This document shows, piece after piece, positions 1-64,000 of a DNA stretch of 64,000 nucleotides. Where the stretch lies: contig JAJTHE010000075.1 of the NCBI GenBank assembly GCA_021298815.1, positions 124,001 to 188,000 of the forward strand, in the 5' to 3' direction. Under the pieces are notes generated by a model that was given only the letters and a program-made list of their open reading frames with translations, ran no database searches and was not told where the DNA came from. Every line of letters begins with the position of its first letter. Positions within the stretch are counted from its first letter, which is position 1. This stretch comes from Betaproteobacteria bacterium (GTDB lineage: Bacteria; Pseudomonadota; Gammaproteobacteria; Burkholderiales; CAIKXV01). The position numbers and the translations under genes were made by a program.

Positions 1-150
1 GTGAACATGGGCGTGCTGCCGACCAAGGGCCTGACGCTGCCGATGCTGTCCTTCGGCGGCAGCGCGGTGCTCGCCAACTGCCTCGCCCTGGCGCTGCTGC
101 TGCGCGTCGACTACGAGAACCGGCGGCTGATGAAGGGCATGCCGGCATGA
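1..150 (+). CDS. ftsW: FtsW, C-terminal fragment (lipid II polymerase of the divisome)
   Basis: The first 50 codons are the 3' end of a gene whose start lies left of the window; the stop is TGA at 148-150. The peptide contains the motif [13 protein letters not shown] followed by SFGG, typical of the last periplasmic loop and final membrane helix of the SEDS family (FtsW/RodA). A hydrophobic stretch follows, then a short basic tail (RRLMKGMPA). FtsW is the septal peptidoglycan glycosyltransferase acting with the class B PBP FtsI. Directly upstream of murG is the normal place for ftsW in the dcw cluster, which separates it from RodA. Only the C-terminus is visible, so completeness cannot be judged. 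Confidence 0.93.
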
Positions 151-166
151 GCCACCTGGCGAGGGG

Positions 167-182
167 CCCCGCGCAAGCGGGG
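167..182 (+). other. Hairpin with GCAA tetraloop between ftsW and murG
   Basis: CCCCGC (167-172) and GCGGGG (177-182) form a perfect 6-bp stem closed by GCAA, a GNRA-type tetraloop. It lies in the 109-base gap between ftsW and murG. There is no T-run after it, so it is not a classical terminator; it could be an mRNA-processing or stability element. The rest of the gap shows only the murG ribosome-binding site GGAGG near 248-252. Confidence 0.3.
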
Positions 183-259
183 ATCGACGGCAAGGCGATT
201 GCTGGCGGGCACCGACGGCTCGCCAATGGCATGAGTGGCTGCGCCGCGGAGGGGCCGGC

Positions 260-1342
260 ATGAGCGCGCCCCGCACGCTGATGGTGATGGCCGGCGGCAC
301 CGGCGGCCACATCTTCCCGGCGCTGGCGGTGGCGCAGTGGCTGCGCAGCGCCGGCTGGAACGTGGTCTGGCTCGGTTCGCCGCGCGGCATGGAGTCGACC
401 ATCGTCCCGCAGTACGGCTTCGAGATCGAGCCGGTGCGCTTCGGCGGCGTGCGCGGCAAGGGCGCGCTGCGCCTGCTGCGGCTGCCGATCGACCTGAACC
501 TCGCGTTCTGGCAGTGCGCACGGGTGATCTTCCGGCGTCGGCCCGACGTGGTGCTCGGCATGGGCGGCTACATCGCCTTCCCCGGTGGCATGATGGCCTC
601 GCTGCTGCGCCGGCCGCTGGTCATCCACGAGCAGAACTCGGTGCCGGGGCTGGCCAACCGCGTGCTGGCGCGCATCGCCGACCGCGTGCTGTGCGCGTTC
701 CCGGGCGCGCTCGGCAGGTCGGTCGACTCCGAGTGGACCGGCAATCCGGTGCGCGAGGGGATCGCCGCGGTGGCGCCGCCGGCCGAGCGCTTCGCCGATC
801 GCAGCGGCCCCCTGCGGCTGCTGGTGATCGGCGGCAGCCTGGGCGCGCAGGCACTCAACACCTGCGTGCCGGCCGCGATCGCCAGGCTTCCGATCGAGCG
901 CAGGCCGGTCGTGGTGCATCAGTCGGGCCGCGACCATCTGGATGCGCTGCAGGAACACTATGCACGCGCCGGCGTCGAGGCGACGCTGCTGCCTTTCATC
1001 GACGACATGGCACTGCGCTATGCCGAGGCCGACCTGGTCATCGCCCGCGCCGGGGCGACCACCATCGCCGAACTCGCCTGCGTCGGGCTCGCCTCGGTGC
1101 TGGTGCCCTTCCCGCATGCGGTGGACGACCACCAGACGGTAAACGCGCGCTTCCTGGTCGAGCGAGGTGCCGCCTGGCTGATCCCTCAGCCGGAGTGCAC
1201 GCCGGAACGGCTGGCCGCCGAACTCGACGCACTCGACCGTCCGAAACTGCTCGAGATGGCGCAGCGGGCGCGCGAGGTGGCGAAACCCGAAGCGACACGC
1301 CGCGTCGCCGAGGTCTGCATGGAGCTCGCCCATGCGTCATAA
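260..1342 (+). CDS. murG: MurG, lipid II synthase (UDP-GlcNAc transferase)
   Basis: The 360-residue product matches MurG length. MurG transfers N-acetylglucosamine from UDP-GlcNAc to lipid I on the inner face of the membrane, giving lipid II. The N-terminal glycine-rich acceptor loop GGTGGH is at residues 12-17, with a second [12 protein letters not shown] segment near 125-136. The C-terminal donor-binding half carries [11 protein letters not shown], the usual UDP-sugar signature. The ATG at 260 has GGAGG about 8 bases upstream, and the residues after it match family N-termini, so it is preferred over in-frame alternatives. The 3' end overlaps murC by 11 bases, implying translational coupling in the dcw operon. 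Confidence 0.97.
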
Positions 1343-2744
1343 GGTGCGCCACGTGCATTTCGTCGGCATTGGCGGCAGCGGCATGTCCGGCATCGCCGAG
1401 GTGCTGGCCAACCTGGGCTATTCGGTCAGCGGCTCCGACCTCGCCGAGAGCGCGACCACGCGCCGGCTGCAGAAGGTCGGCATCCGCGTCGACATCGGCC
1501 ATGCGGCATGCCATGCGGCAGGCGCCGATGCGCTGGTGGTGTCGACCGCGGTGAAGGAAGACAACCCTGAACTGGTGGCCGCGCGTGCCGCGCGCACGCC
1601 GATCGTGCCGCGCGCGCTGATGCTCGCCGAACTGATGCGCTTGAAGCAGGGCATCGCCATCGCCGGCACCCACGGCAAGACCACCACCACCAGCCTGATC
1701 GCCAGCGTGCTCGCCGAAGGCGGGCTGGACCCGACCTTCGTCATCGGCGGCCGCCTGGAAGCGGCTGGCAGCAACGCAAAGCTCGGCAGCGGCGAGTTCC
1801 TGGTCGCCGAGGCCGACGAGTCGGACGCCTCGTTCCTGTACCTGACCCCGGTGGTGTCGGTCGTCACCAACATAGACGCCGACCACATGGAGACCTACGG
1901 CCAGGACTTCGGGCGCCTGAAGCAGGCCTTCGTCGACTTCCTGCAGCACCTGCCGTTCTACGGCAACGCGGTGCTGTGCATCGACGATGCCAACGTGCGC
2001 GAGATACTTCCGCGGATCGCCAAGCCGATCACCACCTACGGCCTCGCGCCCGGTGCGCAGGTGCAGGCGCATTCGATCGAGCACATCGAGGGAGGCCGGA
2101 TGCGCTTCAAGGTGGCGCGCGTGAATGGCACCACCTGGCCGGAGCTGGACGTGGTGCTCAACCTGCCGGGCGTGCACAACGTGCAGAACGCGCTGGCCGC
2201 GATCGCGGTCGGCATGGAAGTCGGCGTCGACGATGCGGCGATCGTGCGTGCGCTGGCCGAGTTCCGCGGCGTCGGCCGGCGCTTCCAGCGCTGGGGCGAG
2301 GTCGGCGTGCCCGGCACCAGCGGAACCTTCACGCTGGTCGACGACTACGGGCACCATCCGGTCGAGATGGCCGCGACGCTCGCCGCCGCGCGCGGTGCCT
2401 TCCCCGGGCGCCGGCTGGTGCTGGCGTTCCAGCCGCATCGCTACACGCGCACCCGCGACTGCTTCGAGGATTTCGCGCGCGTGCTGTCGACCGTCGATGC
2501 ACTGGTGCTCACCGATGTCTATGCGGCCGGAGAAGCGCCGATCGTCGCGGCGGACGGACGTGCGCTGGCGCGCGCGGTGCGCGTCGGCGGCAAGGTGGAG
2601 CCGGTGTTCATCGAGTCGATCGGCGAACTGCCGGGCGCGATCGCGGCCATCGTGCAGCCCGGCGACGTCGTGCTGACCATGGGTGCCGGCTCGATCGGCG
2701 GCGTCCCGGCACAGTTGCGCGCGCTGCAGCAGGCGGCAGGATGA
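1332..2744 (+). CDS. murC: MurC, UDP-N-acetylmuramate--L-alanine ligase
   Basis: A 470-residue cytoplasmic Mur ligase adding L-alanine to UDP-MurNAc with ATP hydrolysis. The N-terminal Rossmann-like UDP-binding loop [14 protein letters not shown] starts at residue 12. The central ATPase P-loop [10 protein letters not shown] is at 112-121, and EADESDASF and the [10 protein letters not shown] region are typical MurC metal- and substrate-binding segments. The C-terminal domain contains the conserved DDYGHHP motif and QPHRYTRT. The start overlaps murG by 11 bases and the stop overlaps murB by 4 (ATGA). Length and motifs are standard. Confidence 0.98.
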
Positions 2745-3766
2745 ACATGGCCGAGACCCTCCAGTTCACCTCGAAGCCGGCGTCGCTGCGCGGCGTGCTG
2801 CGCAGCGACGTGCCGATGGCCAGGCATGTGAGCTGGCGCGCCGGCGGCAGCGCCGACCGTGTCTACGTACCGGCCGACCTGCCCGACTTCGCCGCCTTCC
2901 TGCGCGCGACGCCGCGCGGCGAGCCGGTGCTGGTGGTCGGCCTGGGCAGCAACCTGCTGGTGCGCGACGGTGGTTTCCGCGGCACGGTGGTGCTGCTGCA
3001 CGCAGTGCTGTCCTCGGTCTCGCTGGTGCCTTCGGCGAACGCCGGTGCGCACGTGGACGATGCGCCGGTCGATGTGTGCTTCGAGGCGGGCGTCGCCTGT
3101 CCGAAGGTCGCGCGCTTCGCCGCGATGCACGGGCTGGAGGGCGCGGAATTCCTCGCCGGCATCCCGGGGACCATGGGCGGCGCGCTGGCGATGAACGCCG
3201 GCTGCTACGGTGCGCAGACCTGGGAGCGGGTGATGCGCGCGACGATGGTCACCCGCGACGGGGCCCTGGTCGAGCGGATGCCGGATGCATTCGACCTCGG
3301 CTACCGTCACGTGGCGCTCGCGCCCGCAGCGACGACCGCCAAGGCCGGCACGAACGCCACGACTCCCGCGACCATTTCCACGCCGCCGGTGCTGGGCGAG
3401 GACGAATGGTTCGTCGGCGCGACGATGCGCCTGGATGCGGGAGACGGGGCACGTTCACGCGCGCGCATCAAGGCCTTCCTGTCGCGCCGCATCGCGACCC
3501 AGCCGCTGCAGCAGCCCAATGCGGGTTCGGTGTTCCGCAACCCGCCCGGCGACCATGCGGCGCGGCTGATCGAATCGTGCGGGCTCAAGGGCATGGCCGT
3601 CGGCGGTGCCGAGGTATCGGCGCGCCACGCGAACTTCATCGTCAACCGCGGGGGCGCGACCGCGTCCGATATAGAGGCACTGATCGTGGCGGTGCGGGAA
3701 CGCGTGCGGGCGGACACCGGGATCGAACTGGTGCCGGAAGTGCGCATCGTCGGAGAGCGGCAATGA
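2741..3766 (+). CDS. murB: MurB, UDP-N-acetylenolpyruvoylglucosamine reductase
   Basis: A 341-residue FAD enzyme that reduces UDP-GlcNAc-enolpyruvate to UDP-MurNAc with NADPH. Visible hallmarks are the FAD-binding [12 protein letters not shown] segment, [18 protein letters not shown], and the C-terminal [11 protein letters not shown] and [10 protein letters not shown] motifs; the serine in GSVFRNP is the expected proton donor. The start ATG (2741) overlaps the murC stop. One oddity is a low-complexity Ala/Thr-rich stretch of about 30 residues just before the [12 protein letters not shown] segment. It is probably a lineage-specific loop and leaves the catalytic motifs intact. Confidence 0.97.
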
Positions 3767-4683
3767 GCGGCATGGCGAAGTTCGGCAAGGTGGCGGTCCT
3801 GCTCGGCGGACGCAGCGCGGAGCGCGAGATCTCGCTGCTGTCGGGCAATGCGGTACTGGCTGCGCTGCGCGCAAGCGGCGTCGACGCGCATCCGTTCGAT
3901 CCGGCCGAGCGCAGCGTGTTCGAACTGGCCGCCGAAGGCTTCGACCGCGCGTTCATCTCGCTGCACGGGCGCTACGGCGAGGATGGCACGGTGCAGGGTG
4001 CGCTGGAACTGCTCGGCATCCCGTACACCGGCAGCGGCGTCGCGGCCTCGGCGCTGTCGATGGACAAGCTGCGCACGAAGATGGTCTGGGTGGCCGGCGG
4101 TGTGCCGACCCCGGCCTGGGAGGTGCTCACCGCGGCGTCCGATCCGGCAGCGGTGGTGGCGAAGGTCGGCCTGCCGATGATCGTGAAGCCCGGCCGCGAG
4201 GGTTCGACGCTCGGCCTGACCAAGGTGACCGACGCGTCGCAGGTGCATGCCGCCTGGCAGCACGCGGCCTCGTTCGACCCGCTGGTGCTGGCCGAGGCGT
4301 TCATCGCCGGGCGCGAGCTGACCGCCGGCTTCCTCGGCGACCAGGCGCTGCCGCTGATCCGCATCGAGGCGCCGCAGGGCAACTACGACTACCAGAACAA
4401 GTACTTCAGCGACGAGACGCGCTACCACTGCCCGAGCGGGCTCGATGCCGCGCAGGAAGCGGCGATCCAGGCGCTGACGATGCGCGCCGCCGCGCTGCTC
4501 GGCTGCGAGGGCTGGGGGCGCGCCGACCTGATCCTGCGCGAAGACGGCTCGGTGCAGATGCTCGAGATGAACACCTCGCCCGGCATGACCGGCCACAGCC
4601 TGGTGCCGATGGCGGCGCGCCAGGCCGGGCTGTCGTTCGAGCAGCTGGTGCTGCGCATCCTGGAGATGGCCCATGTTGGCTGA
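3763..4683 (+). CDS. ddl: D-alanine--D-alanine ligase
   Basis: A 306-residue ATP-grasp ligase making D-Ala-D-Ala for the peptidoglycan stem peptide. The N-terminus [20 protein letters not shown], the [12 protein letters not shown] segment, the ATP-binding lysine region [14 protein letters not shown] and the C-terminal metal-binding [16 protein letters not shown] are all diagnostic. The start ATG overlaps the murB stop by 4 bases and the 3' end overlaps ftsQ by 11. This compact DdlB-type position between murB and ftsQ is usual in beta- and gammaproteobacteria. Confidence 0.97.
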
Positions 4684-5464
4684 CGCCTGGGACCGTCCAG
4701 GCCTGCTCAACGCCGCCGCGAACACGCTTTACGGCATCGCCACGGTGCTCGGGCTGTATGCGCTGTTCTTCCTGGTCATCCACCTGCCGATCTTCCCGGT
4801 GAAGGAAGTGCGGGTGCTGGGCGAGCTGCAGAACGTCACCCGCGAGCAGATCGAGGTGACGGTGCGCAAGCAGCTCACCGGCAACTTCTTCACCGTGGAC
4901 ATCGCCGGTGCGCGCAAGGCGTTCGAGCGCCTGCCGTGGGTGCGCCGGGTGGAAGTGCGCCGCGTATGGCCCGACCGCCTGCATGTCGCGCTCGACGAGC
5001 ATGTCGCGATCGCGCGCTGGGGCGATTCCGGCCTGGTCAATTCCCATGGCGAGGTGTTCTCCGCTGCCTCGGATGCGCGGCTGCCGGTGTTCAACGGCCC
5101 GCCGGGCAGCGCCGCCGAGATCGCGCGCCGCTATGCCTGGTTCCGCGAGGAACTGGCGCGGGTGCGCCAGGCGCCGGCCGAGATCACGCTGTCGCAGCGC
5201 CGTGCGTGGGAGCTGCGCCTCACCAGCGGCCTGCTGCTGAAGCTGGGCCGCGACCAGGTCAACGAGCGGATGGCGACCTTCCTGTCGGTGTACGAGGGCA
5301 CGGTCGCACCCGTGTCCACCCGCCTGGACTACGTCGACCTCCGCTACCCGAACGGCTTCGCGGTGCGCATCAGCGACGCACGCGAAGCGGCGAAGGACAG
5401 GCGCGGCGACGGCAGGCCGAGCCCGCGCGGCGTCGAACCGAAACCTGTGGAGCGCCGGTCATGA
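4673..5464 (+). CDS. ftsQ: FtsQ, divisome POTRA-domain protein
   Basis: A 263-residue bitopic membrane protein. A short cytoplasmic N-terminus is followed by one membrane helix at about residues 20-42, then a POTRA-like domain ([19 protein letters not shown]) and the FtsQ beta domain with [24 protein letters not shown]. FtsQ links early and late divisome proteins through FtsB and FtsL. The tail after about residue 240 is charged and probably disordered. It sits between ddl and ftsA, overlaps both by a few bases, and is assigned as much by position as by motif. Confidence 0.95.
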
Positions 5465-6699
5465 GCAAGATCCGAGATAGCAAGAACCTGATCGTCGGCC
5501 TGGACATCGGCACGTCGAAGATCGTTGCCATCGTCGCCGAGGTGAAGCCGGGCGGCGAGCTCGAGATCATCGGCATGGGTCAGCACCCGTCCCGGGGCCT
5601 GAAGAAGGGCGTGGTGGTCAACATCGACTCGACGGTGCTCTCCATCCAGCGCGCGCTGGAGGAGGCCGAGCTGATGGCCGACTGCAAGATCAAGGATGTC
5701 TACGCCGGCATCGCGGGCAGCCACATCAAGAGCTTCAATTCGCACGGCATGGTGGCGATCAAGGACAAGGAAGTCACCCAGACCGACGTGGACCGCGTGA
5801 TCGAGACCGCCAAGGCGGTGAGCATCCCGAACGACCAGCAGATCCTGCACATCCTGAACCAGGAATTCATCATCGATGGCCAGGAGGACGTGCGCGAGCC
5901 GCTGGGCATGAGCGGCGTGCGGCTCGAGGTGAAGGTGCACATCGTCACCGGCGCGGTGTCGGCCGCGCAGAACATCGTCAAGTGCGTGCGCCGCTGCGGG
6001 CTCGAGGTGGCCGACCTGATCCTGCAGCCGCTGGCCTCGGCCTGGGCGGTGCTGTCCGAGGACGAGAAGGACCTCGGGGTGTGCCTGGTCGACATCGGCG
6101 GCGGCACGACCGATATCGCGGTGTTCTCGCAGGGTGCGATCCGCCACACGGCGGTGATCCCGATCGCCGGCGACCAGATCACCAACGACATCGCGATGGC
6201 GCTGCGCACCCCGACCAAGGATGCCGAGGACATCAAGGTGCGCTACGGCTGCGCGCTGGCCAAGCTCGCCGACGCGCGCGAGATGGTCGAGGTGCCGGGC
6301 GTCGGCGACCGCGGCGCGCGCGAGATGTCGCGCCAGACGCTGGCCGAGGTGATCGAGCCGCGCGTCGAGGAACTGTATTCGCTGGTGCAGGCGGAGCTGC
6401 GCCGCACCGCCTACGAGGAACTGCTGTCCTCCGGGATCGTGATCACCGGCGGCAGCGCGGCGATGCTCGGCATGGTCGAGCTCGGCGAGGAGGTGTTCCA
6501 CATGCCGGTGCGTGCCGGCGTGCCGCAGTATGCCGGCGGCCTGTCCGAGGTGGTGCGCAACCCGCGCTTCGCCACCGGCGTCGGGCTGCTGGTGGCAGGG
6601 CAGCGGCAGGTAATGCGCATGTCGACCTCGCGCGCCTCGCGCGGCCCGGTCGGCAATGCGCTGGCGAGCCTGAAGGGATGGTTCCAGGGGAATTTCTGA
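5461..6699 (+). CDS. ftsA: FtsA, actin-like membrane tether for FtsZ
   Basis: A 412-residue ATPase of the actin/Hsp70 fold. The phosphate-1 motif GLDIGTSKIVAIV is at about residues 13-25, the phosphate-2 motif VDIGGGTTDIAVF is in the middle, and the adenosine motif ITGGSAAMLGMVEL is near the C-terminus. The last residues (ASLKGWFQGNF) form the amphipathic membrane-targeting helix, so the protein is complete. FtsA recruits FtsZ to the membrane and signals to FtsQLB/FtsWI. The start ATG at 5461 overlaps the ftsQ stop. Confidence 0.98.
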   Translation: MSKIRDSKNLIVGLDIGTSKIVAIVAEVKPGGELEIIGMGQHPSRGLKKGVVVNIDSTVLSIQRALEEAELMADCKIKDVYAGIAGSHIKSFNSHGMVAIKDKEVTQTDVDRVIETAKAVSIPNDQQILHILNQEFIIDGQEDVREPLGMSGVRLEVKVHIVTGAVSAAQNIVKCVRRCGLEVADLILQPLASAWAVLSEDEKDLGVCLVDIGGGTTDIAVFSQGAIRHTAVIPIAGDQITNDIAMALRTPTKDAEDIKVRYGCALAKLADAREMVEVPGVGDRGAREMSRQTLAEVIEPRVEELYSLVQAELRRTAYEELLSSGIVITGGSAAMLGMVELGEEVFHMPVRAGVPQYAGGLSEVVRNPRFATGVGLLVAGQRQVMRMSTSRASRGPVGNALASLKGWFQGNF

Positions 6700-6746
6700 G
6701 GCGCGCGCGACGGCGGGCGCCCCGGCAGACGGTGAAGCAACGCGAC

Positions 6747-6780
6747 GGCAGCAAGGAAGCAGGCAGCAAGACGGCAGCAA
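6747..6780 (+). repeat. Three short GGCAGCAA direct repeats in the ftsA-ftsZ leader
   Basis: GGCAGCAA occurs at 6747-6754, 6762-6769 and 6773-6780 within the 130-base gap between ftsA and ftsZ. The gap is otherwise purine-rich and ends in the ftsZ ribosome-binding site. The repeats may be a leader-RNA or protein-binding feature, or chance low complexity. Confidence 0.4.
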
Positions 6781-6829
6781 CGGCATCGGCAGTACCTACA
6801 TGAGTTCAACCCGGCAAGAGGAGAAATCG

Positions 6830-8023
6830 ATGTTCGAGATTCTCGATTCGTCGAATCAAGAGGCGGTGATCAAGGTGATCGGCGTGGGCGGCTGCGGCGG
6901 CAATGCGGTCGACCACATGGTCCTCAGTGGCGTGCACGGCGTGGAGTTCATCTGCGCCAACACCGACGCGCAGGCGCTCAAGCGCTGCCAGTCGAAGAAC
7001 CAGCTGCACCTGGGCAGCGCGCTGACCAAGGGCCTGGGCGCGGGCGCGAACCCCGAGATCGGCCGCCAGGCGGCGATCGAGGACCGCGAGCGCATCGCCG
7101 AGGCGATCCGCGGCGCGGACATGCTGTTCCTGACCGCCGGCATGGGCGGCGGCACCGGCACCGGCGCAGCCCCGGTGGTGGCCGAGATCGCCAAGGAGAT
7201 GGGCATCCTGACCATCGCCGTGGTGACCAAGCCGTTCACCTTCGAGCGCAAGCGGGTGCGCGTGGCGCAGGAAGGCATCGAGGCGCTGTCGCAGTTCGTC
7301 GACTCGCTGATCGTGATCCCGAACGACAAGCTGATGGAAGTGCTCGGCGCGGACGTGACGATGCAGGACGCGTTCAAGGCGGCCAACGAGGTGCTGCACG
7401 GCGCGGTGGCCGGCATCGCCGAGATCATCACGCTGCCGGGAATGATCAACGTCGACTTCGCCGACGTTCGCACGGTGATGTCCGAGACCGGCATCGCGAT
7501 GATGGGTTCGGGCAGCGCCTCGGGCGTGGACCGCGCAAAGATCGCCGCCGAACAGGCCGTGGCCTGCCCGCTGCTCGAGAACATCGACCTGAACAACGCG
7601 CGCGGCGTGCTGGTGAACGTGTCCGGCGCGGCGTCCAAGCTGAAGCTGGGCGAAATCCACGAGGTGATGGACACCGTCAGCGAATTCCTCGCCGACGACG
7701 CCACCACCATCGTCGGTTCGGTGTTCGACGAGGAGATGGGCGACTCGATCCGCGTAACCATCGTCGCCACCGGCCTGGGCAACGCGGTCAACCGCGCCCA
7801 GCCCAAGGCGTTCACCGTGGTGAAGACCGGGACCGACAACAGCCCGGTCGAGATGGTCGCACATGGCGCCGGTGCGGCTGCCGGCGTGAACTACGGCGAA
7901 CTGGACGTGCCGGTGGTGTTCCGGCGCAAGACGCGCGACGCATCGGCGACGGTCGAGGCGCTCAAGCAGTCCGGGCTGGAGATGTACGACATCCCCGCCT
8001 TCCTGCGCAAGCAGGCGGACTGA
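6830..8023 (+). CDS. ftsZ: FtsZ, tubulin-like division GTPase
   Basis: A 397-residue protein forming the Z-ring. The GTP-binding signature GGGTGTG lies at residues 106-112 and VIGVGGCGGNAV at about 16-27. The C-terminal peptide DIPAFLRKQAD is the conserved tail bound by FtsA, ZipA and ZapD. An in-frame ATG exists 30 bases upstream (6800), but the start at 6830 has a strong ribosome-binding site (AGAGGAGAAA) about 6 bases away and gives the standard MFEILD-type N-terminus. zapD, whose product bundles FtsZ, is also in this window at 31.1 kb. Confidence 0.98.
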   Translation: MFEILDSSNQEAVIKVIGVGGCGGNAVDHMVLSGVHGVEFICANTDAQALKRCQSKNQLHLGSALTKGLGAGANPEIGRQAAIEDRERIAEAIRGADMLFLTAGMGGGTGTGAAPVVAEIAKEMGILTIAVVTKPFTFERKRVRVAQEGIEALSQFVDSLIVIPNDKLMEVLGADVTMQDAFKAANEVLHGAVAGIAEIITLPGMINVDFADVRTVMSETGIAMMGSGSASGVDRAKIAAEQAVACPLLENIDLNNARGVLVNVSGAASKLKLGEIHEVMDTVSEFLADDATTIVGSVFDEEMGDSIRVTIVATGLGNAVNRAQPKAFTVVKTGTDNSPVEMVAHGAGAAAGVNYGELDVPVVFRRKTRDASATVEALKQSGLEMYDIPAFLRKQAD

Positions 8024-8045
8024 CCGGGCAGGGCTGCAAAGGGAG

Positions 8046-8072
8046 CGGGGATGCGCCGGGCATCCCCGTTTC
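8046..8072 (+). terminator. Probable terminator after ftsZ
   Basis: CGGGGATGC (8046-8054) pairs perfectly with GCATCCCCG (8060-8068) around a 5-base loop, and a short TTT follows. The position just after the ftsZ stop and just before an apparent lpxC promoter suits partial termination of the dcw transcript. The T-tract is poor, so it may be an attenuator or an RNA 3'-end stabiliser. Confidence 0.5.
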
Positions 8073-8076
8073 CCGG

Positions 8077-8103
8077 TTGTCCTCGCCGGATAAGCGTTAA
8101 AAT
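8077..8103 (+). promoter_or_regulatory. Candidate sigma-70 promoter for lpxC
   Basis: TTGTCC (8077-8082) and TAAAAT (8098-8103) resemble -35 and -10 boxes with a somewhat short 15-base spacer. They lie 47 bases before the lpxC start and directly after the ftsZ hairpin. The AT content around 8091-8103 stands out in this GC-rich region. Confidence 0.35.
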
Positions 8104-8149
8104 CCAGATGCCGGCTTTAGTATAGCGAGTCCGGAGCCAGACCAGAAAA

Positions 8150-9061
8150 ATGCTCAGACAACGCACCCTCAAGACGAAGATCAGCACAACCGGCGTCGGC
8201 CTGCACACCGGCCGCAAGGTCGAGATGACCCTGCGCCCGGCTGCGCCCGATACCGGCATCGTGTTCCACCGGACAGACCTGCCCGGTGCGGCCGACCTGC
8301 CGGCGCTTGCGCACGGGGTGACGGATACCCGCCTGGCGACCTGCCTGGGCGAGGGCGAGAACAAGGTCTGGACCATCGAGCACCTGATGTCGGCACTGGC
8401 CGGCCTGGGCATCGACAACCTGCATGTCGACCTGTCCGGCCCCGAACTGCCGATCATGGACGGCAGCGCCGGCCCGTTCGTGTTCCTGGTGCAGTCGGCC
8501 GGCATCGAGGAGCAGGCCGCGCCCAAGCGGTTCATCCGCGTCATCAAGCCGGTCGAGGTGGTCCAGGGCGACAAGGTGGCACGCTTCGATCCGTTCGAAG
8601 GCTTCCGGATCACCCTGTCGATCGACTTCAAGCATCCGGTGTTCGAACGCTCGGGCAACAAGGCGGTCGTCGATTTCGCCGACCAGTCCTACCTGCGGGA
8701 AGTCAGTCGCGCCCGCACCTTCGGCTTCATGCAGGATGTCGAGGCTATGCGCGCCCAGGGGCTTGCGATGGGCGGCACGCTCGACAACGCGGTGGTGATG
8801 GATGAATACCGGGTACTCAACCCGGACGGCCTGCGCTACGCCGACGAGTTCGTGAAGCACAAGGTCCTCGACTGCGTCGGCGACCTGTACCTGCTCGGCC
8901 ATCCGGTGATCGGCGCCTTTTCCGGCCACAAGACCGGCCATGCGATGAACAACCAGCTGCTGCGTGCGCTGCTGGCCGATGCCGGCGCGTTCGAGACCGT
9001 CACCTTCGAACAGCAGGACCGCGCGCCCGCGTTCGCCCGGCTGCAGCCTGCCCTCGGCTGA
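8150..9061 (+). CDS. lpxC: LpxC, UDP-3-O-acyl-GlcNAc deacetylase
   Basis: A 303-residue zinc amidase catalysing the committed step of lipid A synthesis, removing the N-acetyl group from UDP-3-O-acyl-GlcNAc. The zinc ligands are visible as H78 ([11 protein letters not shown]), H237 and D241 (HKVLD); H264 in GHKTGHAM is the catalytic base. The N-terminal motif TTGVGLHTG and the MDGSAGPF segment are also conserved. It follows ftsZ after a terminator-like hairpin and an apparent promoter of its own. The N-terminus MLRQRTLKT matches the family, so the start is secure. Confidence 0.98.
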
Positions 9062-9067
9062 ACGCCG

Positions 9068-9256
9068 GTGGCGATCGTCATCCGCCTGATCCTGTTCGCG
9101 GTGATCGCGACGATCGGCGTGTCGCTGGTCGCCTATGTGTTCACCGGTCAGCGGAAGTACCTGACCTTCGCCTGGAACGCGTTCCGCATCTGCGTGATCT
9201 TCCTGCTCGCGATGGGCCTGCTACTGATCCTGGAACGGGTCGTCCTGGCTATCTAG
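9068..9256 (+). CDS. Small two-helix membrane protein, function unknown
   Basis: A 62-residue protein starting with GTG, 6 bases after the lpxC stop, hence probably co-transcribed. It is almost entirely hydrophobic: helix 1 is about residues 3-24 (IRLILFAVIATIGVSLVAYVF), then a short polar GQRKYLTFAWN loop, then helix 2 at about residues 38-60. No catalytic motif is present. The clean two-helix layout and tight spacing argue for a real gene, but no function can be assigned. No strong ribosome-binding site is seen, which fits coupled translation. Confidence 0.6.
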   Translation: MAIVIRLILFAVIATIGVSLVAYVFTGQRKYLTFAWNAFRICVIFLLAMGLLLILERVVLAI

Positions 9257-9294
9257 ACGACAAGCTCACCCGCGCCGGCTTCGTCAGGGTTGTA

Positions 9295-9738
9295 TCAGCG
9301 CCGGGCCGGTTTTCGCGTTCCGAGGGCCTCCAGGGCCTTTTTCAGCCGAAGATCGCTGACGTTCGCTGCAAGGTCCATCAAGTCTGCGCGCGTACGGTCC
9401 GATAAGGGCGAAGGCGGCGGCAGCTCCGCGACCGTGCCTGCACGGGCCTCGCCCGGTTGCACCTGCACCTTGATTGTCGTAACCTCCCGCTCGCTTTTGC
9501 GGATTTCTGCCGCAAGCCTCGGTGCCATTTGACTCACTGAGGTCGCCACTGCAGGGCTCGAAGTCACGATTGTCAGTACGCCGTCGCGCAAAGCGGCGAC
9601 CGAAACACAACCCGAAACCCAAACCGGAAGCAGTTCGTCCAGTCGAGCCTGCAGCCTCCCGAGGCGCCGGGCTTCTCCGTGCAGGATCCGCAGTCGGTCT
9701 TCCGACTGCACGAAGTCGCCGACCGATCGCGAGCTCAT
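9295..9738 (-). CDS. DciA-like DUF721 protein (putative DnaB-loader family)
   Basis: A small basic protein of 147 residues if it starts at ATG 9738 (MSSRSVGDFVQSEDRL); the frame stays open further upstream to 9804. The LRILHGEARRLGRLQARLDELLPVWVSGCVSVAALRDGVLTI region, with a following VATSVSQMAPRLAAEI, resembles the DUF721/DciA fold, a KH-like domain that helps load the replicative helicase in bacteria lacking DnaC. The gene is convergent with the lpxC operon and divergent from the M23 peptidase, a common location for this family in betaproteobacteria. The C-terminal 50 residues look like a disordered basic tail. Family assignment is moderate; the start is uncertain. Confidence 0.65.
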   Translation of the reverse strand: MSSRSVGDFVQSEDRLRILHGEARRLGRLQARLDELLPVWVSGCVSVAALRDGVLTIVTSSPAVATSVSQMAPRLAAEIRKSEREVTTIKVQVQPGEARAGTVAELPPPSPLSDRTRADLMDLAANVSDLRLKKALEALGTRKPARR

Positions 9739-9831
9739 CGTGGCCGGGTCACCTGGAGTGACCGCCCGAGCATCGTGTTGCCACGGCGGCGGCAATGCCG
9801 GCACGGGTGGGATGAAGCGGAGGTACCAGGA

Positions 9832-10785
9832 TTGAACGTCATCATTGTTTCAGGAAATCTAGGTAGCGGAAAAACGATAGCACTGAACGGGTACCAGGTT
9901 GCAGGCCTTCTTGCGGTCCTGACGCTCGCCATTGCCATGCTGGTGACCGGTGCCCAGGCCGCCATGGGACGTTTCAGCGGCAGCGACACGATGTTCGGCG
10001 ACGCCGCCGCATTGCATGCCGACGACGGCCAGACCGTCCTGCGCGAGAGCATCGACATGATGGCGACCCGGCTGGGCGAGATGCAGGCGCGCCTGCTCCG
10101 CCTCGACACGCTGGGCGAGCGCCTCGCACGCAGCGCCGGCTTCAAGCCGCAGGAGTTCATGTTCGACCAGGCCCCCGGGCGCGGCGGTGCGGCACCGACC
10201 GTGTCCACCGGCCGCGGCGCGGCCGGCCCGGCGGTGGCGCCCGGCCCGGGGGTCGCCATCCCGCGCGAACTGTCGGTGGGCGAACTCGGCCAGAAGCTCG
10301 ACCTGCTGTCGCGCCAGGTGGATGACCGCGCGGAGCGGCTGGGCATCATCGAGTCGATCGTCAGCCTCGATTTCGCGCGCCGCACCTTCGTGCCCAGCGG
10401 CATGCCGGTGGTCGGTGGCCAGTTCTCGTCGAACTTCGGCTGGCGCATCGATCCGTTCAGCGGCCGCAACACGTTCCATGACGGCGTCGATTTCTTCGCC
10501 GAGCCGGGCACCCCGATCGTCGCCGCCGCCAGTGGGGTCGTCACGGTGGCCGAATTCCATGCGCAGTTCGGCAACATGGTCGAGATCGACCATGGCAGCG
10601 ACCTGATCACCCGCTACGCCCATGCCTCGGTGCTGCACGTGAAGGTGGGCGACGTGGTCCGGCGCGGGCACCGGATCGCCGACGTCGGTTCGACCGGCCG
10701 CTCCACCGGCCCGCACCTGCATTTCGAGGTCCGGCACCGCGGGCTGGCGCAGAACCCCAACCGGTTCCTCAAGACGACCGGCTGA
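9832..10785 (+). CDS. M23 (LytM-type) metallopeptidase, membrane anchored
   Basis: A 317-residue peptidoglycan endopeptidase or amidase activator. The proposed start is TTG at 9832, with GGAGG 8 bases upstream; this gives an N-terminus MNVIIVSGNLG-like segment followed by one membrane helix at about residues 22-42. A coiled-coil-like region spans about 70-190. The C-terminal M23 domain has zinc motif H216-D220 (FHDGVDFF) and HLHFEV with H295 and H297, so it looks catalytically intact. It lies divergent from the dciA-like gene and upstream of secA. The role in septal or lateral wall remodelling is inferred from family and location. Confidence 0.85.
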   Translation: MNVIIVSGNLGSGKTIALNGYQVAGLLAVLTLAIAMLVTGAQAAMGRFSGSDTMFGDAAALHADDGQTVLRESIDMMATRLGEMQARLLRLDTLGERLARSAGFKPQEFMFDQAPGRGGAAPTVSTGRGAAGPAVAPGPGVAIPRELSVGELGQKLDLLSRQVDDRAERLGIIESIVSLDFARRTFVPSGMPVVGGQFSSNFGWRIDPFSGRNTFHDGVDFFAEPGTPIVAAASGVVTVAEFHAQFGNMVEIDHGSDLITRYAHASVLHVKVGDVVRRGHRIADVGSTGRSTGPHLHFEVRHRGLAQNPNRFLKTTG

Positions 10786-10851
10786 TCGTCCCGGCAGGGG
10801 CTTGAAAAGCCGGCCGGGGCCGCAATCTCGACGATTCCGGTAATTGGTCCG

Positions 10852-10879
10852 CTGACATCGGGGTCGACCCGGTTAAACT
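10852..10879 (+). promoter_or_regulatory. Candidate sigma-70 promoter for secA
   Basis: CTGACA (10852-10857) and TAAACT (10874-10879) are separated by 16 bases and lie about 55 bases before the secA ATG. This is the best promoter match in the 148-base gap after the M23 peptidase gene. A secM-like arrest gene is not visible in the gap. Confidence 0.45.
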
Positions 10880-10933
10880 AGGGGGTTTTCCGGCCAGTGT
10901 GGCCGCCCTCAGCCAACCCTTCAGCAGCGACCG

Positions 10934-13702
<2,769 letters not shown>

Positions 13703-13822
13703 GGCACCGGCCTGCCGGCGGCGCCGCTGCGCCGGTCGGCCTGCGCAGGGGAACGGCCAGCGGCCGCGCGGCAGCGGCAGGGCCTTCCCGCCGCGTGCGT
13801 CCGATCCACAGGAGTTGAACCG

Positions 13823-15052
13823 ATGCCCGTCAATCTTTCACCGCCGGACCCTGCATCCCTGTCGCCCGTCGCCGGCGTCGAACTCGGCTTCGCGGAAGCC
13901 GGCATCCGCAAGGCCGGCCGGCGCGACCTGATGCTGGTGCGGCTCGCCCCCGGCACGCGGGTGGCCGGCGTGTTCACGCAGAACAGCTTCGCCGCCGCAC
14001 CGGTGCAGGTGTGCCGCGAGCACCTTGCCCTGCGCGGCGAAGTCCGGGCGCTGGTGGTCAATGCCGGCAACGCGAACTGCGGCACCGGTGCAAGCGGCCT
14101 GGCCGATGCGCGCCAGTCCTGCGACTGGGTCGCCGCCGCGATCGGCTGCAAGCCCGGCGAGGTGCTGCCGTTCTCCACCGGCGTGATCCTCGAGCCGCTG
14201 CCGATGCCGAAGATCCAGGCCGGGCTGCCAGCCTGCGTAGCGAGCCTCGCCGCGGACAACTGGGCGCAGGCTGCGTCGGCGATCATGACCACCGATACCG
14301 TGCCCAAGGGTGCGTCGACGAAGGTGTCGCTGGACGGCGTGGCGGTCACCGTGACCGGCATCGCGAAGGGCGTCGGCATGCTGCAGCCGAACATGGCGAC
14401 CATGCTGGCCTACCTCGCCACCGATGCCGCCGTCGCGGGCCCGGTGCTCGAGGCGCTGGTCAGGCGCGTCGCCGACCGGTCGTTCAACCGGGTCACGGTC
14501 GACGGCGACACCTCCACCAACGATTCGTTCGTGCTGATGGCCACCGGCCAGGCTGGCGGCGCGCCGATCGCGAGCGACGTCGATCCGCGGCTGCCGGCAC
14601 TCGAGGCGGCGTTGGTGGATGTCGCCGCGCGGCTGGCGCAGGCGATCGCGCGCGACGGCGAGGGCGCGACCAAGTTCATCACGGTCGACGTGCACGGCGG
14701 TGCCGACGAGGCCGAGGCGCTGCGCGTCGCGCGCGGCGTGGCCAACTCGCCGCTGGTCAAGACCGCGCTGTTCGCCTCCGACCCGAACCTGGGCCGGCTT
14801 CTGATGGCGATCGGCAACGCCGGCGTCGCCGGGCTGGACACCTCGCGCGTGCAGGTGAGCCTGGGCGACGTGAAGGTCATCGTGGATGGCGGCCGCGCGG
14901 CCAGCTATCGCGAGGAAGACGGCGCGCGGGTGATGAAGCCCGCCGAGATCACCATCGACATCGACCTCGGCCGCGGCAGCGCGGCCACCACGGTCTGGAC
15001 CTGCGACTTCTCCTATGACTACGTCAAGATCAACGCGGAATACCGCACCTGA
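13823..15052 (+). CDS. argJ: ArgJ, ornithine acetyltransferase / N-acetylglutamate synthase
   Basis: A 409-residue enzyme of the acetyl-recycling arginine pathway, moving the acetyl group of N-acetylornithine to glutamate. The self-cleavage site is visible in [20 protein letters not shown]: the second threonine (ATML) becomes the N-terminal nucleophile of the beta chain. The oxyanion segment TTDTVPKG and the C-terminal [17 protein letters not shown] end are typical. The ribosome-binding site AGGAG is about 7 bases before the ATG. A GC-rich 120-base gap precedes it. The 3' end overlaps the next gene by 38 bases, suggesting coupling. Confidence 0.97.
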
Positions 15053-15998
15053 AAGCGCGAGGCCTGCTGCGCACGCCGTCGAACTGCCGGCTGCCGCACT
15101 GACGCGCCTGGCCGACGCGGCCGAGCGGCTGGTGGAAGGGCTGGCCCATCTTGCCCCGGCCCCGGCCCCGACCATCGACTGGAGCGCGGCGGTCGCCTTC
15201 CGCTGGCGCCGGCGCAACGGACAGGGACAGCTGCTGCCGGTCACCCACCGGCATCGCATCGACCTCGCCGACCTGCAGGGGGTCGATGCCCAGAAGAAGC
15301 TGGTCGACCAGAATACCCGCCAGTTCGTGCAGGGCACGCCCGCGAACAACGTGCTGCTCACCGGCGCGCGCGGCACCGGGAAGTCGTCGCTGGTGAAGGC
15401 GGTGCTCAACAAGTACGCGCCGAAGAAGCTGCGGCTGATCGAGGTCGACAAGCAGGACCTGCTCGACCTGCCGGAGATCGTCGATGCGATCAGTGCCCGG
15501 CCCGAGCGCTTCATCCTGTACTGCGACGACCTGTCGTTCGAAGCCGACGAGCCGGGCTACAAGGCGCTGAAGACCGTGCTCGACGGTTCCATCTCGGCGG
15601 CTTCGGAGAACGTGCTCGTCTATGCGACCTCCAACCGGCGCCACCTGATGCCGGAGTACATGAACGAGAACCTCGAGTACAGGCACGTGGGCGAGGAGAT
15701 CCATCCCGGGGAGACTTCGGAGGAAAAGATCTCGCTGTCCGAGCGCTTCGGCCTGTGGGTCTCGTTCTGGCCGTTCACCCAGGACGAGTACCTGGCGATC
15801 GTCGACCACTGGCTGGCGCATTTCGGCGTGAAGGACATCGGCTCGCCGCAGGTGCGCGAAGCGGCGCTGCAATGGGCGCTCGGGCGCAGCTCGCGCAGCG
15901 GACGCATCGCCTGGCATTTCGCGCGCGACTGGGCGGGCCGCCAGCAGTTGGCAGGACAGCCGAAGCCGGGCGGGCAGCAGAAGCGGCCGCGCGGCTGA
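15015..15998 (+). CDS. DUF815-family ATP-binding protein
   Basis: A 327-residue P-loop ATPase. The Walker A motif GARGTGKS is at residues 117-124 and a Walker B-like LYCDDLSFE follows near 169-176. The [13 protein letters not shown] sensor-1 segment and the conserved [19 protein letters not shown] block are the DUF815 signature. The first 50 residues are Ala/Pro rich and probably flexible. The biological role of this family is not established. The position between argJ and the Nudix hydrolase is conserved in betaproteobacteria. The start at 15015 overlaps argJ, but a later in-frame start cannot be excluded. Confidence 0.88.
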
Positions 15999-16000
15999 GC

Positions 16001-17032
16001 ATGGCCGGGACGCACGACGCGGCAGGCCCGGCCGCCGCACCTGTGCTGCAGGTGGTGGCCGGTATCCTCGAGCGCGCCGATGGCCGGGTGCTGATCACCC
16101 AGCGGCCGGAAGGAAAGGTCTATGCGGGCTACTGGGAGTTCCCCGGTGGCAAGGTCGAGGCGGGCGAAACCGCGTTCGAGGCCATCGCACGCGAACTGCG
16201 CGAGGAACTGTCTATCGAGGTCGAGGTCGCCCACCCCTGGCTGCGCCGCCGCTTCGTCTATCCGCATGCGACGGTGGAGCTGCGCTTCCTGCGCATCCCG
16301 AAATGGCGCGGCGACGTGCGGGGCAACGAAGGCCAGGCCTTCAGCTGGGAATCTGCCGAGGCGCCGGCGGTCGCGCCGATGCTGCCTGCGAACGGACCGA
16401 TCCTGGCCGCGCTGCGGCTGCCGTTCGAATACGCACTGACCCAGGCGATGGACACCGGCATCGACGCGCAACTGGCGGCGCTCGATGTCGCGCTGGCCAA
16501 CGGCCTGCGCCTGCTGCAGGTACGCGAACCCGGCATGGCGCGCGACGCGCTGGCCGCCTTCGCACGCGAGGCGATCGCGCGCGCGCATCGTGCCGGCGCG
16601 CGCGTGCTGGTCAATGGCGACATCGAGCTGGCGCAGGCGCTGGGCGCCGATGGCGTGCACCTGCGCGCGGCGCAGCTCGCGACCCTGGCCGCGCGGCCGG
16701 CGCTGCCGCTGGTCGGCGCGTCATGCCATGACGCGACCGAGCTGGCGCGGGCCGACGCGCTGGGCTGCAACTTCGCGGTGCTCGGCCCGGTTGCCGCGAC
16801 CCTCACCCATCCCGGTTCGCCGCCGCTCGGATGGCTGGCGTTCGCGGCGCTGGTGTCTGCGTCGACGATGCCGGTGTACGCCCTGGGCGGGATGACACCG
16901 CAGGACCTGGAAGCGGCGCGCCGCCATGGTGCGCAGGGCGTCGCCTTCCAGCGCGGCGCCTGGACCTTGCAGGGCAGGGCGGACCCGGTGCGACCGGCGG
17001 CCGCCCCCGGCCTCAGTTCCCCGCGCGGCTGA
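16001..17032 (+). CDS. Nudix hydrolase fused to a thiamine-phosphate-synthase-like domain
   Basis: A 343-residue two-domain protein. Residues about 10-150 form a MutT-type Nudix domain with the box G-x5-E-x5-[UA]xREx2EE visible as GGKVEAGETAFEAIARELREEL, expected to hydrolyse 8-oxo-dGTP or similar nucleotides. Residues about 160-330 form a ThiE-like TIM barrel (LRLLQVREP, DGVHL, ALGGMTPQDLEAARRHGAQGVA). This architecture is known in beta- and gammaproteobacteria. The pyrophosphate-binding residues of true ThiE are only partly recognisable, so activity of the second domain is uncertain. The start is 2 bases after the DUF815 stop; the 3' end overlaps the opposing phosphoesterase gene by 20 bases. 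Confidence 0.9.
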   Translation: MAGTHDAAGPAAAPVLQVVAGILERADGRVLITQRPEGKVYAGYWEFPGGKVEAGETAFEAIARELREELSIEVEVAHPWLRRRFVYPHATVELRFLRIPKWRGDVRGNEGQAFSWESAEAPAVAPMLPANGPILAALRLPFEYALTQAMDTGIDAQLAALDVALANGLRLLQVREPGMARDALAAFAREAIARAHRAGARVLVNGDIELAQALGADGVHLRAAQLATLAARPALPLVGASCHDATELARADALGCNFAVLGPVAATLTHPGSPPLGWLAFAALVSASTMPVYALGGMTPQDLEAARRHGAQGVAFQRGAWTLQGRADPVRPAAAPGLSSPRG

Positions 17033-19112
17033 CCAGCTTGAGCAGTGCCGGGCCCTGCAGCGGTCCGGCGGCATCCGGCATCGCCACCGTGCCGCTGCCC
17101 AGGTCGATCACGCAGGCGGCGCGCGCCGTGCCCGCCAGCGCCGGCGGCAGGTGCCCGGCCAGCGCGGCGAGCGGCGTCGACGCGGCCGGCGGCAGGCACA
17201 GCAGCCAGCGCGCCGTGGCCGCCTGCAGGCACAGCCAGCGCCCGTGCTCGTCTTCGACGACGGCCGCCGCCGTGGCATCGACCCCGGGTTCGACGGCCTT
17301 CAGGCCCGCGGCCTCGCTGGCGAACGCCGCATGCAGGTGGCGTATCACGCGTCCGGCCAGGCGCGGGTCGAAGCGGCGGTCGACGAAGCCGCCGTGCGGG
17401 AAGTAGCCGCGGTCGACATCGACGAAGGTGTCGAAGAACAGCTCGGTGCCGGCGCCGGCCAGCGCGCAGAACATCGCCTCCGCGACGCGGTTGGCGTTGG
17501 CCCGTTCGTCGAACAGCGGCGTCGCCGGATCGTCCCCGGCCAGCCGCACATGCGGCACGATCGCGGTACCGAGCGAGGCTGCGAGCCGCCGCGCCTGTGC
17601 CAGGCCGTCCCCCGGCGCCTGGCCGCGCGGGATGCGCATCACGTAACCGTCGACCGCCGCGCGCGCGCCCTCCAGCGCGAGCAGCGCCTGCATCTGCTCG
17701 ACCTCGGCGGCGACGAAGCCATGGTTGATGAAGTGGTTGAACGTGCTGCCGTCGTACTTGGCGTCTTCATGCAGTCGCAGCTTGGACAGCAGCACGCGCA
17801 GGCCGAGGTCGGCGCGCAGGCGTGCGAGCCTCGGCAATGCAGCCTGGGCATCGCGCCAGGGCAGTACCACCTCGAGCGTCTCGACCAGCCCGCGGTGCTC
17901 GTGCAGCGCGGCCGTCGCCGCGCCGCCCGGCACGCCGAACACGTACGCGGTGAACCGGTGGCCGAGCCGGCACAGCAGCGACATCCGGGTGCGTACCTGC
18001 GCATCGAGCAGGTCCTGCAGCGGCACGCGCAGCCGGCGCACGCCGGCCTCCCACAATGCGACCAGCGGATAGTCGTTGCGCGTGCGCTTGCGTTCGAACT
18101 CCTGCACGCCACCGGTGGCCGTGATGTCCATCCACTCGACCCAGGGATGGCGCAGGTCGACGCCGGCGGGCGAATGCGGGTTGGTGCGGCTGTGCACCGG
18201 CGGCAGCGCGGGGGCAGCCGGGGCAGCGGTGTCCAGGCGGCCATCGGTGCGCATGAAGTGCGCGACATGGCCGTTCGCATGCACGTCCACCAGGTACCAG
18301 CCGAGCTTCGGCGACTCGTCCCGGCCGTGTTCCGGGCCGCCGGGCGGCAGCTTGAACAGCTCGGTGTAGTCCTGGCGCACGAACGCGGTCGACGGCAGGA
18401 TGTAGCACTCGGTGCCTTCGAAGATGTCGTACCACTGGTGGTGCACATGGCCGGCGAACAGCGCCTCCGGCCGGTAGCGCTGCAGCAGGTCGAGCAGCCA
18501 GCTGCGGCCGGGCTCGTCGATGTTGTCGTAGGTGCTCGCCTCGTGCCGGTCGCAGACGAACGGTGGGTAGTGGGTGAAGAAGAACGTGCGCTTGCCGCGG
18601 TTGAGCGCGAAGTCCTCCTCCAGCCAGGCACGCTGCTCGGCCTCGGCCGGCAGACCGGAGTTGATCACCTGCGCATCGATCACGATGAAGTGGCAGCCGG
18701 CCGCGTCGAAGGAGTGGAAGTCGGGGCCGAACAGGCGCCGGTAGTTGTCGACGGCGGCCTGGGTCACGGTGCCCGCGGGCATCCAGTCGACCGCCTTGTC
18801 GCCGACATCGTGGTTGCCGGCGGCGAGGTAGAGCGGCGCGCGCAGGGTCGATGCGATCTCGCGGAAGCGCTCGCAGGCCGGCTCGAAGCTGGGCAGCTCC
18901 GGCACCGGGTGGACCAGGTCGCCGACATGCACGACCAGCAGCGGGTCGTGGCGGTCGATGTCCGCGATCGCCGAGCTGCCACGTTCGTTGGCGAGCGCAT
19001 TGGTGGCGAACGGCGAGGAGGTCCGGCCATCGTGCGGGTTCACATGGGTGTCTGCGATCACCGCAAACCGGAACAGCAGCGGGCCGAAGCCTTCGCCCGT
19101 GAGTGCATGCAT
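17013..19112 (-). CDS. Calcineurin-like metallophosphoesterase with a long uncharacterised C-terminal domain
   Basis: A 699-residue protein. Residues about 12-290 carry the full metallophosphoesterase motif set: D21-T-H23, GD at 64-65, GNHD at 99-102, FTHYPP near 179, and GHVH at 221-224. The remaining 400 residues have no motif I can name, but alternating helix and strand (VEMFC-like, TELFFDTFVDVDRGYFPHGG) suggest a barrel-like or glycoside-hydrolase-like fold. No signal peptide is evident, so it is probably cytoplasmic. The start at 19112 has AGGAG 8 bases upstream and begins just before the first motif. It opposes the Nudix gene and diverges from the aconitase gene. The substrate is unknown; the family hydrolyses phosphomonoesters, phosphodiesters or nucleotides. 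Confidence 0.82.
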   Translation of the reverse strand: MHALTGEGFGPLLFRFAVIADTHVNPHDGRTSSPFATNALANERGSSAIADIDRHDPLLVVHVGDLVHPVPELPSFEPACERFREIASTLRAPLYLAAGNHDVGDKAVDWMPAGTVTQAAVDNYRRLFGPDFHSFDAAGCHFIVIDAQVINSGLPAEAEQRAWLEEDFALNRGKRTFFFTHYPPFVCDRHEASTYDNIDEPGRSWLLDLLQRYRPEALFAGHVHHQWYDIFEGTECYILPSTAFVRQDYTELFKLPPGGPEHGRDESPKLGWYLVDVHANGHVAHFMRTDGRLDTAAPAAPALPPVHSRTNPHSPAGVDLRHPWVEWMDITATGGVQEFERKRTRNDYPLVALWEAGVRRLRVPLQDLLDAQVRTRMSLLCRLGHRFTAYVFGVPGGAATAALHEHRGLVETLEVVLPWRDAQAALPRLARLRADLGLRVLLSKLRLHEDAKYDGSTFNHFINHGFVAAEVEQMQALLALEGARAAVDGYVMRIPRGQAPGDGLAQARRLAASLGTAIVPHVRLAGDDPATPLFDERANANRVAEAMFCALAGAGTELFFDTFVDVDRGYFPHGGFVDRRFDPRLAGRVIRHLHAAFASEAAGLKAVEPGVDATAAAVVEDEHGRWLCLQAATARWLLCLPPAASTPLAALAGHLPPALAGTARAACVIDLGSGTVAMPDAAGPLQGPALLKLVSRAGN

Positions 19113-19353
19113 GTCGGCGCTCCTGCGCTTGCCTGGATGGCGGACTGTATAGCGTGACGCGCCGGGCGCGGCAACCGACGGCGCGTGCCGGCCGTGCCGG
19201 GCGTGCGGTCGTCCGCCGGATCGGCATCGAAGGCACAATCCGGACACGTGCGGCCACCGTCGACCACGTCCAGCCACGCCGAACCACTTTCAACCACCTC
19301 CAGCCGACACGGAGCACACCCTGAGCCCCGCCGCCCCGTCCTCCCCGCTGCCC
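19113..19353. promoter_or_regulatory. Divergent intergenic region with ACCAC(G/C)TCCAGCC repeats
   Basis: This 241-base gap separates the divergently transcribed phosphoesterase and aconitase genes, so it should hold both promoters. Two 13-base near-identical copies (ACCACNTCCAGCC) lie at 19263-19275 and 19293-19305, exactly 30 bases apart, with further CCAC units between them. The spacing of about three helical turns could fit a regulator binding one DNA face. No convincing -35/-10 pair was found. Confidence 0.35.
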
Positions 19354-22074
19354 GTGCAGCCCGATGCCGCGCTCCTCTCCACGTTCGACGTGGGCGGACG
19401 CCTGCACCGGCGCATCGACCTCGCGCGCCTGCTGCCGGCGGCGGCGCTCGATCGGCTGCCGCGCACGCTGCGCCTGCTGTTCGAGAACGCGGCGCTGCAC
19501 GCGCCCGACCGCCTGGCCGCGGTGGTCGGGCCCGACGGCGCGATCGACCGCAGCCGCGAGCTCGACTTCTTCCCGTCGCGGGTTCTGATGCACGACACCA
19601 CCTGCCTGCCGGCGCTGGCGGACTTCGCGGCGATGCGCGATGCGGTGGCGGCGCTCGGTGGCGATCCATCGCGGGTGAACCCGGTGATCCCGGTGGACCT
19701 GGTGATCGACCATTCGGTGACCGTCGAGCACCACGGCAGCGCGGATGCGGCCAGGCTCAACCTCGAGGTCGACTTCAGGCGCAATGCCGAACGCTACTGC
19801 TTCGTGAAATGGGCGCAGCAGAGCCTGCACAACTTCCGCGTGATGCCGCCGGGCAGCGGCATCCTGCACCAGATCAACCTCGAGTTCCTGGCCGAGGTGG
19901 TGAAGGTGTCGGCGCTGCCCGGGAATGACCCGCCGCTCGCCTGGCCGGACACGCTGGTCGGCACCGACAGCCATACGCCGATGGTCAACGCACTGGGCGT
20001 GCTGGCCTGGGGCGTCGGCGGCGTCGAGGGCCAGGCCGCGATGCTCGGCGAGCCGCTGGCGATGCAGGTGCCGAAGGTCGTCGGCGTGCGCCTGGAAGGC
20101 AGGCTGGCGCCCGGCGTCACCGCCACCGACCTCGCGTTGCATGTCACCGCGATGCTGCGTGCGTATGGGGTCATCGGCTGCTTCGTCGAGTTCTGCGGAC
20201 CCGGCGTCGGCGCGCTGTCGGTCGCCGATCGCGCGACAGTGGCGAACATGGCGCCGGAGTATGGGGCCACCTGTTCGTTCTTCCCGATCGACCGGGCTAC
20301 GCTCGACTACCTGCGCGCGAGCGGCCGTGGCGAGGCGCGCGTGGCGCTGGTCGAGGCCCATGCGCGGGCCCAGGGTACCTGGCTCGAGGCCGGCGATGCA
20401 GACCCGCGCTTCGACGAATCGATCGTGCTCGACCTGTCCACGCTGGCGCCGATCGTGGCCGGTCCGCGCTATCCGCACGAACGCAAGCCGCTGGGATCGG
20501 TGCGCGTCGACTTCCTCCAGGCGCTGCCCGCCCTCGCGCCGGCGCCGCGCAGCGCAGCGAGCCCGCCGCTGCCCGAGGCCGGCCGGCCGCGCGCCTTCCT
20601 GCCGGTCGATGGCGGGCCGCCGTTGCGCGACGGCGCGGTGGTGCTCGCCGCGATCACCAGCTGCACCAATACCTCCAACCCGGCCCTGCTGGTCGGTGCC
20701 GGGCTGCTGGCACGCAATGCGCGTCGGCGCGGGCTGGGGCGCAAGCCCTGGGTCAAGGCCTCGCTGTCCCCCGGGTCCCGCGTGGTCGCGGGCTACCTGT
20801 CCGCGTCCGGGCTGCAGGACGACCTCGATGCGCTCGGCTTCAACGTCGCCGGGCTGGGCTGCATGACCTGCATCGGCAACTCGGGGCAGCTCGAGCCCGC
20901 GGTAGTCGAGGCCGTCGAGCGGCAGGGGTTGTGCGCGATCGGCGTGCTCTCCGGCAACCGCAATTTCGACAGCCGGGTGAACGGGCACCTCGCCGGCGCG
21001 TATCTCGCATCGCCGCCGCTGGTGGTGGCCTATGCGATCGCAGGCACCGTCGACATCGACCTCGTGCACGACCCGCTGGGCGAGGATGCCGAGGGCAGGC
21101 CGGTGCGGCTGGCCGATCTCTGGCCTCCGGACGAAGAGATCCGCGGCGTGGTCGAGCGCCACCTGTCGCCGGCGCTGTTCGCGGCGGCCTATCGCGGCAT
21201 CACCGACGGCCCGCCAGCCTGGCAGGCGATCGACGCGCCGGGCAGCACCTGCTTCGCCTGGGAAGCGGCCTCGGACTACATCCGCCGCCCGCCCTATTTC
21301 GACGGCCTGCGGGCCGGGCCGCCCGGGCTGCGGCCGGTGCGCGACGCGCGCCTGCTGCTCAAGCTCGGCGACGACATCACCACCGACCATATCTCGCCGG
21401 CCGGCACCATCCCGGCCGCGAGCGTGGCCGGCCGCTACCTGCTGGCGCGCGGGACTGCGGAACGCGACCTCAACCAGTATTCCACCCGGCGCAGCAACCA
21501 CGAGGTGCTGCTGCGCGGCGCGTTCAGCAACCGCCGGTTGCGCAACGAGGTGCTGTCGGCCGAGACGACCCCGGCCGGCGGACATGCGTTCGACCTCACC
21601 GGCTCGCGGGTGCTGCCGGTGTACGAGGCCTCGGCGGCGTTCCGCGAGGCAGGGGTGCCGCTGGTGATCCTTGCCGGGCGCAACTACGGTGCCGGTTCCA
21701 GCCGCGACTGGGCCGCCAAGGCGCCGGCGCTGCTCGGCGTGCGCATCGTGGTCGCGGAAAGCTTCGAGCGGATCCATCGCAGCAACCTGCTCGCGCTGGG
21801 CGTGCTGCCCCTGCTCTACGACCCCGGCCGCACGCGGCACGACCTGTGCCGTGACGGCCGGGAGACGTTCTCCTTCGAGGGCCTGGACACGCTCGCCGTC
21901 GGCCGCAACCGGGTGGATCTGGAAGTGATCCGCCCGGGCGGCGGCCGTTCGACGCATGTGCTCTGGTGCGTGCTCGAATCCTCGCGCGAGCTGGGCTGGC
22001 TGCAGCACGGCGGCGTGCTGCCGCGGATGGTGCGCCGCTTCGCAGGGGGCTCCGCGCCCGGATCGGCATCCTGA
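19354..22074 (+). CDS. AcnA-type aconitate hydratase (divergent member)
   Basis: A 906-residue protein, the size of AcnA/IRP-type aconitases. The [4Fe-4S] cluster cysteines are C437 (AAITSCTNTSNP), C503 and C506 (GCMTCIGNSG). The substrate motifs GTDSHTPMVN, DSRVN and, in the swivel domain, ILAGRNYGAGSSRDWA are present, so citrate/isocitrate or a related hydroxy-tricarboxylate is a plausible substrate. Several blocks deviate from housekeeping AcnA (GGVEGQAAML rather than GGIEAEAAML), so this may be a paralogue. The start is a GTG at 19354; a CTG-led extension to 19321 is open. A Bug tricarboxylate-type receptor follows, supporting a link with uptake and breakdown of a carboxylate. Confidence 0.85.
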   Translation: MQPDAALLSTFDVGGRLHRRIDLARLLPAAALDRLPRTLRLLFENAALHAPDRLAAVVGPDGAIDRSRELDFFPSRVLMHDTTCLPALADFAAMRDAVAALGGDPSRVNPVIPVDLVIDHSVTVEHHGSADAARLNLEVDFRRNAERYCFVKWAQQSLHNFRVMPPGSGILHQINLEFLAEVVKVSALPGNDPPLAWPDTLVGTDSHTPMVNALGVLAWGVGGVEGQAAMLGEPLAMQVPKVVGVRLEGRLAPGVTATDLALHVTAMLRAYGVIGCFVEFCGPGVGALSVADRATVANMAPEYGATCSFFPIDRATLDYLRASGRGEARVALVEAHARAQGTWLEAGDADPRFDESIVLDLSTLAPIVAGPRYPHERKPLGSVRVDFLQALPALAPAPRSAASPPLPEAGRPRAFLPVDGGPPLRDGAVVLAAITSCTNTSNPALLVGAGLLARNARRRGLGRKPWVKASLSPGSRVVAGYLSASGLQDDLDALGFNVAGLGCMTCIGNSGQLEPAVVEAVERQGLCAIGVLSGNRNFDSRVNGHLAGAYLASPPLVVAYAIAGTVDIDLVHDPLGEDAEGRPVRLADLWPPDEEIRGVVERHLSPALFAAAYRGITDGPPAWQAIDAPGSTCFAWEAASDYIRRPPYFDGLRAGPPGLRPVRDARLLLKLGDDITTDHISPAGTIPAASVAGRYLLARGTAERDLNQYSTRRSNHEVLLRGAFSNRRLRNEVLSAETTPAGGHAFDLTGSRVLPVYEASAAFREAGVPLVILAGRNYGAGSSRDWAAKAPALLGVRIVVAESFERIHRSNLLALGVLPLLYDPGRTRHDLCRDGRETFSFEGLDTLAVGRNRVDLEVIRPGGGRSTHVLWCVLESSRELGWLQHGGVLPRMVRRFAGGSAPGSAS

Positions 22075-22151
22075 CCCTGTGCCCGGGATCCTGCGTCCGC
22101 CCGGGGCTGCGGTAGGATGCCGATACAGCAACAGCGACAGCCGGAGGATGG

Positions 22152-23225
22152 ATGATGGATGCGGAGAGTTGCGCCGGGCGGCAGGCCAGGGTGGTTGCAG
22201 GGATGGCTGCATGCCTGGTTGCGCTGCTGCCGCAGGCATCGATCGCACAGTCGGTCGCGCAGCCAGCTTCGAAGCCGGCCTCGGTCCAGGGTGCAGGCCA
22301 GCCGACAAGCCAGGCTGCGGCCGGGCGTTTCCCCGACCGGCCGATCCGCCTCCTGGTCGGCTTCACCCCGGGTGGCGGCGCCGACACCGCCGCGCGGCCG
22401 GTCGCCCATCGGCTCGCCGAAGCGATCGGCCAGCAGGTGGTGGTCGACAACCGGCCCGGCAGCAGCGGCAACGTCGCGGCCGACATCGTCGCGCGCTCCA
22501 ATCCCGACGGGCACACGCTGCTGTTCGGCACGATCGCCAACTTCGCGATCAATCCGATGATCTTCGAGCGGCTCAGCTACGACCCGGTGCGCGATTTCGC
22601 GCCGATCACGCTCGCCGCCTCGCCGGTCAACGTGCTGATCGTGCATCCGTCGGTGCAGGCGGCCACGATGAAGGAACTGATCGCGCTGGTCCGGGCGAAG
22701 CCCAATGCATTCAACTACGGCACCTCCGGCATCGGCGGCGCCGGCCACCTCGCCGGCGAACTGCTCGCGCTGCTCGGCGGCATGTCGCTCACCCATGTGC
22801 CGTACAAGGGCGGTGCCGCGGCGATCGCCGACCTGATCGGCGGCAACATCCCGATCGTGATCACCGTCGTGCCGGGGGCGGTTCCCCAGGTGAAGGCCGG
22901 GCGCGCGCGGTTGCTCGCGGTGACCACGGCGAAACGCTCGACCCTGCTGCCCGACGTGCCGACCATCGCCGAGTCCGGCCTGCCCGGATTCGAGGCGAAC
23001 AACTGGTACGGGATCGTCGCCCCGTCCAAGACACCGCGCGCGGTGATCGACCGGCTGAACGCGGAACTGGTGAAGGTGCTGAACTCGCCGGGGCTGCGCG
23101 AGACCTATTCGAACCAGGGCATCGAGGCGATCCCTAGCACGCCGGCCGAGTTCACCGCCTACATCCGGTCCGAGATCGCGAAATGGTCGAAGGTCGTGAA
23201 GGCCGCGGGCATCAAGGCCGATTGA
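22152..23225 (+). CDS. Bug-family tripartite tricarboxylate transporter receptor (TctC-like)
   Basis: A 357-residue periplasmic binding protein. The signal peptide spans about residues 10-32 (AACLVALLPQASIAQ), then a low-complexity Ala/Gln/Ser linker, then the mature N-terminus FPDRPIRLLVGFTPGGGADTAARP, the Bug hallmark with the PGGGAD ligand loop. HVPYKGGAAAIADLIGG and LLPDVPTIAESGLPGFE are the other conserved blocks. The likely start is ATG 22155, 7 bases after GGAGG, with 22152 also possible. The partner TctA/TctB membrane proteins are not in the window, as is common for these expanded families. It follows the aconitase gene by about 80 bases and overlaps the opposing hydrolase gene end by 14. 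Confidence 0.93.
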   Translation: MMDAESCAGRQARVVAGMAACLVALLPQASIAQSVAQPASKPASVQGAGQPTSQAAAGRFPDRPIRLLVGFTPGGGADTAARPVAHRLAEAIGQQVVVDNRPGSSGNVAADIVARSNPDGHTLLFGTIANFAINPMIFERLSYDPVRDFAPITLAASPVNVLIVHPSVQAATMKELIALVRAKPNAFNYGTSGIGGAGHLAGELLALLGGMSLTHVPYKGGAAAIADLIGGNIPIVITVVPGAVPQVKAGRARLLAVTTAKRSTLLPDVPTIAESGLPGFEANNWYGIVAPSKTPRAVIDRLNAELVKVLNSPGLRETYSNQGIEAIPSTPAEFTAYIRSEIAKWSKVVKAAGIKAD

Positions 23226-24159
23226 CGGCCAGGAAGCGCTCGTACTCGGAGAGGAAGGACGCGCCGACCTCGAAGTGCGGCAGCGCGCCGGTCTGGAACA
23301 CGGTGAACGTCCAGTTCGACCGGCCGCGCACCGTGTCGATGCCGCGGTAGTCGACGAAATCGCCGCGCACCCCGTGGCTCATCCAGACGGGCATCTCCAG
23401 TTTCTCGTACAGCGCGTTCACGTCGGCGCTGAACAGGCAGGCGGTCAGGAAGCTGATCGGCGCATGCCACGCGCCGGGCTGGCGGGTGGTGGCGACGTCG
23501 TAGGCCCACATGCCCTCGTCGATGTCCTTCCCGCCCCAGGTGCGCTGCAGGAAGTAACGGATCACGCCGGGCCGGGTCAGCCAGCCGAAGACCGGGGCAC
23601 CGATGCCCGGGCGGCTGAACAGCCGGTACAGCGCATCGACCTTGCGCGTGCCGCCGGGCGGCCCGTAGCGCCGCTTCGACCCGCTGAAGCCGGTGGGGCT
23701 GACCAGCGCGAGGCTGCGGAACGCGGCAGGATCCTCGTTCGCCGCGCGCGCCAGGAATTCCGACGCCAGCGAAAGGGCGAGCGCATCGACCGGCACCGGC
23801 CCGTGTTCCCGGCGGATCAGGGCGACCACTGCGTGCAGGGCGTCGGTCATCAGCCGTGGCGTGTACTCGCCCGGCCGGCGCTCCGACAGTCCGTAGCCGG
23901 GAAGGTCCGGCGTGTACACCGTGCGCGACGACGCGAAGAACTCGTGCAGCGGCCGCACCTCGTAGGCCGACGCCGCGGCGTTCACGCTGTGCACCAGCAG
24001 CATCGGCGGCGGCGCGGGCATGCCGGGTGCCGCCGCCGGCCCGGCGCGGTAGCAGTTCACCCGCCCCGACGGCGTATCCAGTTGCAGGCGTTCGCCGCTG
24101 ACCGCCGGCGGAAGGACCGCGGGCGGATGCGGTGCGCCGGCGCCGTGCGGATCATTCAC
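23212..24159 (-). CDS. Alpha/beta hydrolase
   Basis: A 315-residue hydrolase-fold protein. The oxyanion strand [19 protein letters not shown], the [17 protein letters not shown] segment, a nucleophile-elbow serine in [13 protein letters not shown], and a late histidine in GALPHFEVG form the probable catalytic set. The elbow reads ALSLA instead of the usual GxSxG, so activity needs care. No signal peptide is obvious. The start overlaps the yacG stop by 8 bases, so the gene is translationally coupled to yacG although no functional link is known. The C-terminus overlaps the Bug receptor gene tail to tail. The substrate cannot be predicted. Confidence 0.8.
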
Positions 24160-24358
24160 TGGATTCGTCCATCGGGCTGGAAACGTCAGCTACCTGGTAG
24201 TCCTCGCTTGCCCATGCGCCGAGGTCGATCAGCCGGCAGCGCTCCGAGCAGAACGGACGGAACCGGTTCGCCGGGCTCCATTCCGCGGTCGCGCCGCAGC
24301 CCGGGCAGGCGACCTTGCGGATCCGGTTCGGTTCGGGGCGGTTGGGCTCGGGAGCCAT
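24152..24358 (-). CDS. yacG: YacG, zinc-binding DNA gyrase inhibitor
   Basis: A 68-residue protein with four zinc-ligand cysteines C18, C21 (CPGC) and C37, C41 (CSERC), the treble-clef YacG pattern, followed by RLIDLGAWA. YacG binds GyrB and inhibits gyrase. The ATG at 24358 is chosen because it gives the family length; the open frame continues upstream to 24436. In related bacteria yacG is next to zapD and coaE; here a 6.5-kb plus-strand operon lies between yacG and zapD. Confidence 0.92.
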
Positions 24359-24563
24359 GGCGTTCGCTGTATTCGCTGCAGGCGCCGTGCTTTCGCAGGA
24401 CGGCGCCGCAGCCGTGGCGGAAAGGACGGAAAGCACCGGCGGATGCGATACGCATGGAGTGTACCTGCAGCGACGCGCCGCGGTCCGGTTCCGTCAGGAT
24501 CGACAGCATGCATCAGGGTGCCGCGGCAGCCGGCAACAGGTCATGCTGCGAATCAACGAGGCG

Positions 24564-24606
24564 TTCAAGATCAGCAGTTTGCAGACGATAATGCATAAGT
24601 TATGCT
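24564..24606 (+). promoter_or_regulatory. Candidate promoter/operator of the GGDEF-EAL operon with GCATAA palindrome
   Basis: This stretch is AT-rich within a very GC-rich region. GCATAA (24593-24598) and TTATGC (24600-24605) form a perfect inverted repeat around a single G, a typical dimeric-regulator half-site layout. Possible -10 boxes are GATAAT (24587-24592, with TTCAAG at 24564-24569 and 17-base spacing) and TATGCT (24601-24606, with TTGCAG at 24579-24584 and 16-base spacing). The palindrome overlaps the region between the two -10 candidates. Confidence 0.4.
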
Positions 24607-24739
24607 GACTGGCGACTACGCAACTGTGGCGGGTGACCCGGGTCCGGAGCGACCCGCTTCCGTTTCGGCTGTCCGGCGCGCCGGTCGTTCTGACGTGGAC
24701 GGCGCGCAGGAACGAACCATGCAAGGGCAGGGACGTGTG

Positions 24740-26812
24740 ATGCGGCTGGGTCTTGGTGCAAAGTTTACCCTCACGGTGCTGACCATCCTCGCCTGCACCA
24801 TGGCGGCGAACGCATTGTATTCGCTCTACACCTCGACGCGCTTCCACGAGAAGCAGCTCGTCGAACGCGGGCGCGCGCTCGGGCGTCTCATCTCCCTGGT
24901 CAGTCCGGAAGCCATCCTGAGCTTCGACTTCCTGCTGCTCAACGAATACACCCGCCAGGTCTCGGCGCAGCCGGACGTCGTGTACGGGGTGATCCTGAGT
25001 CCGGACGGCGCCCCGCTGAGCGCGTACATCGACAGGGGAGACCCCCTCGTGCGCGAGCGGACGCAGGAGACTGCGTCGGACGACGTGCTCGGGCTGCTGC
25101 GCAAGCTCGACGGCGATCCGGGCCTGATCCGCCTCGAGTTCCCGATCGTGCACAACGACGCGCACCTCGGCCGGTTCCTGGTCGGCATCAGCAAGACGAC
25201 CCTGAACAACGAGTTCCGCCGCCAGCTTGAGGTCCAGCTGATGGCGCTCACGGCGCTGGTCCTCTTCCTGAGCATGGCGATCTTCCTGGCGTTCCGCCAC
25301 AGCGTGCTGTTCCCGATCAAGGCGCTCATCTCCGCGTCGAGGGACGTGGGACGCGGCCAGCACGCGATGGTCGAAGTGAAGACCGAGGACGAACTCGGAC
25401 AGCTGGCCATTGCGTTCAATGCGATGGCGGAGGAGGTCCGCCAGGAACAGGCCAAGCTACACCGCCAGGCGAACTTCGACACCCTCACGGGACTGCCCAA
25501 CCGCCTGATGGCGCTCGATCGCATCAACCACGCGATCAGCCGCGCCAGCAGGTCGTCCGAGAAGTTCGCGCTGTTCTTCATCGATCTGGACAACTTCAAG
25601 AGCGTCAACGACTCGCTGGGGCATGCGGTGGGCGACGAACTGCTGGTCGCCACCGGGGCCCGGGTGCAGGCCATCCTGCGGGACGCCGATACGGTTGCTC
25701 GCCTCGGCGGGGACGAATTCCTCGTGCTCGTTCCCGACGTGGTGAACGAGTTGCAGGCCGAAGAGATCGCCGAGCGCCTGGTCCGTGCGATTTCCCAGCC
25801 GCACACGCTCAGCGGCAGGAAGGTCGTCGCACGCTGCAGCGTGGGCATCGTCCTGTTCCCGGAAAACGGGAACACCGTGGCGTCCCTGATGGCCAACGCC
25901 GACAACGCCATGTACCAGGCCAAGGCGACCGGCCAGGGTTCGGCGATCTTCTTTACCGAGGACATGAACACCCGCCTGCGCGAGCGCATGCAGATGGAGC
26001 AGGATCTCAACCAGGCGCTCGAGCTGGGGCAGTTCGAACTCTACTTCCAGCCGATCTTCGATACCGCGTCCGGGCGCCATCGCGGCGCGGAGGTGCTGCT
26101 TCGCTGGCAGCACCCCGAGCGCGGCAGCATCAGCCCTGCCGTGTTCATCACCCTGGCCGAAGCGACCGGCCAGATCGTCGGCATCGGAGACTGGGTGCTG
26201 GAGCAGACATGCCGCTACTGGGCTCAGTGGCACCGGGCGGGCCTCGGCCCGGAGTTCCTGGCCATCAACATTTCGCGCGTGCAGTTCCGCAAGCGGTTTT
26301 CCCGGCGCCTGTCGGAACTCATCGCCATCTACGAGGTACCGCCCAGCGCGCTCGAACTCGAGATCACCGAAAGCGTGCTGCTGGATGACCACAACCATGT
26401 CGCGGAGGAACTGAACAGCCTGCGCGCCATCGGGGTGACGCTTTCCCTGGACGATTTCGGCACTGGGTATTCTTCGCTCAGCTACCTGAAGCGGTTCCGG
26501 TTCGACGTGCTCAAGATCGACCGCAGCTTCGTGGCGGGACTGCCGACCAACGGCGAGGACGTGTCCCTCGTCAATGCCATCCTGGCGATGGCCAAGGGGC
26601 TCGGACTTGCCGTGGTCGCGGAAGGGGTGGAGCATCGCGAACAACTGGATTTCCTGACCGAGCAGGGCTGCGCACTTGCGCAAGGCTTCTTCCTTGCGCG
26701 TCCGATGGATCGCCAGGCCTACGCGGCTTTCCTGGAGAACATCCCGGTGGGCGAGGGCGTCGTCCAGTTGCCGCGCAATCGAAACAAGCAAAGAATCGTG
26801 CGGGCGGGCTGA
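24740..26812 (+). CDS. Membrane GGDEF-EAL protein with periplasmic sensor and HAMP domain
   Basis: About 690 residues from ATG 24740 (AGGGA 8 bases upstream); an earlier ATG at 24719 is also usable. Layout: membrane helix at about 9-29, periplasmic sensor at 30-165, helix at about 168-190, HAMP to about 240, GGDEF, EAL. The diguanylate cyclase signature GGDEF is intact at 323-327, with an inhibitory I-site RDAD at 314-317. The phosphodiesterase signature reads E451-V-L, with DDFGTGYSSL, KIDRSF and AEGVE all present. Both activities are thus possible. The periplasmic sensor faces the same compartment as the next gene product, a PhnD-like binding protein, which may present a ligand to it. First gene of a five-gene operon. 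Confidence 0.92.
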   Translation: MRLGLGAKFTLTVLTILACTMAANALYSLYTSTRFHEKQLVERGRALGRLISLVSPEAILSFDFLLLNEYTRQVSAQPDVVYGVILSPDGAPLSAYIDRGDPLVRERTQETASDDVLGLLRKLDGDPGLIRLEFPIVHNDAHLGRFLVGISKTTLNNEFRRQLEVQLMALTALVLFLSMAIFLAFRHSVLFPIKALISASRDVGRGQHAMVEVKTEDELGQLAIAFNAMAEEVRQEQAKLHRQANFDTLTGLPNRLMALDRINHAISRASRSSEKFALFFIDLDNFKSVNDSLGHAVGDELLVATGARVQAILRDADTVARLGGDEFLVLVPDVVNELQAEEIAERLVRAISQPHTLSGRKVVARCSVGIVLFPENGNTVASLMANADNAMYQAKATGQGSAIFFTEDMNTRLRERMQMEQDLNQALELGQFELYFQPIFDTASGRHRGAEVLLRWQHPERGSISPAVFITLAEATGQIVGIGDWVLEQTCRYWAQWHRAGLGPEFLAINISRVQFRKRFSRRLSELIAIYEVPPSALELEITESVLLDDHNHVAEELNSLRAIGVTLSLDDFGTGYSSLSYLKRFRFDVLKIDRSFVAGLPTNGEDVSLVNAILAMAKGLGLAVVAEGVEHREQLDFLTEQGCALAQGFFLARPMDRQAYAAFLENIPVGEGVVQLPRNRNKQRIVRAG

Positions 26813-26848
26813 CATGAACAGCCCCGACCCTGTGCTCCAGGTGCAACG

Positions 26849-27739
26849 ATGCTGAAGCGATTGCGGTCCCTGCTGTCGTTCCCCAGCCCTTCCCGGGGCC
26901 TCGCCGGGCTGGCCGTCGCGCTCGCGCTCGTCGCCGGCGCCGCCCACGGGTCTGAGAAGGGCCTGGTGCTGGGGGTCTTCCCGCGCCTGCACGCAAGCGA
27001 GACGACGACGCGCTACACGCCGATGGCCGAGCACCTTTCCGAGCGGCTCGGGATAAAGGTCACCCTCGTGGTGTCCAGGGATTTCGATGCGTTCTGGCAG
27101 GGTGTCGAGGAGCAGCGCTTCGACATCGTGCTCTACAACCAGCTCCACTACATCCGTTCGTCCAGGACGTACCAGGTGGTCGCGCACAACAAGGAGTTCG
27201 GCAAGAGCACGCTGGCCGGGGCGCTCTACGTGCGCAAGGACAGCAACATAACCAGCCTCGCCCAGTTGCGCGGGCGCACGGTCCTGTTCGGCGGCGGCGA
27301 AGACGCCATGATCGGCTACATCGCGCCGATGTACCTGCTGCTCAAGGCCGGCCTGACGCGCAACGACATCACCGCGCGTTTCGCGGTCAATCCGCTCAAC
27401 TCGGTGATCGGGGTTGCCCGGAAACTGGCGGATGCCGCCGGTTCCGGCGACGCCGTCGTCGAGCAGCCGGCGCTTCGCAAGGCGATCAACACGGATGAAC
27501 TCGTCGTCCTGGCGGTGACGGAGCAACTGCTCCATCTGCCCTGGGCAGTGAGGCGCAACATGCCATCGAAGCTGCGCGAAACGATCCAGAATGCGCTGGT
27601 CGACCTCGAGAACAGCGAGTCCGGAAGAAGAGTCCTCAAGTCGGCAGTGCTCAGCGGTATCGGAAGAGCGGAAGACAAGGACTACAATCCGCATCGGATC
27701 ATGGTGCGGGCTGTCGCCGGGAGTGCAGCCCTGCCGTGA
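26849..27739 (+). CDS. PhnD-like periplasmic substrate-binding protein
   Basis: A 296-residue type-2 periplasmic binding fold protein of the phosphate/phosphite/phosphonate-binding group. The signal peptide is about residues 17-34 (LAGLAVALALVAGAAHG). Conserved blocks are LGVFPRLHASETTTRYTPMAEHLSERLG, FDIVLYNQLHYIRSS, and VLFGGGEDAMIGYIAPMYLLLKAGL. No ABC permease or ATPase gene is nearby, so a sensory role with the upstream GGDEF-EAL protein is more likely than transport. The ligand is unknown; the downstream cytochromes and SulP make an oxyanion plausible. It starts 36 bases after the GGDEF-EAL stop. Confidence 0.85.
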   Translation: MLKRLRSLLSFPSPSRGLAGLAVALALVAGAAHGSEKGLVLGVFPRLHASETTTRYTPMAEHLSERLGIKVTLVVSRDFDAFWQGVEEQRFDIVLYNQLHYIRSSRTYQVVAHNKEFGKSTLAGALYVRKDSNITSLAQLRGRTVLFGGGEDAMIGYIAPMYLLLKAGLTRNDITARFAVNPLNSVIGVARKLADAAGSGDAVVEQPALRKAINTDELVVLAVTEQLLHLPWAVRRNMPSKLRETIQNALVDLENSESGRRVLKSAVLSGIGRAEDKDYNPHRIMVRAVAGSAALP

Positions 27740-27770
27740 AGTGATGAATCGGGCAGGCAGGGGGGGCAAC

Positions 27771-28304
27771 ATGGAGGCTGCGCAAGCCGGTGGCAAGCCA
27801 TCGCGTGTGCGATTCGCCTTTGCCGTCGCGGGCGTCGTCGCGTTCGCGGCCTGGGCGCACCTGGGCTCGGGCGTTCCCGCGTTCCGGGCAGAGGTCTCGT
27901 CGGCGCCGGGCTGGCAGGCGTTCCGCGCGTCCTACGGTATAGACAAGTTCGGCGCCGACGGCTACTTCACGCGTGCGGTGCAGAATGGCTACAATCTGTT
28001 TCACTTCACGCCTGTCTACGGCACTCGCTTCACCAGGAAAACCGAGCGCGACGCGATCAATTCGTGCGCCGGCTGCCATACCGTGGAGACGCTCGCCTAT
28101 GGCCTGGTCAACTCGGACCGGTTCGATACGACGTTAGGGCGCAGGGTGTCCTTCGAGGAGCGAGTCATGAGATGCTACCTGGGCCCGCTGGACGGGTTCG
28201 TGCCGACGCTCTACGATCCGGCAGTGCGCGACATACGCATTCTTGCCCGCGCCGTCGCCAACCATCTCCAGCTGGGCGAGGGTGCACGCAAGGACGGAGG
28301 TTGA
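27771..28304 (+). CDS. Monohaem c-type cytochrome, SoxA/TsdA-like
   Basis: A 177-residue exported or membrane-anchored protein with an N-terminal hydrophobic segment at about 14-34. One haem motif C99-AG-C102-H103 is present. At C135 (SFEERVMRCYLGPLDG) there is a cysteine in the position of the distal cysteine haem ligand of SoxA and TsdA (family pattern ERI-x3-C-x4-MNG), a rare ligation tuned to sulfur chemistry. The start ATG 27771 has a strong AGGGGGG site; ATG 27744 is an alternative. It lies 4 bases before the dihaem cytochrome gene, so the two probably form an electron-transfer pair. Confidence 0.8.
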   Translation: MEAAQAGGKPSRVRFAFAVAGVVAFAAWAHLGSGVPAFRAEVSSAPGWQAFRASYGIDKFGADGYFTRAVQNGYNLFHFTPVYGTRFTRKTERDAINSCAGCHTVETLAYGLVNSDRFDTTLGRRVSFEERVMRCYLGPLDGFVPTLYDPAVRDIRILARAVANHLQLGEGARKDGG

Positions 28305-28308
28305 GCAG

Positions 28309-29397
28309 GTGAACACGATCGCAGCCAAGTTCCTGAAGGTATTCCTGGCGGTTGTCCTGTTTGGCGGACTCTATCTGGTCGCCGTCGCTAAGCACGACGA
28401 GCGCGACCGGATACGTCAGACAGCGGTCGAGCTCACGCCCGACTGCAAGGCCAAGCTGGAGGCGTACGGGCTTGCCGCCGGTCCGGTGTACCGGTCGCCC
28501 TATCTCGTCAGGGTAGGTGGCGAAGCCGTCGAGGTCAGCGGTTACAGCGAGGAGGACGTGCGGGCGATCCAGCGGGGCTGTAACATCATCGACGACCTGC
28601 AGGGATTCGTCGCCGGCGGCGAGGGACTCGGGCAGCGCTGGAACGCGACGCGCTTCGTCCGCGGGACCCACACGACCTGCTCTCACTGCCACCAGAACGC
28701 GGGCGACAAGCAGGACGAGAAGGGGAACCGCATCCAGGGTTCCAACAACCTCGGTGCTTCATGGGTCATGGCGGACATGTACGACCGCTTCACCGGGCTG
28801 ATCCTTTCCCATGAACTGCGCCAGATGCAGTGCTACATCAACTCCTCCAACGGATTCAAGCCGAATATCGCCGACGACCTGCTGCGCGACGTCACCGCCT
28901 ATAGCCGGTTCATCGCCGCCGCCCTCGACCTGAAGATCGGCAATCGGTATCTCGAACAGGGCATGGACGAAATCCCCGCCTCCGCGACCAACCGGCGCGG
29001 CGACGACTATGTCCGCGGGGCCCACATCTATCGTGAACAGTGCGCGTCCTGCCATGGCCAGCAGGGTTTCGGCCTTGTTCAGGACGGTCGCGTGATCTAC
29101 CCGGCCGTGGCCGGGCGCAATTCGTTCAGCCTCGACTCGCGCATGAACTTCGCCGCCGTGAACACGATCATGCCGGGGTTCATCTGCCGCAACATGCCGC
29201 CCGGCGCGGAAGGCACGCTGGAGGGCCAGGATTGTCGAGACATCGCGTACTTCCTCAGCACCTTGCCGCGTCCGGCAGGGGACCTCCAGGGGCCGCTGTA
29301 TGCCGTGTGGCAGCAGTTGATGATGATCGTCATGCCGCCGCTGACCGCATATGCAGATTCCCTGCGATCCAGCAGCCCGCGGCCAGTCGCTCACTGA
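28309..29397 (+). CDS. Dihaem c-type cytochrome, TsdA-like (thiosulfate dehydrogenase family)
   Basis: A 362-residue protein with GTG start at 28309 (GGAGG 8 bases upstream) and an N-terminal membrane anchor or signal at about 6-24. Two haem motifs are C124-SH-C127-H128 and C245-AS-C248-H249. C175, in LRQMQCYINSSNG, matches the distal cysteine ligand of the first haem of TsdA/SoxA; M288 or M296 (NTIMPGFICRNMPPG) could be the methionine ligand of the second. TsdA-type enzymes interconvert thiosulfate and tetrathionate. The WGRF and RSMNG blocks of classic TsdA are altered, so the substrate could be another sulfur or anionic compound. The SulP gene follows after 10 bases. Confidence 0.82.
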   Translation: MNTIAAKFLKVFLAVVLFGGLYLVAVAKHDERDRIRQTAVELTPDCKAKLEAYGLAAGPVYRSPYLVRVGGEAVEVSGYSEEDVRAIQRGCNIIDDLQGFVAGGEGLGQRWNATRFVRGTHTTCSHCHQNAGDKQDEKGNRIQGSNNLGASWVMADMYDRFTGLILSHELRQMQCYINSSNGFKPNIADDLLRDVTAYSRFIAAALDLKIGNRYLEQGMDEIPASATNRRGDDYVRGAHIYREQCASCHGQQGFGLVQDGRVIYPAVAGRNSFSLDSRMNFAAVNTIMPGFICRNMPPGAEGTLEGQDCRDIAYFLSTLPRPAGDLQGPLYAVWQQLMMIVMPPLTAYADSLRSSSPRPVAH

Positions 29398-29407
29398 CCG
29401 GGCGCCG

Positions 29408-31003
29408 ATGACTACATCCGTTGGTGCACTCCTGCGCAGCATGCCCCCCCTGCGCGGGACCTTCGTCGTCGGGCTCACCCTCGCGGTGGTCACTCTGCCG
29501 CAGGCGATCGCGTTCTCCACCACGCTTGCCGGGCTTCCCCCGCATTTCGGCATCTATGCCGCGATCTGGGGGGTGCTGTTCACCGCGCTCCTGAATCCTT
29601 CCAGCGTGTTCAGCGGCGGTCCCAACACGACGATGTCGGCTGCGATCGGCATAACGCTGCTTCCGATCGCACCGCAGTTCGGCGCCGATTACATCGGTTA
29701 CGCGCTGACGCTGATCCTGCTCGCCGGGCTGGTGCAGATGCTCTTCGTCCTCATCCGGCCGCTGGGGCGCACGCTCGACCTGATCAACGAGCCGATCGTG
29801 AACGGCCTGATCTGCGGCATCGGCGTGTTCCTCATCTGCAAGTCGCTGACCAGCTTCGCCGGCTTGCCGATCAATACCCAGGTCGAGTGGCCGCTGTGGA
29901 TCGCCTGGCAGTCCTTCGTGGCCGTGCTCGAGATCGGAAACCTGTATGCGATAGAGATCGGGCTGGTGACGCTGATCACCAGCCTGGTCGTGCGGCAGTG
30001 GCGCCCGCTGCGCAACTGGGCGATATTGCTGGGCGTGGTGGCAGGCACCGCTTACTCGGAGTACCTGAGTGCGACCGTCGGCATACAGAACACCCTGATC
30101 GAGCAGATCGCGAACCTGTCGTACGTGGGTTTCGTGCTGCCGTCGTTGCCTTCCTTCAGCCAGGAAGCGATGGCGGACATCATCACCATCCTCCCGGGTG
30201 CGGTCACCCTTGCCTTGCTCGGCCTGTTCCAGACGGTGGCAGCCATGCGCCGGATGAACCGGAAGATGGGCAGCTATACCGACAGCCGGAAGGGCATCCT
30301 GGCCGACGCGGTATCCAATTGCGTACTGCCTTTCCTGTCGTCGCTGCCGACCTGCGCGTCTTTCAACCGCATGTGGCTCGTGTTCAGCCTGGGCGGCCAC
30401 AGCCGGTGGGCGTCTGCGGTATCGGCGCTGATCCTGCTGCTGATGGTGCTCTATCTCGCGCCCCTGATCGCCATCATCCCGATGCCCGCCATGGCCGCGA
30501 TCATCATGCTGCTCGGCGCCAACATGATCAACTGGGAGGACATCAAGCCCCACTTCAAGGACCGGCGCGAGGCGGTGGTGTTCATGGCCTCGTTCCTGTC
30601 GGTGCTGTTCCTCGACCTGTTCGGCGCGGTCATCGTCGGTTCCCTGCTGGCGATCGCCTATTCGAAGTGGGAGCAGGCGCACCCGAACATCAGCCTGAGC
30701 GGAAACGTGCTGAAGATCCGCGGCAACCTGTACTACGGTTCGCTGCCGGTGATCGAGGCGATGTACCACCGCGCGATCGCGCAGGACGACCGCGTGGTGA
30801 TCGACTTCTCGGAATGCTTCTACATCGACCAGGAGGGCATCCGCTGGCTGGCCGCGGCCAAGGCCGCGCAGCATGTCCGGCTGGCCGACCGCCGGCGCAG
30901 CGACGACCGGCGCGCGATCGAGCGCCGTGCAGCGGCGGACGGGAAACGCCGCACGGGGCGCCGCAGCAGCAAGGTCGATCGCAGGAAGCGGTCCGAGTTC
31001 TGA
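29408..31003 (+). CDS. SulP-family anion transporter with STAS domain and arginine-rich tail
   Basis: A 531-residue transporter. About 10-12 hydrophobic helices span residues 15-420, starting with the SulP block VVTLPQAIAFSTTLAGLPPHFGIYAA. The STAS domain (about 430-505) contains VVIDFSECFYIDQEGIRWL, close to the anti-sigma-antagonist signature. The last 40 residues are dominated by Arg, Lys and Asp in repeated DRR/ERR units, unusual for SulP. Family substrates include sulfate, bicarbonate, molybdate and dicarboxylates; sulfate is suggested by the neighbouring TsdA/SoxA-like cytochromes. It is the last gene of the operon and faces zapD tail to tail. Confidence 0.88.
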   Translation: MTTSVGALLRSMPPLRGTFVVGLTLAVVTLPQAIAFSTTLAGLPPHFGIYAAIWGVLFTALLNPSSVFSGGPNTTMSAAIGITLLPIAPQFGADYIGYALTLILLAGLVQMLFVLIRPLGRTLDLINEPIVNGLICGIGVFLICKSLTSFAGLPINTQVEWPLWIAWQSFVAVLEIGNLYAIEIGLVTLITSLVVRQWRPLRNWAILLGVVAGTAYSEYLSATVGIQNTLIEQIANLSYVGFVLPSLPSFSQEAMADIITILPGAVTLALLGLFQTVAAMRRMNRKMGSYTDSRKGILADAVSNCVLPFLSSLPTCASFNRMWLVFSLGGHSRWASAVSALILLLMVLYLAPLIAIIPMPAMAAIIMLLGANMINWEDIKPHFKDRREAVVFMASFLSVLFLDLFGAVIVGSLLAIAYSKWEQAHPNISLSGNVLKIRGNLYYGSLPVIEAMYHRAIAQDDRVVIDFSECFYIDQEGIRWLAAAKAAQHVRLADRRRSDDRRAIERRAAADGKRRTGRRSSKVDRRKRSEF

Positions 31004-31069
31004 CCGGCGCGCGCCGGGTGGCCGGCACCGGCGCCGCTGGGCATGCAGGTGCGGGCGAGGAGGCGAGTG

Positions 31070-31088
31070 CCGGGGCCCGGTTCCCCGG
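31070..31088. terminator. Hairpin between SulP and zapD genes
   Basis: CCGGGG (31070-31075) pairs with CCCCGG (31083-31088) across a 7-base loop, in the 88-base gap between convergent genes. It could serve both strands, but neither side has a T-tract, so termination is only possible. Confidence 0.3.
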
Positions 31089-31091
31089 GTG

Positions 31092-31892
31092 CTACAGGTT
31101 GCAGAAGGTGAGGTCGAACGGGATGTCCGCCTCGATCGCCTTCGGCCGGTCGCTGCCCGGCACCTGCTGCGTGAACCGGATGTTCAGCATGTAGCGGTTC
31201 GCGCTGACTTCGGGTACGCAGGGGAATTCGCGTGCCACCCGCACCCGCACCAGTTGCACCGCGCGGCCGGCGAGCATCTGCTGGAACACGCCCTGGGCGG
31301 CCACCCGCTGCGACGACTTGCCGCTGTCGCGCAGGATGCGCAGCACGATGGTCAGGCTGTCGCGCAGCGGAAGGAACGGCCCCATCCACTGGTCGAGGTC
31401 GGCACGGCGCTCCTCGATCGGACGATGCTGCCAGTAGTGGTAGGTCGGCAGGTCGAACTCGCAGACCCCGCCCGGGATGTTCGAGCGCTGGCGGATGCTC
31501 ATCAGCCATTCGTTGTCGCGCACGTCCTGGCCGATCTTGCCGGTCAGGTTGTACAGGCTGCCGGCCGCATGGTCGATGTCGCGCAGCACCGCATCGAGGG
31601 CGTCGACCGAGATCTGCGGGTTGCTGCGCAGCGCCTCGAGCGAATGCTTCTGGCGCTCGAGCTCCTGCAGCAGGTCGGACTTCAGGTCGGCGCGGCTCGC
31701 GACCTCGATGATCTCGAACAGGGTGACCAGCGCCGTATGGTGCTCGAGCGGATGGTCGCGCGAGACGAAGTAGGCGAGCTTGTCGTAGAGGTCTTCCAGC
31801 CTGAGCAGCGTTCGCGTGCGCTCATTCAGTGGAAACTCGTAGTCGATCACGATAGCTGCGGTCTGCTCGGGTAGCGTGTGCGAATCGAACAT
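31092..31892 (-). CDS. zapD: ZapD, FtsZ-bundling division protein
   Basis: A 266-residue cytoplasmic protein with the ZapD blocks YEFPLNERTRTLLRLEDLY near the N-terminus, the helical DLLQELERQKHSLEALRSNPQISVDALD core and the beta-rich C-terminal WMGPFLPLRDSLTIVLRILRDSG half. ZapD binds the FtsZ C-terminal tail and bundles protofilaments; the FtsZ in this window has that tail. It is on the minus strand with coaE and pilD upstream, the usual betaproteobacterial order coaE-zapD-yacG apart from the inserted operon. The exact start is uncertain by a few codons. Confidence 0.95.
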   Translation of the reverse strand: MFDSHTLPEQTAAIVIDYEFPLNERTRTLLRLEDLYDKLAYFVSRDHPLEHHTALVTLFEIIEVASRADLKSDLLQELERQKHSLEALRSNPQISVDALDAVLRDIDHAAGSLYNLTGKIGQDVRDNEWLMSIRQRSNIPGGVCEFDLPTYHYWQHRPIEERRADLDQWMGPFLPLRDSLTIVLRILRDSGKSSQRVAAQGVFQQMLAGRAVQLVRVRVAREFPCVPEVSANRYMLNIRFTQQVPGSDRPKAIEADIPFDLTFCNL

Positions 31893-31952
31893 GCTGTTTC
31901 GCAGGATCTCACGGCAGGAATCGCGGAGATCAACGACGCAGGGCTCTTCAGT

Positions 31953-32633
31953 TCAGTCGTCCGGATGGCCGGGGCCCGCTGCCGTCCGTTTCGCTTGCGC
32001 AAGGCGCAGGTACTTCTGGTGCAGAATCTCGACCTGCGGCGCGAGCGCGAACTCTTCGCCGTCGTTGTCGATCACGTCGTCGGCCATCGCAAGCCGCTGC
32101 GCTCGCGTCGGCTGTACCGCGATGACGGCCATCACCTGCTCCCGGGTCAGCCCGCTGCGCTGCATCACCCGGGCGATCTGTCGATCAAGCGAGCAGTCTA
32201 CCACCAATATCCGGTCCATCCGCTCACGGTATCCGCCCCGTTCCGACAGCAGCGGCACCGCCAGCAGCGCGTACGGCCCGTCCACGCGGTCCAGTTCGGC
32301 ATCGGCCGCCGCCCGGATCATCGGATGCAGGATGCCTTCCAGCGTGGCGCGCCGTGACGGATCGCCGAACGCCTGTTCCCGCATCCAGGCGCGGTCGAGC
32401 GCACCGTCCGGACGCGCGGACAGCGGGCCGAATGCATCGACGATCGCCGGCATGGCGGCGCCGCCGGGCGCGGTCAGCTGGTGCGCCAGCGCATCGGTGT
32501 CGACCTGCACGGCACCGTGCTGCACGAACAGGCGGGCCGCCGTCGACTTGCCGCTGCCGATGCCGCCGGTCAGACCGACCACGAACAGGCTGCCCCGACG
32601 CGTCGCGCTGGTCGTGGCGTCGGTGGCTTCCAC
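31953..32633 (-). CDS. coaE: CoaE, dephospho-CoA kinase
   Basis: A 226-residue kinase for the last step of coenzyme A synthesis, 3'-phosphorylation of dephospho-CoA. The P-loop GLTGGIGSGKSTAARLF is near residues 20-36, DTDALAHQLTAPGG is the acceptor site, and LLAVPLLSERGGY and VMQRSGLTREQ are further family blocks. The start chosen is GTG 32633, 8 bases after the pilD stop. A start about 15 codons later (near FVVGLTGG) is equally possible because no clear ribosome-binding site is seen. Confidence 0.94.
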   Translation of the reverse strand: MEATDATTSATRRGSLFVVGLTGGIGSGKSTAARLFVQHGAVQVDTDALAHQLTAPGGAAMPAIVDAFGPLSARPDGALDRAWMREQAFGDPSRRATLEGILHPMIRAAADAELDRVDGPYALLAVPLLSERGGYRERMDRILVVDCSLDRQIARVMQRSGLTREQVMAVIAVQPTRAQRLAMADDVIDNDGEEFALAPQVEILHQKYLRLAQAKRTAAGPGHPDD

Positions 32634-32641
32634 CGGGGCGC

Positions 32642-33508
32642 TCAGCCCAGCAGCTTCAGGTACCCGGCGACGATCGCATCGCCCCAAACCAGCGCGACCG
32701 CGCCGGCGATCACCAGGTACGGGCCGAACGGCATCGGCACGCTGCGCCCGAGGCGGGCCGCGGCGATCAGGCCGATGCCGATCACGGCACCGGCCAGCGA
32801 CGACAGCAGGATCACCAGCGGCAGCGCCTGCCAGCCGAGCCAGGCACCGATGGCCGCCAGCAGCTTGAAGTCGCCATAACCCATGCCTTCCTTGCCGGTG
32901 ACCAGCTTGAAGGCCCAGTACACCGTCCACAGGGACAGGTAGCCCGCGACCGCCCCGACCACCGCTTCCTGCAGCGGCGCGAACACGCCCCAGATGTTGA
33001 CCAGCAGGCCCGCCCAGATCAGCGGCAGCGTCAGCCCGTCCGGCAGCAACTGGGTGTCGAAGTCGATCAGGGCAAGCGCCAGCAGGGTCGCGCAGAACAC
33101 GAAGGCGAGCACCGCCGCAGGCCCGAAGCCGTAGTGCCAGGCGAGGAAGCCGGCGATCGCGCCGGTCGCCAGCTCGACCAGCGGATAGCGCTTCGGGATC
33201 GCCACGCCGCAGGCGGCGCAGCGCCCGCGCAGCGCGATCCAGCTGACCAGCGGCAGGTTCTGCAGCGCGCCGATCGGCACGCTGCACGACGGGCAGCGCG
33301 AGCGCGGCTTCGCCAGGTTGAAGGTCGGCTGTTCCTCGGGTGCCTGGCCGGAGAGTTCCGCGCATTGCGCGGCCCACTCCCGTTCCATCATCTTCGGCAG
33401 CCGGTAGACCACCACGTTCAGGAAGCTGCCGATCGACAGGCCGAACAGCACGGCGATGCCGATCCACAGCGCGGGCTCGCTGCGCAGCAGCTCGATCACG
33501 TCGTCCAT
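32642..33508 (-). CDS. pilD: PilD, type IV prepilin peptidase and methyltransferase
   Basis: A 288-residue inner-membrane aspartic protease that cleaves and N-methylates type IV pilins and type II pseudopilins. The N-terminal GSFLNVVVYRLP motif and the zinc-binding CPSC/CAAC cysteines of the cytoplasmic methyltransferase domain are present. The two catalytic aspartates are in the DFDTQLLPD and GYGDFKLL (GxGD) segments. About eight helices are visible. It lies 16 bases from pilC; no pilB or pilin gene is in the window. Confidence 0.95.
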   Translation of the reverse strand: MDDVIELLRSEPALWIGIAVLFGLSIGSFLNVVVYRLPKMMEREWAAQCAELSGQAPEEQPTFNLAKPRSRCPSCSVPIGALQNLPLVSWIALRGRCAACGVAIPKRYPLVELATGAIAGFLAWHYGFGPAAVLAFVFCATLLALALIDFDTQLLPDGLTLPLIWAGLLVNIWGVFAPLQEAVVGAVAGYLSLWTVYWAFKLVTGKEGMGYGDFKLLAAIGAWLGWQALPLVILLSSLAGAVIGIGLIAAARLGRSVPMPFGPYLVIAGAVALVWGDAIVAGYLKLLG

Positions 33509-33524
33509 GGGGTGGCGGGTCGGA

Positions 33525-34754
33525 TCAGACCACCTGGCCCATCTTGAAGATCGGCAGGTACATCGCGACCACCATGCCGCCGATCAGCGTGCCCAGCACG
33601 ACCATGATGATCGGCTCCATCAGGCTGGACATCGCGTCGACCGCGTCGTCGACCTCGGCTTCGTAGAAGTCGGCCACCTTGGACAGCATGCTGTCGAGCG
33701 CGCCCGATTCCTCGCCGATGGCGACCATCTGGATCACCATGTTCGGGAACACGTCGACGCCCTGCATCGACACGGTCAGGCTGGTACCGGTGGAGATCTC
33801 CTGCTGGATGCGCTTGGTCGCCTGCATGTAGACCGCGTTGCCGGCGGCACCGGCCACGGAGCCCAGGGCCTCGACCAGCGGCACGCCCGCCGCGAACATG
33901 GTCGACAGCGTCCGTGCCCAGCGTGCGATCGACGCCTTCTGGATGATCTCGCCGAACACCGGCATCTTCAGCAGCAGCCGGTCCATGCTGTTGCGCATGG
34001 CTTCGGACTTCTTGTACGCAGCGCCGAAGCCGTAGCCGGCCGCGCCCACCGCGCCGAAGATCGCCCACCAGTAGGCGACGAAGAAGTCAGATATCGTCAT
34101 CACGATCAGGGTCGGCGCCGGCAGCTCCGCGCCGAAGCTGGAGAACACCTGCTTGAACGACGGGATCACGAAGATCATGATCACCGCGGTGATGATGAAC
34201 GCGACCACGATGATGGCGACCGGGTAGAACAGGGCCGACTTGATCTTGCCCTTGATCGCGAGGATCTTTTCCTTGTAGGTCGCCAGGCGGTCCAGCAGCG
34301 AATCGAGGATACCAGCCTGCTCGCCGGCGGCGACCAGGTTGCAGAACAGGTCGTCGAACTGTTCCGGGAACTTGCGGAAGGCCTGGTTCAGGCTGGAGCC
34401 GGTCTCCACGTCGGTCTTGATCGACATCAGCACCTTCTGCACCGACGGGTTCGAATGGCCCTTGCCGACGATGTCGAACGCCTGCAGCAGCGGCACGCCG
34501 GCCTTCATCATCACGGCCAGCTGGCGCGTGAAGATGGCGATGTCCTTCTCGGTGATCTTGCGCCCGGAGCCGACGCGCTGCTTCTTGACCTTGACGAAGG
34601 ACAGGCCCTGGCGGCGCAGTTGGGCGATCACCACGTTTTCGCCGTTCGCGCGCATCTCGCCGCGTACGGCCTTGCCGCTCTTGTCCTGGCCCACCCATGA
34701 ATACAGGTAGTCCTGGACTTCCTTCTTGCGGCCCTGGGTGATCGTTGTGGCCAT
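33525..34754 (-). CDS. pilC: PilC, type IV pilus platform protein
   Basis: A 409-residue inner-membrane GspF/PilC protein with the two repeated domains typical of the family. The N-terminal FTRQLAVMMKAGVPLLQAF segment and the second-domain RWARTLSTMFAAGVPLVEAL segment are the matching halves, and there are three hydrophobic helices (FYPVAIIVVAFIITAVIMIF and C-terminal IIMVVLGTLIGGMVVAMYLP among them). It recruits the PilB and PilT ATPases. The 109-base region upstream has an AAACC-CC-GGTTT mini-palindrome but no certain promoter. Confidence 0.96.
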   Translation of the reverse strand: MATTITQGRKKEVQDYLYSWVGQDKSGKAVRGEMRANGENVVIAQLRRQGLSFVKVKKQRVGSGRKITEKDIAIFTRQLAVMMKAGVPLLQAFDIVGKGHSNPSVQKVLMSIKTDVETGSSLNQAFRKFPEQFDDLFCNLVAAGEQAGILDSLLDRLATYKEKILAIKGKIKSALFYPVAIIVVAFIITAVIMIFVIPSFKQVFSSFGAELPAPTLIVMTISDFFVAYWWAIFGAVGAAGYGFGAAYKKSEAMRNSMDRLLLKMPVFGEIIQKASIARWARTLSTMFAAGVPLVEALGSVAGAAGNAVYMQATKRIQQEISTGTSLTVSMQGVDVFPNMVIQMVAIGEESGALDSMLSKVADFYEAEVDDAVDAMSSLMEPIIMVVLGTLIGGMVVAMYLPIFKMGQVV

Positions 34755-34863
34755 CGACTGCGCTCCGCCTGGTGCGAGAACCGGGGTAAGGTACTACATC
34801 CATGTTGCTTTCTAAACCCCGGTTTGTAAAGGCGCTCCTGGCACCGGGGCTGGCTCGGGCCGG

Positions 34864-36168
34864 TCAGCCGCTGCGATCGAGCGGGATGTCCGGCGATCCG
34901 TCGTCCACCCGGGGGTAGACGCGGACCGAACGGATCGAGCGTTCCTGCGTCTGCACCACCTCGAGCGGGTGTCCGGCGATCTTCACCGTGGTGCCCGGCT
35001 CGGGCAGGTCGCGCAGATGAGCCACAATCAGTCCGTTCAGCGTTTTCGGACCATCCAGGGGCAACTTGAGGCCGAGTTTCCTGTTCAGGCTGCGCAGGGT
35101 CGCGCTGCCCTCCACCAGCACGCTGCCGTCCTCGCTGCGGGCCAAGGTGTCGCCGCGGCCGGGGGCGGTGGTGGTGAATTCCCCGACCAGTTCCTCCAGG
35201 ATGTCCTCCAGCGTCAACAGGCCCTGCAGTTCGCCGTATTCGTCCACGATCAGGCCGATGCGCTCGTGCTGCTCCTGGAAGTTCCCGAGCTGGGTGAACA
35301 GGGCGGTGCCCGCCGGCACGAAATAGGGCTGGGCGAGCAGCGCCTCGATGTCCGATGCTTCGGCGAGCCCGCCCTGGCGCACCAGGGACAGCGCGCGGCG
35401 CACGTGCAGGATGCCGATCACGTTGTTGAGGTCGCCGCGGCAGACCAGCAGCCGGGTGTGGTAGCAGGTGGCGATCTCGGCGAGCAGCTGCTCCGGCGGC
35501 GAGTCGAGGTCCAGCCACTCGACCTGCCCGCGCGGGGTCATCACGTCGTCGACCGTCACCCGCTCCAGTTCGAACAGGTTGACCAGGATGCTCCGGTGCT
35601 TCTGCGGGATGTACTGCCCGCCCTCGAGCACCAGCGTGCGCAGCTCCTCGGGGGACATCTGGTGTGCGCGGTCGTCCTTGCGCTTCAGGCGCAGGATCCA
35701 GAGGATGGACTGCACGAACAGGTTCACGAACCAGACGATCGGCCAGGCCACCCGCAGCAGCGGCGTCAGCACGTACGACGAGGCAAGCGCGATTCGCTCC
35801 GGATAGGTCGCACCGATGATCTTCGGCGTGATCTCCGACAGTACCAGGATGCAGAAGGTGACCCCGGCGCTGCCGATCCAGAGGGCCCATTCGTTCTCGC
35901 CCAGGGTGCGGAACATGATCACCGTGAACAGCGCCGCCGACAGGCTGTTGAAGAAGTTGTTGCCGAGCAGCACCACGCCGAGCAGCCGGTCGGTGCGGTC
36001 GAGCAGGGCGGCCGCCATGATCGCGCCGCGGTTGCCGGTGCTGACCAGGTGGCGCAGCCGGTAGCGGTTGAGCGCCATCATGCTGGTCTCGGCGATCGAG
36101 AAGAACCCCGACACCAGCAGCAGGAAGAACAGCGCGATGAGCAGCGTCTGTAAGGGAATGTCGTTCAA
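34864..36168 (-). CDS. CorC/HlyC-type CNNM transporter-domain protein with CBS pair
   Basis: A 434-residue membrane protein. An N-terminal DUF21/CNNM domain has about four helices (TLLIALFFLLLVSGFFSIAET, ending near residue 150). Two CBS domains follow (VMTPRGQVEWLDLDSP and LLTLEDILEELVGEF), and there is a C-terminal transporter-associated CorC/HlyC domain. The family is linked to Mg2+/Co2+ efflux or homeostasis. It is on the minus strand between the ccsA-like gene and pilC. The substrate is inferred from family only. Confidence 0.9.
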   Translation of the reverse strand: MNDIPLQTLLIALFFLLLVSGFFSIAETSMMALNRYRLRHLVSTGNRGAIMAAALLDRTDRLLGVVLLGNNFFNSLSAALFTVIMFRTLGENEWALWIGSAGVTFCILVLSEITPKIIGATYPERIALASSYVLTPLLRVAWPIVWFVNLFVQSILWILRLKRKDDRAHQMSPEELRTLVLEGGQYIPQKHRSILVNLFELERVTVDDVMTPRGQVEWLDLDSPPEQLLAEIATCYHTRLLVCRGDLNNVIGILHVRRALSLVRQGGLAEASDIEALLAQPYFVPAGTALFTQLGNFQEQHERIGLIVDEYGELQGLLTLEDILEELVGEFTTTAPGRGDTLARSEDGSVLVEGSATLRSLNRKLGLKLPLDGPKTLNGLIVAHLRDLPEPGTTVKIAGHPLEVVQTQERSIRSVRVYPRVDDGSPDIPLDRSG

Positions 36169-36230
36169 GGGCCCCCGCGGCCGTGTAACCAGACTTCCAG
36201 TCTACCGCCGTCAGACCACCTTGCTGCTAT

Positions 36231-37091
36231 TCAGCGGCCCAGCAGCACCTCGACCACGAACTTCGTGCCCATGTAGGCGATTACCAGCACGCCGAAGCCC
36301 CAGAGCGTCCAGCGCAGCGCGACGCGCCCGCGCCATCCGAACAGGAAGCGGCCGACCAGCAAGGCCGCGAAGATCGCCCACGAGATCAGGGTGAAGACGT
36401 TCTTGTGCGTGAAGGTGAGCGGCATCCCGAACAGTTCTTCCGAGAACAGCAGCCCGCTGAGCACCGTCGCCGACAGCAGAACGAAGCCGGCGACGATGAT
36501 CCGGAACAGCATGGTTTCCATCGTCAGCAGCGGCGGCAGGCCGGTGAGGACGGGCGGCAGGGTGCCGGTGCGCAGCTTGCGGTCGAGCGCCGACAGCAGC
36601 AGCGCATGCAGGGCCGCGATGGTCAGCAGCCCGTACGCGAGCAGCGCGACGATCACGTGTGCGGCGAGCATCGCCTCCCCGGCATTCGGCATCGGCTGGT
36701 CGGTGCCGAGCACGGCGGGCGCCAGCGCGCACAGGGCTGCCACCGGGAACACCAGCAACTGCAGCCCGCGCAGGTTGTAGAAGAAGTTGCCGAGCCAGTG
36801 GATGACCACCGTGACGAGCACGATGGCCGACAGCGCCACCCCGACGCCGAGGTAGACCTTGCCGTCGCGGAACACGGCGGTACCGACGCTGAACGCGTGC
36901 AGCAGCACGATCGCCGCGACGATCGCCTGCTCGCCCCAGGCCGCGTGCCAGCGGGTGGGCAGTTCGATCATCTGTCCGGGGCCCGACGGCACCGGGCGCG
37001 GCGTGCGCCGGCGCGTCAACCGCTGGCCGAGGTATGCGGCGAATGCGGCATAGGCAAGCGCGCTCAACAGATACGGTAGACTTCCGGACAT
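36231..37091 (-). CDS. CcsA/HemX-like cytochrome c assembly membrane protein
   Basis: A 286-residue protein with about eight membrane helices and the cytochrome-c-assembly (CcsA/Ycf5/HemX) core. Histidines in HAFSVG, THKNVFTLISW and HVIVALLAYG are plausible haem-handling residues. The location divergent to ffh is conserved in betaproteobacteria, where the gene is annotated as an inner-membrane cytochrome c biogenesis protein. It lacks the tryptophan-rich WWD-type motif in the form seen in CcmF or CcsA proper. The window encodes several c-type cytochromes, but a link is not shown. Confidence 0.85.
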   Translation of the reverse strand: MSGSLPYLLSALAYAAFAAYLGQRLTRRRTPRPVPSGPGQMIELPTRWHAAWGEQAIVAAIVLLHAFSVGTAVFRDGKVYLGVGVALSAIVLVTVVIHWLGNFFYNLRGLQLLVFPVAALCALAPAVLGTDQPMPNAGEAMLAAHVIVALLAYGLLTIAALHALLLSALDRKLRTGTLPPVLTGLPPLLTMETMLFRIIVAGFVLLSATVLSGLLFSEELFGMPLTFTHKNVFTLISWAIFAALLVGRFLFGWRGRVALRWTLWGFGVLVIAYMGTKFVVEVLLGR

Positions 37092-37104
37092 GATTCGAGT
37101 CTAC
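37076..37104 (-). promoter_or_regulatory. Inverted repeat enclosing the ccsA-like start codon
   Basis: GTAGACT (37076-37082) and AGTCTAC (37098-37104) are perfect 7-base inverted repeats separated by 15 bases, and the ATG of the ccsA-like gene (37089-37091, minus strand) sits inside the loop. On that strand TAGACT also resembles a -10 box 6 bases from the ATG, which would give a leaderless transcript. A purine-rich AGGAAAAGG lies about 25 bases upstream, too far for normal initiation. Confidence 0.4.
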
Positions 37105-37211
37105 ACGAACGACCTTTTCCTTCGACAGGGGGTTGCCTGCCCGAGCGTACCCGACGTGGCTTTCGCCTCGGCCGGCGCCCGCCCGCCACGCCGTTGCCCG
37201 CTGGAGGCCCT

Positions 37212-38558
37212 ATGCTCGAGTCACTGACCGAAAGGCTGTCGCGGGTCGTCAAATCGCTGAAGGGCGAGGCGCGGATCACCGAGTCGAACATCGCCGACGC
37301 GTTGCGCGAGGTGCGCCTCGCGCTGCTCGACGCCGACGTCGCGCTGTCGGTGGCGAAGGATTTCATCGCGCGGGTGCGCGAGAAGGCCCTTGGCCAGGAC
37401 GTCCTGACCAGCCTGACCCCGGGTCAGGCAGTGGTCGGCATCGTGCACCGGGAACTGGTCGCGCTGATGGGCGAGGCCGGCGTCGGGCTCGACCTCGCGG
37501 TGCAGCCGCCGGCGGTGCTGCTGATGGCCGGCCTGCAGGGCTCGGGCAAGACCACGTCCACCGGCAAGCTGGCGAAGCTGCTGCTGTCGCAGAAGAAGAA
37601 GGTATTGCTGTGCTCGGCCGACGTCTACCGTCCTGCGGCGATCGAGCAGCTGCGCACGCTGGCGACGCAGGTCGAGGCGGGCTTCTTCGAGGCGCCCGCC
37701 GACGCGAAGCCGGTCGACATCGCGCTGGGCGCGCTCGACCATGCGAAGCGCCACTACTTCGACGTGCTGATCGTCGACACCGCAGGCCGCCTGTCGATCG
37801 ACGAGGCGATGATGGACGAGATCCGCGCGCTGCATGCCGCGGTGAAGCCGGTCGAGACGCTGTTCGTGGTCGACGCGATGCAGGGCCAGGACGCGGTGAA
37901 CGTCGCGCGCGCGTTCGGCGAGGCGCTGCCGCTGACCGGCGTGATCCTGACCAAGCTCGACGGCGATTCCCGCGGCGGTGCTGCGCTGTCGGTGCGTGCG
38001 GTCACCGGCAAGCCGATCAAGTTCGTCGGCGTCGGCGAGAAGCTCGCCGGGCTCGAGGCCTTCCATCCCGAGCGGATGGCCTCGCGCATCCTGGGCATGG
38101 GCGACGTGCTGTCGCTGATCGAGGACGCGCAGAAGAACGTCGACGTCGCCGAGGCGCAGAAGTTCGCGCAGAAGATGAAGTCCGGCAAGGGCTTCGACCT
38201 GGAGGATTTCCGCCAGCAGATCGGCCAGATGAAGAAGATGGGCGGCCTCACCTCGCTGCTCGACAAGCTGCCCGGCGACCTGGCGAAGATGGCCCAGGGC
38301 GCGAAGGTGGACGACCGGATGATCCTGCGGCAGGAGGCGATCATCCTGTCGATGACCCCGGCCGAGCGGGCGAAGCCCGAGATCCTGAAGGCTTCGCGCA
38401 AGCGGCGCATCGCCGCGGGCGCCGGCGTCAGCGTGCAGCAGGTGAACCAGCTGCTCAACCAGTTCGAGTCCGCGCAGAAGATGATGAAGATGGTGAGCAA
38501 GGGCGGCATGGCCAGGATGATGCGCGGCATGAAGGGCATGCTGCCCGGCATGCGATGA
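37212..38558 (+). CDS. ffh: Ffh, signal recognition particle GTPase
   Basis: A 448-residue SRP54 homologue that binds signal sequences and 4.5S RNA and targets proteins to FtsY/SecYEG. The GTPase P-loop GLQGSGKT is at residues 107-114, followed by DVYRPAAIEQL, DTAGRL and TKLDGDSRGGAAL. The methionine-rich M domain (about 320-448) ends in QKMMKMVSKGGMARMMRGM. The ATG at 37212 has CTGGAGG 5 bases upstream and matches family N-termini; the frame opens slightly earlier. The 120-base gap to the divergent ccsA-like gene holds both promoters. Confidence 0.98.
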   Translation: MLESLTERLSRVVKSLKGEARITESNIADALREVRLALLDADVALSVAKDFIARVREKALGQDVLTSLTPGQAVVGIVHRELVALMGEAGVGLDLAVQPPAVLLMAGLQGSGKTTSTGKLAKLLLSQKKKVLLCSADVYRPAAIEQLRTLATQVEAGFFEAPADAKPVDIALGALDHAKRHYFDVLIVDTAGRLSIDEAMMDEIRALHAAVKPVETLFVVDAMQGQDAVNVARAFGEALPLTGVILTKLDGDSRGGAALSVRAVTGKPIKFVGVGEKLAGLEAFHPERMASRILGMGDVLSLIEDAQKNVDVAEAQKFAQKMKSGKGFDLEDFRQQIGQMKKMGGLTSLLDKLPGDLAKMAQGAKVDDRMILRQEAIILSMTPAERAKPEILKASRKRRIAAGAGVSVQQVNQLLNQFESAQKMMKMVSKGGMARMMRGMKGMLPGMR

Positions 38559-39313
38559 GCGCGGCGCCGGCGGCGCAGCCGGGCGCGACGGATTCCCCGC
38601 CGCCACCGGTGGAAGGCGGCGGGCAGCGTTCCTATCGCTACTACGACCTGGTCATGGCCGGGTTCGTCTGCGTGCTGCTGTGCTCGAACCTGATCGGCCC
38701 GGCCAAGGTCGCGGAGATCGACCTGCCCTGGTACGGCGCGTTCGCGTTCGGTGCGGGGGTGCTGTTCTTCCCGATCTCCTACGTGTTCGGCGACATCCTC
38801 ACCGAGGTCTACGGCTACGCGCGCGCGCGCCGCGTGGTCTGGGCCGGTTTCGCCGCGCTCGCGTTCGCCTCGTTCATGGCCTGGGTGGTCGTGCAGCTGC
38901 CGCCGGCCGCGGGCTGGCAGAACCAGACTGCCTACGAGACCATCTTCGGCGCTACGCCGCGCATCGTCGTCGCCTCGCTGATCGCGTTCTGGGCGGGCGA
39001 GTTCGTCAATGCCTACGTGCTCGCCCGCATGAAGGTGCGCATGCAGGGCCGCGGGCTGTGGGCGCGGATGCTCGGCTCGACAGGCGTCGGCCAGGGCGTG
39101 GACACGCTGATCTTCTACCCGGTGGCCTTCTACGGCGTCTGGTCGAACGAGCTGCTGCTGGCGGTGATGGGTGCCAACTACCTGCTCAAGGTGGGCTGGG
39201 AGATCGTCGCGCTGCCGGTCACCTACCGCGTGGTGAAGTGGCTGAAGCGGGTCGAGCACGAGGACTACTACGACCGGCGCACCGACTTCAACCCGTTCAC
39301 GCTCAAGACCTGA
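38555..39313 (+). CDS. yhhQ: YhhQ-family queuosine precursor transporter
   Basis: A 252-residue inner-membrane protein of the VUT/ECF-like YhhQ family, importing 7-cyano-7-deazaguanine or related queuosine precursors. About six helices are visible, with the family blocks FPISYVFGDILTEVYGYARARR and STGVGQGVDTLIFYPVAFYG. The first 25 residues are a Pro/Ala-rich extension. The start overlaps the ffh stop (ATGA), so the two are translationally coupled; no queuosine biosynthesis gene is nearby. Confidence 0.93.
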   Translation: MSAAPAAQPGATDSPPPPVEGGGQRSYRYYDLVMAGFVCVLLCSNLIGPAKVAEIDLPWYGAFAFGAGVLFFPISYVFGDILTEVYGYARARRVVWAGFAALAFASFMAWVVVQLPPAAGWQNQTAYETIFGATPRIVVASLIAFWAGEFVNAYVLARMKVRMQGRGLWARMLGSTGVGQGVDTLIFYPVAFYGVWSNELLLAVMGANYLLKVGWEIVALPVTYRVVKWLKRVEHEDYYDRRTDFNPFTLKT

Positions 39314-39321
39314 CGCCGCGG

Positions 39322-40503
39322 ATGGCCACCCCAGGCATGGCGCTGCCAGTGTCGCAGCGGGCGAATGCAGTGCAGTCGCCGATCATCCCGGTGATCGCGC
39401 AGGCGATCCGCGAGCATCCGGGCACGCTCTCGCTCGGGCAGGGCGTCGTGTACTACCCGCCGCCGGCGTCGGTGTTCGAGGCCATCGGTGCGCTCGGGCG
39501 CGATGCGGCGCTCAACAAGTACCAGGCGGTGCATGGCACCGATGCGCTGGTCGAAGCCATCTCCGCCAAGCTGGCCGCGGACAACGGCATCCGGGTCGAT
39601 GCCGGCCAGCGGGTGGTGGTCACCGCCGGCGGCAACATGGCCTTCCTCAACCTGATGCTTGCGATCCTCGACCCGGGCAGCGAGGTGATCCTGCCGCTGC
39701 CGTGGTACTTCAACCAGCAGATGGCGGTGACCCTGGTCGGAGGCCACGCGGTGGGCGTGCCTACCGACGCGGACTACCAGCTCGATCTCGACGCGATCGA
39801 GCGCGCGATCACGCCGCGCACCCGGGCCATCGTCACCGTGTCGCCGAACAACCCGACCGGCGCGGTCTATTCGCGCGAAGCGCTGGTGGCGGTGAATGCC
39901 CTGTGTGCCCGCCGCGGCCTCTACCATGTGAGCGACGAGGCCTACGAGTACTTCGTGCACGCGGGCGAGGCGCCGTTCTCGCCCGGGTCGCTGCCGGGCG
40001 CCGGCGCGCACACGGTGTCGCTGTATTCGATGTCCAAGGCCTACGGCTTCGCGAGCTGGCGCGTCGGCTGGATGGTGATCCCGGCGCACCTGTACCCGGC
40101 GATCGCGAAGATCCAGGACACCAACCTGATCTGTCCGCCGGTGGTGTCGCAGCTGGCCGCGACCGCCGCGCTGGCCGAGGGGCGCGACTGGTGCATGCCG
40201 CGCATCGCGGTGCTGACCGAGGTGCGCGAGGCGGTGCTGTCCGCGCTGGCGCCGCTGGCGCCCGACGTGGTCGTGCCGCGCACCCGCGGGGCGTTCTACT
40301 GCCTGCTGCGGCTGGCGCGGCCGCAGGATTCGCTGGCGCTGGCGATGCGGCTGATCGCGCAACACCGGGTCGCGGTGATCCCCGGGATGGCGTTCGGCAT
40401 CGACGACCCCTGCCTGCTGCGGGTGTCGTACGGCGCGATCCGGCGCGACGAGGTGGTGGAGGCGATCGGGCGGCTGGTCGAGGGCCTCGGGGCTGGCGGC
40501 TGA
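39322..40503 (+). CDS. PLP-dependent aminotransferase, class I/II
   Basis: A 393-residue fold-type I aminotransferase. The PLP lysine is in YSMSKAYGFASWRVGW, the SPNNPTGAVYS block binds phosphate and substrate carboxylate, DEAYEYFVH provides the Asp/Tyr pair for the pyridine ring, and RVSYGAI carries the C-terminal carboxylate-binding arginine. It belongs with aspartate/aromatic-type enzymes, but the amino acid is not predictable. It begins 8 bases after yhhQ and is likely co-transcribed, although no functional relation is known. It ends 6 bases before the opposing RES toxin gene. Confidence 0.92.
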   Translation: MATPGMALPVSQRANAVQSPIIPVIAQAIREHPGTLSLGQGVVYYPPPASVFEAIGALGRDAALNKYQAVHGTDALVEAISAKLAADNGIRVDAGQRVVVTAGGNMAFLNLMLAILDPGSEVILPLPWYFNQQMAVTLVGGHAVGVPTDADYQLDLDAIERAITPRTRAIVTVSPNNPTGAVYSREALVAVNALCARRGLYHVSDEAYEYFVHAGEAPFSPGSLPGAGAHTVSLYSMSKAYGFASWRVGWMVIPAHLYPAIAKIQDTNLICPPVVSQLAATAALAEGRDWCMPRIAVLTEVREAVLSALAPLAPDVVVPRTRGAFYCLLRLARPQDSLALAMRLIAQHRVAVIPGMAFGIDDPCLLRVSYGAIRRDEVVEAIGRLVEGLGAGG

Positions 40504-40509
40504 GCGGCG

Positions 40510-41262
40510 TCAGTCGCGGCGTTCGACCGGCAGCGGCAATCCATCGATGTCGAATTCCAGCGCAAGGCGATCGTCCTCGTGCACCATCAGCACCTGGTGG
40601 CGGCCGGCCTTGCAGACCCAGGTCTGTTGCAGCAGCGGCATTGGCAGTGACATCGACGCCGGGTCGAGGACCGCACCGCAGGCGGCGCCGGGACAGCGCA
40701 CGGAAGCGTAGCGGATCCACTGGATGCCCGCCGCTCGTGCCGCCTCGGCGAGGCGATGGCACTCGCGATAATCCAGCGGATGCGTCCACTTCGCCGCGAG
40801 TGCAGACCAGGGCGGCGTGGCGAGGTCGACCGTACGGCCCTCTACCCGTGCCTGGAAGAACGTGTGTTCAGTGACGACTTCCCGTCCTGACAGGCCGTCA
40901 CTGTCCATGATGAATCGCCATCGCCAGTGCCCGACCTCCGAGGCCGCCGCCCGCAGCGTTTCGGCCCCGTACCAGAGCCCGGGCTGCCCGGCCGCCCGGA
41001 AGCGGGACGGATGCACGGACGGGTAGCGGAAGGGCGTCGAAAGCAGGTAATGCAGGCCGCTCGAAGCCGGGGGCAGTGGCGGCTTGCTGCCTTCGAGCAG
41101 GCGCTCCAGGACCGACTGCTCGTCGAGCGTGTCGACGAGCTTCATCGTGGCGACGAGGTGCTGCGCCTCGACGCCGCGCCAGAGGAGTCGTTCCAGCGCG
41201 ACGCCATGGTCCACCAGCCACGAGGGGTCCCACGTCGTGTCCGTGCCGTTCGATCCGCTCAC
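40510..41262 (-). CDS. RES-domain toxin
   Basis: A 250-residue RES-family protein. Candidate Arg-Glu-Ser catalytic residues are an arginine of the SRFR segment (about 87-89), E109 (RAAASEVGHWR) and S187 (IRYASVRC). Studied RES toxins deplete NAD+ or ADP-ribosylate a target. The GTG start at 41262 overlaps the antitoxin stop by 4 bases, the standard antitoxin-first arrangement. The C-terminal 50 residues are a beta-rich extension beyond the core domain. Toxicity depends on the unexamined active site, but the pairing is clear. Confidence 0.88.
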   Translation of the reverse strand: MSGSNGTDTTWDPSWLVDHGVALERLLWRGVEAQHLVATMKLVDTLDEQSVLERLLEGSKPPLPPASSGLHYLLSTPFRYPSVHPSRFRAAGQPGLWYGAETLRAAASEVGHWRWRFIMDSDGLSGREVVTEHTFFQARVEGRTVDLATPPWSALAAKWTHPLDYRECHRLAEAARAAGIQWIRYASVRCPGAACGAVLDPASMSLPMPLLQQTWVCKAGRHQVLMVHEDDRLALEFDIDGLPLPVERRD

Positions 41263-41654
41263 ACCGGCGCGCGCATCGAGTCGAGGTATCCGACAACCGA
41301 TACGAGCCCCTGGATGCTGCCCAGCAGCCTGCGCGGCGTATCGTTCAGCACGCGGTGGTGGCCATCGAGCCAGGCGTGCCGCAGGGCCTCGTCGTTGCCG
41401 ACCAGCGCATCCAGCGAACGGTAGACCCGGATCAGGAGCAGCGCGAGCTCGCCCTCCTTGCCTCGCGGTGCGATGGTTCGCTCGCCGGACAGGATGCGCG
41501 AGATCGAGGCTTCGCTCGTACCGAGCACCTGCGCCAGCGCGGCACCATTCAGGCCGAGCGCCCGGCTGGCGCGCAGCGTCGCCTTCGTCAGTACGGCGGC
41601 AGGGTCCGGCCCGGCGCCCGGGGCGGGGTGCGGATCGGAAGGGCGGATTGGCAT
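41259..41654 (-). CDS. Xre/MbcA/ParS-type antitoxin of the RES toxin
   Basis: A 131-residue protein with an Xre-like N-terminal helix-turn-helix (LNGAALAQVLGTSEASISRILSGERTI, about residues 35-62) and the C-terminal MbcA/ParS toxin-binding domain (RVYRSLDALVGNDEALRHAWLDGHHRVLNDTPRRLLG). It should neutralise the RES toxin and repress the operon through its DNA-binding domain. The first 20 residues are Pro-rich and may be flexible. An AT-rich upstream region contains nested inverted repeats suited to autorepression. Confidence 0.92.
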   Translation of the reverse strand: MPIRPSDPHPAPGAGPDPAAVLTKATLRASRALGLNGAALAQVLGTSEASISRILSGERTIAPRGKEGELALLLIRVYRSLDALVGNDEALRHAWLDGHHRVLNDTPRRLLGSIQGLVSVVGYLDSMRAPV

Positions 41655-41678
41655 GGGCCGACGGATCGTCTCGTGAGT

Positions 41679-41734
41679 GGAACGATGGTTTCATATGGAA
41701 CTATAGCAATAAAATATTCCATGCGAAACGTTCC
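41679..41734 (-). promoter_or_regulatory. Promoter and nested palindromic operator of the RES/Xre operon
   Basis: Two nested inverted repeats are visible: GGAACG (41679-41684) with CGTTCC (41729-41734), and ATGGAA (41695-41700) with TTCCAT (41717-41722). A good -10 box on the minus strand (TATAGT, 41700-41705) lies inside the inner repeat, with a weak TTTCGC -35 17 bases away. Binding of the Xre antitoxin here would block transcription. The region is conspicuously AT-rich against its surroundings, a sign of recent acquisition. Confidence 0.6.
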
Positions 41735-41765
41735 GGACATCCCCGAGGTGGAATCGCCGGTGGCG

Positions 41766-42950
41766 TCAGTAGCGCCCGACGAACGCCTGGTCGATGCGGT
41801 CCTTCCATCGCCAGAGCTGGCGCGACAGCCGGCCGGACAGCCCGTGGCCGAGCCAGCGCCGGCCGGCCGGTCCGCCCAGTGCCCACCCGTTGCGGATGGC
41901 GATCGCGCTGCGCGGGCCGAGTGCCGCGAGGGCCAGCGCCTCGCGCTGCGGGCTGAACGGGACCGGTCGTTCGCCTGCAAGGGCGCGCCGCAGGTTGTCC
42001 GCCAGCGGCAGGCCCTGGCGCACCGCGTACACGCCCGCCTTGGGCCGCGGGTGCTGCAGCACCGACGCGCAGTCCCCGGCGGCGAACACCTCGGGATGCG
42101 ACACGCTGGCGAGCGTGGGTTCCACCGCGATGAAGCCCCGGGGATCGAGCATGAGCCCGCTGTGCGCCAGCCACGCCGGTGCGGCCGCCCCGGTCGCGAA
42201 CAGGGCAAGCCGTGCCGGGAAGCGCCTGCCGTCCGCCGCGACCAGCGTGCCCGGCGGCTCCACCGTGGCGATCCGGCAGTCGGGCACCACCTCGACGCCG
42301 GCTTCATGGCAGGCCCGCTCGAGTGCCGAGCCGATCCCGTGCGCCGCGGCCGGCAGCAGCCGCGCTTCCCCGGACAGCAGCCTGATCCGGGTCGACGGCC
42401 GGTGCCGCAGCCGGAAGGCGAGCGCGAGCGCCACCTCGATGCCGGCGAGGCCGGCGCCGACGACACAGGCTTCGATGGGTCCGGGCTGGCCGGGCAGCGA
42501 CGCGAAGAACCGGTCCAGGCGCTCGATCAGCAGCGGAAACGGCTTGCACGGCGCCAGCGTGAGCCCGCCGCACTGCCCGTGCAGCACCGCGCCAGCGACC
42601 GCATCCGGTATCCGGGGCGTCGCGCCGACATCGATCGACAGCAGGTCGTAGTCGAGCGTGCCGCCGTCGTCCAGGCGCACGATCCGGCGCAGCGGATCCA
42701 GCCCGGTGGCCGCGGCCTGCAGGAACCGGACCTTCGAGCGCGCGGCGAGCCGTGCGACATCGATCAGGCAGTCGTCGATCGCATAGTGGCCGGCGATCAC
42801 GCCCGGCACCATGCCGGAATACGCCGTGCGCACGTCCGGGCTGACCAGGGTCACCTCGGCCGCGGCAGTCCACTGACCGGCAGCGGCCACCACTGCCAGA
42901 TGGCTGTGGCCACCGCCGAGCAGCACCAGCCTGCGCCTTCCGTCGTCCAT
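41766..42950 (-). CDS. FAD-dependent NDH-2-like oxidoreductase of the SelD-associated (TIGR03169-type) family
   Basis: A 394-residue flavoprotein. The N-terminal FAD loop reads LLGGGHSHLAVV (GGGHSH at 12-17), the form found in the domain often fused to selenophosphate synthase SelD. A second Rossmann motif GAGLAGIEVALAL and the C-terminal FAD segment EVFAAGDCASVLQHPRPKAGVYAVRQG follow. No SelD domain is attached here, so it is a stand-alone version with an unknown acceptor. The ATG 42950 is chosen over a TTG at 42968. It lies on the minus strand downstream of the RTX gene; relevance to selenium is discussed under findings. Confidence 0.83.
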   Translation of the reverse strand: MDDGRRRLVLLGGGHSHLAVVAAAGQWTAAAEVTLVSPDVRTAYSGMVPGVIAGHYAIDDCLIDVARLAARSKVRFLQAAATGLDPLRRIVRLDDGGTLDYDLLSIDVGATPRIPDAVAGAVLHGQCGGLTLAPCKPFPLLIERLDRFFASLPGQPGPIEACVVGAGLAGIEVALALAFRLRHRPSTRIRLLSGEARLLPAAAHGIGSALERACHEAGVEVVPDCRIATVEPPGTLVAADGRRFPARLALFATGAAAPAWLAHSGLMLDPRGFIAVEPTLASVSHPEVFAAGDCASVLQHPRPKAGVYAVRQGLPLADNLRRALAGERPVPFSPQREALALAALGPRSAIAIRNGWALGGPAGRRWLGHGLSGRLSRQLWRWKDRIDQAFVGRY

Positions 42951-43025
42951 CCGCACCCGTCTGCCCAAAGCCCGAGCATACCGCCACCGGCCGGGCCGGC
43001 CGCGCGCCGGCGCGACTGATCCGCG

Positions 43026-45779
43026 CTACTGGAACAGGAAGTAGCTGTCGGTGACGCTGGTGGCGGTGGTGTCGACGAGCGTGAGCATGCGCGCCCACTC
43101 GGCGCCATTGGTGCTGCCGTTGGCATCGATGTAGACGTCGGTGTTCGCACCCTGCTGGAAGACCAGCATGTAGCCGGCGCCGCGCGGATCGCTGCCGGTG
43201 TAGCCGAGCGCGTCGAACAGCGGGCGCAGGTCGATCGTGTCGGCGTCGCCGACGCGCAGGTCGAAGCCGTAGATGTTGTCGCCCGCATCGGCCATGGCCG
43301 TGTAGACGAAGCGGTCGTTGCCGGCGGTGGGGCCGCCGAAGGCGACCGCATTGCTGCCGAGCATGGTCTCGGAGCCTTCGCCGCCGGTGACCACGTCGTT
43401 GCCGACGTCCCCGTCGATCACGTCGTTGCCGCTACCGCCGAAGATCGTGTCGTCGCCGGCGCTGCCGTCGAGGAGGTCGTTGCCGGCATCGCCGTTGATC
43501 AGGTCGGCCGAGCCGAAGGCGCTGTTCTCGCCGGCCTCGCCCATGATGATGTCGTCGCCGTCGCCGCCGTTGATCGTGTCCGAGGCCCATCCGAAGCTGA
43601 AGTAGAGGCCGTCGCCGAAGATGATGTCGGCGCCGCCGTCGCCGTTGAGCGTGTCGGAGCCGGCACGGCCGTCGATCGCGTCGAACTCCGCGCCGCCGCT
43701 GGCGGAGTCGTTGCCGGCCTCGCCGATGAGGAAGTCGATTTCCGCCCCGCCGACCATCGTGTCGTCGCCGCCGCCGCCGAGGATGGTGTCGGCGCCGGTG
43801 CCGCCGTCGAGGTAGTCGCCGCCGACGATGCCCGCGAACGGATCGTTTCCGGTCTCGCCCTCGATCCAGTCGTTGCCGGCGCCACCGAGGATGGTGTCGC
43901 TGCCGCCGGCGCCGCGCAGTCGCCCGTCGTTGCCGCCTTCGCCCCAGATCACGTTGTCGCCGGCGTTGCCGGCGAGCGTGTCGGCGTAATCGCTGCCCTG
44001 GATGTTCTCGATGTTGAGCAGCGTGTCGGTGCCGCCCAGCGCGAGCACGCCGTTCTGGCCGTTGTAGCCGTCCGTGCCCGTGTTGCCGGCGAGGTTGACG
44101 TTCACGCTCCACGGGTCGGTGAAGTACGACACCCAGTCGATGCCCGGGCCGCCGTCCAGGCTGTCGCTGCCGCCGTTGCCGCGCAGCCACTGCTCGCCCG
44201 CGCCGCCGGTCAGCGTGTCGTTCAGGTGGGTGCCGGCCAGGCCCTCGATGTTCGACAGCGTGTCGGTGCCGCCGTAGCGATCGTTCACCGTGGCCGAGCC
44301 GTCGGCGAGCGTGATGTTCACCGCGCCAAGGACCGGTGGGACCTCGGAGTAGCTGACGTAGTCGATCCCGGCGCCGCCGTCTATCGTGTCGTTGCCCGGC
44401 CCGCCGCGGAAGAGCTCGACCACGGCCGTGTCGTCGCTGCCACGGATGTGGTCCGCGAAGTCCGACCCGTACACGCCCTCGATGCTGGCCAGGGAGTCGG
44501 TGCCGCCCATGCCGTCGTTTGCGCTGAGCGCGGCGACCACGGTCGAGTTGACCGTGATCGAGCCGCCGCTCAGGTTGACCACCACGCCCGCGGTGGACTG
44601 CGTGAAGCGTACGGTGTCGCTGCCGCCTCCGCCGTCGATCGAATCGTTGCCGACGCCACCGTCCAGGCCGTCGCGCCCGGCGCCGCCGACCAGCGTGTCG
44701 TTGCCTGCGCCGCCGTACACCTGGTCGATGTCGATCAGCGTGTCGGTGCCGCCCAGCCCGTCCTGCGCGGTGCCCAGCGCCAGGTTGACGCTGACCGGCT
44801 GCGCGGCGGTGTTGTTGCCGTAGTCGACCCGGTCGCCGCTGGCATCGACCCCGTCGGAGGCGGCGTTGCCGCCGTTGAAGGTGTCGTTGCCGGCGTTGCC
44901 GCGGAACTGCTCGAAGAAGGTTCCGCCGCCGCTCCGCGACAGGCTGCCACCGGTCAGGGCGTCGTTGCCGGCGCCCCCCCGCACGCCGTCGACGTTGGTC
45001 AGTGTGTCGGTTCCGCCGCGGCCATCGCTGGCGGTGCCGGCTCCGAGGTTGACGACCACGGCCTGGCTGGAGGAGTTGTTGGCGTAGTCCGCGACGGTGA
45101 AGAAGTTGAGCCCGGCCGCGCCGGTGATCGTGTCGTTGCCGGCGTTGCCGCGAAAGCGCTCGGTGAGGCTGTTTCCGAGCGCGTCGATCGCATGTGCAGG
45201 GTCGCCACCGGTGAACGAGTCCGCTCCGGCCGTGCCGAGGACGGTCTCGATGCTGGACAGGATGAAGTTGCCCTGGGTGCTGGTCGCCGTTCCGTTGACG
45301 AGGTTCACTGTCACGGCGGCGGTTGAGGAAGCGTTGTAGGTGAGCGTGTCGAACCCGCTGCCGCCATCGATGCTGTCGTTGCCGGCGGATACGCTCAGAA
45401 ACTGGACGTTGAACATGTCGTTGCCGTTGCCGCCGGACATCGTGTCCGCGCCGGCGAGGCCGTAGAACAGGTCGTCCCCGTTGCCGCCGATCAGCACGTT
45501 CGCCGCGCTGTCGGAAGCAGTGCCGGTGGTGTTGTCGCCGACCAGGAGCAGGCTGCCGCCGGGGAAGATGATGTTCGAACTGGTGACCTGGGCGAAAGCT
45601 GCCTGGATGGTGACCGTCACTCCGCCGAAAGAGAGGCTGAACGGGACAGACACCGGGTTGGTGAACGAGACGCTGAGGCTGGCGACGTTGACGCCGCCAT
45701 CCAGCACCAGCACGTCCACGGCCGGGTTGAAGGCGATCGATTGACCGTTGACGAGCGTGGACCAGTTGATCGTCGCCAT
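43026..45779 (-). CDS. RTX-type calcium-binding repeat protein (type I secretion substrate)
   Basis: A 917-residue protein with more than thirty glycine-aspartate nonapeptide-like units (GGxGxDxUx), forming calcium-binding beta-rolls. They alternate with blocks of the form NLxxGTATD-GGTDTLxNIE that occur about seven times. A short N-terminal non-repeat region (MATINWSTLVNGQSIAFN) has no signal peptide, and the C-terminus ends in hydrophobic SYFLFQ, both typical of ABC-dependent type I secretion. The start at 45779 has GGGAGAAG upstream. No HlyB, HlyD or TolC gene is in the window. Likely a secreted adhesin, surface-layer or matrix protein; no enzymatic domain was recognised. Confidence 0.88.
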   Translation of the reverse strand: MATINWSTLVNGQSIAFNPAVDVLVLDGGVNVASLSVSFTNPVSVPFSLSFGGVTVTIQAAFAQVTSSNIIFPGGSLLLVGDNTTGTASDSAANVLIGGNGDDLFYGLAGADTMSGGNGNDMFNVQFLSVSAGNDSIDGGSGFDTLTYNASSTAAVTVNLVNGTATSTQGNFILSSIETVLGTAGADSFTGGDPAHAIDALGNSLTERFRGNAGNDTITGAAGLNFFTVADYANNSSSQAVVVNLGAGTASDGRGGTDTLTNVDGVRGGAGNDALTGGSLSRSGGGTFFEQFRGNAGNDTFNGGNAASDGVDASGDRVDYGNNTAAQPVSVNLALGTAQDGLGGTDTLIDIDQVYGGAGNDTLVGGAGRDGLDGGVGNDSIDGGGGSDTVRFTQSTAGVVVNLSGGSITVNSTVVAALSANDGMGGTDSLASIEGVYGSDFADHIRGSDDTAVVELFRGGPGNDTIDGGAGIDYVSYSEVPPVLGAVNITLADGSATVNDRYGGTDTLSNIEGLAGTHLNDTLTGGAGEQWLRGNGGSDSLDGGPGIDWVSYFTDPWSVNVNLAGNTGTDGYNGQNGVLALGGTDTLLNIENIQGSDYADTLAGNAGDNVIWGEGGNDGRLRGAGGSDTILGGAGNDWIEGETGNDPFAGIVGGDYLDGGTGADTILGGGGDDTMVGGAEIDFLIGEAGNDSASGGAEFDAIDGRAGSDTLNGDGGADIIFGDGLYFSFGWASDTINGGDGDDIIMGEAGENSAFGSADLINGDAGNDLLDGSAGDDTIFGGSGNDVIDGDVGNDVVTGGEGSETMLGSNAVAFGGPTAGNDRFVYTAMADAGDNIYGFDLRVGDADTIDLRPLFDALGYTGSDPRGAGYMLVFQQGANTDVYIDANGSTNGAEWARMLTLVDTTATSVTDSYFLFQ

Positions 45780-45852
45780 GGCACTTCTCCCTGTCCCCGA
45801 GTGGGTCTGATTGACTCGACCCATCGTAGACGTGTCGGGACTGGGCGGCATC

Positions 45853-45886
45853 ATCAATCCGGATGAGGATTGATCCGTCTGGATCA
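45853..45886. promoter_or_regulatory. Two adjacent inverted repeats upstream of the RTX gene
   Basis: ATCAATCC (45853-45860) pairs with GGATTGAT (45867-45874), and TGATCC (45871-45876) pairs with GGATCA (45881-45886); the two share bases 45871-45874, so they could be alternative structures or adjacent operator sites. They lie 75-105 bases upstream of the RTX start in the 203-base gap after DUF3047. Confidence 0.4.
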
Positions 45887-45982
45887 TCCGGTGTCACGGT
45901 CGTGACTCGATGAGGAACAATCGCCGGGAATGGCCGTACCTTTTTCGGTATCGGTCGTCTCGGTGCCGGGGCGGTGCCCTGC

Positions 45983-46786
45983 TCAGCGGATCGCGAGGAA
46001 CCGGATGTCCCCGAACCACGCCGTCGCCTTCTCGCCGGTGTTGTCGGTGTCGGTCATCACCGCGATGCCCGAGACCAGCGGCGCGTCGTAGCCGAACGCC
46101 TTGCGGAAGTCCTCGGCCAGGTTGCGCCGGTAGGTGATCCATTCGCCCACGCGCGCGCTGCCGCTCTCGACCACGATCATCCGCACCCGGTCGGTGTAGG
46201 CGTTGGGCACCGTGGTGCCGACCGGCGAGCGGGTGTCCCAGATGTAGTTGATCGCGGCGCGTGGCGGAAGCTGGCCGTAGATCGCGCGTGCCGCGCGGTC
46301 GGCGAGCGAGATCGAGTTCGCGTCGTGGGCGAAGGTGATGTACAGGCGCACCGGATAGTCGTCGCCGGCCTTCGTCTTCACGTCGGCCTTCGCCAGCACG
46401 TTGCCCGCGCGCCAGCGCCATTCGATGATCGGGAATGCCTTCAGGTCGATCGTCTGCTCGCGCACCAGGCCGGAGGCCGAGGCGTCCGCATCGGCGCGCA
46501 GCACGACGCTGCCGCCCTCGCGCACCAGCGCGTACTGGGTCTGCCGCTCGATGTTGCGGAAGGTCAGCGGCTTCCAGCCGGCGGGCGACGCCGCGCCCTC
46601 GCGCTCGGCGGAGAAGCGGCCGACCTCGACCACCGCTGGGGCTTCCTTCGCGACGGGCGCGGGCGCCTGTGCCTGCACCGGTACGGCAAAGGGAAGAACA
46701 AGGGCGAACGCCAGGGTGCTGCGTGCCGCCAGGCTGCGGGCGAGACGTCTGGGCGCGGCGGGATGTGCGGCAGCGGGCAGGGTCAT
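45983..46786 (-). CDS. DUF3047 family exported protein
   Basis: A 267-residue protein with a signal peptide of about 38 residues (long basic N-terminus, LAFALVLPFAVPVQAQA core). The mature part resembles the beta-sandwich DUF3047 family: IEWRWRAGNVL, DYPVRLYITF and WGDxRF-like TAWFGDIRFLAI. Function unknown; the fold suggests ligand or carbohydrate binding. The start overlaps the DUF2064 stop by 4 bases, so it is co-translated with the arsenosugar-type cluster upstream, a possible but unproven functional link. Confidence 0.75.
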   Translation of the reverse strand: MTLPAAAHPAAPRRLARSLAARSTLAFALVLPFAVPVQAQAPAPVAKEAPAVVEVGRFSAEREGAASPAGWKPLTFRNIERQTQYALVREGGSVVLRADADASASGLVREQTIDLKAFPIIEWRWRAGNVLAKADVKTKAGDDYPVRLYITFAHDANSISLADRAARAIYGQLPPRAAINYIWDTRSPVGTTVPNAYTDRVRMIVVESGSARVGEWITYRRNLAEDFRKAFGYDAPLVSGIAVMTDTDNTGEKATAWFGDIRFLAIR

Positions 46787-47448
46787 CGGAGCTCCAGTGC
46801 GTCGAACAGTCCGGGCGCGATGGCGCGCAGCCGGTCGAGGTCTTCCGGCCGGTCGACGTCCCAGCCGGTGGGCAGGGCATGCAGGCGCCAGCCGAGGCGG
46901 TCGGTGCGCAGGCAGGTCTGCGCGAACACGGCGTCGGTGCTCCACGGCATCGCGTCGAACAGCGAACGATCGATGCGCGATGCACCGATCAGCGCATAGC
47001 CGCCGTCCTCGGTCGGCAGCAGCACCAGGTCGGAGGGCGGGGTCAGCCCTGGCGCGGGATCGATCGCATCGAACGCGGCCGCGAGTGCATCGGGCGTGAT
47101 CGACGGGCAGTCGGTGCCCACCAGCACCGGGCGTGCGCCGGCGTCGAGGGCGTCGCCGAGCGCGTGGTGCATGCGGCTGCCGAGGTCGTCGCCCTGCTGC
47201 ACCCGCAGCTGCAGTGGATGCCGGCGCGCGCATTCGTCGAAGAACGGGTGCGCCGTATCCGGCGTGCACCACAGTTCGACGCGGGGATCGTGCAGGCGCG
47301 GCAGTGCCTCGAACACGCCATCGAGCAGCCGCACCACCAGCCGGGCGTGCAGTCGTGCCGCGCCGTCGTCGCCGAGCACCGGCGCCAGGCGGGTCTTCGA
47401 CCGGCCCGGGACCGGGGCGCGCGCGAACACCTGCAGCACCCGTGTCAT
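46783..47448 (-). CDS. DUF2064 (TIGR04282-type) nucleotidyl/glycosyltransferase-fold protein
   Basis: A 221-residue GT-A-like protein. The N-terminal LQVFARAPVPGRSKTRLAPVLG motif, VGTDCPSITPDAL, and the PTEDGGYALIGAS segment are diagnostic of the DUF2064 family, which is annotated as an arsenosugar biosynthesis glycosyltransferase when next to ArsS. It starts in an ATGA overlap with the GT2 gene and ends in an ATGA overlap with DUF3047. Reaction not established. Confidence 0.88.
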   Translation of the reverse strand: MTRVLQVFARAPVPGRSKTRLAPVLGDDGAARLHARLVVRLLDGVFEALPRLHDPRVELWCTPDTAHPFFDECARRHPLQLRVQQGDDLGSRMHHALGDALDAGARPVLVGTDCPSITPDALAAAFDAIDPAPGLTPPSDLVLLPTEDGGYALIGASRIDRSLFDAMPWSTDAVFAQTCLRTDRLGWRLHALPTGWDVDRPEDLDRLRAIAPGLFDALELR

Positions 47449-48137
47449 CGCGTCGGCCCGTAGTAGCGCCGGTGCAGCTCCGCCGGCGGCGCGCCGCGCC
47501 AGTAGGCGTAGCGCAGCCGCCACATCAGCACGATGGTGCGCCTGGCGCCGTCGCGATCCCAGCGCCGGCCGGAGGTGGCGACGGGCGTGCCGATGCAGGC
47601 GGGCCGGCCGATGCGGCGCAGCCGCGCGGACAGTTCTATGTCTTCCATCAGCGGCTGCTGCGGGAAGCGTCCGGCCTGCTCGAAGGCGGTGCGGGTGGCG
47701 AACATCGCCTGGTCGCCGGTGGCGATGCCGGTCAGCCGCGAGCGCAGGTTCATCATCGCGGCCACCACGCGCAGCATCGGATGGCGGCCCTCGATGCGCA
47801 CGTCGAAACGTCCCCAGGCATGGGTGCGAAGCGCCTGCGCGACCAGCCGGTCGGCGTCCTCGGGCAGGCGGGTGTCGGCATGCAGGAACAGCAGCGAACC
47901 GCCGCGTGCGGCCGCCGCGCCGGCGTTCATCTGTGCCGCGCGCGAGCGGGGTGCCTCGAGCACCCGGGCACCGCGGGCACGCGCGCGATCGGCCGTGCCG
48001 TCGCCGCTGCCGCCGTCGACCACGATCAGCTCGGCTCCGCGCGCGGCCAGCGGCGCCAGGGAGTCGATCGCAGCCGCGATGCGCTCGCCCTCGTCGAGCA
48101 CCGGCATCACGATCGACAGCCCGGGTGCAGCCATCAT
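47445..48137 (-). CDS. GT2 glycosyltransferase, TIGR04283-type
   Basis: A 230-residue family-2 glycosyltransferase: LSIVMPVLDEGERI at the N-terminus, VVDGGSGDGTAD nucleotide site, FLHADTRLP (DxD-like) metal site, MEDIELSARLRRIG acceptor region. The TIGR04283 subgroup co-occurs with ArsS and DUF2064. ATG 48137 is chosen, 9 bases after the ArsS stop; ATG 48134 is equally usable. Its likely substrate is a nucleotide-sugar donor with an arsenosugar-type acceptor, by neighbourhood only. Confidence 0.88.
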   Translation of the reverse strand: MMAAPGLSIVMPVLDEGERIAAAIDSLAPLAARGAELIVVDGGSGDGTADRARARGARVLEAPRSRAAQMNAGAAAARGGSLLFLHADTRLPEDADRLVAQALRTHAWGRFDVRIEGRHPMLRVVAAMMNLRSRLTGIATGDQAMFATRTAFEQAGRFPQQPLMEDIELSARLRRIGRPACIGTPVATSGRRWDRDGARRTIVLMWRLRYAYWRGAPPAELHRRYYGPTR

Positions 48138-48146
48138 CGGCAACGC

Positions 48147-49169
48147 TCAGCGCGCGACCACCGGGATCGCCGACAGCCCCGCGGCCGCCGTCGTCGAGGA
48201 CAGCGAGCCGCCGCAGCTCGACCCCTGCCCGGCGGTGCAGCCATAGCAATGGTTGCGAACCTCGATCGGCAGCCCCGCGAGGTTGCGCCCGATCAGGTCG
48301 GACAGGTGCGCGCGCCCGCCTGCCGCGATCGTCGTGTCCAGCGGCAATCCCAGCCCGAGCATCTGGTTGAAGTCGCAGTCGTACACATGGCCCTGCCAGT
48401 CGACGCTGACCAGGGTGCGGCACATCACGCCCTCGAGGTTCTCGGGGCGATGCGCCGAGCGCAGCAGGTCGATGTAGCCGTCGAAGGTGCCCTTCGAGAT
48501 CAGCGTGCTGCCGAAGCGCTGGATCGGCATGTTGGCCAGCGCATACAGCCGGTTGAACACGATGCCGTAGCGGGTGGCGAGTTCGTCCTTGTAGGCGGCT
48601 TCCAGCGGCCCCTGCGCCGGCGGCAGCGAGGGGCCGAGCGGGTTGTAGACCAGGTTGAGCACGCGGCCGCTGCCTTCGCGGCCGTAGCCCAGCGCATTGA
48701 GCCGGCGCAGCGCCTCGATGCTCTTGCCGTGCACGCCCTTGCCGCGCTGCTGGTCGACGTTGTCCTCGAGGTAGCAGGGCAGCGACGCGGTGATCTCGAC
48801 CGACTGCGCGGCGAGGAAGCCTGCGAGGTCTTCGTATCCCGGCTCGAGCAGGATGGTCAGGTTGCAGCGATCGATCACCCGCACGTCGCGCGCGCGCGCC
48901 GCGCGCACCAGGTCGCGGAAGTGCGGATTCATCTCGGGTGCGCCGCCGGTCAGGTCGAGCGTCGAGATCGCGGACGCATCGAGGTATGCGATGACCTGGT
49001 CGATGGTCTCGCGGGTCATCAGCTCGGTGCGGCTGGGGCTGGCGGCGACATGACAGTGCAGGCACTGCTGGTTGCACAGGTAGCCGAGGTTGACCTGGAG
49101 CGTGTCCACCACGCCCCGCCGCAGCGGTGGGAAGTCGACGGGTGCAAGGCGTGGCAGTGTCGGATGCAT
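48147..49169 (-). CDS. arsS: ArsS-type radical SAM protein (arsenosugar biosynthesis)
   Basis: A 340-residue radical SAM enzyme. The [4Fe-4S] motif C32-x3-C36-x2-C39 lies in GYLCNQQCLHCHV, and the C-terminal CYGCTAGQGSSCGG cysteine cluster (auxiliary domain DUF3641-like) is complete. ArsS is thought to attach a 5'-deoxyadenosyl group to arsenic in arsenosugar synthesis. The neighbours (GT2, DUF2064) are the usual companions, but no ArsM methyltransferase or arsenic regulator is in the window. The start at 49169 fits family length. Confidence 0.9.
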   Translation of the reverse strand: MHPTLPRLAPVDFPPLRRGVVDTLQVNLGYLCNQQCLHCHVAASPSRTELMTRETIDQVIAYLDASAISTLDLTGGAPEMNPHFRDLVRAARARDVRVIDRCNLTILLEPGYEDLAGFLAAQSVEITASLPCYLEDNVDQQRGKGVHGKSIEALRRLNALGYGREGSGRVLNLVYNPLGPSLPPAQGPLEAAYKDELATRYGIVFNRLYALANMPIQRFGSTLISKGTFDGYIDLLRSAHRPENLEGVMCRTLVSVDWQGHVYDCDFNQMLGLGLPLDTTIAAGGRAHLSDLIGRNLAGLPIEVRNHCYGCTAGQGSSCGGSLSSTTAAAGLSAIPVVAR

Positions 49170-49211
49170 CGTGCGGATCCTGCAGGAGCGGGGGAGGGAA
49201 GCGGGAAGCGT

Positions 49212-49940
49212 TCAGGGAGCCGTGCCGTGCGCGCCGCGGCCGCCGCGCAGCTTGCGGATCAGGATCGGCACCAGCGCGAACAGTCCGAGCAGCGCGAAGG
49301 CGCCGAGCGTGGCCGGCGACACCAGCTCCGCCGTCGACTCGATGCGCCCCAGCGACTGGCCGAGGTTGGCGAACACGAACACGCCGGGAAGTATTCCGAT
49401 CGCGGTGGCGATGACGAAGGTACGCACGCCCACGCTGGTGAAGGCGGGCGCCAGGTTCACCAGCATGAACGGGAACAGCGGTACCAGCCGCAGGAACAGC
49501 AGGTAGTTGAAGGCATTGTCGGTAAAGCCCTGGTTGATGCGGGCTGCGAGGCCGGGTGTCGCAGACGGGCTGTCCAGGCCGAGCTTGCGCCGGGCGAAAC
49601 CGGCGAACAGGTAGCGTGCCGCCAGGAACGCGCAGGTCGCCCCGGCGGTCGCGGCGACGACGATGATCGCCGCGCCGATCCAGCGGCCGAACAGCAGCCC
49701 GACGGTAAGCGACAGCAGCACTGCGCCGGGCAGGCTGAGTGCGGTGGCGACGACATAGACGGTGAACGCGACGACCACGGCTGCCGCGTAGTGGCGTTCG
49801 GTCAGCGCGAGCAGCTGGTCGCGGTTGTCCTTGATCGTGTCCAGCGAAAGGTATTGCGGACCGCCGAGCGCGAAGAAGGCGGCGATGCCGCCGGCGAACA
49901 GCAGCACCACCAGGATCTTGACCCAGGCATCGCCGCGCAT
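49212..49940 (-). CDS. TVP38/TMEM64 (DedA-like) membrane protein
   Basis: A 242-residue protein with about six membrane helices and the SNARE-associated/VTT domain (TALSLPGAVLLSLTVGLLFGRWIGAAIIVVAATAG, then NYLLFLRLVPLFPFMLVNLAPA). Families with this fold act in lipid scrambling or membrane homeostasis; no specific role can be given. The ATG overlaps the stop of the preceding flavoprotein by one base (TGATG), and such pairing with a MerA-like flavoprotein is common. Confidence 0.9.
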   Translation of the reverse strand: MRGDAWVKILVVLLFAGGIAAFFALGGPQYLSLDTIKDNRDQLLALTERHYAAAVVVAFTVYVVATALSLPGAVLLSLTVGLLFGRWIGAAIIVVAATAGATCAFLAARYLFAGFARRKLGLDSPSATPGLAARINQGFTDNAFNYLLFLRLVPLFPFMLVNLAPAFTSVGVRTFVIATAIGILPGVFVFANLGQSLGRIESTAELVSPATLGAFALLGLFALVPILIRKLRGGRGAHGTAP

Positions 49941-51385
49941 CACTGCGGCCCCCGCAGCCCGAACAGCCGGCGGATCCAGCGCTTCGCGGTCGGCGTCAGC
50001 GAGGCCTTCAGCCGCTGGTCGGCGACGCGGCGGTTGATCTGCGCGAACGTCGGGTAGACATGGATCACGCCGGAGATGTCCGAGGCCTTCATCTTCTTCG
50101 CCATCGCCAGCGCGTATTCCGCGATCGCCTCCCCGGCATGCGCGCCGACCAGCGTCGCGCCCAGCAGCCGCCCCTTGCGGTCGGTGAGGATGCGCGCGAA
50201 GCCGTCGGTCTCGCCCTCGGCCCGCGCCCGGTCGAGCTCGGCGAAGTCGAAGCGATAGCTCTCGAACGGCTGGCCCGTGGCCTTCGCCTCGGCCTCGGAC
50301 AGGCCGACGCGCGCGATCTCCGGTTCGGTGAAGGTGCACCAGGGCACCACCCGCGACTCGACCCGGGCCGGCAGGTGGAACAGGGCGTTGCGCAGCACGA
50401 TGCCGGCATGGTGCTCGGCGACATGGGTGAACTGCTGGCGTCCGGCGGCGTCGCCGGCGACGAAGATGTCCGCGTTGGTGGTGCGCAGTCGGTCGTCGTT
50501 GGTGATCCGGCCCGAGACCACCTCGACACCGGCCTCGGCGAGGCCCAGGCCTTCGGTGTTGACCGCGCGTCCGGCGGCGACCAGCACGTGCGTCGACTCG
50601 ATGCTGCCGGTGCTGCCGTCGGCGCGCTGGAACGCGGTCACGATCCGGCCGGCGGTGCCTGACACCTGCGTCGGCGTCGCGCCGAGCTCGAACACGATGC
50701 CGTCGCGCGCGAGCGAGGCCTGCACCACCGCGGCGGCATCGGCATCCTCGCGCATCAGCACCCGCGGCTCGCGCGCGACCACCGTCACCTGCGTGCCGAG
50801 CCGGGCGAAGGCCTGGGCGAGCTCGCAGCCGATCGGGCCGGCGCCGATCACCAGCAGCGACGGCACCGGTTCGTCCAGCGAGAACACGGTTTCGTTGGTC
50901 AGGCAGGGCACGCCGTCGAGCCCCGGGATCGGTGGCAGCACCGGCCGCGAGCCGGTGGCGAGCACGAACCGGCGGGCGGTGATCCGTCGCCCGGCGGTTT
51001 CGAAGGTGCGCGGATCGGTGAACCGGCCGCCCTCGAGCAGCACCTCGACGCCGAGCGAGCGGAAGCGTTCCGGGCTGTCGTGCGGTTCGATGCCGGCGAT
51101 CACCTGCTGCACCCGGCCCATGACGTCGGGGATCGACGCGGCCGGGCCCGGCGCCGGGGCCGGAAGGCCGTACAGCGCTGCCGCCGCCGGCTGCCGCTGG
51201 TGGAACACCTTCGCGCTCTTGAGCAGGGTCTTGCTCGGCACGCAGCCGTAGTAGAGGCAGTCGCCGCCCAGGCGGTGCTTCTCCACCAGCAGCACCCTGG
51301 CGCCGAGGCCGGCACCGCCGGCAGCCACCACCAGGCCGGCGGCGCCGCCGCCGATCACGCACAGGTCGTATTCGGGTTTCATCAT
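49940..51385 (-). CDS. MerA/dihydrolipoamide-dehydrogenase-like FAD disulfide oxidoreductase
   Basis: A 481-residue class I pyridine nucleotide-disulfide oxidoreductase. FAD loop IGGGAAGLVVA, redox disulfide C43/C48 in GGDCLYYGCVPSK, NAD(P) loop VIGAGPIGCELAQ, and FAD segment ADIFVAGDAAG. The C-terminal dimer motif reads HVYPTFAQ, with Gln where many relatives carry the Glu partner of the catalytic His. No N-terminal heavy-metal domain or C-terminal Cys pair of true MerA is present, so mercury reduction is unlikely. Starts at 51382, 51385 and 51391 are all possible. Confidence 0.87.
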   Translation of the reverse strand: MMKPEYDLCVIGGGAAGLVVAAGGAGLGARVLLVEKHRLGGDCLYYGCVPSKTLLKSAKVFHQRQPAAAALYGLPAPAPGPAASIPDVMGRVQQVIAGIEPHDSPERFRSLGVEVLLEGGRFTDPRTFETAGRRITARRFVLATGSRPVLPPIPGLDGVPCLTNETVFSLDEPVPSLLVIGAGPIGCELAQAFARLGTQVTVVAREPRVLMREDADAAAVVQASLARDGIVFELGATPTQVSGTAGRIVTAFQRADGSTGSIESTHVLVAAGRAVNTEGLGLAEAGVEVVSGRITNDDRLRTTNADIFVAGDAAGRQQFTHVAEHHAGIVLRNALFHLPARVESRVVPWCTFTEPEIARVGLSEAEAKATGQPFESYRFDFAELDRARAEGETDGFARILTDRKGRLLGATLVGAHAGEAIAEYALAMAKKMKASDISGVIHVYPTFAQINRRVADQRLKASLTPTAKRWIRRLFGLRGPQ

Positions 51386-51445
51386 GCCCATGGTACGGCC
51401 TGCAGCCCGGGCTGGATTCAATCTACCGGATTCACGCAGGCTGCT

Positions 51446-51474
51446 TTGCATTCCAAGCAGGTATCCGGTATTCT
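51446..51474 (+). promoter_or_regulatory. Probable sigma-70 promoter of the rpsP operon
   Basis: TTGCAT (51446-51451) and TATTCT (51469-51474) are spaced by exactly 17 bases, about 75 bases before the rpsP ATG. The match is good and lies in an AT-richer stretch, as expected for a strong ribosomal-protein promoter. The long leader could carry control elements, but none was recognised. Confidence 0.65.
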
Positions 51475-51555
51475 CCCAGGCTTTTCAGCGGAATCCCGGT
51501 ACGAGGGTTCCGGCCCTGAAAGTCCTTTTCCCCACTTTCTCAAGGCCAGGTCACC

Positions 51556-51840
51556 ATGGTAGTCATCCGTCTTTCGCGCGGTGGTTCGAAGAACCGCCCG
51601 TTCTACAACATCGTCGTGGCCGACTCGCGTCGCCCGCGCGACGGCAAGTTCATCGAGCGCATCGGCTTCTACAATCCGAAGGCCGCCGAGAAGGAAGAAG
51701 GCCTGCGCGTCGCCCTCGACCGTTTCGAGCACTGGACGTCGCACGGCGCGCAGCCGTCGGACACCGTGGTGCGCCTGACGAAGAAGTTCCGCGCGCTGCC
51801 GGCCGTCAGTGCCGCCGCAGCCGCGCCGGCCGCCGGCTGA
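51556..51840 (+). CDS. rpsP: Ribosomal protein bS16
   Basis: A 94-residue small-subunit protein with the bS16 N-terminus [24 protein letters not shown] and the [18 protein letters not shown] block. The C-terminus is a short Ala-rich tail. First gene of the rpsP-rimM-trmD-rplS operon, conserved across bacteria. Housekeeping; no anomaly. Confidence 0.98.
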
Positions 51841-51865
51841 GTCGACTGCCCGGGCAGGTTCGCCC

Positions 51866-52558
51866 ATGCGCGCGCGGCCGACCGGCGAGGACGCCGGGTC
51901 AGTTCCCGATGCCGCGGTGGAAGGTGCAGCCGCGCGCTGGGTGGTGATGGGGCGTATCGGCGCGCCGTTCGGCGTGCAGGGTTGGGTGCGGGTGCAGACC
52001 TACTCGTCCGATCCCGACACGCTGCTGCACCATGAACGCTGGTGGATCCGCAGCGCGCCGGCAGCCGCAGCGGCGGCAGGGGCAGCGACGATGCAGCGGC
52101 CGGGGGCACGCAGGCTGCAGGGTGCAGCGCCGGCTGCACGGTCGTCGAAGCCGGCGCTGGCCGGCAGCGAATGGCGCGAGATCGAGGTGATCGACGCGCA
52201 GGGACATGGCAGTGGATTGATCGCGCAGCTGGACGGGATCGACGATCGCGACCAGGCGGCGCAGGCGAACGGCATCGAGATCGGCCTGTTGCGCGACGAC
52301 CTGCCACCGCCGGAAGAAGACGAGTTCTACTGGGAAGACCTGATCGGGCTGGATGCAGTCGACCCGTCGGGACGCAAGTTCGGCGTGGTGAGCGGCCTGC
52401 TCGAGGCGGGCGCGCACGACGTGCTGGTGATCGATACCCCGGGCCGCACGGCAGCGGGGAAGCCGTTGCAGGTCCTGGTGCCGTTCGTCGAACGGCATGT
52501 CGGTGAAGTAGACCTCGCGAAGAAGCAGGTCGTCGTGGATTGGGAAGAACCGGTTTAG
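51866..52558 (+). CDS. rimM: RimM, 16S rRNA processing factor, with Ala-rich insertion
   Basis: A 230-residue 30S assembly factor, longer than the usual 165-185 residues. The N-terminal beta-barrel start [18 protein letters not shown] and the PRC-barrel half ([24 protein letters not shown], then LVPFVERHV) are present. Between the two, an insertion of about 30 residues is rich in Ala, Gly and Pro (region 65-100), and the first 25 residues are an extra N-terminal extension. The start at 51866 is the first ATG after rpsP with reasonable position; the real start could be nearer 51935. It binds ribosomal protein S19. Confidence 0.93.
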
Positions 52559-52562
52559 TCCG

Positions 52563-53351
52563 ATGCTGCAACTCGATGCCATCACGCTGTTCCCGGACAT
52601 GTTCGATGCCCTGACCGAGTCGGGCATCACCCGCCGTGCGCGCGAGGAACGCCGCTACCAGCTGATCTGCTGGAACCCACGCGACTTCGCCCACGACAAC
52701 TACCGCACCATCGACGATCGTCCGTACGGCGGCGGCCCGGGCATGGTGATGATGGCCGCGCCGCTCGAGGCGGCGCTCGATGCCGCGCGCGACCGCCAGC
52801 GCAGCACCGGCGTGCGCCGCTCGCGCGTGATCCACCTGACGCCGCAGGGCACGCCGCTCACCCACCGCAAGGTGATGGAGCTGTCCGGCGAGTCCGGCCT
52901 GGTGCTGTTCGGCGGCCGCTACGAAGGCGTCGACGAGCGGGTGATCGAGCGCATGGTCGACGACGAGGTGTCGATCGGCGATTTCGTCGTCTCCGGCGGC
53001 GAGCTGCCGATGATGATGCTGATGGACGCGGTGATCCGGCAACTGCCCGGCAGCCTGGGCGACGCCGACTCGGCGCGCCAGGAGTCGTTCGTCGACGGGC
53101 TGCTCGACTGCCCGCACTACACCCGTCCCGAAGTCTACGAAGACATCCCCGTGCCGGCCGTGCTGCTGTCGGGCGACCATGCCGCGATCTCGCGCTGGCG
53201 CCTGAAGCAGTCCCTCGGCCGCACCTGGCAGCGCCGTCCCGACCTGATCGAGCGGCGCCGCCTCAGCGAAAGCGAGACCCGGCTGCTCGACGAGTATCGT
53301 CGCGAGCATGCCGGGGTCGACGTGAAGGTCCCGCGCGAACGCGTGGGGTAG
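52563..53351 (+). CDS. trmD: TrmD, tRNA (guanine-37-N1)-methyltransferase
   Basis: A 262-residue SPOUT methyltransferase making m1G37 in tRNAs reading CNN codons. [15 protein letters not shown] at the N-terminus, [13 protein letters not shown], and the SAM knot [36 protein letters not shown] are diagnostic. It starts 4 bases after rimM. The rplS gene follows after 87 bases. Confidence 0.98.
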
Positions 53352-53438
53352 CAGGTAGCAGAGACGCAGTTCATCAACCGGCCGTGCATGTTGGTGTCAC
53401 CCGACGCCTGAACCTCTGCCTGCCGCAGGAGAAAAACA

Positions 53439-53867
53439 ATGGATCTGATCCAGCAGCTCGAACAGGAAGAAATCGCCCGCCTGGGCAAGAATATCCCGTC
53501 GTTCGCCCCCGGCGACACGGTGATCGTCAGCGTCAACGTGGTCGAGGGTGACCGCAAGCGGGTCCAGGCCTACGAAGGCGTGGTGATCGCCAAGCGCAAC
53601 CGCGGCCTGAACTCGTCGTTCATCGTGCGCAAGGTGTCGTCGGGCGAAGGCGTCGAGCGTACGTTCCAGACGTACTCGCCGACCATCGCCAACATCGAGG
53701 TGAAGCGCCGCGGCGACGTGCGCCGCGCCAAGCTCTACTACCTGCGTGATCGTTCCGGCAAGTCGGCGCGCATCCGCGAGAAGCTGGTCGCGCGCGTGCC
53801 GAAGGCCGCGGTCGCGGCACCGGCAGCAGCACCTGCCGCTGCGGCGGAAGGCGGCGAGACCGCCTGA
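53439..53867 (+). CDS. rplS: Ribosomal protein bL19
   Basis: A 142-residue 50S protein at the subunit interface. [46 protein letters not shown] and [16 protein letters not shown] are conserved; the final 20 residues are Ala-rich. The ribosome-binding site GCAGGAG is upstream. Last core gene of the operon, with the next gene only 14 bases away. Confidence 0.98.
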
Positions 53868-53881
53868 TCGCAGGCGGGCGG

Positions 53882-55603
53882 GTGACGGCACGGCCGCATC
53901 GCGTGTCGACGCTCGCCCGGGTCCGGCTGCCCGGGCTGGCCGCGCTCCTGTGGGTGGCGGCAGGCTTTCCTTCGCCTGCATGGCCCGCGGCAGCGGCCGG
54001 CACGCCGCCGGGCGCGCCACCCGCTGGTCCGGTCGTGGCACCGGCACGCGCAACGCCTGCCGTGCCGACGGCCGCGCCTGCGTCCGTGGCGACGGCCGTG
54101 CCGGATGCGCCGCGCGACGGGCCCGATGCGCTGGCGGCGGTACGCCGGCTGCTCGCCGCAGGCTCTCCGGCGCTCGCGCTGATGCGCATCGAACGCGCGC
54201 AGGCGCCAGGGCCGCGCTGGGCGGAGTGGGAAACGCTGCGCCTCGCCGTGCTTGCCGAACTCGGTGCCTGGCCGCAGGTCGCCGCGCGCGCCGACGCGCT
54301 GTCGGCGGTTTCGCCGTTGCCCGCGACCTTCCTGCGCGCGGCCTGGCTGGCGGGCGCCGAGGCTGCGCTGCGCCTGCCGGATGCCTCGCCCGTGCGTGCG
54401 CGCGAACTGGCCGCCCGCGTGGTCTGGACGTCGGCGTCGGCGCCGGGCCCCGACGAACTGCGGCGCGCGCAGGCGGTGGTGATCGAGAGCCTGTACCTCG
54501 GCGGCGACGCGGCGGCCGGCTACCGGTCCATCCTGCGCTTCCGCCAGGACCAGCCTTCGCCCGGCATCCCGGCCAGCGCACGCTTCGTGGCGCTGATCGC
54601 AGCCCATGGCCCCGCGGCCGACGCCGTCCCCCTGCTGCCCCTGCTGCCGGAGACGCACCCGGTGCGTATCGCGGCGCAGGCGCAACTCGGCCTGGTGCCG
54701 CCGGCCACCGCGGCGGTGCAGGCTAGGGCGGCCCTGCGAGCGGTTGCGACGGCGTCCGGTCCGACGGCCGGCGCCGCGACCGTCCCGACCGTTGCCACCG
54801 GCCCGGCAACGGTCCTGCCCGCGGGCCAGGCCAGCGCCGATGCGCTGCGCGACTGGCAGGCGCTGCGTACCGCCGCGCGCGCGATCGGCGATCCCCTGCT
54901 GCTGGTCGAGGCGACCGAGCGCCTGCTGGAGGCCGATCCCTCCGAGGCCGGCGCAGCGCCCACGGCGCGCGTGTTGTGGCGCGACTACCTCGCCGCGGCA
55001 CCCGCGGTCGCCAATCGCGAGCAACTGCTGGTCGGCGACGCCTTGGGCTGGTCGGACGCCGCTGCCCGGCTCGCCGCGCGCGACCCGGCCGCGGCACGCA
55101 CGCTGTTCGCATTCCTTGCCGTCGATGCGCAGGACCCGGCGGTACGCGCGACCGCCCGCCTGCAGTTCGCCAGCCTGCTGCGCGAGGCGGGGCTCGCCCG
55201 CGCCGCGGTGCGCCTGTTCCTCGACCGGGAAGCCACGGGATCGTCCGCGTTCGCCGCCGACCTGCGGCGGCTGCTCGCCGAGACGGCCGCCGCGCGGCGG
55301 ATGTGGATCCCGGCGGCGGAGTTCCGGCGCGGGCTCGAGCCGCGGCCCGGCGAGGATGCGGATGCCTGGCGGATGGCCGACGCCGAGGTGCAGGCCAGGG
55401 CCGGGCGGTTCGACGACGCGGTGGCCGCCGCGCGGTCAGCGCTGGGCGGTGCGACCCGGCCCGACCTGCGGCTGCGCGCCCATGGGGTGGCCGACCTGCT
55501 GGCAGACGCGGGCGACGCGGTGGCGGCTGCCCGTATCCGCGAGGCGGCCGGCCCGGCGCCGGTGCCCGGGCCCGCGCCGGCCGCGCCCGTGAAGCGGTCC
55601 TGA
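53882..55603 (+). CDS. Exported Ala-rich helical-repeat protein, function unknown
   Basis: A 573-residue protein with a GTG start 14 bases after rplS, so it is probably transcribed with the rpsP operon. An N-terminal signal-like segment (LPGLAALLWVAAGFPSPAWPAAAAG, about 15-40) is followed by an Ala/Pro/Thr linker. The rest is mostly helical with leucine/alanine-rich repeats resembling TPR or Sel1-type helical hairpins (ALAALRRLLAAGSPALALMRIERAQAP; ARDPAAARTLFAFLAVDAQDPAVR). No catalytic motif or named family. Base composition matches neighbours, so it is not obviously foreign. Likely a periplasmic scaffold, but this is inference. Confidence 0.65.
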   Translation: MTARPHRVSTLARVRLPGLAALLWVAAGFPSPAWPAAAAGTPPGAPPAGPVVAPARATPAVPTAAPASVATAVPDAPRDGPDALAAVRRLLAAGSPALALMRIERAQAPGPRWAEWETLRLAVLAELGAWPQVAARADALSAVSPLPATFLRAAWLAGAEAALRLPDASPVRARELAARVVWTSASAPGPDELRRAQAVVIESLYLGGDAAAGYRSILRFRQDQPSPGIPASARFVALIAAHGPAADAVPLLPLLPETHPVRIAAQAQLGLVPPATAAVQARAALRAVATASGPTAGAATVPTVATGPATVLPAGQASADALRDWQALRTAARAIGDPLLLVEATERLLEADPSEAGAAPTARVLWRDYLAAAPAVANREQLLVGDALGWSDAAARLAARDPAAARTLFAFLAVDAQDPAVRATARLQFASLLREAGLARAAVRLFLDREATGSSAFAADLRRLLAETAAARRMWIPAAEFRRGLEPRPGEDADAWRMADAEVQARAGRFDDAVAAARSALGGATRPDLRLRAHGVADLLADAGDAVAAARIREAAGPAPVPGPAPAAPVKRS

Positions 55604-55635
55604 TGGGGCCTGATGGAATCATCTAACTCATATAG

Positions 55636-55665
55636 TTGACCCGGATCGGTCTGCGCGAATAGGAT
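55636..55665 (+). promoter_or_regulatory. Sigma-70 promoter and AACT/AGTT palindrome before the TPP-enzyme gene
   Basis: TTGACC (55636-55641) and TAGGAT (55660-55665) are spaced 18 bases apart, about 80 bases before the TPP-enzyme start. Immediately upstream, AACT-CATAT-AGTT (55625-55637) is a small palindrome overlapping the -35, a plausible repressor site. It starts the operon containing the putative selenoprotein gene. Confidence 0.55.
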
Positions 55666-55747
55666 GCGGCGACCGGGATGTCGCCGGCCGGCATGCGACG
55701 GCCGGGCTGCGCCGGCCGGATGCAGGCAACCGAAGAGGAGTGGATCG

Positions 55748-57391
55748 ATGGGACAGGCCAGAGGTTCCCGGGGCGCCGATGTACTGGCAGCCAGCCTTGC
55801 GCGCGCCGGCGTGCGCCGCGTGTTCTCGCTGTCGGGGAACCACATCATGGCGCTGTACGACGCGCTGCTCGACGTCGGCATCCCGATCGTGCACGTGCGC
55901 CACGAGGGCGCGGCGGTGCACATGGCCGACGCCTGGGCACGGCTGACCGGCGAAACGGGCGTGGCCCTGCTGACCGGCGGCCCGGGACATGCCAACGGCG
56001 TGTCGGCGCTGTTCACCGCGGGCGCGTCGGAGTCGCCCGTGGTGCTGCTGTCCGGGCAGGCGCCGCTGGGCCAGGTCGGCCGCGGGGCGTTCCAGGAAAT
56101 GGACCAGGTCGCGATCGCGGCGCCGCTGGTGAAGCGCTCGACCTGCGCCAGTTCGCCGCAGGCGGTCGGGCGCGAGTTCGCGCAGGCGGTGGCCACCGCG
56201 CGCGGCGGGCGCCCGGGTCCGGTGTACCTGTCGCTGCCTTCCGACGTGCTCGAGAACGACTGCACCGATCTGTCCTCCGCGTTGCCCGATGCGGCCGCGT
56301 TCGCCGCCGCGCCGCTGTCCCTGTCAGCGCTCGCCGCGGGACAGGTGGTCGCCGAACTGCGCGCCGCGCTGCGGCCGCTGGTGATCACCGGACCGTCGTC
56401 GATGACCCACCCCGGCCGCGCGCGCGCCGCCGCGCTGGAGAAGGCCTGCGGGGTGCCGGTGGTCGGGATGGAAAGCCCGCGCGGGGTGAACGACCCCTGC
56501 CTGGGTGCCTTCTCCGAGATGCTGGGAACGTCCGACCTGGTGGTGCTGGTCGGCAAGCCGGTCGACTTCACGCTCAAGCTCGGTGCCGCGATCCCGAAGG
56601 GTACGCAGGTGATCGTGATCGATCCCGAGCCGGCGATGATCGAACGCGCACAGCGCGCACTGGGCGCGCAGCGGGTGGTGCTGTCGGCGGTGGCCGATGC
56701 AGCCTCCGCGCTCGTCGCGCTGGCCGATGCCGCAACCGCGGCCGGTCACGCCGCGGGCGGCTGGTGCGCCGAGGTGCGCTCGGCCATCGCGTTCCGGCCT
56801 TCGACCTGGCCCACCCTCGTCGCCGCAGCACCGGGCATGCTGCATCCGGTCGAGATGTGCCGCGCGATCCAGCCGCTGCTCGACAGCCATCCCGACGCGG
56901 TGCTGGTCGCCGACGGCGGCGAGATCGGCCAGTGGGCGCAGGCCTGCCTGAAGGCGCCGAACCGCGTGATCAACGGTGTCGCCGGTTCCATCGGCTCCTC
57001 GTTGCCGTTCGCGGTCGCGGCCCGGCTGGCGCTGCCCGAGGCGCCGGTGGTCGCGGTGCTCGGCGACGGCACCTTCGGCTTCCATCCGGCGGAGTTCGAC
57101 ACTGCCGTACGCGAACGGGCGCCGTTCGTCGCGGTGGTCGGCAACGACCAGTGCTGGAACGCCGAACACCAGATCCAGCTGCGCGAGTACGGGCGCGAGC
57201 GGGCGCTGGGCTGCGAGCTGCTGGCGACGCGCTACGACCAGGTCGCGGCGGCGTTCGGTGGCCATGGCGAATGCGTCACCTCGGGCGCGGACCTTCCGGG
57301 CGCGCTCGAGCGGGCGGTTGCATCGGGGCGCCCGGCCTGTGTGAACGTGATGATCGAGCGCCTGCCGGCGCCGGTTTTTTCCCGCAACTGA
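55748..57391 (+). CDS. Thiamine-pyrophosphate enzyme, acetolactate-synthase-like
   Basis: A 547-residue TPP-dependent enzyme with the three-domain layout: pyrimidine-binding (catalytic E53 in HVRHEGAAVHMADAWAR), a central domain lacking an obvious FAD signature, and the PP-binding domain with G439-D-G441 and N466 (VVGNDQCWN). The family includes acetolactate synthase, benzoylformate decarboxylase and oxalyl-CoA decarboxylase, so 2-keto acid decarboxylation is the general prediction. It is the first gene of an operon with the CMD-fold selenoprotein candidate and a Bug receptor, suggesting catabolism of a carboxylate imported by the latter. No acetolactate synthase small subunit is near, arguing against branched-chain amino acid synthesis. 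Confidence 0.85.
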   Translation: MGQARGSRGADVLAASLARAGVRRVFSLSGNHIMALYDALLDVGIPIVHVRHEGAAVHMADAWARLTGETGVALLTGGPGHANGVSALFTAGASESPVVLLSGQAPLGQVGRGAFQEMDQVAIAAPLVKRSTCASSPQAVGREFAQAVATARGGRPGPVYLSLPSDVLENDCTDLSSALPDAAAFAAAPLSLSALAAGQVVAELRAALRPLVITGPSSMTHPGRARAAALEKACGVPVVGMESPRGVNDPCLGAFSEMLGTSDLVVLVGKPVDFTLKLGAAIPKGTQVIVIDPEPAMIERAQRALGAQRVVLSAVADAASALVALADAATAAGHAAGGWCAEVRSAIAFRPSTWPTLVAAAPGMLHPVEMCRAIQPLLDSHPDAVLVADGGEIGQWAQACLKAPNRVINGVAGSIGSSLPFAVAARLALPEAPVVAVLGDGTFGFHPAEFDTAVRERAPFVAVVGNDQCWNAEHQIQLREYGRERALGCELLATRYDQVAAAFGGHGECVTSGADLPGALERAVASGRPACVNVMIERLPAPVFSRN

Positions 57392-57407
57392 TTGCAGAGG
57401 AGAGAAG

Positions 57408-58016
57408 ATGCCACGTCTCGAACCGCTTCCGATCGGCGCAGCCCCTGAACTGAAGGAAATCTTCGAGCAGCAGCTCGCATCCGGGACCTACGTCGCCAAC
57501 AGCCAGCTGATCATGCAGCGGCGTCCCAAGCTGGTCCTCGCCTGGCGGGCGCTGCAGAAGGCGATGTTCGATCCGGATGGCGAGGTCAGCGTCGGCTTCA
57601 AGCGCCTGCTCGCCTACGTCGTCGCCAGGACCCATGGCTGCCATTACTGAATGGCCCACAACGCTGGGGGGTCTCTCCAGCAGGGCATCGCGGCCGACAA
57701 GCTCGACCAGGTCTGGGAATACCCGACGAGCCCCCTGTTCTCCGACGCCGAGCGGGTGGCCATCGAGTTCTCCATCGCCGCTGCTTCGCAGCCCAACGAG
57801 GTCACCGACGAACTGTTCGACCGCATGAAGCAGCACTGGAACGAGGGCCAGATCGTCGAGATCGTCGGGCTGGTCTCCTACTTCGGGTTCATGAACCGGT
57901 GGAACGACACGATGGCCACGCCGCTCGAGGAGGTTCCGGCTGAAACCGCCGCCAGGCACATCGCGAAGCATGGCTGGGCGCTGGGCAAGCATGGCCGGGG
58001 CGAGGCGGAAGGCTAG
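57408..58016 (+). CDS. Putative selenocysteine-containing AhpD/CMD-fold protein (in-frame TGA at 57648-57650)
   Basis: A 202-residue protein if TGA at 57648-57650 is read as selenocysteine (codon 81). The sequence before it ends in THGCHY and after it continues MAHNAGG, so the motif reads C78-H-Y-U81-M-A-H84, the CxxCxxH redox site of carboxymuconolactone-decarboxylase/AhpD-fold proteins with the second Cys as Sec. Both halves form one uninterrupted family sequence (KLVLAWRALQKAM; SPLFSDAERVAIEFSIAAASQPNEVTDELFDRM; EGQIVEIVGLVSYFGFMNRWNDTMA). A SECIS-like stem-loop lies just downstream. The RBS GAGGAGAG precedes ATG 57408, 16 bases after the TPP-enzyme stop. Alternative readings are a nonsense mutation or a sequencing error. 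Automated callers would split it at 57650. Confidence 0.82.
57654..57686 (+). promoter_or_regulatory. Bacterial SECIS-like stem-loop with GGTCT apical loop
   Basis: GCTGGGG (57663-57669) pairs with CTCCAGC (57675-57681), including one G-T pair, leaving the apical loop GGTCT (57670-57674). A lower stem GCCC (57654-57657) with GGGC (57683-57686) encloses an internal loop. The GGTCT loop begins 19 bases after the TGA. This matches the E. coli fdhF SECIS, whose GGUCU loop binds SelB at a similar distance. The stem lies inside the coding sequence, as is normal for bacterial selenoproteins. Confidence 0.75.
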
Positions 58017-58062
58017 TCGTTCGCAGGCGCATCGCGTGCGTCCGCCAACAGGAGTGAGATCG

Positions 58063-59031
58063 ATGGAACCGCGGCTGATCCTGCTTGCTGCCGTGTCGTG
58101 CTGCACGGCGTCGATGACCCATGCGGCCGATGCCTGGCCGAACCGGCCGATACGGATGATCGTCCCCAACGCCGCCGGTGGCGCCAATGACGTCGTGGCA
58201 CGCCTGGTGGCGCAGTCGCTGGCGGCAAGGCTCGGCCAGCCGATCGTCATCGACAACCGCGGCGGCGCCGGCGGAGCGATCGGCGCCGAGATCGCCGCGG
58301 CCGCGACGCCGGATGGCTATACGCTACTGGCTGCCACCTTCGCCACGCATTCGGTCATCCCGCATGTGCAGAAGGGTACGCGCTATGACGCCCTGCGCGA
58401 CTTCACGCCGGTTGCACTGTTCGTCGTGCAGTACAGCATGCTTGCGGCACACCCGTCCCTAGCGGCAGGCAACGTGCGTGAACTGGTCGCGCTCGTAAAG
58501 GCACGACTGGGCAAGGTCTTCTATGCCAGCGCCGGCCCCGGATCGACCAGTCATGTCGCAGGGCTGATGTTCGCAAGGCAGGCCGGCATCGAACTGACGG
58601 TGGTGCCATACAAGGGCGGCAGCCCCGCCATCGCTTCCCTGCTCGCCAATGAATCCCAGTTGAACTTCGGACCGTTGCCGGCGACTGCGGCGCACATCCG
58701 TGCAGGAAGGCTCAAGGGCATTGCCGTCAGCGGTCCGGCGCGCAGCCTGTCCGCGCCCGAAGTGCCGACGGTGGCGGAATCAGGGGTGCCGGGATTCAGC
58801 CAGAGTTCGTGGGTCGGGCTGGTCGCGCCCGCGCGCACGCCGATGCCGATCGTCGAAGGGCTGCACCGCGCCGTCAACGAAGCGCTCGAATCGGCCGATC
58901 TGGTCAGCCAGATCGTGCGCACCGGTGCCGAGCCGGCGCCGCGCTCGCGGGCTGCATTCACTGCGTTCCTGCGCGAAGAATACGAGCGCTACGGCAGGCT
59001 GGTCCGGGAACTGGGCATCACAGCCGACTGA
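58063..59031 (+). CDS. Bug-family tripartite tricarboxylate transporter receptor
   Basis: A 322-residue periplasmic binding protein with a signal peptide (LILLAAVSCCTASMTHA, residues 5-21) and mature N-terminus WPNRPIRMIVPNAAGGANDVVARL. AAGGAN is the ligand loop; VVPYKGGSPAIASLL and LSAPEVPTVAESGVPGF are the other Bug blocks. The start ATG 58063 follows GGAG by 8 bases. It is third in the operon with the TPP enzyme and selenoprotein candidate, suggesting it delivers or senses their substrate. No TctAB in the window. Confidence 0.93.
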   Translation: MEPRLILLAAVSCCTASMTHAADAWPNRPIRMIVPNAAGGANDVVARLVAQSLAARLGQPIVIDNRGGAGGAIGAEIAAAATPDGYTLLAATFATHSVIPHVQKGTRYDALRDFTPVALFVVQYSMLAAHPSLAAGNVRELVALVKARLGKVFYASAGPGSTSHVAGLMFARQAGIELTVVPYKGGSPAIASLLANESQLNFGPLPATAAHIRAGRLKGIAVSGPARSLSAPEVPTVAESGVPGFSQSSWVGLVAPARTPMPIVEGLHRAVNEALESADLVSQIVRTGAEPAPRSRAAFTAFLREEYERYGRLVRELGITAD

Positions 59032-59051
59032 CCGGCTTGCGCGCCGGGCGG

Positions 59052-60302
59052 TCAGGCACGGCGCACCAGCCCGTCCAGCGAACGGTCCCAGGTCGCGCCC
59101 GGGAAGAGGTCGGCGAGCCGCCGCTCCGGCAACCCGAAGATGCGTGCAAGCGGCTGCGCGATGACTGCGCGGAAGTCGTGCAGCACCGGCAGGTCGCGGC
59201 CTTCGTTCAGGTTGCCCCGCGCGAGCCCTTCCCAGCGGCCGTGCGCCTGGCCACCAGCCACCTGCCGGCCGATCAGCCACAGCGCGTTGCCGCGTCCGTG
59301 GTCGGTGCCGCGTGCACCGTTCTCGGCGCTGGTGCGGCCGAATTCGCTCAACACCAGCACCAGGTCGCCCGGGCGGTCGAAGTCGGCGTGCAACTGCACC
59401 AGGCCGCGCGCGAGGTTGGCGAAGCGGCTGGCCAGCAGCCCGGTGGCCGCGCCCTGGTTGGCATGGGTATCCCAGCCGCCGGCGGAGAGGAAGCCGATGC
59501 GCAGGGCCGGATCGGCGCGCATCAGTGCCGCCAGCTGCCTCGCCTCGCGCACCAGGCCCGCCGGATTGCCGGCGCCATTGTCCGCGGCCATCATCTCGGC
59601 CGCCAGTTCCTTCGAGGTCATCAGCCGGCTCTCGACGCCCTCGCGGAAGGCGCGCGACAGCCGGTCGTCGCCCGAATAGAGCTCGAGCAGCGCATCGCGT
59701 GTCGCGTCGTTGCCGATGACCCCGGCGCGTCCCGCCGCCTCGCCGCGCGGGATCAGCCGTGCGCGCACCGGTCCGGAGAGGATGTGCGGGTTCGCCTCGC
59801 CGACGCCGATCAGCGGCACCGCCCGCGAACGGGTGTCGTCCATCGCGGCGAGCCGGTTCAGCCAGCCGGGCGCGCCGGTCGACTGATCGGGCAGGCCGGT
59901 CTCCCAGTGATGCTGGGCTTCGAAGTGCGACCGGCTGCGGTTCGGCGACCCGGCAGCCGGTATCACCGCCAGCGAGCCCTCGCGCCACAGCGGCAGCAGC
60001 GGCGCCAGCGCCGGATGCAGGGCGAAGCGTGCATCGAGTTCGATCGAGGTCGCTGCCGTGCCGTCGGGCGCGGCCACTGCGATGGTCGGGCGCAGCCTGG
60101 TGTAATCTGGGTCCGACCACGGCACCAGCGCCGACAGGCCGTCGTACGCACCGCGCAGGAACACGACCACCAGGCGGCCGCGGTCGAGCGCCGGCGCAGC
60201 CTGGGCGAAGCTGCGTGGCGCGGTGAGCGCACCGGCCACCAACGTGCCGGAGGCCAGCAGGGTGCCGAGCAATCGGCGGCGGGTGATCGGGTCGGGCTGC
60301 AT
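59052..60302 (-). CDS. DUF1501 protein with Tat signal
   Basis: A 416-residue protein with a twin-arginine-like leader (TRRRLLGTLLASGTLVAGA), then the alkaline-phosphatase-like DUF1501 fold: VVVFLRGAYDGLSALVPWSDPDY, SRSHFEAQHHWETG, LSAGGWDTHANQ, and LSEFGRTSAENGARGTDHGRGNALW. The family is often paired with DUF1800, as here, and function is unknown, perhaps a metal-dependent hydrolase or sulfatase-like scaffold. The ATG 60302 (AAGGAG upstream) is preferred over a GTG at 60356 that would overlap DUF1800. Confidence 0.88.
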   Translation of the reverse strand: MQPDPITRRRLLGTLLASGTLVAGALTAPRSFAQAAPALDRGRLVVVFLRGAYDGLSALVPWSDPDYTRLRPTIAVAAPDGTAATSIELDARFALHPALAPLLPLWREGSLAVIPAAGSPNRSRSHFEAQHHWETGLPDQSTGAPGWLNRLAAMDDTRSRAVPLIGVGEANPHILSGPVRARLIPRGEAAGRAGVIGNDATRDALLELYSGDDRLSRAFREGVESRLMTSKELAAEMMAADNGAGNPAGLVREARQLAALMRADPALRIGFLSAGGWDTHANQGAATGLLASRFANLARGLVQLHADFDRPGDLVLVLSEFGRTSAENGARGTDHGRGNALWLIGRQVAGGQAHGRWEGLARGNLNEGRDLPVLHDFRAVIAQPLARIFGLPERRLADLFPGATWDRSLDGLVRRA

Positions 60303-60352
60303 CGATGGCTCCTTCTCGGTGGCCGCGGCTGCGCGGGCTGTCTGGGTGCCGT

Positions 60353-62005
60353 TCACTTGCGCATGAAGTCAGGGGCCGCCAGCGCCAGCGCGGCACGCGA
60401 GCCGGGCTCGACGCGACGTATGCGTTCGCGCGTGGGCTCGGCGTAGAAGGCGAGCAGGTGTTCCGGTTCGCCCAGCCCGCGCGCCAGTGCGGCGGCGAGG
60501 TCGGCGCGCCGGGTCAGCGACTCCGGCGTCAGCCAGGTCGCGGCATCGGTACGGTAGCCATCCGGAGTCTGCCATCCGTTCACCGGCTGGCCTGCGCTGG
60601 CGAGGAAGCCGAGGGTGAGCATCACCGGGGGCGGCGCTGCTGCACGGGTCGACACGCCGAGCGCAGAGCAGGCGAAGTCGTAGGGCGTCTTGAACAGTTC
60701 GTTCGCCGGGTCCCAGAACTCGGGGGACGCGACGAGCATGCGCATCACCCGGCGCAGGTCGCCGTTGCTGGCCAGGAACTCCGCGGCCAGGCGGTCGACC
60801 AGCGCGCGCGGCGGCTCGTCGGCGACGAAGAACTGCGCCAGGCGCAGCGAGAGGCGGCGCGCGGTGGCCGGACGGGCGGCAAGCATCGCGAGCGCCTCGA
60901 TGCCTTCGCGTTCGCCGCCCGCCGCACCCGGGCCACCGAAGCGCCGGCCGAGCACCGTCTTCTCGCCGGTGTCGTGCAGGCGCTCGACGAAGCGGAAGCC
61001 CGACGGGCCGTCCGGGTCCACCGTCCATCCGGTGAGCACCCGGGCGAGTTCGCGCACATCCTGCTGGGTGTAGCCGCCATCGATGCCGAGCGTATGCAGT
61101 TCCATCAGCTCGCGCGCATAGTTCTCGTTGATCCCGCGCACCCGGCCCTGCGGCCCGGGCGTGCCGTCGGCCACGTTCTGGTTCTGGTCGAGGTAGAACA
61201 GCATCGCCGGATGGCGAGCGCTCGCCAGCAGGAGATCCTCGAAGCGGCCGAGCACGTTGGGGCGGATCGCATGCAGCGAATAGTGTCCGACGAACGGGCG
61301 CACGGTCAGTCGTCCGGCGAACACGTTCATGTGGTTGAACCAGAACTCGGTCATGCGCGAGAGCAGCGGGTTCTCCACCGTCGGGTCGGAGCAGCTGATC
61401 AGCCGCCACGTGGCTGCCTGCCGCGCGCTGGCCACCGAGGAGGGCTGCACGGCTGCAGGCGCGGCGGCACCCTGCTGCTGCATCCGTTCCGGCGCGGGCG
61501 TCTGCTGGATCTGCATCTGCGGCATTTGGTGCATCTGCTGCTGGGGTGCAGCCGCTGCAGTGGCGGCCGCTGCGGCGGCGGCGGTCCGCACGGCCTTGAA
61601 CCGCTCCTCGCGTTCGCGCCGGGCCTCGGCGAACACCGTGGATAGCGCGGTCGTGACGGCAGGCAGATGGTCGGGCACGCGTGCCGGCTGCCGGCTGGCT
61701 TCGAACGCGCGGTCGATCTCGTCCAGCGCCCAGCCGCGCGCGCCACCCGCATGTGCCCGGATCGCTGCCGCGCGCTCCTCCGACGGCCAGTAGCCCAGGC
61801 GAGATGCCGCGCGCCAGACGGCTTGCGATTCGGTCAGCGCCGGGGGCTGCGGTGCTGCAGCGGCGGATGCCGGCCGGGACGAAACGGTGACCGCAGCCAG
61901 CAGGGCGAGGGCAGCGAACGGGGCCGTCATCGCGGCGATATCCAGCCTGCGCATCCTGCGCCCGTGCCGGGCAGGTCGATTCGGCTGGATCTGGACGGGC
62001 GGCAT
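60353..62005 (-). CDS. DUF1800 exported protein
   Basis: A 550-residue exported protein with a hydrophobic leader at about residues 30-50 (TAPFAALALLAAVTVSS). The DUF1800 core includes MTEFWFNHMNVFAGR, LLASARHPAMLFYLDQNQNV, GINENYARELMELHTLGI and LARVLTGWTVDPDG. A Gln/Met/Pro-rich low-complexity stretch lies near 160-200. The family is found beside DUF1501 genes in many proteobacteria and planctomycetes, and its function is unresolved. The start ATG 62005 has CCGGAGCG upstream; ATG 61954 is also possible. Confidence 0.88.
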   Translation of the reverse strand: MPPVQIQPNRPARHGRRMRRLDIAAMTAPFAALALLAAVTVSSRPASAAAAPQPPALTESQAVWRAASRLGYWPSEERAAAIRAHAGGARGWALDEIDRAFEASRQPARVPDHLPAVTTALSTVFAEARREREERFKAVRTAAAAAAATAAAAPQQQMHQMPQMQIQQTPAPERMQQQGAAAPAAVQPSSVASARQAATWRLISCSDPTVENPLLSRMTEFWFNHMNVFAGRLTVRPFVGHYSLHAIRPNVLGRFEDLLLASARHPAMLFYLDQNQNVADGTPGPQGRVRGINENYARELMELHTLGIDGGYTQQDVRELARVLTGWTVDPDGPSGFRFVERLHDTGEKTVLGRRFGGPGAAGGEREGIEALAMLAARPATARRLSLRLAQFFVADEPPRALVDRLAAEFLASNGDLRRVMRMLVASPEFWDPANELFKTPYDFACSALGVSTRAAAPPPVMLTLGFLASAGQPVNGWQTPDGYRTDAATWLTPESLTRRADLAAALARGLGEPEHLLAFYAEPTRERIRRVEPGSRAALALAAPDFMRK

Positions 62006-62268
62006 GGACAACGCTCCGGCAGGCAGTTTCGGGTGGGGTGGGAAGAGAAGGGCAGTAGAGGGGCATATGGCGCCCGGGTCGCTGGCGCCGGGGAGCCCGG
62101 CCAGCCGACGCCGAGGGTAGAGTTTACGCACGGAACTGCCGATTTCCAGTCTGTCCGGGAGGACCTTTTGGTGAGCAGTTGTTTCAGGTGTCGGCGGGAG
62201 GTCTGTCCGCTACAATGAAATTCCGGCGTGCCTGCCGACTTTTCCCAACCGCCCGCTGGAGACCTGCG
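62006..62268. promoter_or_regulatory. Divergent region between DUF1800 and TauD-type genes
   Basis: A 263-base gap without a gene. A perfect -10 box TACAAT (62211-62216) points towards the dioxygenase, with no good -35. GTCTGTCCG is repeated at 62149-62157 and 62201-62209, 52 bases apart. On the minus strand TAAACT near 62123 is a possible -10 for DUF1800. A GntR regulator encoded at the right edge may bind here, but no matching site was identified. Confidence 0.4.
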
Positions 62269-63159
62269 ATGGATACCGCCTCGACGCCTGCGACCGAAGT
62301 CCTGCAGTCCTATCCCGGGTTCAGCATGCGGCCGCTGTCGCCGGCCCTCGGCGCGGAGGTGCGCGGGCTCGACCTGTCGAAGCCGATGCCGCGCGAGGCG
62401 CTGCGCGCGGTGCGCCAGCTGCTGTACGAGAACTGCGTGCTGCTGGTGCCCGGCCAGTCGCTCGACGAGGAGCAGCAGGTGCGCTTCGGCGAGTGCTTCG
62501 GCACGCTGGCCGCGACGCTCGGCAAGTACGCGTCGCTGCAGAAGAGCCATCCGGCGGTGATGTACGTCACCAACGAGAAGGAAGACGGCAAGTACGTCGG
62601 CGCGCTGCCCGACGGCGAGATGTACTTCCACTCGGACCGCTGCTACGTCGAGCATCCCTGCCTGTGCACGATGCTCTACGGCATCGACATCCCGTCGAAG
62701 GGCGGCGACACCTGCTTCGCCAACCAGTACAAGGCCTACGAGACGCTGCCCGAGGACGTGAAGCGGCGCATCGAAGGCCTGCAGGCGGTGCATGCCTACG
62801 AGCCGGGCTACTACTCGCAGAACGCGGTGACGCTGACGCGCATCGAGCCGTCGTCCAGTGCGCTGACCGCGGCGCATCCGATGGTGATCACGCATCCGGC
62901 CACCGGCCGCAAGGCGCTCTACGTGAACCGCCTGATGACCGCCTACATCGTCGGCATGCCGCGCGAGGAGAGCGCCGAGCTGCTCGAATGGCTGTTCGAC
63001 CACCAGGAGCAGCCGCAGTTCGTCTACGCGCACAAGTGGACGCCGGGCGACGTGGTGATCTGGGACAACCGCTGCGTGAACCATGCCCGCACCGACTTCG
63101 ACGCGGGCGAGGCGCGCAAGCTGCGGCGGGTCGTGGTCGAGACCGAGGACAGGCTGTAG
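62269..63159 (+). CDS. TauD/TfdA-type 2-oxoglutarate/Fe(II) dioxygenase
   Basis: A 296-residue non-haem iron dioxygenase. The facial triad is visible as H121-x-D123 (EMYFHSDRCY) and H272 (DNRCVNHARTDF). The N-terminal LGAEVRGLDLSKPM and MYVTNEKEDGKY segments match TauD/TfdA. Such enzymes hydroxylate taurine, phenoxyacetates or other carboxylates using 2-oxoglutarate. The substrate cannot be read from sequence. The start at 62269 has GGAG 8 bases upstream. It lies convergent to a GntR regulator and near the TPP-enzyme/selenoprotein operon, hinting at carboxylate catabolism. Confidence 0.9.
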   Translation: MDTASTPATEVLQSYPGFSMRPLSPALGAEVRGLDLSKPMPREALRAVRQLLYENCVLLVPGQSLDEEQQVRFGECFGTLAATLGKYASLQKSHPAVMYVTNEKEDGKYVGALPDGEMYFHSDRCYVEHPCLCTMLYGIDIPSKGGDTCFANQYKAYETLPEDVKRRIEGLQAVHAYEPGYYSQNAVTLTRIEPSSSALTAAHPMVITHPATGRKALYVNRLMTAYIVGMPREESAELLEWLFDHQEQPQFVYAHKWTPGDVVIWDNRCVNHARTDFDAGEARKLRRVVVETEDRL

Positions 63160-63196
63160 GCGCTGGGAAACGCCGGGGGCGCGCGAGGGCCAGACC

Positions 63197-63949
63197 TCAG
63201 CGGTCGTGGTCCGGGTCGCTCTTCCAGAGGTCCGACAGGTATTCATGCTCGCGCGTGTCGACCCATGACACGCGCGACTCCACTGGGCGATCGGCATAGG
63301 TGTAGGCGATGCGCCGGATGCGCAGCACCGGCTGGCCGGCGCGCAGGCCGAGCAGCTTCGCGATCGGCGCCGGGCAGGCGACCGCGGACAGGCGCTCGCT
63401 GCTGCGCACGACGTTGATGCCGTAATCGGCCTGGTACAGCCCGTAGATGGTGCCGGGCCGGCCCTCGAACCGCTGCCGGTCGAGGTCCGGGAACAGCGGC
63501 GCGGAGATCGAGATCTCGTCGACGATCACCGCGCGGCCGCCGAGCAGCAGCAGGTTGTCGATGCGCAGGATCGGCGCGTCGCGCTCGATGCCCAGTTCGC
63601 GCGCGACGGCAGCGCTGGCCGATCCGCGGCGGAACGCGCGCAGCATCGGCCGCGGCATCTCGCGCGGTCCGGCCGGCGCGCGGCCCGCGCCGTCGCTGCG
63701 CGGCACGACATGGAAGAAGTGGAACAGCAGCCGGTCGGCGGTGTGCGCGGCGACGAAGGTGCCGCGCCCCTGCTGGCGCACCAGGATCTTGCCCGCGACC
63801 AGTTCGTCGATCGCCTTGCGCACGGTGCCGATGGACACGCCGTACTGCAGGGCCAGCTTCGACTCGGAGGGCAGCGCCTCGCCGGGCTTCCAGCTGCCCT
63901 CGGACAGGGCGCGCGTCAGGCGGCGCTGCAGTTCGCGGTACAGCGGCAC
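63197..63949 (-). CDS. GntR-family regulator, HutC/UTRA type, probably extending past the window
   Basis: At least 250 residues. The N-terminal winged helix (PLYRELQRRLTRAL, LPSESKLALQYGVSIGTVRKAIDELV, RQQGRGTFVA) and C-terminal UTRA effector domain (ILRIDNLLLLGGRAVIVDEI, PVLRIRRIAYTYADRPVESR) are complete. A GTG at 63949 is the last in-window start, but the frame stays open to 64000, so the true start may be outside. HutC-type regulators respond to small carboxylates or amino-acid derivatives. It lies convergent with the dioxygenase gene. Confidence 0.85.
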   Translation of the reverse strand: MPLYRELQRRLTRALSEGSWKPGEALPSESKLALQYGVSIGTVRKAIDELVAGKILVRQQGRGTFVAAHTADRLLFHFFHVVPRSDGAGRAPAGPREMPRPMLRAFRRGSASAAVARELGIERDAPILRIDNLLLLGGRAVIVDEISISAPLFPDLDRQRFEGRPGTIYGLYQADYGINVVRSSERLSAVACPAPIAKLLGLRAGQPVLRIRRIAYTYADRPVESRVSWVDTREHEYLSDLWKSDPDHDR

Positions 63950-64000
63950 GGCGGAGGCACCGTCGGCATGCAGCGGCGAGGCGCCGGCCGACGAGGCAGC

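Follow-up and report, generated by a model that had tools for sequence, protein, structure and literature searches.

The locus raises the question of whether a reading frame interrupted by a single TGA encodes one full-length selenoprotein, two separate proteins or a pseudogene, and which reaction a selenocysteine (Sec) enzyme would carry out there. It lies in a 64,000-nucleotide stretch of DNA, here called the window, from a Burkholderiales genome (G000), a metagenome-derived draft with 88% completeness and 4% contamination. The features of the window considered here are as follows.

55748..57391, plus strand: TPP enzyme, a relative of 2-hydroxyacyl-CoA lyase and benzaldehyde lyase, located 16 nt upstream of the putative selenoprotein gene
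57408..58016, plus strand: putative selenoprotein gene of the Bmp8-like branch, encoding 202 residues with the AhpD/CMD fold; frame read through the TGA
57639..57641, plus strand: codon for C78, the partner residue of U81; 26 of the 27 aligned relatives have Cys here
57648..57650, plus strand: UGA codon 81, predicted Sec at the second position of CxxU, from the comparison of TGA with Cys and from the sel genes
57657..57659, plus strand: codon of H84, three residues past U81, as in Bmp8; His in 25 of 27 relatives
57663..57681, plus strand: SECIS-like hairpin with a 7-bp stem and the loop GGUCU at 57670-57674, from pairing and compensatory change
58063..59031, plus strand: TctC/Bug receptor gene (Pfam PF03401), downstream

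The TGA at 57648-57650 is the sole interruption of the frame and falls inside the motif C78-H-Y-U81. Under the standard code, ORF calling splits 57408-58016 into an 80-aa ORF (57408-57650) and a 121-aa ORF (57651-58016), the two truncated genes that the initial annotation had expected of standard annotation. Read through, the frame yields 202 residues, and the match to the Pfam CMD domain (PF02627) spans the break (residues 40-120, 31.8 bits, E 1.5e-7, above the gathering cut-off of 23), which bears out the earlier description of a continuous frame with TGA on the second Cys of CxxC. A GAGGAG-type ribosome site is located upstream of 57408, and sequence inspection revealed none ahead of the ATG at 57651. 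We interpret the gene as very probably encoding one full-length selenoprotein, a Bmp8-like oxidoreductase of the AhpD/CMD fold in which UGA 81 would be decoded as Sec.

Codon 81 was compared across the family. All 30 core sequences in our tree carry TGA at this position and, together with a tandem copy, make up 31 close UGA copies. These include the two other copies in the same genome. Seven of seven relatives from GTDB contigs have TGA, as do three copies added by a family search. Among 300 genomes of the order, we detected 21 close copies with TGA, including the three from the window's genome; the remaining relatives in these genomes comprised two Cys sequences (TGC), one Ser/Ser sequence, two divergent TGA sequences (GCEFU) and some of more distant kinship. 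Full-length relatives from outside the order that share the GW-x-x-GKH tail carry TGC or TGT. Homologues thus have TGA or Cys at codon 81, and the sole exception among close relatives encodes Ser there, retains neither active-site residue (L045, G140:C140:4842-5396; SRYS) and is probably without redox activity. One locus, L015, carries a tandem pair of Sec copies of the family (1625-2209 and 2259-2843).

On the tree, the Sec label requires three changes, compared with 16.9 in shuffles, and marks the core group (30 rows), a GCEFU pair and one remote sequence. In close pairs, Nei-Gojobori counts gave low pN/pS before and after the TGA alike, mostly 0.05-0.3; over all pairs, for which saturation is present, the medians were 0.52 upstream and 0.31 downstream. 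These ratios indicate that purifying selection acts upstream and downstream of the TGA.

The initial annotation had asked for a search of the genome for the Sec machinery, and all four components were found.

C23:36617-36708 (G000): tRNA-Sec, anticodon TCA
C23:36774-38669 (G000): selB
C23:38721-40052 (G000): selA
G000:C170:77386-78324: selD, with its own in-frame TGA

The tRNA-Sec gene, selA and selB form one cluster, on a different contig from the window gene. The in-frame TGA of selD occupies the position where Sec is usually found (HGGGUGCK), which makes SelD a selenoprotein as well. A selA gene scores above cut-off in 18 of the 19 genomes in which a close UGA copy occurs, the exception being an 84% complete genome, and is present in five of the 16 listed genomes of the order that lack a copy of this gene. 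A search for a Sec-containing FdhA that could explain the presence of the sel genes gave no match above cut-off in the 88% complete assembly.

A stem-loop with a GGTCT loop 19 bases downstream of the TGA, as previously described, is present at 57663-57681. Its sequence is GCTGGGG-GGTCT-CTCCAGC, with stem and loop beginning 12 and 19 nt past the TGA, respectively. The folding energy does not differ significantly from that of shuffles (z = -0.37), and the case for the hairpin rests for this reason on comparative evidence. Across 24 distinct sequences, 97.6% of stem cells are paired and nine cells have two-sided changes. The covariation score was reached by none of 500 shuffles, for an alignment with few covarying sites and two main clades. 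Stem pair 18-32 is C-G in 13 sequences and U-A in nine, a switch that couples a silent substitution (GCT/GCC) to a Gln/Arg replacement, and pair 21-29 is G-U or A-U. Sliding the 3' side of the stem by one to three columns reduced pairing to 30-62%, and the hairpin is absent from Cys relatives where tested. A hairpin of this kind with its loop at +19 follows only one of the 1195 TGA triplets on both strands of the window, namely the TGA at 57648, a count that is indicative since the pattern was defined after the families had been seen. An Rfam scan returned no match.

The genome contains three copies of this family (on C132, C153 and C36), and two more of its CMD-fold proteins carry a TGA in the motif.

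G000:C117:27084-27650: L080, putative CMD-fold Sec protein with the motif ECAYU
G000:C37:61303-61881: L082, putative CMD-fold Sec protein with the motif DCHYU

Both subfamilies are conserved elsewhere in the order, where relatives also have TGA (confirmed on the motif in nine C117-type and five C37-type sequences), and genome G100 holds a further variant, GCTYU. The two subfamilies have their own hairpins, CCGCGC-GGTCC-GCGCGG and CCGCAC-AGTTC-GTGCGG, with stems unrelated in sequence and the loop again 19 nt past the UGA. The genome is thus predicted to hold at least five Sec copies of the AhpD/CMD fold in three subfamilies. Such a number in one Burkholderiales genome extends the 2006 survey of Betaproteobacteria, which counted one family (fdhA only) and ten selenoproteins (PMC1794560). 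We found no paper on Burkholderiales selenoproteins under the search terms tried. Three Bug genes adjoin the C117 copy.

These data bear on the readings in which the TGA ends translation. A stop at the TGA with a restart at the adjacent ATG (57651) would give two separate proteins, and an ATG does follow the TGA directly (window 57651-57653) in 24 of 24 distinct core-family sequences, the same position being mostly Glu, Gln or Thr in Cys relatives. We nevertheless regard this reading as very unlikely: besides the missing ribosome site, the break would, judging from the structural model, cut the active-site helix and separate C78 from H84, each Cys relative is one continuous chain, the TGA is followed by AGC or GGG in the other Sec subfamilies, and the hairpin would be left unexplained. 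The chance that the gene is a pseudogene or a sequencing or assembly error, as might be suspected from a single draft metagenome assembly, is smaller still and close to negligible. Separate assemblies of about 30 close relatives contain the same TGA, a recurrence that by itself refutes that reading and excludes the sequencing error that the initial annotation had envisaged, and pN/pS is low past the TGA. Our analyses therefore support Sec recoding as first proposed, since the sel genes are present, the homologues keep TGA or Cys and the TGA is reproducible. The features that characterize bacterial selenoprotein genes are found together here, namely Sec machinery, a conserved UGA aligned with the Cys of homologues and a downstream hairpin with G/GU in its apical loop.

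The AlphaFold2 model of the window protein has a pLDDT of 92.8 and a pTM of 0.89. Bmp8 ranks first by Foldseek and VIA-align (Z 22.3, r.m.s.d. 2.2 over 182 residues), and a family profile matched Bmp8 at 5e-40, against 4e-17 for the next protein; the kinship is thus apparent in sequence, in fold and in the CxxC/U-xx-H motif. E115, E151, R164 and N166 are invariant in 27 aligned relatives. The relay described for Pseudomonas aeruginosa PA0269 and Mycobacterium tuberculosis AhpD consists of Glu, Cys, Tyr/His, Cys and His (PMC3141380). The window family lacks this arrangement (Glu 12 residues ahead of the first Cys, His four past the second), as 24 of 27 relatives have Arg at the Glu position, His is at +3 and Asn or Thr occupies +4. 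The CMD/AhpD-fold label of the initial annotation accordingly holds for the fold and fails for the AhpD type, as the protein belongs to a Bmp8-like branch without the AhpD glutamate.

We propose that tRNA-Sec and SelB decode the UGA at codon 81, directed by the intragenic hairpin with its loop at +19, and that the product would be a small all-helical oxidoreductase of the AhpD/CMD fold with the active site C-x-x-U-x-x-H. By analogy with relatives, the U81 selenolate may attack an electrophile, either a hydroperoxide or a halogenated or otherwise oxidized small molecule. C78 would then form a selenenylsulfide with U81 as the reduced product is released, and a thiol donor such as thioredoxin could regenerate the enzyme.

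The arrangement with a TPP enzyme and a Bug receptor noted in the initial annotation exists locally and is not conserved in relatives, many of which do have Bug genes nearby. Genomes of this type tend to carry many Bug genes, so this proximity may be incidental. Neighbors in relatives include genes for a pirin, an ABC-F ATPase, a ClpX-like ATPase and an FlK-type thioesterase, among others; as in the window, the C153 copy and its orthologue in G300 have TauD- and GntR-type genes nearby. Several ORFs in these analyses are long antisense frames in GC-rich DNA, and we did not take their strands at face value. The TPP-enzyme link was rejected as a general functional clue, as neighborhoods differ between relatives. 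Downstream of the Bug gene, a DUF1501 gene adjoins a DUF1800 gene on the minus strand (window 59052-62131).

Two readings of the substrate are compatible with the full-length selenoprotein. It could be an AhpD-type peroxidase, that is, a selenol/thiol hydroperoxide reductase acting in oxidant defense, a serious possibility that falls a little short of probable. Selenium commonly speeds peroxide reduction, which we counted in favor of this reading along with the AhpD/CMD fold and the CxxC-type motif, and the fold relative PA0269 has weak H2O2-reducing activity (PMC3141380). The replacement of the relay Glu by Arg, the position of the His, the far stronger profile match to Bmp8 and the lack of a visible AhpC neighbor around the window copy argue against it. 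Alternatively, the selenol could remove halogen from an organic halide, with Cys and Sec forming a selenenylsulfide, as in a Bmp8-like reductive dehalogenase. This reading draws on Bmp8 being the best match in sequence and fold, on the shared CxxC/U-xx-H and NRWN motifs and on the proposal that Bmp8 dehalogenates through oxidation of its cysteines to a disulfide (PMC5577590). Identity to Bmp8 is only about 26-29%, and genes for halogenated compounds were not recognized around most copies. We therefore consider it unlikely that the protein is a natural Sec reductive dehalogenase on the AhpD/CMD fold, used in the breakdown of halogenated compounds.

Sec in the CxxU motif of AhpD-like proteins was described in 2005 from 27 sequences (PMC1088965), was found in 299 instances in the GOS set (PMC2398784), is also covered in PMC13188914 (COG2128/TIGR01926) and is listed in 2022 and 2026 reviews. 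The remark of the initial annotation that Sec has been reported in such proteins is therefore correct, and the window family is best described as a new subfamily within a known kind. What is new is Bmp8 as the closest solved relative and a branch outside current NCBIfam cut-offs. The window protein scores 61.1 bits on TIGR01926 (cut-off 81.8), related to but outside this curated model, and 77.6 bits on its best NCBIfam match, NF053654 (cut-off 310), of which it is not a member. No NCBIfam model reaches cut-off for the window family or for the C117 and C37 types, so their Sec copies are likely annotated as truncated. A divergent TGA-containing group (L047, L048 and L116), with the motif GCEFU or GCPFU, lies nearer NF053654, yet below its cut-off (165 bits for L047).

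Comparison with known systems places the window protein among several relatives. The E. coli fdhF SECIS likewise has a GGUCU apical loop, at 18 nt past the UGA rather than 19, and differs in stem and host protein. The COG2128/TIGR01926 Sec proteins have the fold family, Sec at the second CxxC position and a post-UGA hairpin in common with the window branch, which is set apart by its Bmp8-like motifs, GW-x-x-GKH tail and occurrence in Burkholderiales; NF053654, a YciW-related (seleno)protein model, spans (seleno)proteins of the same fold. M. tuberculosis AhpD and the AhpD-like PA0269 share the fold and a CxxC-type center, M. tuberculosis AhpD being a weak structural match (Z 10.7); in the window family Arg replaces the relay Glu and His is one residue nearer, as in Bmp8. 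The debrominase Bmp8 (PDB 6ohi, 6ohj), which takes bromine off small molecules, has Cys at the Sec site, and its pathway genes were not seen here. Its mechanism has reportedly been likened to that of thyroid deiodinase, a selenoenzyme. Through the kinship to Bmp8, one can test directly whether a bacterial dehalogenase of the AhpD/CMD fold makes natural use of selenium; such an enzyme, if this were the case, would be the bacterial equivalent of thyroid deiodinase, built on a fold unrelated to it.
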